Origin: a candidate division WOR-3 bacterium
GTDB lineage: Bacteria > SDB-A
Direction: 5' to 3'
Assembly (NCBI GenBank): GCA_016934535.1
Contig: JAFGSQ010000004.1
Span: 1 to 43,921 of the forward strand
DNA length: 43,921 nt
Part shown: positions 1 through 43,921 of the stretch, piece by piece
Numbering within the stretch: position 1 is the first letter of the stretch
Layout: every line of letters begins with the position of its first letter
The notes under the pieces: generated by a model
Told to the model about the DNA's origin: nothing
What the model saw: only the letters and a program-made list of their open reading frames with translations
The model's database searches: none
Made by a program: the position numbers and the translations under genes

Positions 1-2
1 GT

Positions 3-77
3 CGCGGGATGGAGCAGTGGTAGCTCGCTGGGCTCATAACCCAGAGGCCGAGGGTTCAAATCCCTCTCCCGCAACCA
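3..77 (+). tRNA. Initiator tRNA-fMet (CAT anticodon)
   Basis: A complete cloverleaf with a CAT anticodon and an encoded 3' CCA. Two hallmarks identify it as the initiator rather than elongator tRNA. The first acceptor pair is a C1 x A72 mismatch (C at position 3, A at 73), and the anticodon stem carries three consecutive G-C pairs next to the loop (ggg...ccc). The remaining acceptor stem pairs perfectly, and the T stem is gaggg/ccctc. It converges on iorB, whose stop codon lies seven bases beyond the CCA. Its promoter lies outside the window. Confidence 0.96.
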
Positions 78-83
78 AAAAAT

Positions 84-671
84 CTAACTGCCTGTTTTCC
101 CCATCTCAAAAGCTTTCATGTTTATTTCGAACGCTTTTTCAGGAAGTCTTTCCCTGACTGCTTTTTCCCAGGATTTTTGAGTGATTTCCGGCATTTTTGA
201 AGATACGGCTCCTATGAGGAAGACGTTCATTGTCCTCATGTCGTTGAGAGTCTGAGCCGCTTCAACCGCATTGACAAACAGAAGGTTTTTTGCCCCGACT
301 ATGGACGTCAGTTTTTCTTTTATGTCGCCGGGATACTCAAAATTGCCGACCGCCACAGGGAGGGGGTCTATCCGCATTTCGTTGACCGCGAGAAACCCCC
401 CATCTTTAAGAAAATGGAGCTGACGCAGTGATTCGAGAAGTTCAAATGAAAGAAGTATATCGGCTTGACCGCAGGTTATTACGGGAGAAAACACTTTTTT
501 TGCGTATTTTACGGAAGAAGTCACGCTTCCGCCTCTTTGTGACATTCCGTGTATTTCACTTTTTTTTACGTCGAATCCGGAATCGAGTGCGGCGAGAGCT
601 ATAATGTCAGCCGCCACAAGAATTCCCTGGCCGCCGACGCCGGCTATCATAATGCTTTTATTCCTGGCCAT
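84..671 (-). CDS. iorB: Indolepyruvate:ferredoxin oxidoreductase, beta subunit (IorB)
   Basis: This is the small subunit of the enzyme that oxidatively decarboxylates aryl 2-oxo acids such as indolepyruvate and phenylpyruvate to aryl-CoA, reducing ferredoxin in the cytoplasm. The N-terminus shows the family's glycine-rich GVGGQGIL motif followed by the conserved HGMSQRGG stretch, both typical of the pyruvate/2-oxoacid oxidoreductase gamma-type domain. The length of 195 residues is normal. I chose the ATG at 671 (MARNKS) rather than the in-frame ATG at 686, because an AAGGAG ribosome site overlaps the upstream ATG and sits seven bases before 671. The gene overlaps the 3' end of iorA by 14 bases, so the two subunits are probably translationally coupled. 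Confidence 0.93.
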   Translation of the reverse strand: MARNKSIMIAGVGGQGILVAADIIALAALDSGFDVKKSEIHGMSQRGGSVTSSVKYAKKVFSPVITCGQADILLSFELLESLRQLHFLKDGGFLAVNEMRIDPLPVAVGNFEYPGDIKEKLTSIVGAKNLLFVNAVEAAQTLNDMRTMNVFLIGAVSSKMPEITQKSWEKAVRERLPEKAFEINMKAFEMGKTGS

Positions 672-2412
672 TTTCGACTCCTTCATTGATTTTTATCGCT
701 TTCTTGGGGCACAAGGAGGCACAGAGTCCGCATCCCGCACAGAACATGGGATTTATGTTGGATTTATTCTCCCTGAAAGATATCGCTGGACAGCCAAGTC
801 CCACGCATATCCTGCAGCCCACGCATTCGTCGTGGTTGACAATGTAAATTTTTCCGTAAGAGCGTTTGGGTACGAGAAAAATGCAGGGTCTCGTGGCGAT
901 TATTACAGATACTCCGTCGTGAGAAAGAGATTTTTCAAAAGCATTTAAAACCGCCGGTATGTCGTGGGGATCAACTTTATGAATATCTTTGACTCCAAGA
1001 CCGATCACCGTCTTTTCTATGTCAATTTTAACGTGGTCGCCGTAGTTGAGCGTTTTTCCTGTTCCCGGATGTCCCTGATGACCTGTCATGGCTGTCGTTG
1101 AATTGTCGAGAATGACGACTATACCGCGGCTCTTGTTGTAGACCATGTTGGCGAGACCTGTCATTCCGCTGTGGAAGAAAGTCGAGTCTCCGATTACCGC
1201 CACTGTTTTTTTGCTCAGTTCGACCGTTTCTGATTTTTCCATTCCGTGGGCGTTGGATATCGAGGCACCCATGCAGACAGTCGTGTCAAGGGCGTTCAAC
1301 GGCGGAAATGCGCCCAGAGTGTAACATCCTATGTCTCCGGTGGCCGGCAGTTTCAGTTTTGATATGGCGTAGAAAACGCCGGTGTGAGGACATCCCGGGC
1401 AAAGGGCGGGAGGACGGGGAGGAAGACCCTGAACAGGAACTTTCAAGGTTTTTTCTTTTTTGAGAGCTTTTTGGAGTTTCTCCTGATCGAGCTCGTCCAC
1501 CATGGGAAATACGTCTTTTCCTATTACTTTAATTCCGGCAGTTTTCAATTCGTTTTCTATGAAAGGATCGTTTTCTTCGACGACATAAACTTTTTTATAT
1601 TTTTTAGTCACTTCTTTTATTACGTCGAGATTGAGAGGCCAGCTCATTCCGATTTTCATGAAGTCCATCTCGGGAAATGCCTCCCTGGCGTAAAAATATG
1701 ATATTCCCGAGGCTATTACGAGAAAATCGGATTTTTTTACGGGTTTTCGGTTGAGTTTGGATTTTCCTGCAAATTCGATCAGCTTTTCTGTCCTTTCTTC
1801 GACGAAAGCATGTCTGACTCTGGCGTGCGTAGGAACTATAATTCTCTTCTTTATGTCTTTTACGTAAACTTTATTTTCATGTTTCTTTTTATCGCCGATT
1901 ATAACTGCTGTTTTTGAGTGACATACGCGGGTTGTCATTCTCATGAGGACCGGCGTGTCGAAATTTTCCGAGATATCAAGCGCTTCAATAACAAAGTCTT
2001 TTGATTCCTGGCTGTCTGATGGTTCGAGACATGGTATTTTAGCGGCTCTCGCGTAGTGTCTGTTGTCCTGTTCGTTCTGAGAGGAATGCATGCCAGGATC
2101 GTCGGCGGTGATTACGACAAAACCGCCTGTTGCGCCTATGTAACTCATTGAAAAGAGGGGGTCGGCGGCTACGTTGAGGCCGACGTGCTTCATGGCGCAA
2201 AGAGCCCTGGCTCCAGCCATCGAAGCACCTGCGGCTACTTCGAGGGCGACTTTCTCGTTGACCGACCATTCTTTATAAATATCGCCGTATTGTGCGATAT
2301 TTTCCATAATTTCAGTGGAGGGTGTTCCCGGGTACGCCGCGGCGACTTTCACGTCGGCTTCGTAAGCTCCTCGGGCTACTGCTTCATTGCCGGACAGAAG
2401 TACTTTTTCCAT
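658..2412 (-). CDS. iorA: Indolepyruvate:ferredoxin oxidoreductase, alpha subunit (IorA)
   Basis: The large catalytic subunit pairs with IorB to form a thiamine-diphosphate, iron-sulfur oxidoreductase for aromatic 2-oxo acids. The N-terminal pyrimidine-binding half contains AAYPGTPSTEI, the C-terminal half has the CPGCPHTGVF and GDSTFFHSG motifs of the ThDP-binding domain, and the last 60 residues hold two ferredoxin-type cysteine clusters (CVGCRICVGLGCP and CAGCGLCASLCP). The length of 584 residues fits the family. The preferred start is the ATG at 2412, placed five bases after a GAGG ribosome site; an in-frame GTG at 2418 overlaps that site. The iorA-iorB order is standard and implies amino-acid fermentation under anaerobic conditions. 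Substrate preference among aromatic 2-oxo acids cannot be read from sequence. Confidence 0.94.
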   Translation of the reverse strand: MEKVLLSGNEAVARGAYEADVKVAAAYPGTPSTEIMENIAQYGDIYKEWSVNEKVALEVAAGASMAGARALCAMKHVGLNVAADPLFSMSYIGATGGFVVITADDPGMHSSQNEQDNRHYARAAKIPCLEPSDSQESKDFVIEALDISENFDTPVLMRMTTRVCHSKTAVIIGDKKKHENKVYVKDIKKRIIVPTHARVRHAFVEERTEKLIEFAGKSKLNRKPVKKSDFLVIASGISYFYAREAFPEMDFMKIGMSWPLNLDVIKEVTKKYKKVYVVEENDPFIENELKTAGIKVIGKDVFPMVDELDQEKLQKALKKEKTLKVPVQGLPPRPPALCPGCPHTGVFYAISKLKLPATGDIGCYTLGAFPPLNALDTTVCMGASISNAHGMEKSETVELSKKTVAVIGDSTFFHSGMTGLANMVYNKSRGIVVILDNSTTAMTGHQGHPGTGKTLNYGDHVKIDIEKTVIGLGVKDIHKVDPHDIPAVLNAFEKSLSHDGVSVIIATRPCIFLVPKRSYGKIYIVNHDECVGCRICVGLGCPAISFRENKSNINPMFCAGCGLCASLCPKKAIKINEGVENGQE

Positions 2413-2525
2413 TTTCACCTCATTCTTGAAGTTTTTTAAAAAATACCACGGAACAGCAGTTTCAGTCGAGGAATTTTTGGGGAGAAAACATTTTTACTTT
2501 AAAAAAAAGTTGATTTTTCAGTCGA

Positions 2526-2531
2526 TATAAT
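2526..2531 (+). promoter_or_regulatory. Possible -10 element upstream of the PorV/PorQ-like gene
   Basis: A perfect TATAAT lies 40 bases before the ATG at 2571, in the 158-base divergent gap between iorA and the barrel gene. No good -35 box is present at 16-18 bases; the best match, TTGATT at 2510, is only ten bases away. It may be an activator-dependent promoter or chance in an AT-rich gap. Confidence 0.35.
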
Positions 2532-2570
2532 GTAGTTAGAAGGAGAATTTCAGCAATTCTGGAGGATGTA

Positions 2571-3488
2571 ATGAAACCGATTATTTTATCTGCAATTTTG
2601 GCCCTCGCGGTTTTTTCGCCGCTTTTTTCAACAGACCCATATTCCGGAGCGGGAACCAGCGGATTCAGTTTTCTTAAAATCACCGGATCTGCTAAATCCG
2701 TAGCTATGGCGAGAACTGGTATAGCAGGAGACGCGTCGTTCGGACTGAATCCGGCTTCGTACTCGAAATCCGGGAAATTTCTGAGCACTTCTTACTGCTA
2801 TCTTATGTTTTCCACTCACACGGGATCTTTTTCGTACACGCACCCTCAATCCTTCGGCATAGTTTCCGGCGGTATCGACTATCTCACTTCTCCGGGAATA
2901 GACAAGACGGACCAGCAAGGCAATATACTCGGGGAGTTCTCATATTCGATAATAATGCCTGGCCTTGCATTCGCTAAAGATTTGTCGGAAAACATAAGCG
3001 CCGGAGCAGAGGTGAAATTTCTTTACAGTTCTGTTGACGAATTCAACGCGGCGGTTTTGTCTTTAGGCGCGGGAGCCATTTACGGTTTTTCAGACATTGA
3101 TGGTTTATCAGCCGGTATAGCGGTTGAAAATCTTGGATTGACGCTCAAAGCATATGACGAGGAAAAAGATCCTTTACCCGTCAAATTCACCGGTGGAATA
3201 TCATTTTCGAGGAATTTTTACACGCTGAACGCCGATTTTTCGAAAGCCTCGGACACGAGATTTATCATAGCTTTTGGAGGCGAAGTCAAGCCTTACAAGA
3301 TGATAGCGTTCAGGGCTGGTTATTCGACAAAAGGGACAGAATATAAAACCGGAGATTCCAACGACCTCATGTCGGGTTTTAGTTTTGGAGCGGGTTTTTT
3401 CATACAAAACCTCTCTCTCGACTATTCATTTGTTCCGATGAAAGATCTCGGATACAGTCACACAATAGGCCTGAACTTCAGTCTGTAA
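2571..3488 (+). CDS. PorV/PorQ-like outer-membrane beta-barrel protein
   Basis: A 305-residue exported protein with an N-terminal signal peptide (hydrophobic through about residue 20) followed by alternating strands typical of an outer-membrane barrel. The segment GSAKSVAMARTGIAGDASFGLNPAS matches the family signature around residues 45-65, in which a conserved Ala/Gly-rich stretch precedes an NPA motif, as in PorV, PorQ and UPF0164 proteins. In type IX secretion systems these FadL-like barrels shuttle or hold cargo at the outer membrane. A second, more canonical member lies at 26474, directly after the PorU-like sortase. A GGAGG ribosome site lies six bases before the ATG. The gene is followed after 19 bases by ppdK, an unexpected partner. 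The family assignment is good; the specific role is inference. Confidence 0.75.
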   Translation: MKPIILSAILALAVFSPLFSTDPYSGAGTSGFSFLKITGSAKSVAMARTGIAGDASFGLNPASYSKSGKFLSTSYCYLMFSTHTGSFSYTHPQSFGIVSGGIDYLTSPGIDKTDQQGNILGEFSYSIIMPGLAFAKDLSENISAGAEVKFLYSSVDEFNAAVLSLGAGAIYGFSDIDGLSAGIAVENLGLTLKAYDEEKDPLPVKFTGGISFSRNFYTLNADFSKASDTRFIIAFGGEVKPYKMIAFRAGYSTKGTEYKTGDSNDLMSGFSFGAGFFIQNLSLDYSFVPMKDLGYSHTIGLNFSL

Positions 3489-3507
3489 TATTTTTAAGGA
3501 GGAATTT

Positions 3508-6500
3508 ATGCCCGCAACCAATCAAACAAAAAAAGTTTCCGAAAAAAACAAACTTATTTATTTTTTCGGCAAAGGCAAAGCCGACGGAAACGCCAAAATG
3601 AAAGAAATACTCGGAGGTAAGGGAGCCAACCTCGCGGAGATGACTAACATAGGACTGCCCGTTCCTCCGGGATTCACAATTTCCACTATAGTATGCAAAC
3701 TTTATTACGAAGCGGGTAAAAAATGGCCCGCCGGTCTTCAGACGGAGATTGAAGAAAATCTTAAAAAACTGGAAAAAGCGACAGGTAAAAGATTCGGAGA
3801 CAATCAGAATCCTCTTCTGATCTCGGTTAGATCCGGCGCGGCTTCTTCAATGCCGGGCATGATGGACACAGTATTGAACATCGGCCTCAACGACGAATCA
3901 CTTGCAGCCATTGCCAGCCTGACAGACAATCCCAGATTTGCGTGGGATTCATACAGGCGCTTCATACAGATGTTCGGCGATGTAGTCATGGGCGTCCCTC
4001 ACTCGGCTTTCGAAGAAGAATTGAAGAGAGTCAAAATCCAGTACGGCAAAAAACTCGACGTCGAACTTACGACCGAAGAATTGAAAGAGACGGTGCAGGG
4101 TTTTAAAAGTATATACAAAAAATTCACAAAAGAAGATTTTCCGAAAAACCCGAAAGATCAGCTCTTCAAGGCGATAAACGCGGTGCTCGAATCCTGGAAC
4201 AACGAAAGAGCAGTTAAATACAGAGAGATTCACGACATCAAACATCTTCTCGGAACCGGAGTAAACGTTCAGGCAATGGTGTTCGGCAACATGGGCGAGA
4301 CGTCTGGAACGGGAGTTTGTTTCACGAGGGATCCGGGAACCGGCGAAAAAGTCATACACGGTGAATTTTTGATGAACGCTCAGGGAGAAGACGTTGTCGC
4401 AGGAATAAGGACTCCTCTGCCTATAGAAGAGCTCGGAAAAATACTGTCTGAAAACTACAACGAGCTTATAAAAATATGCAACAGGCTTGAAAATCATTAC
4501 AAGGACATGCAGGACCTCGAATTCACGATAGAACAGGGCAAGCTTTACATGCTTCAGACGAGAAACGGCAAGAGGAACGGAACGGCCGCAGTAAAGATAG
4601 TCAGCGAAATGGTCTCTGAAAAGCTCATTACCAAACAGGAAGCGCTGATGAGGCTGAACGCCGATTATATTGACCAGCTTCTGCATCCTTCTTTCGCAGA
4701 AGAAGACCTCAAGAAAGCGACCGCTCTCACTAAAGGGCTCCCTGCATCACCGGGAGCGGCAGTGGGACAGGTGGTTTTTACTGCTGTAGACGCGGTTAAA
4801 TGGGCTGAAGAAGGAAAAAGCGTAATCCTCTGCAGAGTCGAAACAAGCCCGGAAGATGTGGCTGGAATGCATAAAGCCAAAGGCATCCTGACTTCAGTAG
4901 GCGGAATGACGAGCCACGCAGCTGTCGTAGCGAGAGGATGGGGAAAATGCTGTGTTGTCGGCGCAGGCGACGTAAACATAAATTACGATGAAAAAACTAT
5001 GAAAATCGGCGGAAAGCTTTTCGTCGAAGGCGACAACATCTCCATTAACGGTTCGACCGGTAATGTTTATGAAGGTTTGATTCCAACGAGATCCACAGCC
5101 ATGTCGGAGGATTTCAAGACGATCATGAAATGGGCCGACGAAGTGAGAAAACTGGGCATAAGAACAAATTCGGATTCACCTGAGGACACAAAAAAAGCGG
5201 TATCTCTCGGAGCGGAAGGAATCGGACTTTGCAGAACCGAACACATGTTTTTTGCCGAAGGCAGGATAAGCGCTTTCAGAAGACTCATACTTTTCGCATA
5301 CGAATCAAAACGCCTCGAGAAATTAATTGATAAAGCGGGAGAGAGCGAACAGATAGAATACCGCAAACAGCACAACTTGTCCTTCACCGAGTACAAAAAG
5401 GCTCTGGATGAGCTCCTGCCTTATCAGAAAAACGACTTTGCCGGTATATTCGAAGCTCTCGAAGGAAGACCGGCGACCATAAGACTTCTCGATCCGCCTC
5501 TTCACGAATTCCTTCCGAAAGACCAAAATGACATGGAGAATCTCGCTTCTGTTACCGGAATGCCTGTTGAAAAGATAAGACAGATATCCGAGGAACTACA
5601 CGAACAGAATCCGATGCTGGGACACAGGGGATGCAGGCTCGGTCTCACATATCCCGAAATATCCGAAATGCAGGTCAGAGCGATAATCGAGGCGGCAATC
5701 GAAGTGAAAAGCAGTAAAAACATAGAAGCTCTTCCGGAGATCATGATACCTCTCGTCGGCGATTACAAGGAGCTTAAGCTTTCGAGAGAGCTCGCTCAGA
5801 AAGTCATAGACAAGGTTTTTCTGGAAAAAGGCCTGAAACAGGGATACATTAAATATCTAATAGGCACGATGATAGAGGTGCCGAGAGCCGCTCTCACTGC
5901 CGACGAAATTGCCGAATACGCTGATTTCTTCTCTTTCGGAACGAACGATTTGACCCAGATGGGATCGGGATTTTCAAGAGACGATGCCGGAAAGTTTCTT
6001 GGTGAATATGTCAGTATGGGAATATACGAAAAAGATCCTTTCCAGACACTCGATAAGACGGGTATTGGTAAAATGATAAGAATAGCCGTCGCGCTCGGAA
6101 GGGAGAAGAAGAAAAACCTGAAAATCGGCATATGCGGGGAACACGGAGGAGATCCTTCATCGATATATTTCTGCGACGAAGTCGGTATGGATTATGTCTC
6201 CTGCTCGCCTATGAGAGTGCCCATAGCGAGACTCGCCGCGGCGCAGGCAGTTTCTGTGAACTCTTCAAAAAAAGCCGAACCGGTGAAAACCAAAAAGACG
6301 GCGGGACCGGTTAGGAAAAAAACAGCGGATAAAGCGCAGAAAAAAGTTTCAAAGAAAAAAACCGCTGCCAGGAAGCAGGCTGGCAAAAAAACCTTAACTA
6401 AAAAGCCCGTCTCCAGGAAGAAGAGCGCGATGAAAATAAAGGTTAAAAAATCTGCCGTCAGAAAACCTTTGGCTGGAAAAAAGACCGCAAAAAAAGCCGT

Positions 6501-6663
6501 TTCGAAAAATCCTGTGATAAAAAAAACGGCGTCCAGAAAGATTTCTACCAAGAGACCTTCAGCCAAAAAGCCTTTGATTAATAAAGCTGCGATAAAAAAG
6601 ACAGGGGTCAAAAAGGGATCTCCCAAAAGGTCAAAATCCGTGAGGACTAAAAAAGGCAGATAA
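3508..6663 (+). CDS. ppdK: Pyruvate, phosphate dikinase with a lysine-rich C-terminal extension
   Basis: PPDK reversibly interconverts pyruvate, ATP and phosphate with PEP, AMP and pyrophosphate. The ATP-grasp N-terminus shows GGKGANLAEMTNIGLPVPPG, the central phosphohistidine domain carries GMTSHAAVVARG with the catalytic His at residue 470, and the C-terminal PEP-binding barrel carries GTNDLTQMGSGFSRDDAG and CGEHGG with the catalytic Cys at 876. The enzyme proper ends near residue 915, about the normal family length. An extra 136 residues follow, containing 45 Lys and 9 Arg but only one Asp and one Glu, rich in KKTA and KKPV-like units and resembling histone H1-like or AlgP-type tails. The tail is in frame with no interruption. 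An AAGGAGG ribosome site precedes the ATG. The catalytic call is secure; the function of the tail is unknown. Confidence 0.97.
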   Translation: MPATNQTKKVSEKNKLIYFFGKGKADGNAKMKEILGGKGANLAEMTNIGLPVPPGFTISTIVCKLYYEAGKKWPAGLQTEIEENLKKLEKATGKRFGDNQNPLLISVRSGAASSMPGMMDTVLNIGLNDESLAAIASLTDNPRFAWDSYRRFIQMFGDVVMGVPHSAFEEELKRVKIQYGKKLDVELTTEELKETVQGFKSIYKKFTKEDFPKNPKDQLFKAINAVLESWNNERAVKYREIHDIKHLLGTGVNVQAMVFGNMGETSGTGVCFTRDPGTGEKVIHGEFLMNAQGEDVVAGIRTPLPIEELGKILSENYNELIKICNRLENHYKDMQDLEFTIEQGKLYMLQTRNGKRNGTAAVKIVSEMVSEKLITKQEALMRLNADYIDQLLHPSFAEEDLKKATALTKGLPASPGAAVGQVVFTAVDAVKWAEEGKSVILCRVETSPEDVAGMHKAKGILTSVGGMTSHAAVVARGWGKCCVVGAGDVNINYDEKTMKIGGKLFVEGDNISINGSTGNVYEGLIPTRSTAMSEDFKTIMKWADEVRKLGIRTNSDSPEDTKKAVSLGAEGIGLCRTEHMFFAEGRISAFRRLILFAYESKRLEKLIDKAGESEQIEYRKQHNLSFTEYKKALDELLPYQKNDFAGIFEALEGRPATIRLLDPPLHEFLPKDQNDMENLASVTGMPVEKIRQISEELHEQNPMLGHRGCRLGLTYPEISEMQVRAIIEAAIEVKSSKNIEALPEIMIPLVGDYKELKLSRELAQKVIDKVFLEKGLKQGYIKYLIGTMIEVPRAALTADEIAEYADFFSFGTNDLTQMGSGFSRDDAGKFLGEYVSMGIYEKDPFQTLDKTGIGKMIRIAVALGREKKKNLKIGICGEHGGDPSSIYFCDEVGMDYVSCSPMRVPIARLAAAQAVSVNSSKKAEPVKTKKTAGPVRKKTADKAQKKVSKKKTAARKQAGKKTLTKKPVSRKKSAMKIKVKKSAVRKPLAGKKTAKKAVSKNPVIKKTASRKISTKRPSAKKPLINKAAIKKTGVKKGSPKRSKSVRTKKGR

Positions 6664-6689
6664 TCTTTATCACGAAAACATGATATCCT

Positions 6690-6713
6690 GCCCGCGGTTT
6701 TAAAACCGCGGGC
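6690..6713 (+). terminator. Perfect 24-base palindrome, probable terminator after ppdK
   Basis: GCCCGCGG TTTTAAAA CCGCGGGC forms an eight-pair GC stem that can extend through the AT-rich centre. It begins 26 bases after the ppdK stop and is followed by TCTTTCTC, a weak U-rich tract. It lies 26 bases before the ugd start. Termination is the simplest reading; the imperfect U tract leaves room for partial readthrough or a protein-binding site. Confidence 0.55.
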
Positions 6714-6739
6714 TCTTTCTCAAAATCAAAGGAGTTCCG

Positions 6740-8113
6740 GTGAGTAGAAAAACACTGACCTGTATAGGAGCCGGTTACGTCGGCGGAGTTACAATGGCTG
6801 TAATAGCCGAGAAGTGCGAGGATTATAAAGTCATTGTGACGGATGTCGACGCCGAAAAGATAAAAAGGTGGAACACCGATGATCTTCCTATTTATGAACC
6901 GGGTCTTCTTGAAACAGTAAAAAAGGCCAGGGGCAGAAATCTTTTTTTCACTGACGATGTCAAATCCGGAATAAGGGATGCTGACATAATATTTGTCTCC
7001 GTCAACACCCCGACGAAAACATTTGGAGAAGGTGCGGGTAAATGCGTCGACCTGCAGTATTGGGAGAAGACCGCGAGGGATATTCTCGAATCTTCCGACC
7101 AAGGAAAAATAGTCGTCGAAAAGAGCACTCTGCCTGTAAAGACCGCCGAAGCCATGAAAAAAATACTGGAATCAAACAAGAAAGGGCTCAAGTATGAAGT
7201 CATTTCCAATCCCGAATTCCTCGCAGAAGGTTCGGCAATAAGAGATCTCGAATTCCCTGACAGGGTGTTGATAGGATCCGCCTCTTCAAATGAAGCCATG
7301 AAGGCGAGGGAAGAAGTTGTCGAGATATACTCGCACTGGGTGCCCAAAGAAAAGATTTTCACGAGCAATATCTGGAGCGCAGAACTGTCGAAACTGATCT
7401 CCAACGCATTTCTCGCCCAGAGAATTTCTTCAATAAATTCCATAACTCCTCTTTGCGAAGCGACGGGAGCAGACATATCCGAAATCTCCCGCGCCGTCGG
7501 CCTGGACACGAGGATTGGCGGTAAATTTTTAATGCCGAGCGTCGGGTTCGGAGGATCATGTTTTAAAAAAGACATTTTGAACCTCGTCTATATCTGTGAG
7601 AATTATTCTCTCAAAGAAACTGCGGAATACTGGGAAAATGTTTTGAGAATAAACGAATATCAGCAGGAAAGGTTTTTCCTGAAAATGCTGGGATCCATGT
7701 TCAACACTATCGCGGGAAAGAAAATCGCAGTCTTCGGTCTCGCTTTCAAAGCCGACACTGACGACACCCGCGAATCACCGGCAATTTACATAGTTAAAAA
7801 ACTTCTTGCCGAAAACGCCGAGGTCACACTTACGGATCCTAAAGCGCTGAGGAATGTTTCGCTGGCGTTTGGAGATGACGTAAATAAAATCAAGTTGACT
7901 GAGGACCCTTACGAAGCGGCTGAAAAAGCGCACGCTATAGCCGTCGTGACAGAGTGGGACTTATATAAAAAGCTCGATTACAAAAAGATTTTCGACAGTA
8001 TGTCCCAGCCCTCATTCATTTTTGACGGAAGAAACATTTTGGACGGACAGAAGCTTTTCGACATTGGATTCAGTTTTTTCTCTTTGGGAAAACCGCCGTT
8101 AATAAGAGATTGA
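6740..8113 (+). CDS. ugd: UDP-glucose 6-dehydrogenase, animal/plant-like type
   Basis: This enzyme oxidises UDP-glucose to UDP-glucuronate with two NAD+, supplying precursors for capsule, LPS or exopolysaccharide. The N-terminal Rossmann fold begins with GAGYVGG at residues 10-16. The central domain has NPEFLAEGSAI and the catalytic cysteine motif GFGGSCFKKD with Cys274, and the C-terminal UDP-binding domain has GLAFKADTDDTRESPA. The 457-residue length and the LNLVYICE stretch after the cysteine resemble eukaryotic-type UGDH more than the shorter E. coli Ugd. The start is a GTG preceded by AAAGGAG. It appears to be a single-gene unit between a hairpin and the htrA promoter. Its product may feed the glycosyltransferases elsewhere in this window. 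Confidence 0.95.
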   Translation: MSRKTLTCIGAGYVGGVTMAVIAEKCEDYKVIVTDVDAEKIKRWNTDDLPIYEPGLLETVKKARGRNLFFTDDVKSGIRDADIIFVSVNTPTKTFGEGAGKCVDLQYWEKTARDILESSDQGKIVVEKSTLPVKTAEAMKKILESNKKGLKYEVISNPEFLAEGSAIRDLEFPDRVLIGSASSNEAMKAREEVVEIYSHWVPKEKIFTSNIWSAELSKLISNAFLAQRISSINSITPLCEATGADISEISRAVGLDTRIGGKFLMPSVGFGGSCFKKDILNLVYICENYSLKETAEYWENVLRINEYQQERFFLKMLGSMFNTIAGKKIAVFGLAFKADTDDTRESPAIYIVKKLLAENAEVTLTDPKALRNVSLAFGDDVNKIKLTEDPYEAAEKAHAIAVVTEWDLYKKLDYKKIFDSMSQPSFIFDGRNILDGQKLFDIGFSFFSLGKPPLIRD

Positions 8114-8236
8114 ACGAATTTTTCCACGGTAACGGTTATTTCCCGGAAACCGCCCTTCCCGCTGTCCATTTTGGGAAAACAGTTAATTATCAAGAAATCT
8201 TTCGTGTATCATTAAACCTAACATTAAAATTCCCGA

Positions 8237-8264
8237 TTGACATTTTTCTCTTTTAGAATATTTT
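8237..8264 (+). promoter_or_regulatory. Putative sigma70-type promoter for htrA
   Basis: TTGACA at 8237-8242 and TATTTT at 8259-8264 are separated by 16 bases. The -35 is a perfect match and the -10 matches four of six positions. It lies about 65 bases upstream of the htrA ATG in a gap of about 210 bases that otherwise shows no gene. Confidence 0.55.
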
Positions 8265-8327
8265 TAGTTTTGAAGGTTTATAACTTAAACATGAGTGTTT
8301 GTGAAGGACCGCCGAAAGGGGCAAAGG

Positions 8328-9821
8328 ATGAAAAAAGGTAAATTTTTCAAATTGTCGTCTATTTTCCTGCTGATATCAGCTTATACTCAATCCTTTTTTT
8401 TAAGCGGATTCTCATTCCCGGACTCTTCTGAAGTATTGTCCGAAGAAAACCGCCTTCAATCCGAATATTCCTTCAGCGAAGTCGTCGAAAATTCTATGCC
8501 TGCTGTCGTCAGCGTCATCGCGGAAAAAAGAGTTGAATTTACATACACTGTCAATCCTTTCGGTATAATGCCTTTCAGTATGGATCCTTTAGGAATATTC
8601 GGTCCCCGCAGTTTCGGATTCGAAGAGCCCCAGCAGAGAAAAGGCGAAAGGTTTGAAAAATCGGAAGGCAGCGGTTTTGTCATATCATCCGAAGGTTATG
8701 TTTTGACTAACAACCATATAGTGGGAGGAAGCCACAGGATTTCAGTTGTTTTTCCGGACGGCACTGTATTTGAGGGAAGAGACGTCGAACTCGTCGGAAC
8801 GGATCCTCAGACAGACGTGGCGGTTTTGAAAATCAAATCCGTGTATCCTTTGCCTTGTCTGGAAAAAGGCGATTCCGACGAACTTAAACCGGGTCAATGG
8901 GTAATAGCAATAGGCTCTCCGCTGGGATTTTCCCAGACTGTTACAGCCGGCATCGTCAGTGCAGTCGGCAGAAGTGAAATCCCTCTGCCTGAAGGGCCGT
9001 CTTACCAGTATTTCATTCAGACAGACGCATCAATTAATCCGGGTAATTCAGGAGGGCCTCTTCTCGATTCACGGGGTAACGTCGTTGGAATAAATACCGC
9101 GATAACTTCTCCGACAGGTCTTAACATCGGCATCGGATTCGCCATTCCCATAAACATGGCATCCAAAATAGCCGATGAACTTATCGACACGGGCACAGTG
9201 ACCCGTTCCTATATTGGTGTCATGCTTGAAAACCTGACGTTCGATCTTAAAATCGCCATGGGAGCCGAAGACCTTCAGTCCGGTATAATAGTCACCGGGA
9301 CAGTCAAGGGATCTCCTTCAGAGAAAGCCGGTTTGATAACAGGAGACATAATATATGAGGTAAATTCAGTCCCGGTTCAAAACGTGACGAGTTTCAGAAT
9401 AGACGTTTCTCAGAGGGAACCCGGCGAGAGAATTTTACTTTCTGTCAAGCGGGGTAATTCAGATCTGAATTTGGAAATATTTCTTGAAGAGTTTTTGCAG
9501 AAGGAAATTCCGGTCCCCGAAGTTGTCGATGTCGCCGGCCCATGGCTCGGCATTGAAATCCGCGAGCTTGACGAAAGACAGACTGAAAACCTGAATCTCA
9601 GCGGAAAAGCTGTTTATGTCGCACAAGTGCGCCAGGGTTCCGCAGGACACAGGGCAGGCCTCGCTCAAAGAGACATCATAGTAAAAGTCGGAGAAATTCA
9701 AATTGAAAGTCTTGCCGACTATGAAAGAGCCGCCGAACTTTATAAAAACGGGACAAAGCCTCTTCTTTTTCAAGTCATAAGAAACGGCATAAATCATTTC
9801 ACTGCCGTCAGAACCGAGTGA
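8328..9821 (+). CDS. HtrA/DegP-family periplasmic serine protease
   Basis: A periplasmic quality-control protease that degrades or refolds misfolded envelope proteins. A signal peptide (lysine-rich start, hydrophobic to about residue 30) precedes a trypsin-like domain with the catalytic triad His130 (TNNHIVG), Asp163 (TDVAVLK) and Ser241 (NPGNSGGPL). Two PDZ domains follow, roughly at residues 290-375 and 405-495, giving the DegP/DegQ-like two-PDZ layout. The long glycine- and phenylalanine-rich insert near residues 70-100 corresponds to the LA loop. The chosen ATG at 8328 follows an AAGGGG ribosome site and begins directly with the signal peptide; an upstream in-frame GTG at 8295 would add 11 basic residues. 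The next gene starts four bases after the stop. Confidence 0.95.
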   Translation: MKKGKFFKLSSIFLLISAYTQSFFLSGFSFPDSSEVLSEENRLQSEYSFSEVVENSMPAVVSVIAEKRVEFTYTVNPFGIMPFSMDPLGIFGPRSFGFEEPQQRKGERFEKSEGSGFVISSEGYVLTNNHIVGGSHRISVVFPDGTVFEGRDVELVGTDPQTDVAVLKIKSVYPLPCLEKGDSDELKPGQWVIAIGSPLGFSQTVTAGIVSAVGRSEIPLPEGPSYQYFIQTDASINPGNSGGPLLDSRGNVVGINTAITSPTGLNIGIGFAIPINMASKIADELIDTGTVTRSYIGVMLENLTFDLKIAMGAEDLQSGIIVTGTVKGSPSEKAGLITGDIIYEVNSVPVQNVTSFRIDVSQREPGERILLSVKRGNSDLNLEIFLEEFLQKEIPVPEVVDVAGPWLGIEIRELDERQTENLNLSGKAVYVAQVRQGSAGHRAGLAQRDIIVKVGEIQIESLADYERAAELYKNGTKPLLFQVIRNGINHFTAVRTE

Positions 9822-9825
9822 GACC

Positions 9826-10521
9826 GTGTTTTATGCAATCCTGATTTTACTTATTAATTCCGCATGGAACACCTGTCCTTACGGTGAAACTGATTGCCCG
9901 GGTCTCTGCGGGAGGTTTTTCGATTCCGACTCAGACGGCATCTGCGACTTTTCTCAGCTCTCTCCGGAAGAGAGGCGTATGATCCCCGACACTGCTCAAA
10001 AGCTTCAAGACACTGCTTCGGAAATTCAGAATGAAATCATGACTCCTGAAAACGGCGGCCGGATTTCAACCGAAACTACAGAGGCTCAAGCGGACACGGT
10101 TTCCGACTGTTATTCCGCCGTGCTGTCAAATGATCCGGCTTCCGAATCCGAATCATTGCAGATTGTTGAATCAAACGACGAAGAAAACAAGGGAGATCTG
10201 TTCGGAAAAAAGTATCACTTTCTTCCGATCGCCGTCGTTTTGACCTTAATATTCTTTTTTTCGAGGCTTCTTGTAAAACTGAAAATCATTTCCCGTCAGT
10301 TCCACCTGAAGATATGGAATTTTGCATTATTCCTGACATTCGCCGTTTCATTCATTCTCGCGATAATGCTGATATTACAGGCCAATTCAGGAAAAAGGCT
10401 TGACGCGTGGTTTGACTTGCTCTACTGGCACGTCGAAACCGCATCGGCGATGGCCGTCATATCGCTGTTTCACATGGCTTGGCACGGATCGTACATCAGA
10501 AATATTTTTAAGAGAAAATAA
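9826..10521 (+). CDS. Membrane protein with Cys/Asp-rich external motif and C-terminal helices (DUF4405-like)
   Basis: A 231-residue protein translated from a GTG four bases after htrA, probably coupled to it. After a short hydrophobic start comes a cysteine-rich motif, CPYGETDCPGLCGR, and an acidic DSDSDGICD loop resembling a calcium-binding EF-hand loop. A long acidic, Ser/Thr-rich linker (about residues 45-120) leads to three hydrophobic helices. The last contains WHVETASAMAV and HMAWHGS histidines that could ligate haem, as in DUF4405/cytochrome b-like membrane proteins. I recognise similar Cys/Asp motifs next to such domains in anaerobic bacteria, but the family call is tentative and no enzymatic function can be assigned. 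Pairing with HtrA suggests an envelope role. Confidence 0.6.
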   Translation: MFYAILILLINSAWNTCPYGETDCPGLCGRFFDSDSDGICDFSQLSPEERRMIPDTAQKLQDTASEIQNEIMTPENGGRISTETTEAQADTVSDCYSAVLSNDPASESESLQIVESNDEENKGDLFGKKYHFLPIAVVLTLIFFFSRLLVKLKIISRQFHLKIWNFALFLTFAVSFILAIMLILQANSGKRLDAWFDLLYWHVETASAMAVISLFHMAWHGSYIRNIFKRK

Positions 10522-10550
10522 CTTTAACCCTGGCAAATAAATATTATTCC

Positions 10551-11519
10551 TCAATCTCTGCGAGGGTGCAGTATGCCGTTTTCAGTCGCTACGGCAGTGA
10601 TCAGTTCGCTGGGTACGGCGTCGAATGCCGGGTTGAAAAAACCGGATTCATTTACCGCGAAAATTCCGGAACCGCCGCAGCTCTTGATTTCATTTGATGA
10701 TCTTTCCTCTATGACGAAATCCGAAGCGGAAAAAATGTTATTGTCGAAAGTGGTTTCCGGGGCGACGACGTAAAAAGGTACACCGAAATGTTTTGCGCAT
10801 ATAGCGAGGTCCAGAGATCCGATTTTATTCGCGACGTCGAGATTTTTAGATATTCTGTCCGCGCCGATGATTACTGCGTCAATTGTTTCGGTTTTCATAA
10901 CATGAGCCGCCGCTGAATCGACTATAACGCGGTGAGGAATGTTTCTCTTGGAGGCTTCCCAGGCTGTGAGAGTTCCCTGAAGTCTGGGTCTGGTCTCTTT
11001 CACCCACAAAAACACTTCTTTTCCTTCAATTTCATGAGCCCATGCCGCGGCGCCGAAGGCGGTGCCCCAGCGGTAATATGCCAGAAATCCAGTATTGCAG
11101 TGTGTGATTAAAAACGATTTTTCCGGTATGAGTGAAGAAGCATTTATGACCAGTTTTTCCTCGTTTTCGACAGCTATTTTCAAATACTTTTCCGCTCCTT
11201 CGAGAGCGTCGCCCTGCCAGTTTTTCATGAAACCTAGTGCCGTAAAAAGATCCCTTGCAGTCGGTCTTGTGCGCGATAGAATGTACTCAATTTTTTCCCG
11301 TGGATACTTTTGAAAAATACCCAAAGCCCATGCGAAAACGGCTGTTATTCCTATGGCCGGAGCTCCCCTGACCGCCATTTCCGATATTGCGGCGGCGGCT
11401 TCTTCTACAGTGTTCACTCTTAGATAGTCTTCATTGAACGGCAGCTTTCGCTGATCGAGAATGAGCAAACAGTTGTTTTGCCAGAAAAGAGGTCTTGGAA
11501 AATCCTGTGAATTTCTCAT
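10551..11519 (-). CDS. mtnA: S-methyl-5-thioribose-1-phosphate isomerase (MtnA)
   Basis: Converts 5-methylthioribose-1-phosphate to the ribulose form in methionine salvage. Conserved features are RGAPAIGI at residues 51-58, the active-site THCNTG with Cys141, ETRPRLQGTLTAWE, and GADRI with Asp221 followed by DVANKIG. The protein is 322 residues, a little shorter than the usual 340-370, mainly at the N-terminus. The start codon overlaps the stop of the preceding glycosyltransferase as ATGA, so the two are coupled. Family members close to MtnA include eIF2B-like proteins and ribose-1,5-bisphosphate isomerase, but the Cys/Asp pair supports MtnA. No other methionine-salvage gene is nearby. It is the last gene of the minus-strand run and converges on the htrA-linked gene. 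Confidence 0.92.
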   Translation of the reverse strand: MRNSQDFPRPLFWQNNCLLILDQRKLPFNEDYLRVNTVEEAAAAISEMAVRGAPAIGITAVFAWALGIFQKYPREKIEYILSRTRPTARDLFTALGFMKNWQGDALEGAEKYLKIAVENEEKLVINASSLIPEKSFLITHCNTGFLAYYRWGTAFGAAAWAHEIEGKEVFLWVKETRPRLQGTLTAWEASKRNIPHRVIVDSAAAHVMKTETIDAVIIGADRISKNLDVANKIGSLDLAICAKHFGVPFYVVAPETTFDNNIFSASDFVIEERSSNEIKSCGGSGIFAVNESGFFNPAFDAVPSELITAVATENGILHPRRD

Positions 11520-12574
11520 TTGTTAAGAAGTTTTTTGTAAATAGCGAAAGTCTTTTCGGCGGTGCAGGTCCACGTGAGGTCTTTGACGTAAAGGTGAAGG
11601 TTTTTTCTTTCCTGTGTTTCAAGGAAAAATCTCATTTTCTCTTTTATGCTTTCAATGTCTTTGCAGTCGGTTTTAAACATTTCGGGGAGAAAATCTGAAC
11701 AGGGGAGGGACCTTTCAGCTATGACAGGACAATTGCAGGACAAGGCTTCGAGCGGAGGAAGACCGAAGCCTTCGTAGATGGAAGTGAACAGAAGTCCTGC
11801 GGAATGATTGTAAAGGATTCTCAGGTGATTTTTGTCGCAGTAACCGAGTTGAATTATGTTTTTGCTGTCAAAAAGTTCCTCTTTTTCATCGTTGTTCTTG
11901 CCGACTACGACAAGTTTCACTCCCTTCGGTGAAAGTGACAAAAAGGCTTCGCGCGCGGCCCTAAAGTTTTTTCTGGGTTCGAGAGTGCTGACGAACAGAA
12001 AATATTTGAAATCATTCCTGAAAGGGTGAACAGTCGCTACAGGTCTCCAAAATGATGAAACGCCCTGATGAACAACGTGGACTTTTTTTGAAATGGAAGG
12101 GAAAAATAACTTTATCTCTCTGGAGGTCTGCTCTGATATCGCAATTACAGCGTCCGGGATGACCTCGTTGAAATATCGTTCGAATTTTTTTCTCATCGCC
12201 CTGACATAATTCGGCTTTAAAAGTTCGGGGTGTGAAAAAACGACGAGATCGTGAACTGTAAAAACGATTTTCGAATTTCCCGTGTATTTGTCGGGAAGCC
12301 ATACATCGAGGCCGTGCCAGATATCCGGCTTTTTCATAGGCATCAAAAAACCTTTGAAAGCGGCGTGGTGAGATACGTTGGCGCCCTTTATCCTGTTGTT
12401 TATGAACGCCTTTTTGTCTCTTGCGATTTTTTTAAGTCTGCTGTCTCTGACGCAAAGAAGGTACTCATTTTCCGGAAAAGTATTCTTCATAGCTTCTACG
12501 AGTGCTTTGGAGTATGTTCCAATCCCGGTGGAACCCGGAGAATAGGGATTTGTGACGTCGTAAGCGATTCTCAT
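11516..12574 (-). CDS. Glycosyltransferase, GT4 family
   Basis: A 352-residue retaining glycosyltransferase with the GT-B fold. The N-terminal acceptor domain includes a glycine-rich STGIGTYSKALVEAM loop, and the C-terminal nucleotide-sugar domain has STLEPRKNF and the E-x7-E motif in YEGFGLPPLEALSCNCPV. Similarity to mannosyltransferases such as MtfB or WbaZ is suggested by the HDLVVF and EPRKNF motifs, but donor and acceptor are not determinable. It begins with an ATGA overlap on the preceding glycosyltransferase and ends with an ATGA overlap on mtnA, so all three are probably translated together. Confidence 0.88.
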   Translation of the reverse strand: MRIAYDVTNPYSPGSTGIGTYSKALVEAMKNTFPENEYLLCVRDSRLKKIARDKKAFINNRIKGANVSHHAAFKGFLMPMKKPDIWHGLDVWLPDKYTGNSKIVFTVHDLVVFSHPELLKPNYVRAMRKKFERYFNEVIPDAVIAISEQTSREIKLFFPSISKKVHVVHQGVSSFWRPVATVHPFRNDFKYFLFVSTLEPRKNFRAAREAFLSLSPKGVKLVVVGKNNDEKEELFDSKNIIQLGYCDKNHLRILYNHSAGLLFTSIYEGFGLPPLEALSCNCPVIAERSLPCSDFLPEMFKTDCKDIESIKEKMRFFLETQERKNLHLYVKDLTWTCTAEKTFAIYKKLLNK

Positions 12575-13596
12575 CTGGCGAGAATTTCTTCCAGAGCTTT
12601 TCTGAATTCGAGAGAGCTCCTCTCCGGAGACAGTTCTTTTGAAACCGTTTCAGAAAACAGTCTCGACCTTTCAAAGGTCACGCTTCCAGACAGAATATCA
12701 GCGGCTTTTCTTGCTATGAAGTAAGGATTTTGATCTTCGCACATGAGCTCGGTCCATTTTTTCGATTGGAAGTATTCAAAATTTCCGGCTCCTTTTCCGA
12801 CCAGTACCGGACATCCGCAGGCTAAAGCTTCCATCAGCGAGACGGGGAAGGGGTCGAAATCAGGAAAGTGGAAAAGAACGCCCAGATTTTTGTAAAATGC
12901 GGGCATTTTTTTGTAATCTATTATTCCGGAATATTTGGTGTTTTCGAATTTCAAGGGAGAGTCGTTCGCACCCGCTATTATTACCTGGAGGTCCGGAAGC
13001 TTCTTTTTCATCAGATAAAAACATTCATCAAGCCATCCGGGGATTTTATTCATTATGCCTCTTTTTCCGCCTTTTGATACTATCCCTACGGTGTTTTTTC
13101 TTCTGTCGCCTGAAAAAGGAAACGTTTGTCCAAGAAAAATTTCTCCTATGGAAGGTCTAACTGTTTTCACCGGGACAGTACCGGGGATCAAACCTTCAAA
13201 AGTTTTTGCTGTCAGCGAGGAAACGCTTATTGCTCCGTCTATCATGGTGAGGAAAGCTCTTATGTCCCTGGCGTATACGTCGTCGTTTTTTTTGACGTAA
13301 ATACCGGTCTCATCGGCCATTATCAGTATTATTTTCGCGCAAGTGGAAAAATTGTGCAGAACGACGGAAGGAAACAGAGGCGCACCGCCTTCCGAAATTA
13401 TGACATCCGGTTTGCAAAGAGTGAACTTGAGCCTTAGAAGGTTAAGCAAAATATGTCTGTTGCCTCTTTCCCTCAGTTTTTTGTTGCCCCGGAAATACAT
13501 GAATTTGGCTCCAATTCCGCGTGCCCAGGCGCGGTGGGCGGGATGGGGAAGCTGATGCACGAAAGCCGTTTTGATTTTTCTGCCGTTTATAATCAT
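12571..13596 (-). CDS. Glycosyltransferase, GT4-like
   Basis: A 341-residue GT-B protein with a divergent N-terminal domain and a recognisable C-terminal domain: VQIIAGAN-like strand, then FHFPDFDPFPVSLMEALACGCPVLVG, which keeps the catalytic glutamate region of GT4 enzymes. It starts at an ATG 25 bases after the tyrS stop, without an evident ribosome site, and ends in an ATGA overlap with the next glycosyltransferase. The two adjacent enzymes probably act in succession on one glycan. Substrates are unknown. Confidence 0.82.
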   Translation of the reverse strand: MIINGRKIKTAFVHQLPHPAHRAWARGIGAKFMYFRGNKKLRERGNRHILLNLLRLKFTLCKPDVIISEGGAPLFPSVVLHNFSTCAKIILIMADETGIYVKKNDDVYARDIRAFLTMIDGAISVSSLTAKTFEGLIPGTVPVKTVRPSIGEIFLGQTFPFSGDRRKNTVGIVSKGGKRGIMNKIPGWLDECFYLMKKKLPDLQVIIAGANDSPLKFENTKYSGIIDYKKMPAFYKNLGVLFHFPDFDPFPVSLMEALACGCPVLVGKGAGNFEYFQSKKWTELMCEDQNPYFIARKAADILSGSVTFERSRLFSETVSKELSPERSSLEFRKALEEILAR

Positions 13597-13621
13597 TATA
13601 AATGAAATTGACCCAAGTTTT

Positions 13622-14914
13622 TCAATCCGATATGACTATTTTTTTCCTTCTCTTTTTACCGATCCTGAGGACGGCGTTCCTGCCTTCCAAATCTTCCGGC
13701 TTGACCAAATGATCGAAATCCGCGATATTTTTGTCTTTGAGAAAGACTCCTCCCTGAGACACCGAGCGTCTTGCTTCAGAGCGGCTGACAGAAAGCGAAG
13801 AAGCGACTAGAAGCGACACTATGTCAATGCCTCCTTTTTCTGCGAAAGATGATTTCGGCACTTTATAAGAGGGAATTTCGGCTCCGGACGATCCGGCGCT
13901 GAGAATTGCCGAACTGGTCAGCACTCTGTTGTCTTTGTCTGCTGAACCGAATTCCTTTACGGATGATGAATAAGCCTCGGAAGCTTCTTCGAATCCGTGT
14001 AAAATTGAGGTCGCTTCAAAGCCGAGTATTTCCTTTGCCCTGTTGATCGGGCATATCTTTTCGTTGGTCAATTGCTTGATCTCCTCAAGAGGGAGAAAAG
14101 TGAATCTTTTAAGTGCGCTTTCGACCATGGAGTCCGGAACGTTTCTCCAGTACTGATAATAATCATAAGGCGACAGCATACCTGATGAAAGCCATACGCT
14201 TCCTTTTACGGTCTTGCCGAATTTTTCGCCGGATTCGTTGAGGAGAAGCGGGATTGTGAAACCGAAAACCTGTTCTGATTTAAGTCTTCTTATCAGATCG
14301 ATTCCAGTGACTATGTTTCCCCACTGGTCCTGTCCGCCTATCTGGACAAGGCACCCGTATTTTTCTCTGAGAAAATAAAAATCGTAGGATTGAAGTATCA
14401 TGTAAGAAAATTCAAGGAAAGTGATGCCGGTGTTCGATTCGAGTCGAAGTTTCACAGAATCAGCCGCGAGCATCTTGTTTACAGAAAAAAGAGGTCCGAT
14501 TTCCCTTAAAAAGTCGAGGAATTTCCGGTCTTTGAACCAGTCGTAATTGTTGACTATCCTGTGCGCGTGCCCTTGACTGCCGAGAAATCGGTCAATTTGA
14601 GCCGAAATGATTTCGCAATTCCTGTCTATCGAGCCACGGTCCAGCAGATTTCTTGTTTCTGTTTTTCCGGAGGGGTCTCCTACGGATCCTGTGGCGCCGC
14701 CTATAACAGCGATAACCTCATTACCTGACTTTTTCAACCATGAAAGAGCCATCAGAGGAAGGAGGTTGCCTATGTGAAGGCTTTCAGCCGTGGGGTCGAA
14801 TCCGCAATAATAAACAGACTTTTTCTCGTTGAGTATAATTTTCATCTGTTCTTCGTCAGTAGTCTGGTATATGAAACCTCTTTCCTTGAGTTCTCTGAAA
14901 AGATCCAATTTCAC
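13622..14914 (-). CDS. tyrS: Tyrosyl-tRNA synthetase
   Basis: Class I aminoacyl-tRNA synthetase that charges tRNA-Tyr. The HIGH-type motif is LHIGNL at residues 46-51, the tyrosine-binding region includes GGATGSVGDPSG and QIGGQDQWGN, and the KMSKS-type loop is KFGKT at 231-235, the form used by E. coli-type TyrS. A C-terminal S4 RNA-binding domain occupies roughly residues 360-425 (SVSRSEARRSVSQGGVFLKD). The length of 430 residues is normal. The start is a GTG close behind a GGGG ribosome site, five bases after the glgC stop. No T-box leader is visible, because the gene lies inside an operon. Confidence 0.97.
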   Translation of the reverse strand: MKLDLFRELKERGFIYQTTDEEQMKIILNEKKSVYYCGFDPTAESLHIGNLLPLMALSWLKKSGNEVIAVIGGATGSVGDPSGKTETRNLLDRGSIDRNCEIISAQIDRFLGSQGHAHRIVNNYDWFKDRKFLDFLREIGPLFSVNKMLAADSVKLRLESNTGITFLEFSYMILQSYDFYFLREKYGCLVQIGGQDQWGNIVTGIDLIRRLKSEQVFGFTIPLLLNESGEKFGKTVKGSVWLSSGMLSPYDYYQYWRNVPDSMVESALKRFTFLPLEEIKQLTNEKICPINRAKEILGFEATSILHGFEEASEAYSSSVKEFGSADKDNRVLTSSAILSAGSSGAEIPSYKVPKSSFAEKGGIDIVSLLVASSLSVSRSEARRSVSQGGVFLKDKNIADFDHLVKPEDLEGRNAVLRIGKKRRKKIVISD

Positions 14915-14919
14915 CCCCT

Positions 14920-16155
14920 TTAAATCACTGTGTGGGAAGGTATTATCGCGCCTTTTTTCACGACTGTTATTCCGTCTCTTATCCAGAAAAGGTCGCCTTT
15001 GTAATCGTCTTCGTTTTTGTGATCTCTTATTACTACGTGATTCCCGATAATGGCGTTTTTATCTATTATCGCCCTCTCTATGTGACAGGAGTTGCCGATG
15101 GATAGCAATTCTTTTCCTGTTTCCACCTGATAGTAGTCGTTGCCGAAGGCGACCGTGTTTATCAGAGTCGTGTCTTTTTTTATGTAGGACCTTATTCCAA
15201 TCAGCGTTTTAATAATTGTCGCGCCTTCTATAATGGCTCCATCGGCGATTATACTCTCGTCTATACGCGACGAGCGTACTTTTGCCGGCGGAATGTATCT
15301 TCTCATGTAGTAAACCGGGTGGTTGATTTCATCGTAGAGAGAAAAAGGGGGGAGAATATCAGTCAACGCTATGTTGGCTTTGAAATATGAGTCAATAGTC
15401 CCTATGTCGTCCCAAAATCCGTCAAAAACATAACCGAATACTTTGAAATTTTCAATTGCGTGAGGTATCAGATGTTTTCCAAAATCATTGAAATCGGATT
15501 CGAGAAGGATTTTTTCGAGTAAATCGTAATTGAAAAGGTAAATTCCCATGCTCGCCAGGTAATTCTTGCCGTTTTTTTCAAAACTTTTGAGATTCTCGAG
15601 TTTATCAGCGCCCGGTTTTTCCTGAAACTCGGTGATTTTCGAATCTTCGCCAAGTTTCATTATCCCGAATGATCCGGCTTTGTCTTTTTCGACAGGTATT
15701 GTCGAAATTGTCAACTCTGCTTCATTTGAAATGTGAAAATCGAGAAGGTTTCTGAAATCCATGTTGTAGAGCTGATCGCCCGACAGAATGAGGACGTAAT
15801 TCGGTCTTTGAACTCTAATATGTCTCAGGCACTGTCTTACAGCGTCCGCTGTGCCCTGGAACCAATCGCTTTTTTCGGGAGTCTGTTCGGCGGCGAGCAG
15901 GGAAACGAATCCTCTGCTGAAGGAGTCAAATTGATAGGTCTCGTTTATATGTCTGTTCAGCGATTCGGAATTAAACTGAGTCAGAACGAAAATTTTATTG
16001 AATCTCGAGTTGAGACAGTTCGAGACAGGAATATCCACGAGCCTGTATTTACCGCCGAAAGGTACGGCCGGTTTAGATCGCACCAAAGTCAGGGGAAAAA
16101 GACGTGTCCCCTGACCTCCGCCCATTATTACGGCGACTACCTGTGATTTTGGCAT
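14920..16155 (-). CDS. glgC: Glucose-1-phosphate adenylyltransferase (ADP-glucose pyrophosphorylase)
   Basis: Makes ADP-glucose from glucose-1-phosphate and ATP for glycogen synthesis. The nucleotidyltransferase domain starts with GGGQGTRLFPLT at residues 12-23, followed by KPAVPFGGKYRLVDIPVSNC, the sugar-binding GDQLYNMDF region and the FWDDIGTIDSY motif. A left-handed beta-helix domain with repeating isoleucine/valine hexapeptides occupies the C-terminal third. The length of 411 residues is typical. The start has AAGGAG five bases upstream of the ATG. No other glycogen gene (glgA, glgB, glgP) is in the window, so its role here rests on the single enzyme. It sits 15 bases after rocD. Confidence 0.95.
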   Translation of the reverse strand: MPKSQVVAVIMGGGQGTRLFPLTLVRSKPAVPFGGKYRLVDIPVSNCLNSRFNKIFVLTQFNSESLNRHINETYQFDSFSRGFVSLLAAEQTPEKSDWFQGTADAVRQCLRHIRVQRPNYVLILSGDQLYNMDFRNLLDFHISNEAELTISTIPVEKDKAGSFGIMKLGEDSKITEFQEKPGADKLENLKSFEKNGKNYLASMGIYLFNYDLLEKILLESDFNDFGKHLIPHAIENFKVFGYVFDGFWDDIGTIDSYFKANIALTDILPPFSLYDEINHPVYYMRRYIPPAKVRSSRIDESIIADGAIIEGATIIKTLIGIRSYIKKDTTLINTVAFGNDYYQVETGKELLSIGNSCHIERAIIDKNAIIGNHVVIRDHKNEDDYKGDLFWIRDGITVVKKGAIIPSHTVI

Positions 16156-16170
16156 GGCGACTCCTTGAAA

Positions 16171-17364
16171 TTATTGTTCAAGAACCGAAGACATCCTTTC
16201 GAGAGACCAGTCAATCTCATCTTTGGTTATTACGAGAGGGGGAGCGAAACGGAGCGTCGTGATGTGAGTCTCTTTGCAAAGGATTCCTTTTTCTTTCAAC
16301 AATTCTGCTTTACTGCGGACGCTTTCGTTTAACTCAAGGCCTATCCAGAGTCCTTTTCCCCTCAGTTCTTTCAGGTTTTTTATTTTCATTTTTCTCAAGT
16401 TTTCCAGAAGATATTTGCCCATTTTATCTGAATTGCCAGGCAGGTCTTCTTCAGCGATTATTTTCAGTGCTTCGGTTGCAACGGCTGCGGCAAGGGGGCT
16501 GCCTCCGAAAGTGCTGCCGTGTGAGCCGGGTTTTATGACGTCCATTATCTCTCTGCTCGTCATGAAAGCCGAAACCGGATAAAATCCTCCGGAGAGGGCT
16601 TTGCCCGCAATTATTCCGTCGGGTTTAACGCCTTCTTCATGCTGATAGGCGAACAGTTTTCCGGTTCGGCCCAAGCCGGATTGAATTTCATCAAGTATGA
16701 ACAACGCGTTGTTTTTTCTGCAGAGGTCCTGAGCCTGTTTCAGAAATCCGTCCGGAGGAATTATTATTCCGGCTTCACCCTGAATAGGCTCTGTCATAAA
16801 TGCCACCGTGTTTTCATCCATGGCTTTTTCGAGAGCTTTGATGTCTCCGAAAGGGATCACTTCAAAGCCTTCGGTGAAGGGTCCAAAACCTTCTTTGTAC
16901 AAAGGTTCAGTGGAAAAACTTATTATTGTAATTGTCCTGCCGTGAAAATTATTTGCGCTAATTATTATTTTTGCTTTACCCGGTTTGACTTTTTTTATGT
17001 CGTAACCCCATTTTCTTACGACCTTTATAGCCGTTTCGACCGCTTCTGCCCCTGAGTTCATCGGCAATACCGCTTCGTATCCTGTCAGTTTGTTGCATTC
17101 TTTGTAGAAAAGAGGCAGTTTGTCGTTTCTGAACGCTCTTGATGTCAGGGTGAGTTTTGACGCCTGTTCTTGCATGACCTTGACAAGTCTTGGGTGGCAA
17201 TGGCCCTGATTTAAAGCGGAGTATGCCGCAAGAAAATCCATGTATTTGTTTCCGTCGACGTCCCAAACCCAAACTCCCGAACCCTTTTCGATGACTACGT
17301 CCAGCGGATGATAGTTGTGGGCTCCTAATTTTTCTTCAGCGGCAATGCAATCACTGGTGTTCAC
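16171..17364 (-). CDS. rocD: Ornithine aminotransferase (ornithine-oxo-acid transaminase)
   Basis: PLP-dependent class III aminotransferase that moves the delta-amino group of ornithine to 2-oxoglutarate, giving glutamate semialdehyde. The N-terminal block GAHNYHPLDVVIEKG followed by WDVDGNKYMDFLAAYSA and NQGHCHP is diagnostic of ornithine aminotransferase rather than acetylornithine aminotransferase. NSGAEAVETAIK binds the cofactor phosphate, DEIQSGLGRTG contains the Asp that holds the pyridine nitrogen, and Lys255 in AGKALSGG forms the Schiff base. The length of 397 residues fits. The start is GTG with an AGGAGG site upstream. With Ior it suggests amino-acid catabolism. Confidence 0.93.
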   Translation of the reverse strand: MNTSDCIAAEEKLGAHNYHPLDVVIEKGSGVWVWDVDGNKYMDFLAAYSALNQGHCHPRLVKVMQEQASKLTLTSRAFRNDKLPLFYKECNKLTGYEAVLPMNSGAEAVETAIKVVRKWGYDIKKVKPGKAKIIISANNFHGRTITIISFSTEPLYKEGFGPFTEGFEVIPFGDIKALEKAMDENTVAFMTEPIQGEAGIIIPPDGFLKQAQDLCRKNNALFILDEIQSGLGRTGKLFAYQHEEGVKPDGIIAGKALSGGFYPVSAFMTSREIMDVIKPGSHGSTFGGSPLAAAVATEALKIIAEEDLPGNSDKMGKYLLENLRKMKIKNLKELRGKGLWIGLELNESVRSKAELLKEKGILCKETHITTLRFAPPLVITKDEIDWSLERMSSVLEQ

Positions 17365-17448
17365 AGTTCCTCCTGGTTGCTATTTAACGGTGTTTTAAGT
17401 AAATGTAATACTTTTGAGCGGTTTAATCAACTCATTAAAACAGGCGTT

Positions 17449-17865
17449 TCATGGTTCTGTGTTTTTGGCAGGCGTTTCAAAATACTCTTTGACCGATTTT
17501 AATGAAGCCATTACAAGAAACATAACGGGGATTGACGCTTCCAACAAGAATATTCCGGCCAAAGTCAGGTAAATTGCTGTCCACCCGAAAGTACCTGTTT
17601 CAGTTTCAATTTTTCCGAGATAAGATGGGCTTCTGAGGAGAGTTACAGTCATGCCGAGTGAGACAAAAAGCAGCAATATCCTGAAACAGGAAGCTGAAAC
17701 AATGAGTGTGAGTGCCCATTTCCGGCGAAGCAGCGCCGAAATACCGGAGATGATGAAAAAAATTCCCAAACTGAGTACGAGTCCTCTGTTTACGGTCATC
17801 AATTTCTGAAAAACGGGACTCAAATCTATATTGTCCGGTAAGATTGAATATGATCCGGCGCACAA
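17449..17865 (-). CDS. Hypothetical membrane protein, start uncertain
   Basis: A small integral membrane protein with at least three hydrophobic segments (LVLSLGIFFIISGISALL, a middle helix and WTAIYLTLAGIFLLEASIPV). No family recognised. The only standard start is a TTG at 17865, which has no ribosome site and cuts into a further hydrophobic stretch encoded upstream in the same open frame (FLSAAALLYGIIALCAGSYS). The frame stays open back into the end of buk. A CTG at 17949, eight bases after AAAAAGGA, would add 28 residues including a full first helix and give about 166 residues. I think the longer product is more likely, with either a CTG start or a sequence error. It lies between buk and rocD in the same run. 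Confidence 0.6.
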   Translation of the reverse strand: MCAGSYSILPDNIDLSPVFQKLMTVNRGLVLSLGIFFIISGISALLRRKWALTLIVSASCFRILLLFVSLGMTVTLLRSPSYLGKIETETGTFGWTAIYLTLAGIFLLEASIPVMFLVMASLKSVKEYFETPAKNTEP

Positions 17866-17932
17866 AGCTATAATGCCATACAGCAGTGCTGCCGCTGACA
17901 GAAAAACGGCTGATTTGGAATTTTTTCTGTTG

Positions 17933-19000
17933 TCAGGCGTATTTTGCAGGTTCGGTTTCCTTTTTAAGCGCCATCAGGGCGGCCAAATTCAGAGCTTCGA
18001 GTTCATCTTCTCCCGGAAATGTCATCACAGGAGCTATCCAGGATACATATTCCACGATTTTTTCCGTGAGTTCTTTCTGGTAAGCCATCCCTCCCGTCAG
18101 GACTATGGCGTCAACTTCTCCTTTGAGCGCCGCCGACATCGCGCCAATCTCTTTTGATATCTGATATACGAGCGACATAAAAATCAATTCGGCACGGGAA
18201 TCTCCTCCTTCAATCATTTTCAGGACTTCCCTCAAATCGTCGGTGCCGAGATGAGCTTTCAATCCTCCGTTTTTAAGTATCATGTCCATTATCTGCTTTT
18301 CGTTGTGTTTCCCGCTGAAACACATTTTTACAAGTCCCGTCACGGGCAGATAGCCGGAACGCTGAGGCGACATGGGGCCTCCGTCGTTGGCGTTGTTAGC
18401 GTCTATTATCCTGCCTTTTTTGTGGGGAGAGACGCTTATTCCGCCTCCGAGATGGGCTATGACGAGATTGACCTCGTCGTATTTTTTACCGAGTTCCGCC
18501 GCCGCTTTTCTGCCGACCATTTTCATGTTCAGAGCGTGAGACAGACTTTTCCTCGGCAAATCAGGAAATCCGGAAATTCTCGCCTGATCTTCGAACTCGT
18601 CTACAGAGACGGGATCGGCTATGAAAGCTGGGCAGCCGGCGAGAGCGGCAATTTCTCTGGCCAGGAGACATCCTATTAATGAGACGTGCTCGGCTTGGAC
18701 GTTTCCGTTCATAACGTCATTTATCATGGCGTCGTTGACTTCGTAAACGCCTCCCACCAGAGGTTTGAACGGGCCTCCCCTTCCAATCACTGCGGATATT
18801 TCTTTCAGGTCGATTTTCCTGGAATTCAGCGCTTCGAGAAGGACTTTTTTCCTGTATTGATACTGATCGACGGAACGATTGAACCTGGCAATTTCATTTC
18901 CTTCGTGTCTGATGATGTCGGCGAAAACAGGTTTGTCGTCGTGAAACATACCGATTTTTGTCGAAGTCGCACCGGGATTGATTGCTAGAATTTTAAACAT
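17933..19000 (-). CDS. buk: Butyrate kinase (or branched-chain fatty-acid kinase)
   Basis: An ASKHA-fold acyl-phosphate kinase that makes ATP from butyryl phosphate or branched-chain acyl phosphates. Motifs include the phosphate loop NPGATSTKIGMF at residues 8-19, GRGGPFKPLVGGVYEVN, IAHLGGGISVSPHKKGRIIDANNANDGGPMSPQRSG (the adenosine and acyl-phosphate region, spanning roughly residues 180-220) and VLTGGMAY near 300. The length of 355 residues is typical. GGAGG lies five bases before the ATG. No phosphotransbutyrylase (ptb) is adjacent, which is unusual because ptb-buk pairs are common. It is the first gene of the minus-strand run. Confidence 0.94.
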   Translation of the reverse strand: MFKILAINPGATSTKIGMFHDDKPVFADIIRHEGNEIARFNRSVDQYQYRKKVLLEALNSRKIDLKEISAVIGRGGPFKPLVGGVYEVNDAMINDVMNGNVQAEHVSLIGCLLAREIAALAGCPAFIADPVSVDEFEDQARISGFPDLPRKSLSHALNMKMVGRKAAAELGKKYDEVNLVIAHLGGGISVSPHKKGRIIDANNANDGGPMSPQRSGYLPVTGLVKMCFSGKHNEKQIMDMILKNGGLKAHLGTDDLREVLKMIEGGDSRAELIFMSLVYQISKEIGAMSAALKGEVDAIVLTGGMAYQKELTEKIVEYVSWIAPVMTFPGEDELEALNLAALMALKKETEPAKYA

Positions 19001-19063
19001 AACACCTCCGCTTTTTTACTTCTAATTACATTATCGCAGAGTTTTTTTCAAGAAAAATGATAT

Positions 19064-19090
19064 TTGACAGTGGAGGCCAGGGAGTTTAAT
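19064..19090 (+). promoter_or_regulatory. Putative promoter for the 19113-21954 unit
   Basis: TTGACA at 19064-19069 is followed by TTTAAT at 19085-19090 with a 15-base spacer; an alternative TAATAT at 19087 gives 17. It lies about 25 bases before the ATG of the small secreted protein, in the divergent gap with buk. Confidence 0.5.
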
Positions 19091-19112
19091 ATAAAAGCAA
19101 AATGGAGGAAAA

Positions 19113-19514
19113 ATGAGATTTACATTGATAGCGTCAATAATATTTTTTTCACTCGCGTTGCCTGTAAAGCTGCTTTCCGATGATTTTACTCCAAGAAACA
19201 CAGTGGAAAATATGGACATATCCAACTTCCGTCTTCCTTCCAAAAGCATTTATTATAACTTTGGTTTTGCAGGTTCATCGGACGGTTATATGTATTCCTG
19301 GGCAGGAGCGACAAAAAGGTTTATGCCTTCGAGTAATCTTTTGGTAGATGTCGATGTATCCTACGTCAGGCATTTCGGAGAAAACAGAGGCAATTACCTG
19401 GTATCAGCGGGAAGAATGACATATTTTATGAGCGATAAACTGACTCTAAACATCAGTGTTATCGCCCCCGCAATAAAATTAGGCGAGAGTACAGGCGTTC
19501 CAGGTTCATGGTGA
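19113..19514 (+). CDS. Small secreted protein of unknown function
   Basis: A 133-residue protein with a clear signal peptide (MRFTLIASIIFFSLALPVKLL) and a mature part of about 110 residues made of alternating polar and aromatic residues, consistent with antiparallel beta strands (NLLVDVDVSYVRHF, NYLVSAGRMTYFM, LTLNISVIAP). It looks like a piece of an outer-membrane barrel or a small periplasmic beta protein, yet it stops after about four strands, so truncation of a longer barrel is possible. GGAGG lies five bases before the ATG. Its last seven bases overlap the start of the nitrilase-cytidine deaminase gene. I do not recognise the family. Confidence 0.65.
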   Translation: MRFTLIASIIFFSLALPVKLLSDDFTPRNTVENMDISNFRLPSKSIYYNFGFAGSSDGYMYSWAGATKRFMPSSNLLVDVDVSYVRHFGENRGNYLVSAGRMTYFMSDKLTLNISVIAPAIKLGESTGVPGSW

Positions 19515-20707
19515 GATTGAGTCTCGTCCAGTTCGCCCCGAAAGTCGGCGACAAGGACGGCAATCTTTCTAATATCAGAGAATTAGCATCAAAGGCCACT
19601 GGAGACGTCGTTGTATTTCCTGAACTTGCTACTACAGGTTACGCATATCCGAGTAAAAAATCAATAATGCCCTTTTCCGATGATTTTGGAGAAGATAATG
19701 AAACTGCTTCGACATTCAAGAAGCTTTCCTTTGAAAAAAACTGCATGATAGTCGCAGGTTTTGCTGAAAAATCAGGTGAGTGCGTTTTCAACTCTGCGGG
19801 AATATTCACTCCGGACGGCGAAATTAGCGTTTACAGAAAACTTCATCTTTTCTCGAGAGAAAAATCCATTTTTACTCAAGGTGATACACCTCCGCCAGTC
19901 ATCTTTTTCAAAGGAACGCTTTTTTGTGTTCTCATCTGCTTTGATTGGTTTTTCACCGAACTTTTCAGACTGAGAACCCTCGACGGAGTTCAGGTTTTTA
20001 TTCATTGCGCAAATCTTGTTTTGCCATGGTGTCATACTGCGATGAAGGAGAGAGCCGTGACAAACAGGGTTTTTGTGGCGACGGCTAACAGAACCGGACG
20101 GGAAAGGGAAGGAACGGATGATTACGAGTTCACAGGACAATCCCAGATTGTAGACGTATCAGGCACGGTGATCTCGTCTCTTGATCAAGAAGAAGGACTT
20201 CTCGAAGCAGACATAGAACCGTCTCTGGCACTTGATAAAAACGTCACTGGGACAAACAATATTTTCAACGACAGACGAGCAGACATCTATAGCATCAAGT
20301 GGTCAGACGAGTTTGCCGGAATCCGGGAAGACCTCTCTGCGAAAGCTCATTCTGCAAAAGAATTCGCTTACGCTCCGTATTCCGGCATAAAAGTCGGAGC
20401 CGCTATCGAAGATGACAGGGGAAAAGTCTTCTGCGGATGCAATGTCGAAAACGCCTCATTCGGCCTCACTATATGCGCGGAAAGAACAGCCGTTTCGGCC
20501 ATGATTATTTCCGGCGGAAAATTGATTAAAAATTTATGCATCGCCTCGGACGAAGGACTCGTTCCTTGCGGAGCCTGTCTTCAGGTCATCGCCGAGTTTT
20601 CAGAAGATCCCTCTATAATAACAATAAACAAAAACGGGGAAAGAAAAACATGGAAACTTTCAGAACTTTATCCGGTAAAATTTTCAAAGGAAAACTTGCT
20701 GCACTGA
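19508..20707 (+). CDS. Nitrilase-superfamily hydrolase fused to cytidine deaminase
   Basis: One 399-residue chain with two enzymatic domains. Residues 1-265 form a carbon-nitrogen hydrolase with the catalytic triad Glu39 (FPELATTGY), Lys111 (YRKLHLF) and Cys144 (LICFDWFF); ANLVLPWCHTAMKERAVTNR follows the nucleophile as in amide and carbamoyl hydrolases. Residues 275-399 form a homotetramer-type cytidine deaminase with AYAPYSGIKVGA, NVENASFG, the zinc and proton-shuttle motif CAE at 323-325 and PCGAC with Cys354 and Cys357. Both sets of catalytic residues are intact. Cytidine deaminase converts cytidine to uridine; the nitrilase substrate is unknown, though beta-ureidopropionase is a nitrilase-family enzyme of pyrimidine breakdown. 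ATG start with a GTG one codon later. The domain calls are strong; the joint function is inference. Confidence 0.9.
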   Translation: MVRLSLVQFAPKVGDKDGNLSNIRELASKATGDVVVFPELATTGYAYPSKKSIMPFSDDFGEDNETASTFKKLSFEKNCMIVAGFAEKSGECVFNSAGIFTPDGEISVYRKLHLFSREKSIFTQGDTPPPVIFFKGTLFCVLICFDWFFTELFRLRTLDGVQVFIHCANLVLPWCHTAMKERAVTNRVFVATANRTGREREGTDDYEFTGQSQIVDVSGTVISSLDQEEGLLEADIEPSLALDKNVTGTNNIFNDRRADIYSIKWSDEFAGIREDLSAKAHSAKEFAYAPYSGIKVGAAIEDDRGKVFCGCNVENASFGLTICAERTAVSAMIISGGKLIKNLCIASDEGLVPCGACLQVIAEFSEDPSIITINKNGERKTWKLSELYPVKFSKENLLH

Positions 20708-21954
20708 TCGTTGTACCCGTGGCAACTGTTATTTCCTGCGGACCTAAAAGCGGACCCCAATCTATTGCCGACTCAGTTCAGATCGACGGATCCCTGGTGT
20801 TCGAAGCGCTTGAGAAAACTTTCGGATTGACGGGTTTCAGCGCAGATCTGACGATTGAACGAACAGGTTTTGAAATGTATCCTGACGTGAAGATGTATTA
20901 TTCTGTTCGCTTCCAGTTTCCCGACAGAGTTCATCTGAAACCGAAATATATCACCGAAGGCCAGTTTTCAGACGAAGTGATCGCGCTTGGTTCCAGAGAA
21001 TATCATTTCATTTCAGAAAAATGGGAAGAGTATCCGAGGACTGACATGTCGGATCTCTATTTCCAAACTGACCTCGTACTTATGGATAGCAATTTTGTCT
21101 TTCTCCCGGAAAAATCCGCCGGGGCAGAGATTTATTTTTTCGCTTTCAAACCGAACCTGCCTCTTTTTGACCCGCTCGGAAAAATAATAACAACGGGTGA
21201 AATAATTATTGGCGTCAAAGACACATTGATACAATCAGTAAAAGTTTTCAGTCCGGATTCCTCGTTTTTGTGGAGTTTTGAGATCACGGGGGTTGGAATT
21301 TCCGGCGAAATTCGAGCACCTTCTCTTTTCTATTATTTTTTTAAAGTTGAGATAGACAGCATGCAGGACACCCTGGCTATAAGTTCAAGGCTGAGAAACT
21401 GCGGCTGCGAGGAGATTAAAATTTCCTCTTTCAGAAGAAGCAGTGAAATCGAATTCATGTCGGAAAGAGAATCCCCATTCATGAGAGATCTGCTGACGAT
21501 GGAAGGATATTGGGAAATCAGAGAAGTCAGGTGGATACATGATGACCCGGGAAAGTATATCAACGACAGTGTTTTGCTGAGAGAGGAATTCGGCTCTGAC
21601 AGCAGGATTGGATTTATTGCGGGAATACCTTACAAACCGGCGATACTCTTAAAACCAGTGTTGGACTGCCGGAAAGACGTAATTATGGAATCGGATGTTT
21701 CATACAGCGCTATAGACAGGATTTCTCTTAAAATTTTATTTTCAGACGAATCGGGTGAAAAAATCCGCAATTTGCATGAAGGTGCGGCAATCGGACTGGT
21801 GGTAGACGGCTCTTTGGTGGCTGTCGCAGATTCGCGTACTGCCGATGGAAGCTATTCGTTTATTTGGGAAAGAGGGGGGGATTTCGACATCGATTTTATA
21901 AGATCTGTTTTGAATTCGCCATTTCTTTCCGGGCAGGTGAGAATAAAAGAGTGA
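20650..21954 (+). CDS. Lipoprotein of unknown function
   Basis: A 434-residue exported lipoprotein. From the ATG at 20650 the N-terminus has a basic region (SGKIFKGK), a hydrophobic stretch and a lipobox VISC, predicting lipid attachment at about Cys25, followed by Gly-Pro rather than Asp, which would favour outer-membrane sorting by the usual E. coli rule if that applies here. The first third (SADLTIERTGFEMYPDVKM) resembles the convex sheet of LolA-like proteins, but I would not assign that family. The frame runs upstream to 20536, but that part lies inside the deaminase coding sequence and lacks signal-peptide character. The signal sequence overlaps the last 58 bases of the deaminase in another frame. 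Confidence 0.75.
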   Translation: METFRTLSGKIFKGKLAALIVVPVATVISCGPKSGPQSIADSVQIDGSLVFEALEKTFGLTGFSADLTIERTGFEMYPDVKMYYSVRFQFPDRVHLKPKYITEGQFSDEVIALGSREYHFISEKWEEYPRTDMSDLYFQTDLVLMDSNFVFLPEKSAGAEIYFFAFKPNLPLFDPLGKIITTGEIIIGVKDTLIQSVKVFSPDSSFLWSFEITGVGISGEIRAPSLFYYFFKVEIDSMQDTLAISSRLRNCGCEEIKISSFRRSSEIEFMSERESPFMRDLLTMEGYWEIREVRWIHDDPGKYINDSVLLREEFGSDSRIGFIAGIPYKPAILLKPVLDCRKDVIMESDVSYSAIDRISLKILFSDESGEKIRNLHEGAAIGLVVDGSLVAVADSRTADGSYSFIWERGGDFDIDFIRSVLNSPFLSGQVRIKE

Positions 21955-21996
21955 TCTTGAAAAAACCTGATGTTTGTATAAACTGATGAAAATTGT

Positions 21997-22025
21997 TTGA
22001 CAGCTTAACTTTACGGAAATAGAAT
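21997..22025 (+). promoter_or_regulatory. Strong putative sigma70 promoter for the Trm112-PorU-PorV unit
   Basis: TTGACA at 21997-22002 and TAGAAT at 22020-22025 are separated by exactly 17 bases, eleven of twelve consensus positions. It lies about 105 bases upstream of the Trm112-like ATG, in a 175-base gap that contains no gene, so the transcript would have a leader of roughly 100 bases. Confidence 0.72.
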
Positions 22026-22129
22026 TCTTACAGGAGTTGATAAAGATAAGTTCATTCTATGTAAAATATTGCAGATCTTTTGCCTTTCCAGAATTAAAGG
22101 TTATATTTTGCCTGTAAAGGAGTTAAGTT

Positions 22130-22315
22130 ATGCTCGACAAAAGGCTTCTCGACATATTAGTTTGCCCTAAATGCAAGGGCGAACTCGAATATAAATCCGG
22201 GATCAACCGGCTTTTGTGTAAAAACTGCAAGTTGGCATACAAGATAGAAGATGACATACCTATCATGTTGATAGATGAAGCTGAAAGGGCGGACAGGCAA
22301 ATTTATGAAAAATAA
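22130..22315 (+). CDS. Trm112-family zinc-ribbon protein
   Basis: A 61-residue protein with two cysteine pairs, C12-P-K-C15 and C30-K-N-C33, which form a small zinc ribbon, and the family's start LLDILVCPKCKGEL and end DDIPIMLIDEAERA. In eukaryotes and archaea Trm112 activates methyltransferases; in bacteria YcaR-like members are small proteins of unclear role, often beside lipid A or LPS genes. AAAGGAG lies seven bases before the ATG. Its last 11 bases overlap the start of the PorU-like gene, so the two are probably translated together. Confidence 0.88.
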   Translation: MLDKRLLDILVCPKCKGELEYKSGINRLLCKNCKLAYKIEDDIPIMLIDEAERADRQIYEK

Positions 22316-25300
22316 ATGCATTACAGGATTACTCATTTTATTTTCTTTTTTCAATCAGTTGATTTCCGAGAAATATTTTGTCAATTACCAGGTCCCGGAG
22401 ATGGAAATCAGCGATTTTTTTGTTTCCGGCAGAGTTTATTCTTTTATTAAGCCGGGTCCAGGTCTTTCCTGTTTTGCTGAGACAGGAGCGCCCCAGCTGC
22501 CATCAAAATCTTTTATTTTCATAGTTCCTCCGCGCGGGAGTTATTCATTCGACGTATCGTTTTCGGGCGGCAGGACTCGACAGCTCGTCAATCCGGTTCT
22601 TCCTGTTCCGCAATGGAAAGAAGAGAATCTTGTCTATGAACCCGACAATAAATATTACACCAAAGCTTATCCCGGTTATTCATACATTGAATCCGAACCT
22701 TTTAAAATTGGATATTGGCGGCTGGTGAGGATAGAGACGTATCCTGTCACTTATGCGGACGGACGGATAACCTTTGCCGAGAACATAAAAATAGAAGCGA
22801 CATTTTCAGACAACACATCATCAGTCGTGCCTTCGGAGTCATGGCTGAGGATAATATCTTTCATGGCGGAAAACTATACTCACGCTTCAATATTCGCAGA
22901 AGGAAACACAGAGAGGATCCGTACATTTTCCGACCAGCCTTATTACAGGATTTCGCTTATCGAGGAGGGGCTGTATGAAGTAAGCGGATCCGATCTCGAG
23001 AACGCCGGTGTCAATTTGGACGCCATAGATCCGGTTACACTATCTGTGTTTTGCGGGGAGGCAAAAGCTTTGAGCTGGTACCTGGCGGACACAATACACG
23101 ACAGTTTTCAGTACGAGATCCCCATAATAGTCCAGGACGGGGGAGATAACAAATTCGATGCCGGGGACAGGATAATATTTTACGCGTCGTCTCTCAAAGG
23201 TTACGACAAGAATAATTTTCCTTACTCCGTTACCTCGTATCACAGCCCGTGGTCGGACACGGTAGTTTACTGGCTGACGTGGGGCGGAGAAAACGGCAGG
23301 AGGCTGGTAAATCAGAATTCCCTGCCGATGACCGGGTCTTTTATTCAGACGTCGTTTCTCGACACCGTTCACGTTGAGACGGACAGTCTGAGTCCTTCGC
23401 AGTCAGGTCTCAGATTTATACACAGAGAGATATCCAGAAATCCCGGCGACGAAGTTGCAGGTTTTTCAATATCTTACAATGTCCAATCGCCTGCCGGACA
23501 GGCTCAGATGAATCTCCACGTGTTTTCGGGTTCGACTGACTCGGTCAATATGCATAGAATGCGTGTCAGGTTAAACGGATCACAGATAGGAACGGCCGAA
23601 TGGGCCGACGAGCATTCGATAAGCCCGAGGATAATTTCATTTCCCTGCACTGGAGTTTTGAGGGAAGGGACGAACAATCAGGAAGTACAACTTTACAGGG
23701 TTTATCAGAATTCCAGCGATTTTATAATGTACGATTTGACTGACGTGATTTATCAGAGAAAGTATCAGACACACGAAGGCATGCTCGTTTTCGGCGTGAA
23801 TGCAGGCGCGGGGGACACAGTTCTCGGTTTTAACGTAAAAGGAGTAAGCTCAGGCGGTCTTTATGTCTGGAACATTGACGATCCTTACAATCCTACAGGA
23901 ATAGTGAATTACACAGTGTCCGGAGACACTGTCAAATTCGCATGGCCCGGAGATTCAAATTCCGGATTCATCGTTTCGAATTCCCTGATGAAACCTGTAA
24001 ACATAAGATATGCCGATCCATTTGCTTTAAAAAGGATAACAGGTGCGGATTACATAATAATAACCCCGCATCAGTTTTTGAACGCCGCAGAGAAACTCGC
24101 TTCATACAGAAGGTCGCATTTTCCCGGAGGCATAAACCCTCAGGTGCTCGTCGTCGAACTTCAGGAGGTTTACGACAATTTTGGGCACGGGATGTCCGAT
24201 CCGACGGCTATAAGGAACTACCTCAAATGGGCGAGTGAAAACTATGATCCAATACCCGGCTACGTTTTGTTTATGGGTTGCGGCACATATGATTACAGGA
24301 ACATCGAGAGAAGAACACCCTTCAGAGGCGCTTTTCCGGCACACGAAGAAGGCGGTGTTGTTAAATATTTCTCCATGCAGAATTTCAATTCGTGCTTTGA
24401 CGACTGGTACGTAGATTTCGACGGGAACCGGTATCCCGACATGTGCGTGGGCAGAATAACCGCTCTGACGAACGTCGACATAAACCAGAACGTCGAAAAG
24501 ATTATCAGATATGAAAACTCATCGTCTTTCGGTTCGTGGAAGAGCAGAGTGCTGTTTCTAGCCGATGACGAATACGCTTCGAGAGTTGACCAATCTTACA
24601 ATGAATATATTCATAATTACCAGACAGAGAGCATTTCGAGGTTCTTGTCGCAGGATTACCAGCCGGTGAAAGTCTATCTGATGAATTATCTGGGCACGAC
24701 ACAGACAGCGGGACCTCCGTACAACTACAGTCCCGGCGAAAAACCTCTCGCCGCTCAGGATCTGAGACAGGAACTTAACAAGGGTTGTTTCATGCTGTTA
24801 TTCATGGGGCACGGTAATTTGACGGTTTTAACGCACGAAGCGGTGTTCAGGAACCCTTCTGACGTCGACGCCCTCGAGAACGAGATAAGACAGCCAATAT
24901 GCTATTTCGGCTCCTGCGGAGTCGGGGCTTTTGACAGGACTACATACAGTTCTATGGCGGACGGAATACAGATAAAACCAGACAAAGGCGCCATTTTTAC
25001 ATGGGGCGCTTCAAGAGCGACTTTTCCTTCCGACAATTACCCGCTCGCAGTTAATTTAATGCTGAGTGTCCTTGGCGATCACCTCTCCACAGGAGAAGTG
25101 ACGTTAGTTGTAAAAAACACAGTTCACGCAAACAGCTGGCATTATCTCAGTTTCGGCGATCCGGCGTTGATTCCTTTCAAAGACACAATAGGAATATCAA
25201 TGGACCTCGGAAGAGACAAAATGCTTGCCTCAGGATTGTCCGACATCAGTTCAACCACGGGAAACGGTACTCTTACGTCAGTGAGTTCTCCTGTTCTGAC

Positions 25301-26378
25301 CTCTCTTTCACTTGCTCCGGTGGACACGGTTGACGGAAGAGTGACCTACACTTTGACGGGAACAATAGACGATCCATCGTTCGGAGACGGCTGGGCTTCT
25401 GTGATAGTGATACCACCTCAGAGGCCGGACAGTCACGATTACATGCACAGGGCAATTCCCTTACCAAACGATTTCACATATTATTTTTCGGACCAGTTCA
25501 TACCCGGACTGCCTGTTTACGAAGTTTTGACAACTGTTGACGGCAACTCTTTCACCGCAACGTTCACGACCCCTTCCAAAATGCTGAGGTCGGGCGATCA
25601 AAGCGACATGAGGCGCTTCATGATATATGCCTATGCTTGGAACTCGGCAAAAGAGGCGAGAGGCCATCTCGAGCTTCCATGTTCCGGGACCGATGAACAG
25701 CCGTCGGGAGACAGTGCGGCTCCTAAAGTTTACGTTCTTGTCAAAGGGAGAATATTGTCGGATTCAGGCGACATAGTCCAGAATCCTCTCGAAATGGAGA
25801 TAGTGTTCGAGGATCAAAGCGGAATAAATCTTACGCCATTGCCTGAAAACGTGCTGTTTTTAAGGATAGACAACGGATCGCTGGACACATTGGCCGGCAG
25901 ATTTTTCAAATACGACGTTTCTAGCAGTGTGCGAGGCAGAATAAAGAAGACTTTCGATTTCGGAAATGAATCCGGAGAACACGAACTCACTGTGGCCGTA
26001 TCGGACAACATGGGCAACAGAGGTGTTTTCGCATGGAGTTTCAATGTGGAGAGTTCATCCGCGCCAGACATCACCAACGTCATGAATTTTCCCAACCCGA
26101 TGGAGAATTCAACCAACTTTACTTTTATTTTGACATCAGGATACGCTGACGTCACTATAGAGATATACACGGTAACAGGAAAACTGATAGAAGTGATTGA
26201 AGCCGGGGAGGTGACAAGCGGCTTCAACAGCGTTTACTGGAACGGTTTGGATTCTGAGGGAGACAGGCCTGCGAACGGGATTTATCTTTACAGGATAAAT
26301 GCTGTGACCAGAAGTACAGAAACCGCCGGTTCCGAAAGAGAAGTGTCAAGAGTGGGAAAGATTTTTATCGTACGGTAA
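22305..26378 (+). CDS. PorU-like type IX secretion sortase, peptidase C25 (gingipain) family
   Basis: A 1357-residue exported protein. A signal peptide (MKNKCITGLLILFSFFNQ) is followed by a long beta-rich N-terminal region, then a C25 caspase-like domain with the catalytic pair His836 (LFMGHGN) and Cys871 (FGSCGVGAF). Residues from about 1258 form a C-terminal domain beginning NFPNPMENSTNF and ending in KIFIVR, with the TGKLIEVIEAG and NGIYLYRI features of type A sorting domains (FlgD-like Ig fold). PorU cleaves sorting signals and transfers cargo to anionic LPS in type IX secretion. A PorV-like gene follows, matching the PorU-PorV partnership. I prefer the ATG at 22305 to the in-frame ATG at 22275, since it opens directly with the signal peptide. 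A C25 cargo protease is the alternative, but length and the PorV neighbour favour PorU. Confidence 0.85.
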   Translation: MKNKCITGLLILFSFFNQLISEKYFVNYQVPEMEISDFFVSGRVYSFIKPGPGLSCFAETGAPQLPSKSFIFIVPPRGSYSFDVSFSGGRTRQLVNPVLPVPQWKEENLVYEPDNKYYTKAYPGYSYIESEPFKIGYWRLVRIETYPVTYADGRITFAENIKIEATFSDNTSSVVPSESWLRIISFMAENYTHASIFAEGNTERIRTFSDQPYYRISLIEEGLYEVSGSDLENAGVNLDAIDPVTLSVFCGEAKALSWYLADTIHDSFQYEIPIIVQDGGDNKFDAGDRIIFYASSLKGYDKNNFPYSVTSYHSPWSDTVVYWLTWGGENGRRLVNQNSLPMTGSFIQTSFLDTVHVETDSLSPSQSGLRFIHREISRNPGDEVAGFSISYNVQSPAGQAQMNLHVFSGSTDSVNMHRMRVRLNGSQIGTAEWADEHSISPRIISFPCTGVLREGTNNQEVQLYRVYQNSSDFIMYDLTDVIYQRKYQTHEGMLVFGVNAGAGDTVLGFNVKGVSSGGLYVWNIDDPYNPTGIVNYTVSGDTVKFAWPGDSNSGFIVSNSLMKPVNIRYADPFALKRITGADYIIITPHQFLNAAEKLASYRRSHFPGGINPQVLVVELQEVYDNFGHGMSDPTAIRNYLKWASENYDPIPGYVLFMGCGTYDYRNIERRTPFRGAFPAHEEGGVVKYFSMQNFNSCFDDWYVDFDGNRYPDMCVGRITALTNVDINQNVEKIIRYENSSSFGSWKSRVLFLADDEYASRVDQSYNEYIHNYQTESISRFLSQDYQPVKVYLMNYLGTTQTAGPPYNYSPGEKPLAAQDLRQELNKGCFMLLFMGHGNLTVLTHEAVFRNPSDVDALENEIRQPICYFGSCGVGAFDRTTYSSMADGIQIKPDKGAIFTWGASRATFPSDNYPLAVNLMLSVLGDHLSTGEVTLVVKNTVHANSWHYLSFGDPALIPFKDTIGISMDLGRDKMLASGLSDISSTTGNGTLTSVSSPVLTSLSLAPVDTVDGRVTYTLTGTIDDPSFGDGWASVIVIPPQRPDSHDYMHRAIPLPNDFTYYFSDQFIPGLPVYEVLTTVDGNSFTATFTTPSKMLRSGDQSDMRRFMIYAYAWNSAKEARGHLELPCSGTDEQPSGDSAAPKVYVLVKGRILSDSGDIVQNPLEMEIVFEDQSGINLTPLPENVLFLRIDNGSLDTLAGRFFKYDVSSSVRGRIKKTFDFGNESGEHELTVAVSDNMGNRGVFAWSFNVESSSAPDITNVMNFPNPMENSTNFTFILTSGYADVTIEIYTVTGKLIEVIEAGEVTSGFNSVYWNGLDSEGDRPANGIYLYRINAVTRSTETAGSEREVSRVGKIFIVR

Positions 26379-26473
26379 AAATCAGTTTATCGTTAGATAA
26401 AATCAGGTTTATTGAAGGAAAAACATTTTTTACTTTTGGATGAGAGTTTAGCTAATAGACAGAGGAGGAATTT

Positions 26474-27514
26474 TTGAAAAAGATTTTACTTACCTTGATG
26501 ATTTCCATTGCTTTATTTAATTCGCTTTCAGCGAGCACCAATCAAGCCGCTGCAATATTTCTTACAATATTTCCCGGAGCAAGATCCGTTGGAATGGGAG
26601 GGGCTTACACGGCAGTCTCCGACGACGCTTTTGCCTGTTACTACAACCCCGCCGGACTCGGATTCATAGACACAAAAGTATTTTCGCTGATGCACGCCAA
26701 CTGGCTTCCGGGGCTTTATCCTAGCATGTATTACGAATATCTCGGTTTCGCAATGCCTGTAAGCGACATAGGCACTCTGGGATTTAATCTTATATACTTG
26801 ACGACAGGCGAGACAGAAGCCACGGATGAAAACGGAAATCAAATAGCCAAATTTCGTACTTTCGATCTGGCCACCACAGCTAATTACGGCATAGCACTTT
26901 CAGACAGACTTTCTGTCGGTCTCGGACTCAAGTTTATATACAGTTATCTTGCACCTTCATGGCTTGTCAGTCGACTGCTGAACACGAAAGGCGGAGGAGC
27001 CGGAGCTTCATGGGCTCTCGACGGAGGAATTTTGTACAAACCCTTCGGAGGATTGACTTTGGGTGCGGCTTTGCAGAATCTGGGGCCGGGGCTGAGTTAC
27101 ACGGAAACGGGTGAAAAAGATCCTCTCCCTCAAACCGTGCGTCTCGGTGCGTCTTATCTCTGGGCTTCGTACGACGCGCCTACGGACTCGACAAAAATTC
27201 CTATGAAATTATGGGAAGCGAGACTTTCGCTCGATTTAATAAAAGTCATTGTCGGGATAGTCGACGAGATGAAGGACAAACAGTACAGTTATATTTGGGA
27301 CGACACATGGAAAGCCGCCGGTCTGGAGCTCGGTTATTACGAGATGATATATTTCAGATTGGGATATTTCATAGACGAAGCCGGATCAAGAAAAGGCTTC
27401 ACTTACGGCGGCGGAGTCAAATTCAGAAACTTCAACTTCGACCTCGGCGTGGATTCCCCGCTCTACGATTTCCCCACGAGCAATTACAGATTCACACTGA
27501 ATGTCTGGTGGTGA
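26474..27514 (+). CDS. PorV-like outer-membrane barrel of the type IX secretion system
   Basis: A 346-residue protein with a signal peptide (MKKILLTLMISIALFNSLSA) and the PorV/PorQ signature FPGARSVGMGGAYTAVSDD followed by YYNPAGLGF. The rest is beta-rich and ends in an aromatic-terminated strand (FTLNVWW), as expected for a barrel inserted by the BAM complex. PorV partners PorU in P. gingivalis by delivering cargo to it; here it directly follows the PorU-like gene after 95 bases. The start codon is TTG, supported by a strong GAGGAGG site five bases upstream. The 95-base gap contains only a weak TTTATC-GTTA-GATAAA hairpin. truB begins 15 bases after the stop. Confidence 0.88.
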   Translation: MKKILLTLMISIALFNSLSASTNQAAAIFLTIFPGARSVGMGGAYTAVSDDAFACYYNPAGLGFIDTKVFSLMHANWLPGLYPSMYYEYLGFAMPVSDIGTLGFNLIYLTTGETEATDENGNQIAKFRTFDLATTANYGIALSDRLSVGLGLKFIYSYLAPSWLVSRLLNTKGGGAGASWALDGGILYKPFGGLTLGAALQNLGPGLSYTETGEKDPLPQTVRLGASYLWASYDAPTDSTKIPMKLWEARLSLDLIKVIVGIVDEMKDKQYSYIWDDTWKAAGLELGYYEMIYFRLGYFIDEAGSRKGFTYGGGVKFRNFNFDLGVDSPLYDFPTSNYRFTLNVWW

Positions 27515-27529
27515 TGAAGAGACCGTCAA

Positions 27530-28360
27530 TTGATCCGAAACTCAGGAATAATACTTTTAGATAAACCCAAGGGGATATCGTCCCGAAAAGCTCTCGACGT
27601 AATAATAAGGAGAGCTAATCTTGATAAAGCCGGTCACGCAGGGACTATTGATCCTGCCGCTTCGGGTTTGCTTGTGATCCTTTCCGGAAAAGCAACCAAA
27701 TTGAACAGGTACATTCTTTCGGCAGACAAGCTTTACAGATTCAGTGTACTTTTTGGGAAGAAAACAGAGACCGATGATTCGGAAGGAAAAATAATTTCAG
27801 AGAAAGATCCCGGAAAATCGGACGTTTCATTTTTCGAAGAAATCTTAAATGCTTTCAGGGGAAACATAGCACAAAAGCCCCCAATTCACTCAGCGGTCAA
27901 GGTTAACGGAAAAAGAGCTTACAAACTTGCGAGAAAAGGCTGTGAACCGGTTCTCAAGGAAAGAAGCGTCCGTATCCGATCCCTTTCTGTAAGAGATTTC
28001 AGTTGGCCCGTAGTTGAAATGGAAGCTGTCGTAAGCTCCGGAACATATATTCGCTCTCTGGCGAGGGATATCGGCGAAAAAACCGGTGTCGGCGCATATT
28101 GCCAGGACATAAGAAGAATTTCGATCGGCAACATGAATATCGAAGATGCTATTTCACTCGACGGTGAGATTAAATATTTTCCGTTCGAAAAAGCTTTGTC
28201 CCATTTACCGTGCATTGGCGACGATTTTACCGAGAAAGATTTTATTGAATTTAAAGACGAAACCTGTAAATACGCGATTGTCCTGGATACAGAAGGCGCT
28301 CTTTCGGCAATTCTCGAAAGAGACGACGGTGTTTTGAAGATCAACAAGATTTTTTTGTGA
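27530..28360 (+). CDS. truB: tRNA pseudouridine(55) synthase
   Basis: Converts uridine 55 in the T loop of tRNAs to pseudouridine. The family signature GHAGTIDPAASGLL contains the catalytic Asp41. The start is unusual in that the only fitting codon is a TTG at 27530 that begins MIRNSGIILLDKPKG, the normal TruB N-terminus; an ATG at 27514 lies in another frame. KPPIHSAVKVNGKRAYKLARKG and GTYIRSLARDIGE are conserved TruB blocks. The length of 276 residues is slightly short, with a reduced C-terminal PUA region. It opens the conserved truB-ribF-rpsO-pnp block; the usual upstream rbfA and infB are absent here. Confidence 0.94.
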   Translation: MIRNSGIILLDKPKGISSRKALDVIIRRANLDKAGHAGTIDPAASGLLVILSGKATKLNRYILSADKLYRFSVLFGKKTETDDSEGKIISEKDPGKSDVSFFEEILNAFRGNIAQKPPIHSAVKVNGKRAYKLARKGCEPVLKERSVRIRSLSVRDFSWPVVEMEAVVSSGTYIRSLARDIGEKTGVGAYCQDIRRISIGNMNIEDAISLDGEIKYFPFEKALSHLPCIGDDFTEKDFIEFKDETCKYAIVLDTEGALSAILERDDGVLKINKIFL

Positions 28361-28384
28361 AAAAAATCATTTTGTAATTTAAAA

Positions 28385-29293
28385 ATGTCACGATTAAGAA
28401 AAAGCGCCGTCACGATAGGAATATTTGACGGTCCTCATCTGGGGCACAGAAAAATAATTGAAAAACTTGTAGCCGTCTCGGAAAAAAAGTCGCTTTTGCC
28501 TGTGCTCATAACTTTTTATCCTCATCCTAAAAAATTTCTGACGGGTAAATCACCGTCACTGCTAGCAGATTATGATCATAAATACAGAATAATCAGAAGT
28601 TTAGGCGTAAAAAACATCGAAGTAATCCGATTTGACGAAAAATTATCTTTGTTGTCAGCAGAGGAATTTTTGAGAGAAATCGTGAAAAAGAGATATTCAA
28701 CAGATCACCTGGTTGTCGGATTCAATCATCACCTTGGTAAAAACAGGGAAGCAGACAGTGACGCCATGGGAAAGATCGCATCCGAACTCGATATGGATTT
28801 TACGGCAGTGAGACCCAAGATAATAGATGGTGTTGTGGTTTCGAGCACCTATATACGGTACATTCTTAATTCGGGGAATGTAGAAACTGCCGCAAAGCAT
28901 TTGGGAAGGCATTATAAAACGGATGGCATTCACACGAGGGGAGCCGGAAGAGGCGGTAAAATTGGTTTCCCAACAATAAACATCTCTTTAAATCCCGATA
29001 TGACGGAAGTTGGAGAGGGTGTTTACGTGGTGAGAATTTATCTTGACTTAAAACCGTATCTTGCATTAGCATTCATAGGTAATTCTCCGACTTTCTCAGA
29101 CGTCAGGAAATTTGAAGTTTTCATACCGGATTGGAAACCTTTCGTCTTCGGGGAATGTATTGAAATTGATTTCATTTTGAGATTGAGAGATGTGTTAAAA
29201 TTTGATAGCATACAGGAGCTGAAAAGACAAATAGAGAAAGATGTCGAGCAGTTGAGGGTAAAAAAGAAATCAGGAGGTTTAACGTGCCCATGA
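28385..29293 (+). CDS. ribF: Bifunctional riboflavin kinase / FAD synthetase
   Basis: Phosphorylates riboflavin to FMN and adenylates FMN to FAD. The N-terminal nucleotidyltransferase domain has [14 protein letters not shown] (residues 12-25, the HxGH-type motif), [10 protein letters not shown] and [13 protein letters not shown], a variant of the usual GxDFxFGxxRxG loop. SSTYIR links to the C-terminal flavokinase domain with [11 protein letters not shown] and GEGVYVV. The length of 302 residues is normal. There is no obvious ribosome site before the ATG, 25 bases after truB. The last ten bases overlap rpsO. Confidence 0.93.
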
Positions 29294-29553
29294 CTTCAAC
29301 AGATAAAAACAAACTTATAAAGAAATTTTCGAGAAAAGAAAACGACACCGGTTCACCCGAGGTTCAGGTTGCTATTCTCACCGAAAAAATAAAACTTTTG
29401 ACCGAACACCTGAAGACACACAAGAAAGACCATCATTCCAGAACCGGACTCTTGAAAATGGTCAACAGAAGAAGAAAACATCTTGACTATCTTCTTAAAA
29501 AAGACTACGACAGATACGCGGATGTAATTAAGACACTGGGCTTGAGGAGATAA
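29284..29553 (+). CDS. rpsO: Ribosomal protein S15
   Basis: The 89-residue primary 16S rRNA-binding protein of the small subunit platform. Conserved blocks [22 protein letters not shown] and the basic [21 protein letters not shown] are intact. The start is a GTG at 29284, six bases after a perfect AGGAGG inside the ribF 3' end; an in-frame ATG at 29290 is too far from that site. In E. coli S15 represses its own translation through a leader pseudoknot; I cannot recognise such a structure here, since the leader lies within ribF. Confidence 0.97.
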
Positions 29554-29598
29554 GCTTTTTTTGATTGGTTTTTTCATTAATATTGTTTGGAGATAAAA

Positions 29599-31698
29599 AT
29601 GCCCGTATTTGAATTTGATTTCTATTCCCGGAAAATGGTTTTTGACACAGGTAATTACGCAACACAGAGTCACGGCAGTATATGGCTTGGATATGGAGAC
29701 TCTGTCGTGCTTGTCACGGCTTGTTTTTCTAAACAAAAGTTCGAAGGAGATTATTTCCCGCTGATGGTTGACTACAGAGAGAGAAGTTATTCTTTCGGAA
29801 GAATACCGGGTGGTTATTCGAGAAGAGAGGCAAAATCCCGCGACAAGGAAGTTTTAACCAGCAGGTTGATAGACAGGCCTATAAGACCTCTTTTCCCTGA
29901 GCATTACAAAAATGAAACTCAGATAATTGCCACGGTTCTTTCGGCTGACCCTGAAATGGACCCGGACATTCTCGGTCTCAACGGCGCGAGCCTGGCTCTT
30001 TGCCTGAGTCCGATTCCTTTTATGGGTCCGATAGCTGCTGTAAGGTTGAGCAGGGTAGACGGGCAGTTCATTGTAAACCCGACGTATTCTCAGATAGTGA
30101 ACAGCGACTTGTCTCTGGTCGTCGCCGGAAACAAGGACAAAATAACGATGCTCGAAGGATCCGCTCTAGAGATAAAAGAAGAAGACATCTTGGAGGCTAT
30201 AAAATTTGCGCAGAATCCTATAAAAGAATTGATTTCGCGTCAGGAAGAATTTTTAAAAGAAGTGAAAATAGAAAAAATTACTCTGGAAAAACCTGCTGAA
30301 CTACCGCAAGAGTTGGCCAAGGAGATTGACGGAAAATTCAGGCTTAAAGTTAAGCAGGCTTCGGACACTATGAAAACAAAAGAGGAACGTGCGGAAGCCT
30401 TCGAAATGTTGAGAGAGGAAGCATGGGAAGCTTATAAAGAAACGAGACCTGATGACGAAGTTTTGATAAAAGACATGATATCATCTTTTTGGAGCGATGC
30501 CTGGCATGAAAGATTAAGGCATGAAGGTTTGCGCCCCGACGACAGGAAAGAAGATGACATAAGGAATATTGATATAAAACTCGGTGTTCTGCCCAGGGTC
30601 CACGGATCAGCTGTTTTTAAAAGGGGCCAAACCCAGTCTCTCGCCGTTATTACACTGGGCTCCCCCTCCGATGAACAGCGCATAGAAGATATAGAAGGAG
30701 ACATGACAAAGAGCTTCATGCTTCACTACAATTTTCCACAGTTCTCTGTAGGTGAAGTCGGACCTCAGAGAGGGCCGGGAAGAAGGGAAATTGGACACGG
30801 AAATTTAGCTGAAAAAGCTGTCGCCAACATAGTGCCGCCCGAAGATAAATTTCCGTATACCATACGGATAGTATCTGAAATCCTCGAATCTAACGGTTCA
30901 TCGTCGATGGCTTCGGTGTGTTCATCTTCTCTCGCTTTGATGGACGCTGGAGTCCCCATTAAAAGTCACGTAGCGGGAATAGCTCTCGGTTTGATAAGTG
31001 CGGGAAGCCAAGGCGACAAAGATATCATTCTGGTCGATATAGCCGGAGAGGAAGATCACGAGGGAGACATGGACCTCAAAGTCGCAGGAACTAAAAGCGG
31101 CATAAATTCACTTCAGATGGACACTAAGATCGAAGGTATATCCGTGGAACTTTTGAAAGTGGCTTTTCTAAAAGCTAAAAACGCAAGGGACAAGATTCTC
31201 GATAAAATGGAACAGGTAATTCCCGCTCCGAGAGAAAACCTTTCGCCAAACGCCCCGAGAATGTACACGTTTTTTATCCCCAAAGAGAAAATTGGTTTTG
31301 TAATAGGTCCCAGCGGAAAAACTGTAAGAGGTTTACAAGACCAGACGGGAGCGACGATTTCATTGAACGACGACGGCAAGGTTGTTGTCACAGCTGTAGA
31401 TGAAAAATCTGCCCTAGAGGCAGTGGAAGCCATAAAGGGAATGACAAGAGAGGCGAAGGTCGGTGAGATCTATTCCGGAAAAGTAACTAAAACCACTGAT
31501 TTTGGCGCGTTTGTCGAAATATTTCCAGGAAAGGAAGGTCTTCTTCATATCTCCGAAATCGACTGGAAAAGAGTTGAAAATGTCGAAGACGTTCTCAAGG
31601 CAGGAGACAAAGTCGAAGTCGAATGCATAAACTATGATCCCAAGATGGGAAAAATAAGTTTATCGAGAAAAAAGCTGCTTCCAAAACCTTCTAAATAA
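29599..31698 (+). CDS. pnp: Polynucleotide phosphorylase
   Basis: A 3'-5' phosphorolytic exoribonuclease of mRNA decay. Two RNase PH-like domains flank an alpha-helical linker; the second contains LPRVHGSAVFKRGQTQSLAV and the phosphate-site GPGRREIGHG motif. A KH domain (KIGFVIGPSGKTVRGLQ) and an S1 domain (GEIYSGKVTKTTDFGAFVE) complete the normal architecture in 699 residues. The ATG at 29599 follows GGAG by six bases; an in-frame TTG at 29587 is less likely. The position after rpsO is conserved across bacteria. The rpsO-pnp gap has no terminator I can see. Confidence 0.97.
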   Translation: MPVFEFDFYSRKMVFDTGNYATQSHGSIWLGYGDSVVLVTACFSKQKFEGDYFPLMVDYRERSYSFGRIPGGYSRREAKSRDKEVLTSRLIDRPIRPLFPEHYKNETQIIATVLSADPEMDPDILGLNGASLALCLSPIPFMGPIAAVRLSRVDGQFIVNPTYSQIVNSDLSLVVAGNKDKITMLEGSALEIKEEDILEAIKFAQNPIKELISRQEEFLKEVKIEKITLEKPAELPQELAKEIDGKFRLKVKQASDTMKTKEERAEAFEMLREEAWEAYKETRPDDEVLIKDMISSFWSDAWHERLRHEGLRPDDRKEDDIRNIDIKLGVLPRVHGSAVFKRGQTQSLAVITLGSPSDEQRIEDIEGDMTKSFMLHYNFPQFSVGEVGPQRGPGRREIGHGNLAEKAVANIVPPEDKFPYTIRIVSEILESNGSSSMASVCSSSLALMDAGVPIKSHVAGIALGLISAGSQGDKDIILVDIAGEEDHEGDMDLKVAGTKSGINSLQMDTKIEGISVELLKVAFLKAKNARDKILDKMEQVIPAPRENLSPNAPRMYTFFIPKEKIGFVIGPSGKTVRGLQDQTGATISLNDDGKVVVTAVDEKSALEAVEAIKGMTREAKVGEIYSGKVTKTTDFGAFVEIFPGKEGLLHISEIDWKRVENVEDVLKAGDKVEVECINYDPKMGKISLSRKKLLPKPSK

Positions 31699-31717
31699 CG
31701 GAAAATTCGGCTATAAG

Positions 31718-32983
31718 ATGCCGGTAAAAAACTTTCATTTTTGTCAGGAACAGGAACTGAAATGCGAAAAGGCTGTATTAAACGCCGGCCTTACTGTTTG
31801 TTGGGAACCACTCAAGCACATCAGGTCTTGTTCGCTAGCTGTCGCTGTAAACACAGGCGCCAGAGATGAAGTTTCAGATTCCTGGGGTTATTCTCATTTC
31901 ATAGAACACATGCTGTTTAAAGGTACGGCAAAGAGAAAAGCTTATACTATTGCCTCGACTCTCGAGAAAAAAGGCGGTTATCTGAACGCCATGACCGGTT
32001 ACGAGAACACATGGATAGAAGCAAAATGTATAGACTACCAGCTTCCTGAGGTCATTGAACTCGTAGGTGATATGCTGTCAAATTCTCTTTTCGGAAAAAA
32101 GAGCATTGAAGATGAAAAAGAAGTAATAAGACAGGAAATAAAAAGTAATTTGGATTGTCCGGAGGAGATTGTTTTTGACCATTTTTTCAAAGACATCTTT
32201 GCGAGACACCCTTTGGGACGCTCGGTTCTCGGAAATTTTAAATCAATAAAAAACGTGACAAGAAAAAAAATTCTCGATCATTTTACATTTAATTACACTA
32301 ACGAAAATACTTACGTAGGTGTTGTCGGAAATATATGCCTCGATTTACCGATAATTATAAATAAAAACTTCAAGCTTGAAAGAAGAACGCCTCCATCAAG
32401 AGTTCCATTTAAAATGGCTTACAGTGGTGAAAAAACATATTGTAAAAGTGGAACAAAGCAGATAAATTTAGTTTTGGGCGGAATTGCTCCGGACGCTTCG
32501 AGTCTGGATCGTTACAAATTCCAGATACTCATGAATCTTTTAGGCGGAGGTCTGAGCAGCAGGTTTTTTCAGCTTCTTAGAGAAGTCAACCCTCTTGTTT
32601 ACAATGTTTCTTCATTTTACTATCCATATTCCGATGTGGGAGTGGGAGGTCTCTATCTGTCCGTAACTCCGGACAATTTGAACAAAGTCGAAAAGCTTTT
32701 AAATGAAGAAATTAAAAAAATTCTCGAAGGGGACATTTCACGGTCGGAGGTCGAATTTTCAAAGGAGCAGTTAAAGGGAAACATCATTCTCGGTCTCGAA
32801 TCCAGCAGGGCGAGAGTTAATAAACTTCTAAACGACCAGATATACAGAGGAAAATGGATATCACTGGACGATATAGACACCGCAATTTCTTCAATTAATC
32901 TCGACGACATAAATAAAGAGGCGCAAAAATTCTTTTCAGATAATAATATCATGAGGACTTATTTAACTCCGAAAGCGAGGTAG
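31718..32983 (+). CDS. M16-family zinc metallopeptidase
   Basis: An insulinase/mitochondrial-processing-peptidase-like protein of 421 residues. The inverted zinc motif HFIEH gives His60, Glu63 and His64, and the third ligand Glu140 in EKEVIRQE lies exactly 76 residues after His64, as the family requires, so the protein should be active. GGYLNAMTGYENTWIEAKC and a C-terminal LGGGLSSRFFQLLRE block match the PqqL/YmxG group commonly encoded after pnp. No signal peptide is seen, consistent with a cytoplasmic peptidase. Confidence 0.93.
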   Translation: MPVKNFHFCQEQELKCEKAVLNAGLTVCWEPLKHIRSCSLAVAVNTGARDEVSDSWGYSHFIEHMLFKGTAKRKAYTIASTLEKKGGYLNAMTGYENTWIEAKCIDYQLPEVIELVGDMLSNSLFGKKSIEDEKEVIRQEIKSNLDCPEEIVFDHFFKDIFARHPLGRSVLGNFKSIKNVTRKKILDHFTFNYTNENTYVGVVGNICLDLPIIINKNFKLERRTPPSRVPFKMAYSGEKTYCKSGTKQINLVLGGIAPDASSLDRYKFQILMNLLGGGLSSRFFQLLREVNPLVYNVSSFYYPYSDVGVGGLYLSVTPDNLNKVEKLLNEEIKKILEGDISRSEVEFSKEQLKGNIILGLESSRARVNKLLNDQIYRGKWISLDDIDTAISSINLDDINKEAQKFFSDNNIMRTYLTPKAR

Positions 32984-32985
32984 TC

Positions 32986-34185
32986 GTGAGTTTGGACAGG
33001 TTGTCAAAAAAAGCCGTTGAAATGCCTGCGTCGCCTATCAGAAAACTTCAGTCTTTTTCGGACGACGCCAAATCGAGGGGTGTAGGTGTTTATCATCTGA
33101 ATATAGGACAACCGGACATACAAACACCACATTGCATATTCGAAGCAATGCACAATTGGGAAAGTAAAGTCCTCGCTTACGGTCCTTCAAATGGAATAGT
33201 TGAACTCAGGAAAGCAGTCTGCGACTATTTTGAAAGGTTCGATTACAGTTTTTTACCGTCTCAGGTAGTGATAACCCAGGGTGGAAGCGAAGCAATAGTA
33301 TTTGCCATGCAGTCAATATGCAACCCGGGCGAAGAGATAATCGTTTTTGAACCTTTTTACACCAATTATCTGGGATTTTCTAAGATGGCTGATGTCGAAC
33401 TTGTGCCAATTGAGACTTCAGTCGCGGACGGTTTCAGGATTCCCGCAGACAAGGTAATAGATGAAAAAATTACTCCGAAGACAAGAGGGATCATTATCTG
33501 TTCCCCAAACAATCCGACGGGAACTGTTTACACTCGCGAAGAGATGTCGCGCATAGTTTTTTTGGCTAAAAAACACGATTTGTTCATTTTGTCTGACGAA
33601 GTGTACAGGGAATTTGTTTTTGACAAAAAGAAACACGTCGGGATAATGGACTTTGAAGAAATTTCCGACAGAGCGATAGTAATGGACAGCGTTTCGAAGC
33701 GTTTTTCGATGTGCGGAGCCAGAATCGGTTTCCTCGCTACAAAAAATCCGAAGCTCGCCGACGCTTTTCTGAGATTTTCCCAGGCAAGACTTTGTCCCGC
33801 GACGATGGAACAGATTGGCGCTCTTGCGGGATTTCAGCATTACGATGAATTTATACCCGGAATGATAAAAGAGTACGAAAAACGCAGAGACGTCGTTTTC
33901 GGTGAAATCGGGAAAATCGACAACGCTTTCACTTTAAAACCCGAGGGAGCGTTTTATTGCGTCGTAAAACTTCCAGTCTCAGACGCCGACGAATTTTCAA
34001 AATTCATGCTAACTGATTTCACATTAGACGGACAGACTACAATGGTAGCTCCTGCAAACGGTTTTTACGCGACAAAAGGTAAGGGAAGGGATGAGATTCG
34101 TATTGCATACGTCCTCGAAGAAGCCCGTCTTAAAACCGCCGTTCACGTTTTGAGTAAAGGTATAGAAGAATTCAATTCGAGGTAA
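32986..34185 (+). CDS. Class I/II PLP-dependent aminotransferase
   Basis: A fold-type I aminotransferase of 399 residues, near the aspartate/aromatic aminotransferase subgroup. NIGQPDIQTP and the phosphate-binding GGSEAIVFA are present, together with SPNNPTGTVY, DEVYREFVF and the Schiff-base Lys238 in DSVSKRFSMCGARIG. The RxGF arginine that binds the substrate carboxylate follows. The start is a GTG two bases after the M16 stop. It lies between the peptidase and dut, an insertion into an otherwise common pnp-M16-dut order, and ends overlapping the beginning of dut. Substrate specificity cannot be decided; aspartate or aromatic amino acids are most likely. Confidence 0.9.
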   Translation: MSLDRLSKKAVEMPASPIRKLQSFSDDAKSRGVGVYHLNIGQPDIQTPHCIFEAMHNWESKVLAYGPSNGIVELRKAVCDYFERFDYSFLPSQVVITQGGSEAIVFAMQSICNPGEEIIVFEPFYTNYLGFSKMADVELVPIETSVADGFRIPADKVIDEKITPKTRGIIICSPNNPTGTVYTREEMSRIVFLAKKHDLFILSDEVYREFVFDKKKHVGIMDFEEISDRAIVMDSVSKRFSMCGARIGFLATKNPKLADAFLRFSQARLCPATMEQIGALAGFQHYDEFIPGMIKEYEKRRDVVFGEIGKIDNAFTLKPEGAFYCVVKLPVSDADEFSKFMLTDFTLDGQTTMVAPANGFYATKGKGRDEIRIAYVLEEARLKTAVHVLSKGIEEFNSR

Positions 34186-34607
34186 AATTCACCTTTCTCG
34201 ACCCGTCCGCTTTTCCTCCGGAATACAAAACGGATCAGGCGGCGGGAGCCGACCTGAGAAGCTGTGAAAATCTGCTCATCCCTTCAGGAAAATGGGCACA
34301 GGTGAGGACAGGCCTGGCTCTGGAGATACCGCCGGGTTTTCATGCTGAGATAAGACCTAGGTCCGGATTGGCTCTAAATAACGGCATAACTGTTTTGAAC
34401 TCGCCCGGAACGATAGACTCGGATTACAGGGGAGAAGTAAAAGTCATTCTCATAAATTTTTCCGACGAGGATTTTCAAGTCAAAAGAGGCGACAGAATAG
34501 CTCAAATGGTTATATCGGAATCACAAAAGGGAGTTTTCATCAGGTGCGATTCGCTGACATCGACAGGGAGGGGTGATGGCGGATTCGGCCACACGGGAAT
34601 CAACTGA
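34170..34607 (+). CDS. dut: dUTP diphosphatase (dUTPase), probable non-standard start
   Basis: Hydrolyses dUTP to dUMP and pyrophosphate. All five motifs of trimeric dUTPases are present in order: AGADLRS, RPRSGLAL, GTIDSDYRGEV, RGDRIAQMV and GRGDGGFGHTG. The first motif lies upstream of the earliest standard start codon (GTG at 34302), so translation must begin earlier. The frame is open from a TAA before 34161; the best candidate is an ATT at 34170, nine bases after AAAGG, giving QFEVKFTFLDPSAFPPEY and a 146-residue protein of exactly normal length. It would overlap the aminotransferase by 16 bases. The family call is certain, the start is inference. Confidence 0.88.
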   Translation: MQFEVKFTFLDPSAFPPEYKTDQAAGADLRSCENLLIPSGKWAQVRTGLALEIPPGFHAEIRPRSGLALNNGITVLNSPGTIDSDYRGEVKVILINFSDEDFQVKRGDRIAQMVISESQKGVFIRCDSLTSTGRGDGGFGHTGIN

Positions 34608-35640
34608 AAAAATAATTTTCAGCATCTGGCCCGGACTCGGTGACATTCTTTTTTCGACACCTTCACTGAGAATTTTAAGAAAAAAAAAACCTGAAGCCCG
34701 TATAACAGTAATCAGTCTTTGGGGAGGAGCAGGCAGAAAACTTCTCGAATTGAACCCTTACATAGACGATGTGATTTTTTCCGGTCCCAAAGAAATCTTT
34801 CAATTGGCAAAAAGGCTGAAAAGGGAGAATTTCGATCTAGGTATAGAGCAATCCTTTCCTGTTTGCTGGTTTTTCAAGCTTATAAACGTGAAAAAATCAG
34901 TCAGTTTTGCCGACAATTTATTCTGGTGGCTCGGACATTTTTCAGATAAAAAGAACGCGCTTCTGCACGCAAGTGAACAATACCTTCTCGCGATAGACAA
35001 GATAGACGGAAAAAAACTCAGAGACGGCAAGGGCTACGACCTTTTTCTGTCGGAAGACGAGAAAAACCGGGCAAAAGAAATTTTAAAGGATTTTGAAGGA
35101 AAAATAAAAATTGCTGTCCACCCCGGAGCGAGATGCAATAAAAATAAAAGATGGGACATAAATAAAATCATAGATGTTTTGCACAGAATCGCCGAAATGT
35201 ACGACTGCGTTATAATAACAATCGGCGGAGCCGAGGACAAAAAGAACGCTTCATTAATCGAATCGGCTCTAAAACACAAAAACGTAAATCTTGTAGGAAA
35301 AACAAATCTGCGCGAGACGGCGGCTGTTTTTTCCGAGTCCGATCTTTATTTGGGTCACGACTCCGGCCCAACGCACCTGGCTTCAATATTTTCACCTGTT
35401 GTGGCAATATTCGCCTCGTCAAATCCGGCGAATTTCAGGCCGCTGACTGAAAAAGCGGTGATAGTCAGACCCAAAACACGATGTTCGCCCTGTTTCCATT
35501 TTCCCGGTTACATGAGTATTTTTTGGGGTCTCAGGCTGAGATGGTTCAATTATTGTCCCGCCATGGACACCATAGGTGTGGAAGATGTAGTCACTGCGAT
35601 AAAGGAAGCACTTGAGAAATGGCCGAAAAACTCAAGATAG
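34576..35640 (+). CDS. Glycosyltransferase family 9 (heptosyltransferase-like)
   Basis: A 354-residue inverting GT-B enzyme of the ADP-heptose:LPS heptosyltransferase family. It has the N-terminal WPGLGDILFSTPSLRILRKK block, the AVHPGARCNKNKRW strand and the DSGPTHLAS signature near residue 260. Four cysteines in the C-terminal region (CSPCFHFPGYM and later YCPAM) match the family. The ATG at 34576 follows GGAGG by four bases; a GTG at 34573 is too close. It overlaps dut by 32 bases and the next gene by 22. Probably an inner-membrane-associated LPS core or glycolipid transferase; the sugar is unknown. Confidence 0.9.
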   Translation: MADSATRESTEKIIFSIWPGLGDILFSTPSLRILRKKKPEARITVISLWGGAGRKLLELNPYIDDVIFSGPKEIFQLAKRLKRENFDLGIEQSFPVCWFFKLINVKKSVSFADNLFWWLGHFSDKKNALLHASEQYLLAIDKIDGKKLRDGKGYDLFLSEDEKNRAKEILKDFEGKIKIAVHPGARCNKNKRWDINKIIDVLHRIAEMYDCVIITIGGAEDKKNASLIESALKHKNVNLVGKTNLRETAAVFSESDLYLGHDSGPTHLASIFSPVVAIFASSNPANFRPLTEKAVIVRPKTRCSPCFHFPGYMSIFWGLRLRWFNYCPAMDTIGVEDVVTAIKEALEKWPKNSR

Positions 35641-36473
35641 CATATTATCTGTGCTCAAAAACCGATCCCTGGATAATTGAAGCCGCGGTATCCGTTTTTG
35701 CAATATTTTTCGTTTTGTTCAACTCTAGAAAGAGAAACACGGTTAAAGACAATTTAAAAGCGATGGGTTTGAAACCCTGTAATCGGCTGGTCTACAAAAC
35801 TTTTTACAACATGATTTTCAACATTGTAATCTTTTTCAGAACTGTTGAAAAAGGGATGGACGAAGTTTTGTCCCGGACAAAAGTAGTCGGATTAAGGCAT
35901 TTAGATAAACTCCCGCAGGACAAAGGCTGTATTGTGATGACATGCCACTTGGGTTTATGGGACCTCGCGGCAAGGTTCCTCACTCATTACTTGGCCCGTA
36001 AAGTCTGCGCGGTCGCTGAATTCAAAAATGTCAGCCCCTTTCACTACGAACTCATGGAAAAAGTCAGAGGTTCGGGATCCGTAGAAATACTGCCTCTCGA
36101 AAGTCCTTCAACATCTTTGAAATTGGCAAAATTCGCGTTGAAGACTAAAGGAATAATCGCTTTGATAGGCGACAGGGACATTTCCGGAAGCGGAAAAGAG
36201 ACCCTTTTTTTCGGAAGAAAATCATTCCTGCCGAAAGGACCGGCTCATTTGGCCGCCCGCCTTGACATACCTGTATTTATAGGGTACCTTGTCAGAACGA
36301 AAGCTTGGAATTACAGAGCTTACATCTCGGAACCGTTCTTTATGGCAGACCGTCAATTCGGAATGGAAATTTTAGCTGAAATGTATTTTGAAAAAATAAA
36401 AATTAAATTGGAAAAAATAATAAGGGAAAATCCGGATCAGTGGATCATGTTTTACCCGCCGTGGATAAAATGA
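35619..36473 (+). CDS. Lysophospholipid/lipid A-type acyltransferase (LpxL/HtrB-like)
   Basis: A 284-residue membrane-bound acyltransferase that transfers an acyl chain to a glycolipid acceptor. The catalytic HX4D motif is HLGLWD with His110 and Asp115; an N-terminal hydrophobic helix (about residues 18-34) anchors it, and GDRDISGSGKETLFFGR followed by PKGPAHLAAR matches the acceptor-binding region of LpxL and of phosphatidylinositol-mannoside acyltransferases. It ends with an ATGA overlap on a GT4 glycosyltransferase. That acyltransferase-GT4 pairing also occurs in actinobacterial PIM clusters, but LpxL acting on lipid A or a related lipid is equally possible. Confidence 0.88.
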   Translation: MAEKLKIAYYLCSKTDPWIIEAAVSVFAIFFVLFNSRKRNTVKDNLKAMGLKPCNRLVYKTFYNMIFNIVIFFRTVEKGMDEVLSRTKVVGLRHLDKLPQDKGCIVMTCHLGLWDLAARFLTHYLARKVCAVAEFKNVSPFHYELMEKVRGSGSVEILPLESPSTSLKLAKFALKTKGIIALIGDRDISGSGKETLFFGRKSFLPKGPAHLAARLDIPVFIGYLVRTKAWNYRAYISEPFFMADRQFGMEILAEMYFEKIKIKLEKIIRENPDQWIMFYPPWIK

Positions 36474-37687
36474 GAAAAAAACTGAAAATTCTTATTCTTT
36501 CGGACGTATATTATCCCACTCCCGGCGGAGTCAGCGAGCACATATACAATTTCGCGAAAAACATGCGGCAAAGAGGCCACAAAGTCGTTATTGTTGCGCC
36601 GAAAGTCTCCCGCAAAAAATCCCCCGAACACGATTTTGACGTACTCAGAGCCGGAAAAGCCGTTCCGGTAAGAGCAAACAAAAGCGTTGCAAAGGTCACG
36701 GTAGGCGCGAGATTGTACTGGGAAGTAAAAGACATTGTCAGATCGGAAAACTGGGACATCATACACACTCACGGACCGTACGCTCCGGTCTTGCCGTATC
36801 TCGGTCAAAAATTCAACTGCAGGTCCGCTTTGCTGGGGGATCACGTAACGGCAAAAATCGCCACTTTTCACGCCAGCTACAGAAGAGTTTTGCCTTATGA
36901 AATATTTAAGGCTTTTCTGCAGAAGCCGTTTTCAAAAATAGACGGCCTCATAGCAGTCAGCGAAGAGGCAAAAGAAAGCGTAGAGAAATATCTTAAAGGA
37001 AATTTTAGGATAATTCCCAACGGGGTGGATTCGAATTATTTTAATCCTGACCTTCCGAGAGTGGATAAATTCAGTGAAAATGACTTCAACATATTTTTTG
37101 CCGGCAGGTTTGACCCGAGGAAGGGCGTCACTTATCTGGTCAAGGGTTTTTATTTCATATTGAAGTTTGTGCCAGATGCAAAGCTTTGGATTGGCGGCGG
37201 AGACAAGTACAGAAAACTCGGTCTGGACTTCATTATGTCGAGGCTCAAAGCTAAAAATCCCGTCATAGCCTCAAGGGTAGAATACCTCAAATTCATTCCT
37301 TACGCGGAATTACCACGGTATTTCGCCAGCGCCGACATATTCTGCTCGCCTGCTATAGGCGGAGAAAGTTTCGGCATAGTCCTCATAGAGGCAATGGCCT
37401 GCGGAACGCCTGTTGTCGCTTCGAACATAGCGGGATACAAAGAGGTGGTTTCGGATAACAAAGACGGATTGTTGTTCAAACCAAGAGACATAAAAGACCT
37501 GGCGAGAAAAGTTGTTACCCTTGCAAAAGACCGCCAATTGCGGAAAAAAATGGGTGAAAACGGAAGAAAAAAAGTGCTTGAAAAATATTCCTGGGACAAG
37601 GTGACAGACTCCATCGAGGATTACTATTACGAAGTGCTTGAAAAAAAATCAAATGAACAAAAATCGTGCCGCGGCGGCAATTCTTAG
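36470..37687 (+). CDS. Glycosyltransferase, GT4 family (PimA-like)
   Basis: A 405-residue retaining GT-B enzyme. The N-terminus has SDVYYPTPGGVSEHIYNFA, the glycine-rich acceptor loop of PimA/PimB-type mannosyltransferases, followed by HTHGPYAPVLP. The donor domain contains IPNGVDSNYFNP, AGRFDPRKG and the E-x7-E motif in GGESFGIVLIEAMACGTPVVAS. The chosen ATG at 36470 makes an ATGA overlap with the acyltransferase; the in-frame GTG at 36440 lies within the acyltransferase and is less likely. The 3' end overlaps the deacetylase by 35 bases. The linked acyltransferase and prenyltransferase suggest a lipid acceptor. Confidence 0.9.
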   Translation: MRKKLKILILSDVYYPTPGGVSEHIYNFAKNMRQRGHKVVIVAPKVSRKKSPEHDFDVLRAGKAVPVRANKSVAKVTVGARLYWEVKDIVRSENWDIIHTHGPYAPVLPYLGQKFNCRSALLGDHVTAKIATFHASYRRVLPYEIFKAFLQKPFSKIDGLIAVSEEAKESVEKYLKGNFRIIPNGVDSNYFNPDLPRVDKFSENDFNIFFAGRFDPRKGVTYLVKGFYFILKFVPDAKLWIGGGDKYRKLGLDFIMSRLKAKNPVIASRVEYLKFIPYAELPRYFASADIFCSPAIGGESFGIVLIEAMACGTPVVASNIAGYKEVVSDNKDGLLFKPRDIKDLARKVVTLAKDRQLRKKMGENGRKKVLEKYSWDKVTDSIEDYYYEVLEKKSNEQKSCRGGNS

Positions 37688-38513
37688 CGCCTCTTTTTCA
37701 TTATATCTGATGCGGAAAGGATTTTTTGATCCCAATTCATTGCCCGTTCTTCTTTATCATGACATCACTGATGAATTTTACTGGACTCTTTCAAGATCGA
37801 CGACTCGGATGTTTAAAAATCAAATGAAGCTTCTGGCGAATAAAAGTTACCATTTTGTACATCTGCGCCAAATATCCGCTCCAGTATCCGGCGAACCGAC
37901 TTTTTCAATAACTTTTGACGACGCTTTGATCTCTGTTGTCAAAAATGCCTTTCCTGTGCTCGAAGAGTGCGGATTCAAGGCTGCGGTTTTTGTCGTCACG
38001 GATTACGCAGGAAAATTGAGCGATTGGGACGTGAACTTGGGAGGTAAAGTTAAACGGCACATGAATTGGGACGAAATCGCTTTCCTCGCTGAAAATGGCT
38101 GGACCATAGGGTCCCACTCATGCACTCACAGGGACCTGACGAGACTGAGAGCAAACGAGATAAGCGAAGAAGCTGAAAGATCACGAGAGACTATTTTTGA
38201 AAAAACAGGAATAAAAACGTCATTTTTCAGTTATCCGTTCGGAAGGGCAAATTGTAAAATTTCAGAGATAATCCGGAAATCCGGATACGAGTGTGCGTTT
38301 TCGTCCTATTCTCCCGAAAACCCGCTTTTCGATCCGTTCAGAGCGGGGAGAAGGCCCGTTTATCTTTTCGACAGCGCTTATGACGTTCTTCGCAGGGTTG
38401 AAAGATCACGATGGAAAAATCTGCCGTACGATTTTGTCGGAAGGAACATAAATTTCTTTGCCGGCGGAGTGGGCATTTACAAAGAAAAAATAGAAAAATG
38501 CCTCAGGAACTGA
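37653..38513 (+). CDS. Polysaccharide deacetylase (NodB-like, CE4 family)
   Basis: A 286-residue carbohydrate esterase that removes N-acetyl or O-acetyl groups from sugars. A short hydrophobic segment near the N-terminus (AAAAILSASFSLYLM) may anchor it. Motif 1 is TFDDA with the two aspartates at about residues 89 and 90, motif 2 is SHSCTH with His155 and His159 as metal ligands, and motif 3 is SYPFGRAN. The aspartate of motif 1 is followed by Ala rather than the usual Gly. The start is uncertain: the ATG at 37653 or TTG at 37638, both inside the GT4 3' end. Confidence 0.87.
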   Translation: MNKNRAAAAILSASFSLYLMRKGFFDPNSLPVLLYHDITDEFYWTLSRSTTRMFKNQMKLLANKSYHFVHLRQISAPVSGEPTFSITFDDALISVVKNAFPVLEECGFKAAVFVVTDYAGKLSDWDVNLGGKVKRHMNWDEIAFLAENGWTIGSHSCTHRDLTRLRANEISEEAERSRETIFEKTGIKTSFFSYPFGRANCKISEIIRKSGYECAFSSYSPENPLFDPFRAGRRPVYLFDSAYDVLRRVERSRWKNLPYDFVGRNINFFAGGVGIYKEKIEKCLRN

Positions 38514-39502
38514 CCAGAGCTCCAAAAAGCTTTTTTGAAAAATTTTTGGACAGAATTTTTGTCATGAGAATTTTCATGCATTTTCCTTTTTCCGGTATAC
38601 TTATGCTCGGTTATCATTACGGGGTGCAGAGGGAAGGCGATGGAGGCTTTTGGGCGGTTTTTATTAAAGCCAACGCTTTCAACTGGAAAATACTTGTATC
38701 GTACCTGCTGTTTTATCTGTTGATGGGCGGGACGTACATAATAAATCAGATAGCCGATAAAAAATCGGATCTTATTAACAGAAAGAATTTTTTCGTCTCA
38801 GACGGGCACATTTCTACGTGGTCAGCTGTTTTTGAAGCCTCTGTAATTTATTTTATTGTTCTTTGTGCGGCCTTCTATTTCTCATTTGCACAAATTTTCG
38901 CGGGAGGAATGGCTTATTTTTATGTAATCCTGTCGTCAGTAGCCCTCGGGCTCATGTATTCAGTCAAACCTTTCAGGCTAAACGCGAGACCCGGGGCGGA
39001 TATGATTGCCAACGCCTTCGGGTACGGTTTTCTCAATCTCGCCGCAGGATTTCTGACCGTATCGCTTTTCGACGGTTTTCTTATAAAATCCGCAGTTCCT
39101 ATAGTTCTCATAGGTCTTGCGGGATTCGGATCTACTACAATAGCGGACATCGAAGGCGACAGAAAAGACGGCAAGAATTCAATAGGCGTTTTTCTGGGAG
39201 AAACCGGAACTTACATAATTTCCATAGTTCTTTATTGTGCCGCCCTCGTGATTTCAATTATTTTCAGAAACATTCCCTGTATTTTCGCCTCGGCGATCGC
39301 TATTCCGGCTCATTTATTCGGACTCTTAAAAAAAACAAAAAAATCAGCTCTCGTCACCATGCGGATAAGCAACGCCGGTCTTGTCCTGATTTCATTCGTT
39401 TTGTTTCCCGTCCTGACAGCGGCTTTTCTGACAGTTTTTACAATTACAAAAATATTCTATTTGAAAAGATTCGGCATTAATTACCCGTCGCTTACCAAAT
39501 GA
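38498..39502 (+). CDS. UbiA-family prenyltransferase
   Basis: An integral membrane enzyme of 334 residues with about eight hydrophobic helices. Both aspartate-rich Mg-prenyl diphosphate motifs are intact: N-x3-D-x3-D at NQIADKKSD (Asn83, Asp87, Asp91) and D-x3-D at DIEGD (Asp217, Asp221) followed by RKDGKNSIGV. Members attach prenyl chains to aromatic rings, haem or sugar phosphates (for example decaprenyl-phosphate phosphoribose synthesis). I prefer the ATG at 38498; the frame extends back to 38411, but that part is arginine-rich and lies inside the deacetylase. The 3' end overlaps the next gene as ATGA. Its place among glycolipid genes suggests a polyprenyl-linked sugar carrier. Confidence 0.88.
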   Translation: MPQELTRAPKSFFEKFLDRIFVMRIFMHFPFSGILMLGYHYGVQREGDGGFWAVFIKANAFNWKILVSYLLFYLLMGGTYIINQIADKKSDLINRKNFFVSDGHISTWSAVFEASVIYFIVLCAAFYFSFAQIFAGGMAYFYVILSSVALGLMYSVKPFRLNARPGADMIANAFGYGFLNLAAGFLTVSLFDGFLIKSAVPIVLIGLAGFGSTTIADIEGDRKDGKNSIGVFLGETGTYIISIVLYCAALVISIIFRNIPCIFASAIAIPAHLFGLLKKTKKSALVTMRISNAGLVLISFVLFPVLTAAFLTVFTITKIFYLKRFGINYPSLTK

Positions 39503-40467
39503 ACAACAGAAATGACAGAAAACTCGTTCTAAGAGAAGGAGGCATTTCAAAACGCCATGGATGGCCGTATCTGCTCGACATAGGCATGCACGTCGAAGCT
39601 GTGTTCGGCGAATTTACTGACGAGACGGACAAACATATCGACTCGTGCAGGGACTTGCTCGCTTTTAAAAAAAAGATTTTTCCTAAAATGATCAAAGAAG
39701 GAAACCTGCCAGTGACCCTTTCAAAAATTCTCGCGTATCAGACTCTTCATCACGTTATATACACCGAATTTGTAATAAATTTCACCAACGCGACACAGGA
39801 TCAGAAAAGTTTCGAAGACGTTATCACTTCATCTTATTACTCGCTGATGGAGGCGTCGGAAAGGACTGGCGGTTTTTTTTCAATAGTGCCCGAACTGGAC
39901 ACATCGGTCGAAGAAACTGTATTTTTAAGAGCTCTCGACTATGCTTGCGAAATTATGGATAAAGGCTGGATAAAAGGCTCGAGTTTAATTAGGAAAGGTG
40001 AATCATCAATAACTTCTTACGCCAAAAGGCTTTCAGAATCAGGACTTTTATTTGTTCTCGACTTCACGAGTAAAATCGAAAAAAGTAGATTTTTAGACGA
40101 AATACACATGGATGGAGTAAGAAGAATTCACTACAACGCCAGACTCGAAGATATTCTCGGAGATCTCAGGAAAAACAAAATAGCCGTTCAGATATCACCA
40201 GCGTCAGATCTCGCTTTTTTTTCGAATTTTTCCCTTGTCGATTATCCATTTGTCGAATACTTCAGAAAAGGGTACAAGACTGTAGTGTCGAGCGGTTATC
40301 CTGAACTGACAGACTCTTCGATAGAAAACGAGATAGTCCTCCTCAAATCCTCGTTCGGACTCTCGGTCGAAGAAATCACTTCCATCTCCAAACAAACCGC
40401 GAATTACGCTTTCTGCGGTAAAGGGGCTAAAGAATCCATACTTAATAAACTGAGTGAAATCAGTTAG
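39499..40467 (+). CDS. Divergent adenosine-deaminase-like protein, probably catalytically inactive
   Basis: A 322-residue cytoplasmic protein whose C-terminal half follows the order of adenosine deaminase blocks. RRIHYN at 208-213 corresponds to the RIGHG strand, QISPASDL at 231-238 to the ExCPxSN strand, and SSGYPEL at 264-270 to the NTDDP loop, then FGLSVEEITSI to the usual FGLS helix. The metal and catalytic residues look lost: the N-terminal HxH is HVE (His31 only), the HAGE block appears as DFTSKIEK, and the Asp of NTDDP is replaced by GYP. The protein is therefore likely a pseudoenzyme or one with a new activity. The start is ATG in an ATGA overlap with the prenyltransferase. The homology is my alignment by eye. 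Confidence 0.55.
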   Translation: MNNRNDRKLVLREGGISKRHGWPYLLDIGMHVEAVFGEFTDETDKHIDSCRDLLAFKKKIFPKMIKEGNLPVTLSKILAYQTLHHVIYTEFVINFTNATQDQKSFEDVITSSYYSLMEASERTGGFFSIVPELDTSVEETVFLRALDYACEIMDKGWIKGSSLIRKGESSITSYAKRLSESGLLFVLDFTSKIEKSRFLDEIHMDGVRRIHYNARLEDILGDLRKNKIAVQISPASDLAFFSNFSLVDYPFVEYFRKGYKTVVSSGYPELTDSSIENEIVLLKSSFGLSVEEITSISKQTANYAFCGKGAKESILNKLSEIS

Positions 40468-41788
40468 ATATACCGACTGTCTCTCCTCGGCATGGCTTGC
40501 TCACGTCAAATTTCTTTGAAAATTCTGATTTGAGACTGTCGAGGGCTGATTCGTCGCCGTGTACGAGAATAAGTTTTGACGGAGATATTTTTTCCACAAG
40601 TTCTATCAACTGTGTTTTGTCGGAATGAGAAGTTATTCTGAAGGATTTTATATTCGGGTTCAGTTTTGCGGCGTGATCGCCTTTTCCGTCCAGTTCTACG
40701 ATTTCGCCGATTTCTGAATTTAATATTTTGTGAGCAGGCGATTCGGGATCGATGTATCCTACGAAGAAAATGGCGTTTTCCTCCCTCTGCATTATTCTTT
40801 TCGCGAGTTTGTACGAAGGCGTTCCAGGAACGGCCATTCCGCTCGTCATAAGGAAAATCGCCGGACCGTATTCGAGGATTTTGTCTAAAGAAGTGTTTCC
40901 TCTGAGGTCAATTTCCACCGCGCTGTTTGTCCTGAACGAACCTCCCAGAAATCTCGAATATATTCTTTTTATCCTCTTGCCGAGACCTGCCAGAACTATG
41001 GGGACATAGGGAATTTTACCTTCCGACATGAGTTTGTCGCAGATGCATAAAATTTCCTGCGTTTTTCCGAGAGCGAAAGTGGGGCATAGGACGGATTGTC
41101 TTTCGAGAAGAATTTTTGACAATTCTGAGGCGAATATTTTTATCTCTTTGTTCCGTCTCGACGCGGCGTCGCTCTCCAGACCAAGAGTGCCTTCCATGAT
41201 CATGACGTCAGGCTTCAATGATTCGATTTCAGCAGAGGGTACAGTCAGCTGATCGAAAAGAGATATGTCACCCGTATAAAGGACGGACAGTTTCGGAGAT
41301 TCGATGAAAAAAGACCTGGCTCCGAGTATATGTCCGGCCGGATACGCGAAGATATTTACGTTGCCTCTGAGCCTGAGGCATTGCGATTTATTGAAAGGTT
41401 TTATGGACTTTACGGCTTTTTTTGCTTCTTTTTCAGTGAAAAAAGGTTCGGGAGAATTTTCAGGATCTTCGTAATAGCGTCTTTCCTGAACAGACGCCGA
41501 GTCTTCAAGCATGAATCTGCTTATGGCTATAGTCGGCTTACTCGCGTAAAACTGGATTTGTCTGTAAAATAGAGGCAGGGAACCAATATGGTCGAGATGT
41601 GAATGGGTTATCAAACCGACGTCGGGATAAGATGAGAAAAAATCTACTGCCGGAAGAGCTTCACTGCCTGTCTTTTTAGGGTGCATGCCGCAGTCGAGGA
41701 GAATGCCGGTTCCGTTGAGGGAAAGAAGAAAACAACTTGCTCCTATTTCGTTTCCGCTTCCGAATACTTTTAAGTAATCATTATCCAT
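40460..41788 (-). CDS. Metallo-beta-lactamase/beta-CASP RNA-processing-type nuclease
   Basis: A 442-residue beta-CASP hydrolase. The MBL core has THSHLDHIG with His62, His64, Asp66 and His67, a third ligand in PAGHILGA (His153) and Asp174 in YTGDIS. The beta-CASP cap follows, with TFALGKTQEIL, SGMAVPGTP and the C-terminal HSDKTQLIELV and LVHGDESA motifs containing the final histidines. This is the CPSF73/YSH1-like bacterial subgroup, usually annotated as RNA-specificity MBL proteins, acting as endo- or exoribonucleases. I prefer the ATG at 41788 to a TTG at 41815. Its 3' end overlaps the ADA-like gene by eight bases, convergent. Confidence 0.92.
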   Translation of the reverse strand: MDNDYLKVFGSGNEIGASCFLLSLNGTGILLDCGMHPKKTGSEALPAVDFFSSYPDVGLITHSHLDHIGSLPLFYRQIQFYASKPTIAISRFMLEDSASVQERRYYEDPENSPEPFFTEKEAKKAVKSIKPFNKSQCLRLRGNVNIFAYPAGHILGARSFFIESPKLSVLYTGDISLFDQLTVPSAEIESLKPDVMIMEGTLGLESDAASRRNKEIKIFASELSKILLERQSVLCPTFALGKTQEILCICDKLMSEGKIPYVPIVLAGLGKRIKRIYSRFLGGSFRTNSAVEIDLRGNTSLDKILEYGPAIFLMTSGMAVPGTPSYKLAKRIMQREENAIFFVGYIDPESPAHKILNSEIGEIVELDGKGDHAAKLNPNIKSFRITSHSDKTQLIELVEKISPSKLILVHGDESALDSLKSEFSKKFDVSKPCRGETVGISN

Positions 41789-41840
41789 GTTATTATTAAA
41801 AAGCCACGAGTTCAAAACATCAAGCTATTTTGGGAGGCAC

Positions 41841-43334
41841 ATGATAATTATAGCGGGTTCCGAATTGAGTAAGTCTGATCCGGATCTTCTTTTTGACGAA
41901 TCTAACATGCCCGGTTCCTGGTGCGATATCGTCTACATGCCGGAAACAAGTGAAGAGGTGGGTGAAGCGCTTAAAGCGTCCTCCGGAAAAGGTGTTCCCG
42001 TGACTGTTTCTTCAGCGAGGACAGGTCTGGTCGGCGGTGCCCTGCCTTTCGGCGGCGCCCTTTTGACGTTTGCCAAGATGAAAAAATCTATCGAATTCTT
42101 CACTGAAAAAAAAGAAATAAGAAGCCTTGTAAGCTCGCCCGTAACTTTGGATGAACTTCAAGTCTCCGCTGCGAAAGAAAACGCTTATTTTGTGCCTAAT
42201 CCGACGGAGAGCAGTGCTTCCATGGGAGGGATAATAGCCACGGACGCTTCCGGTTCGAGAAGTTTTAAATACGGCTCAGCAAAAAAATTCGTAACGGGGC
42301 TGAAAGGTTATTTTTTCGACGGTACTTTTTTCGACATAAAAAGAGGGCAACACGTTTTAAGCGACGATTTCGAAATGAACGTTCCGGGAAGAGGAATTAT
42401 TAAACTCGAAGGCAGTTTTCCGAGGAAAATGAGGAAGAACAACGTCGGCTACAATCTTTGGAGCAACGTTGATTTAATAGACGTTCTCTGCGGCAACGAA
42501 GGGACGCTCGCAGTAGTCACGGAAGCTGAAATTATTATGAGAAAAATACCCGATTTCGTATTTTCCGGCATGTTTTTTTTCGACGAAACACGAAAACTTC
42601 TCGATTTCATAAAAATTTTCGAAGCAAAAATGCCTGAGGTTTTGAGAAGCGTCGAATATCTGGATTCTTACTCAATTGAATTCTTGCGTAAATTTTACGC
42701 CGACAGAAAAGAACTGACGGCTTATCTACCCGTGTATAACTGCGATGTGCTGTTTGCGGACTTTGAGGCTTCAGATGAAGACACCGACCTGTTTTACGAA
42801 AAGCTTGAAGAGACGGCGTCAGAGACAGGTATTGACATGGACAAAGTGTTCGGCGGAGACACCAAAAAAGAGGCGGAGACAGTAAACAACATAAGGCATT
42901 CGCTTCCTGAAGCTGTAAATCACAGAATAAAAGAAATTAAAAGGGAACATCCCGAAATCCACAAGGTGGGATCAGACATGTCTGTACCACCCGACAAAAC
43001 AGAACGTCTTTTGAGTCTTTTCAAAGAGTCACTCGGCGGATCAGGCCTTCAATACCTCATTTTCGGCCACGTAGGCGACGGGCATCCTCATGTAAACGTG
43101 ATACCCAAAAATCCGGATGAACTTAAAAAAGCGAAAGCGATTTACTCTGAAATTGCTAAAGAAGTAGTGTCTATGGGAGGTTCACTCAGCGCGGAACACG
43201 GTCTCGGCAGACTTAAAAAAGACTACATGAAAATAATGTATGACGACAAAATTCTAAAAGACATGAAGCGGGTGAAAAAAGCTTTCGATCCTGAAAATCT
43301 TCTCGGCAGGGGAGTCCTTTTCGACGAGGTATAA
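41841..43334 (+). CDS. FAD-linked oxidase (D-lactate/glycolate dehydrogenase-like)
   Basis: A 497-residue flavoprotein of the VAO/GlcD family. The PCMH-type FAD domain contains VPVTVSSARTGLVGGALPFGG and NPTESSASMGGIIATDASG; GNEGTLAVVTEAEI closes it. The C-terminal cap carries FGHVGDGHPHVNV with the active-site histidines and SAEHGLGRLKKDYM. Its likely reaction is oxidation of a 2-hydroxy acid such as D-lactate to a 2-oxo acid; the electron acceptor is not evident. The ATG at 41841 has a close GGGAGG site; the frame is open back to 41787 but that part overlaps the divergent nuclease start. The stop abuts rnpB. Confidence 0.9.
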   Translation: MIIIAGSELSKSDPDLLFDESNMPGSWCDIVYMPETSEEVGEALKASSGKGVPVTVSSARTGLVGGALPFGGALLTFAKMKKSIEFFTEKKEIRSLVSSPVTLDELQVSAAKENAYFVPNPTESSASMGGIIATDASGSRSFKYGSAKKFVTGLKGYFFDGTFFDIKRGQHVLSDDFEMNVPGRGIIKLEGSFPRKMRKNNVGYNLWSNVDLIDVLCGNEGTLAVVTEAEIIMRKIPDFVFSGMFFFDETRKLLDFIKIFEAKMPEVLRSVEYLDSYSIEFLRKFYADRKELTAYLPVYNCDVLFADFEASDEDTDLFYEKLEETASETGIDMDKVFGGDTKKEAETVNNIRHSLPEAVNHRIKEIKREHPEIHKVGSDMSVPPDKTERLLSLFKESLGGSGLQYLIFGHVGDGHPHVNVIPKNPDELKKAKAIYSEIAKEVVSMGGSLSAEHGLGRLKKDYMKIMYDDKILKDMKRVKKAFDPENLLGRGVLFDEV

Positions 43335-43335
43335 A

Positions 43336-43684
43336 GCGAGAAGGAGATAAGCCGGATTCTGTTTATGCGGCCATCGATCTGGGACAGACGTTGCCGTCTG
43401 CCTCGAGCTGCCTACCCGAGAGTCTGGCGAAACGAGCAGTTTCTTCTCTCCTACTCGGCATTGCACCGGATGAGGTTTACTCAGCATCCCCGGTTGCCCG
43501 GAAATCTGGTGCGCTCTTACCGCACCTTTTCACCCTTGCCTGAGCCTTGCGGCCATCGGCGGTTTTTTTCTGTCGCACTTTCTGTAAGCTCGCGCTTCCT
43601 GGGCGTTACCCAGCATCCCGCTCTGCGGTGTCCGGACTTTCCTCCGGTTATTTCTCATAACCGGCGGCCGCTTCTCCTTCTCGC
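43336..43684 (-). ncRNA. rnpB: RNase P RNA, bacterial type A
   Basis: The catalytic RNA that matures tRNA 5' ends, on the minus strand. The P1 helix is formed by gcgagaaggag (43684 to 43674) and its complement ctccttctcgc at 43346-43336. Conserved elements in order are GAGGAAAGTCCGGACACC near the 5' end, GGATGCTGGGTAACGCCCAG, GGGTGAAAAGGTGCGGTAAGAGCGCACC, GGGTAGGCAGCTCGAGG and the 3' CAGAATCCGGCTTAT. The length is about 349 bases. It lies two bases beyond the FAD-oxidase stop and fills a stretch otherwise without a gene. Confidence 0.95.
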
Positions 43685-43691
43685 TGTCTCA

Positions 43692-43721
43692 ATTATACTT
43701 TTTCCGGATAAAAAATGTATA
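43692..43721 (-). promoter_or_regulatory. Putative rnpB promoter
   Basis: On the minus strand TATACA (43721-43716) and a perfect TATAAT (43697-43692) are separated by 18 bases. The -10 ends seven bases before the predicted first base of P1, so the start site fits the RNA 5' end. Confidence 0.65.
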
Positions 43722-43728
43722 ATCTTTC

Positions 43729-43755
43729 TTGACAGAACGGAATATAAAATATAAT
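43729..43755 (+). promoter_or_regulatory. Putative promoter for the tRNA-Arg/tRNA-His unit
   Basis: A perfect TTGACA at 43729-43734 and a perfect TATAAT at 43750-43755 are separated by 15 bases, shorter than the usual 17. The tRNA starts 15 bases after the -10. Back to back with the rnpB promoter. Confidence 0.6.
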
Positions 43756-43770
43756 TTAGTTTTCTATTAC

Positions 43771-43844
<74 letters not shown>

Positions 43845-43852
43845 AATACTAT

Positions 43853-43921
43853 GGTGGGTGTAGCTCAACTGGTTAGAGCACTGGATTGTGGTTCCAGGGG
43901 TTGGGGGTTCAAGTCCCCTCA
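43853..43921 (+). tRNA. tRNA-His (GTG anticodon), truncated by the window end
   Basis: Begins with an extra G (position 43853) before the acceptor stem, the -1 guanosine typical of tRNA-His, and the loop ttgtggt gives a GTG anticodon. The window ends within the 3' acceptor strand, so the last few bases are missing. It lies eight bases after tRNA-Arg and is probably co-transcribed. Confidence 0.88.

Follow-up and report, generated by a model that had tools for sequence, protein, structure and literature searches.

The window analysed here, a stretch of 43,921 nucleotides from a candidate division WOR-3 bacterium (contig JAFGSQ010000004.1; the genome is called G000 below), contains a long ORF for pyruvate, phosphate dikinase (PPDK; EC 2.7.9.1) that continues, without interruption, into a lysine-rich C-terminal tail. 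The positions of this ORF, of its parts and of its neighbours are collected in Table 1.

Table 1. Features of the window (position 1 is the first nucleotide of the stretch)
Feature	Position	Strand	Basis or remark
tRNA, contig end	3-74		
Two-subunit 2-oxoacid:ferredoxin oxidoreductase (POR and TPP-enzyme/ferredoxin subunits)	84-2418	-	upstream of PPDK, opposite strand
305-aa protein directly upstream of PPDK	2571-3488	+	signal-peptide-like start, PorV-like outer-membrane resemblance, no Pfam match
PPDK ORF, 1051 aa	3508-6663	+	ATG to TAA, open throughout
PPDK catalytic core, residues 1-915	3508-6252	+	ATP-grasp, phosphohistidine and PEP/pyruvate-binding domains
Catalytic phosphohistidine His470 (T468-S469-H470), in GGMTSHAAVV	4915-4917	+	sequence, alignment
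Active-site Cys876 (GICGEHGGD)	6133-6135	+	sequence, alignment
H1-like basic tail, residues 916-1051	6253-6660	+	composition, periodicity, pLDDT, HC2 match
TAA stop of the PPDK ORF	6661-6663	+	
Intrinsic-terminator-like hairpin, 10-bp stem, just 3' of the tail	6690-6713	+	
UDP-glucose/GDP-mannose dehydrogenase, syntenic downstream gene	6740-8113	+	Pfam PF03721/PF00984/PF03720
RNase P RNA (class A), contig end	43333-43683	-	
tRNA, contig end	43771-43844		
tRNA, contig end	43854-43921		

The core of the protein matched the full-length equivalog model TIGR01828 with 1332.6 bits over residues 15 to 914 (cut-off 843), and Pfam recognized PPDK_N, PEP-utilizers and PEP-utilizers_C in it. Residues 26 to 916 were aligned by phmmer to PDB entries 9pzl/1kbl, AlphaFold2 predicted an ordered, confident core, and comparison of this model with the PDB PPDKs 5jvl/1vbg by Foldseek gave TMt values of 0.88 to 0.91. 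Both H470 and C876 fell in invariant columns of an 18-sequence alignment. Judged from its sequence, the ORF is a catalytically complete PPDK with predicted activity; the original prediction had described a complete enzyme with both catalytic residues, and the full-length TIGR01828 match and the presence of H470 and C876 bear this out. The protein shares with known PPDKs (TIGR01828; PDB 1kbl, 1vbg, 5jvl) the whole core, all domains and both catalytic residues, but it adds a basic disordered extension of about 135 residues, whereas the best-matching bacterial and plant chains have 873 to 876 residues. Most PPDKs that we examined end 5 to 10 residues past an ...ARLAAAQ motif. The statement that PPDK normally ends near residue 880-900 is therefore sound as a rule, but the exceptions are many.

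The tail of 136 residues contains 45 Lys, 9 Arg, 1 Glu and 1 Asp, so that our recount reproduced the composition given earlier exactly. Its net charge is about +52, versus -7 for the core, and AlphaFold2 gave pLDDT values of about 25 to 35 and no secondary structure over residues 923 to 1051. The basic residues are ordered: the tail has 18 isolated K/R pairs against 7.9 expected, a number reached by 0 of 1000 shuffles, and their autocorrelation peaks at lag 5 (z = +5.0) with depletion at lags 2 and 3 (z about -4), a KK pair occurring about every five residues. The lag-5 peak was also found in the PPDK tails of G002 (+5.3), G339 (+6.9), G015 (+3.9) and G163 (+4.1), and the same autocorrelation test gave no such peak for the tails of G001, G132 and G209. 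We looked for a DNA tandem repeat under the pattern and found none, which rules out a slippage repeat in the DNA as the source of the tail. Since, in addition, the Ala, Thr, Val and Ser residues of the tail are written in many synonymous codons, the pattern is a repeat at the protein level. Lysine codons are used in AAA:AAG proportions of 32:13 in the tail and 61:21 in the core.

The tail resembles HC2 (Pfam PF07382), the histone H1-like protein of Chlamydia. Against a cut-off of 40 bits, the tail alone scored 38.4 to 38.7, the whole protein 32.0, and the genome search, with flanks, 44.2; among the tails of relatives, that of G002 scored 25.3 bits and that of G001 gave no match. None of four residue-shuffled copies of the tail was matched (38.4 bits with the real order). 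This loss upon shuffling rules out that the HC2 match comes from composition alone, and thus the H1-likeness of the tail is more than a matter of composition. With a score around the cut-off, we do not claim that the tail is a member of the HC2 family. Both are built of K, A, T, V and P, have KK pairs in pentads and are disordered, as predicted for the tail, but HC2 is a free small nucleoprotein whereas the tail is part of a 1051-aa enzyme ORF.

The tail is not peculiar to the window's genome. A K-rich PPDK tail with the same start point is present in the three other genomes of the phylum that we examined (91 aa in G001, 174 aa in G002 and 29 aa in G003), none being without it; the absence of the tail from close relatives, against which the original prediction was to be checked, was thus not what we found. 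In G000 and in its congeners G001 and G002, the PPDK stop is followed by one and the same dehydrogenase gene. Since three independent genomes share this arrangement of tail and downstream gene, it is very unlikely that 6240-6670 contains a false join, such as the chimeric join near 6250 that had also been considered earlier. An assembly or frameshift artefact, in which PPDK would have been fused to an H1-like gene, is strongly opposed by this synteny together with the orthologues, similar PPDK tails being found in many other genomes, and we regard its probability as negligible.

Between congeners, identity was 82-84% in the core and 42-51% in the alignable part of the tail; no other part of the protein changes as quickly as the tail, in length as well as in sequence. 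Alignments of the tail are uncertain, so that substitution counts there are indicative only. A change from Lys to Glu takes one transition and a change from Lys to stop one transversion. Across the four tails of the phylum, 8 of 430 residues (about 2%) are acidic, and no stop occurs among about 170 Lys codons. On the strength of these sequence comparisons, the tail is coding and constrained for charge while its sequence drifts. Any function of the tail must need charge and not sequence, because the tail evolves fast and has shrunk to 29 aa in G003.

To see how far the tail extends beyond the phylum, the PPDK C-terminus with its tail was used as a query against 386 diverse genomes and gave a match in 319. 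Our criterion for a basic tail, kept fixed throughout, was a length of 20 aa or more with a K+R content of at least 25% and a net charge of at least +8. By this rule 27 of the 147 PPDK ends that we read carry a basic tail (26 besides the window's own), a fraction that is not an estimate of prevalence because these PPDKs were chosen partly for tail signal; among the 319 genomes, 26 is the lower bound for the number with such a tail. The 27 proteins span at least 16 families, the window's own included (at least 15 others), and different sampled genera have the tail in common in families f13, f25, f66 and f130. The distant loci with a basic tail that we fetched have a G+C content of 0.51 to 0.75, the window one of about 0.45. 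On a FastTree core tree, the tail trait required 13 changes, 11 of them forced by well-supported branches, compared with 25 for shuffled labels. When the tree was built instead from the last 235 residues under a mixture model, 14 changes were needed, only 4 of which were forced by starred branches. These trees make several independent origins of the tail likely; they do not fix the exact number and do not tell gains from losses.

One candidate carrier, L193, with a match to 1046, was rejected as it ends normally. Two other departures from the usual PPDK were seen in this survey. In family f93, three genomes (L265, L266, L276) have a conserved PPDK tail of a different kind, about 65 residues long, amphipathic and of mixed charge (...VEDAYSKAETTAKDVYSKAESGLKNL...KKLFDDIKKKIKK). 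The PPDK cores at L015 and L019 (genomes G017 and G023) contain a zinc-ribbon-like insertion with four Cys in CxxC pairs (CEKCGGELDESFTCGTCGG / CPVCGGRLNKDGVCEVCG), just past the GTNDLTQ...SRDD motif.

As a comparator, we fused the C-terminus of the G000 enolase to this PPDK tail and used the product as a second query against the same 386 genomes. This query had a match in 362 of the 386 genomes, and among the matches listed none ran stop-free more than about 8 residues beyond the enolase end into the tail. For PPDK, about 16 of the matches listed ran well into the tail without a stop, 2 of which (G233 and G287) represent a different kind of extension.

We also scanned G000 itself, counting 40-residue windows with at least 12 Lys and at most 3 acidic residues in six-frame ORFs; this count on the DNA was used because the HC2 genome search is insensitive as a census of tails. 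The scan covered 1.99 of 2.23 Mb (89%), in stretches cut at 20-kb edges. Over this part of the genome, the PPDK tail accounted for 100 K-rich, acid-poor windows and the next ORF for 22, and the sole other clear H1-like sequence was a free 40-aa protein, MAVKKKATTAKKTCKTAKPAAKKTVKKAAAKKPAAKAKKK. The gene of this free protein (MAVKKKATTAKKTCKTAK...) lies on contig C37 (L252:19477-19599, + strand), with SD-like and TTGACA/TATAAG-like elements upstream. Its counterpart in G002 has 53 aa (L036, - strand) and adjoins the same HEAT-repeat-like upstream gene.

Pyruvate kinase (PF00224) was found in none of the four phylum genomes G000 to G003 but in 14 of 14 control genomes, so PPDK probably catalyzes the PEP-pyruvate step in the phylum. 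The presence of a tail was unrelated to pyruvate kinase loss over 67 genomes (11/26 versus 18/41, p = 1), and this loss is thereby ruled out as the driver of the tail. The DUF299 regulator gave no signal either (2 versus 4 genomes). As the tail correlates neither with pyruvate kinase loss nor with PPK1 (see below) or DUF299, we found no metabolic reason for it.

We propose, with a probability of roughly 60%, that the PPDK tail is an electrostatic, histone-H1-like tether that holds the enzyme on nucleic acid. PPDK would have acquired a disordered, polycationic H1-like tail, and its charge would do the tethering. In other organisms PPDK forms a dimer, and here the flexible arms of such a dimer would together bear about 100 positive charges; at about +52 per subunit, nucleic acid binding would be expected without sequence specificity. 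The tether would place PPDK on the nucleoid or on RNA/ribosomes. In the pyruvate-forming direction, PPDK uses PEP, AMP and PPi. DNA and RNA reactions as well as tRNA charging set PPi free, and the last of these also yields AMP. A nucleic-acid-bound PPDK would be well placed because PPi and AMP arise in tRNA charging and polymerization, and a speculative benefit would be that the enzyme sits where these co-substrates appear. A further-reaching proposal is that H1-like tails have repeatedly brought PPDK to RNA/DNA, where the enzyme would rebuild ATP from AMP and PPi that tRNA charging and nucleic-acid synthesis release. Such recycling, coupled in space, would be undescribed before; we consider this proposal quite unlikely.

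The main rival to a tether is tolerated low-complexity sequence. Under such generic, non-adaptive accretion, the exposed C-terminus of PPDK would simply put up with K-rich tails, which at most would serve solubility. The great variability of the tail in length and sequence, its scattered occurrence, which takes many changes on the tree, the want of a metabolic correlate and the quite different, amphipathic tail of the f93 PPDKs would all fit this explanation. Against it, acidic residues have stayed at about 2% although Lys to Glu is a single transition, the order of KK pentads is significant in several lineages, and the tail has been kept across genera in f13, f25, f66 and f130. Moreover, enolase in the same genomes is without such a tail among the matches listed, and the scanned 89% of G000 holds no other such protein except the free H1-like one. 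The ordered pattern, the retained charge, the near-absence of similar stretches from the rest of the scanned proteome and the comparison with enolase all speak against a purely neutral account, and we rate accretion as rather unlikely.

The polyanion held by the tail might instead be polyphosphate, coupling PPDK to PPi/polyphosphate metabolism. Lysine-rich disordered regions bind polyphosphate non-covalently (PMC12345225; PMC12077175), and PPDK is a PPi enzyme. However, PPK1 (PF02503) is absent from G000 to G003, which makes polyphosphate a less likely partner than nucleic acid, and PPK1 shows no association with the tail (4 of 23 tailed versus 5 of 23 untailed genomes). The polyphosphate-binding PASK motif is, besides, serine- and lysine-rich but also acidic, whereas only 2 of the 136 tail residues are acidic. 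We therefore find a polyphosphate tether very doubtful. The H1-like, polyanion-binding character given to the tail in the original prediction is supported (order-dependent HC2 similarity, KK pentads, predicted disorder, conservation in the phylum and recurrence on PPDKs of unrelated bacteria), but polyphosphate, in genomes with no PPK1, is disfavoured. Lastly, translation might also start inside the tail, for example at the in-frame ATG at 6430 (MKIKVKKSAVRKP...), and yield a free H1-like protein. An AGGAAG-like element precedes this ATG, the tails of G000, G001 and G002 have an in-frame internal Met, and G000 has, at another locus, a free H1-like protein of 40 aa that begins at a start of its own. 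Yet the Met positions are unaligned between tails, Met is absent from the tail of G003 and from most distant tails, and A+G-rich DNA yields SD-like strings by chance, so that we hold internal initiation to be highly improbable.

In comparison with known systems, the nucleic-acid tether that we favour has a likeness in HupB, TopA and Ku of actinobacteria, which also carry a lysine-repeat C-terminal tail on a folded protein. The PPDK tail, predicted to be disordered, C-terminal and built of K repeats, fits the HupB/TopA type; however, HupB, TopA and Ku act on DNA already, whereas PPDK is a metabolic enzyme. In HupB and TopA (topoisomerase I), the lysine-repeat tail makes the protein bind DNA more tightly or the complex more stable (PMC5676037), and prokaryotic K-rich low-complexity regions are concentrated in DNA/RNA-binding proteins (PMC6821194). 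An intrinsically disordered RNA-binding segment is likewise appended to another enzyme, but, unlike the PPDK tail, that segment is N-terminal and the RNA bound is the enzyme's own substrate. The pyruvate kinase PykA of Bacillus subtilis, which has a PPDK-like PEPut domain, is tied to DNA replication (PMC9009071). PykA is like PPDK a PEP/pyruvate enzyme, and its link to nucleic acid metabolism is functional; this link depends on the catalytic domain and the folded PEPut domain and not on a basic tail, in contrast to what we propose for PPDK.

We found no description of a lysine-rich PPDK tail in the literature searched. The PPDK core and the H1-like tail are each known, and their recurrent combination appears to be undescribed. 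The lysine-rich, H1-like tails known from bacteria belong to proteins that work on DNA or RNA anyway; the present kind was found repeatedly, in separate branches, on a single enzyme of central carbon metabolism. Its distribution provides many natural pairs of tailed and untailed PPDKs for testing. If the tail is indeed a tether, it would be direct evidence of central metabolism spatially coupled to the sites that make PPi and AMP.
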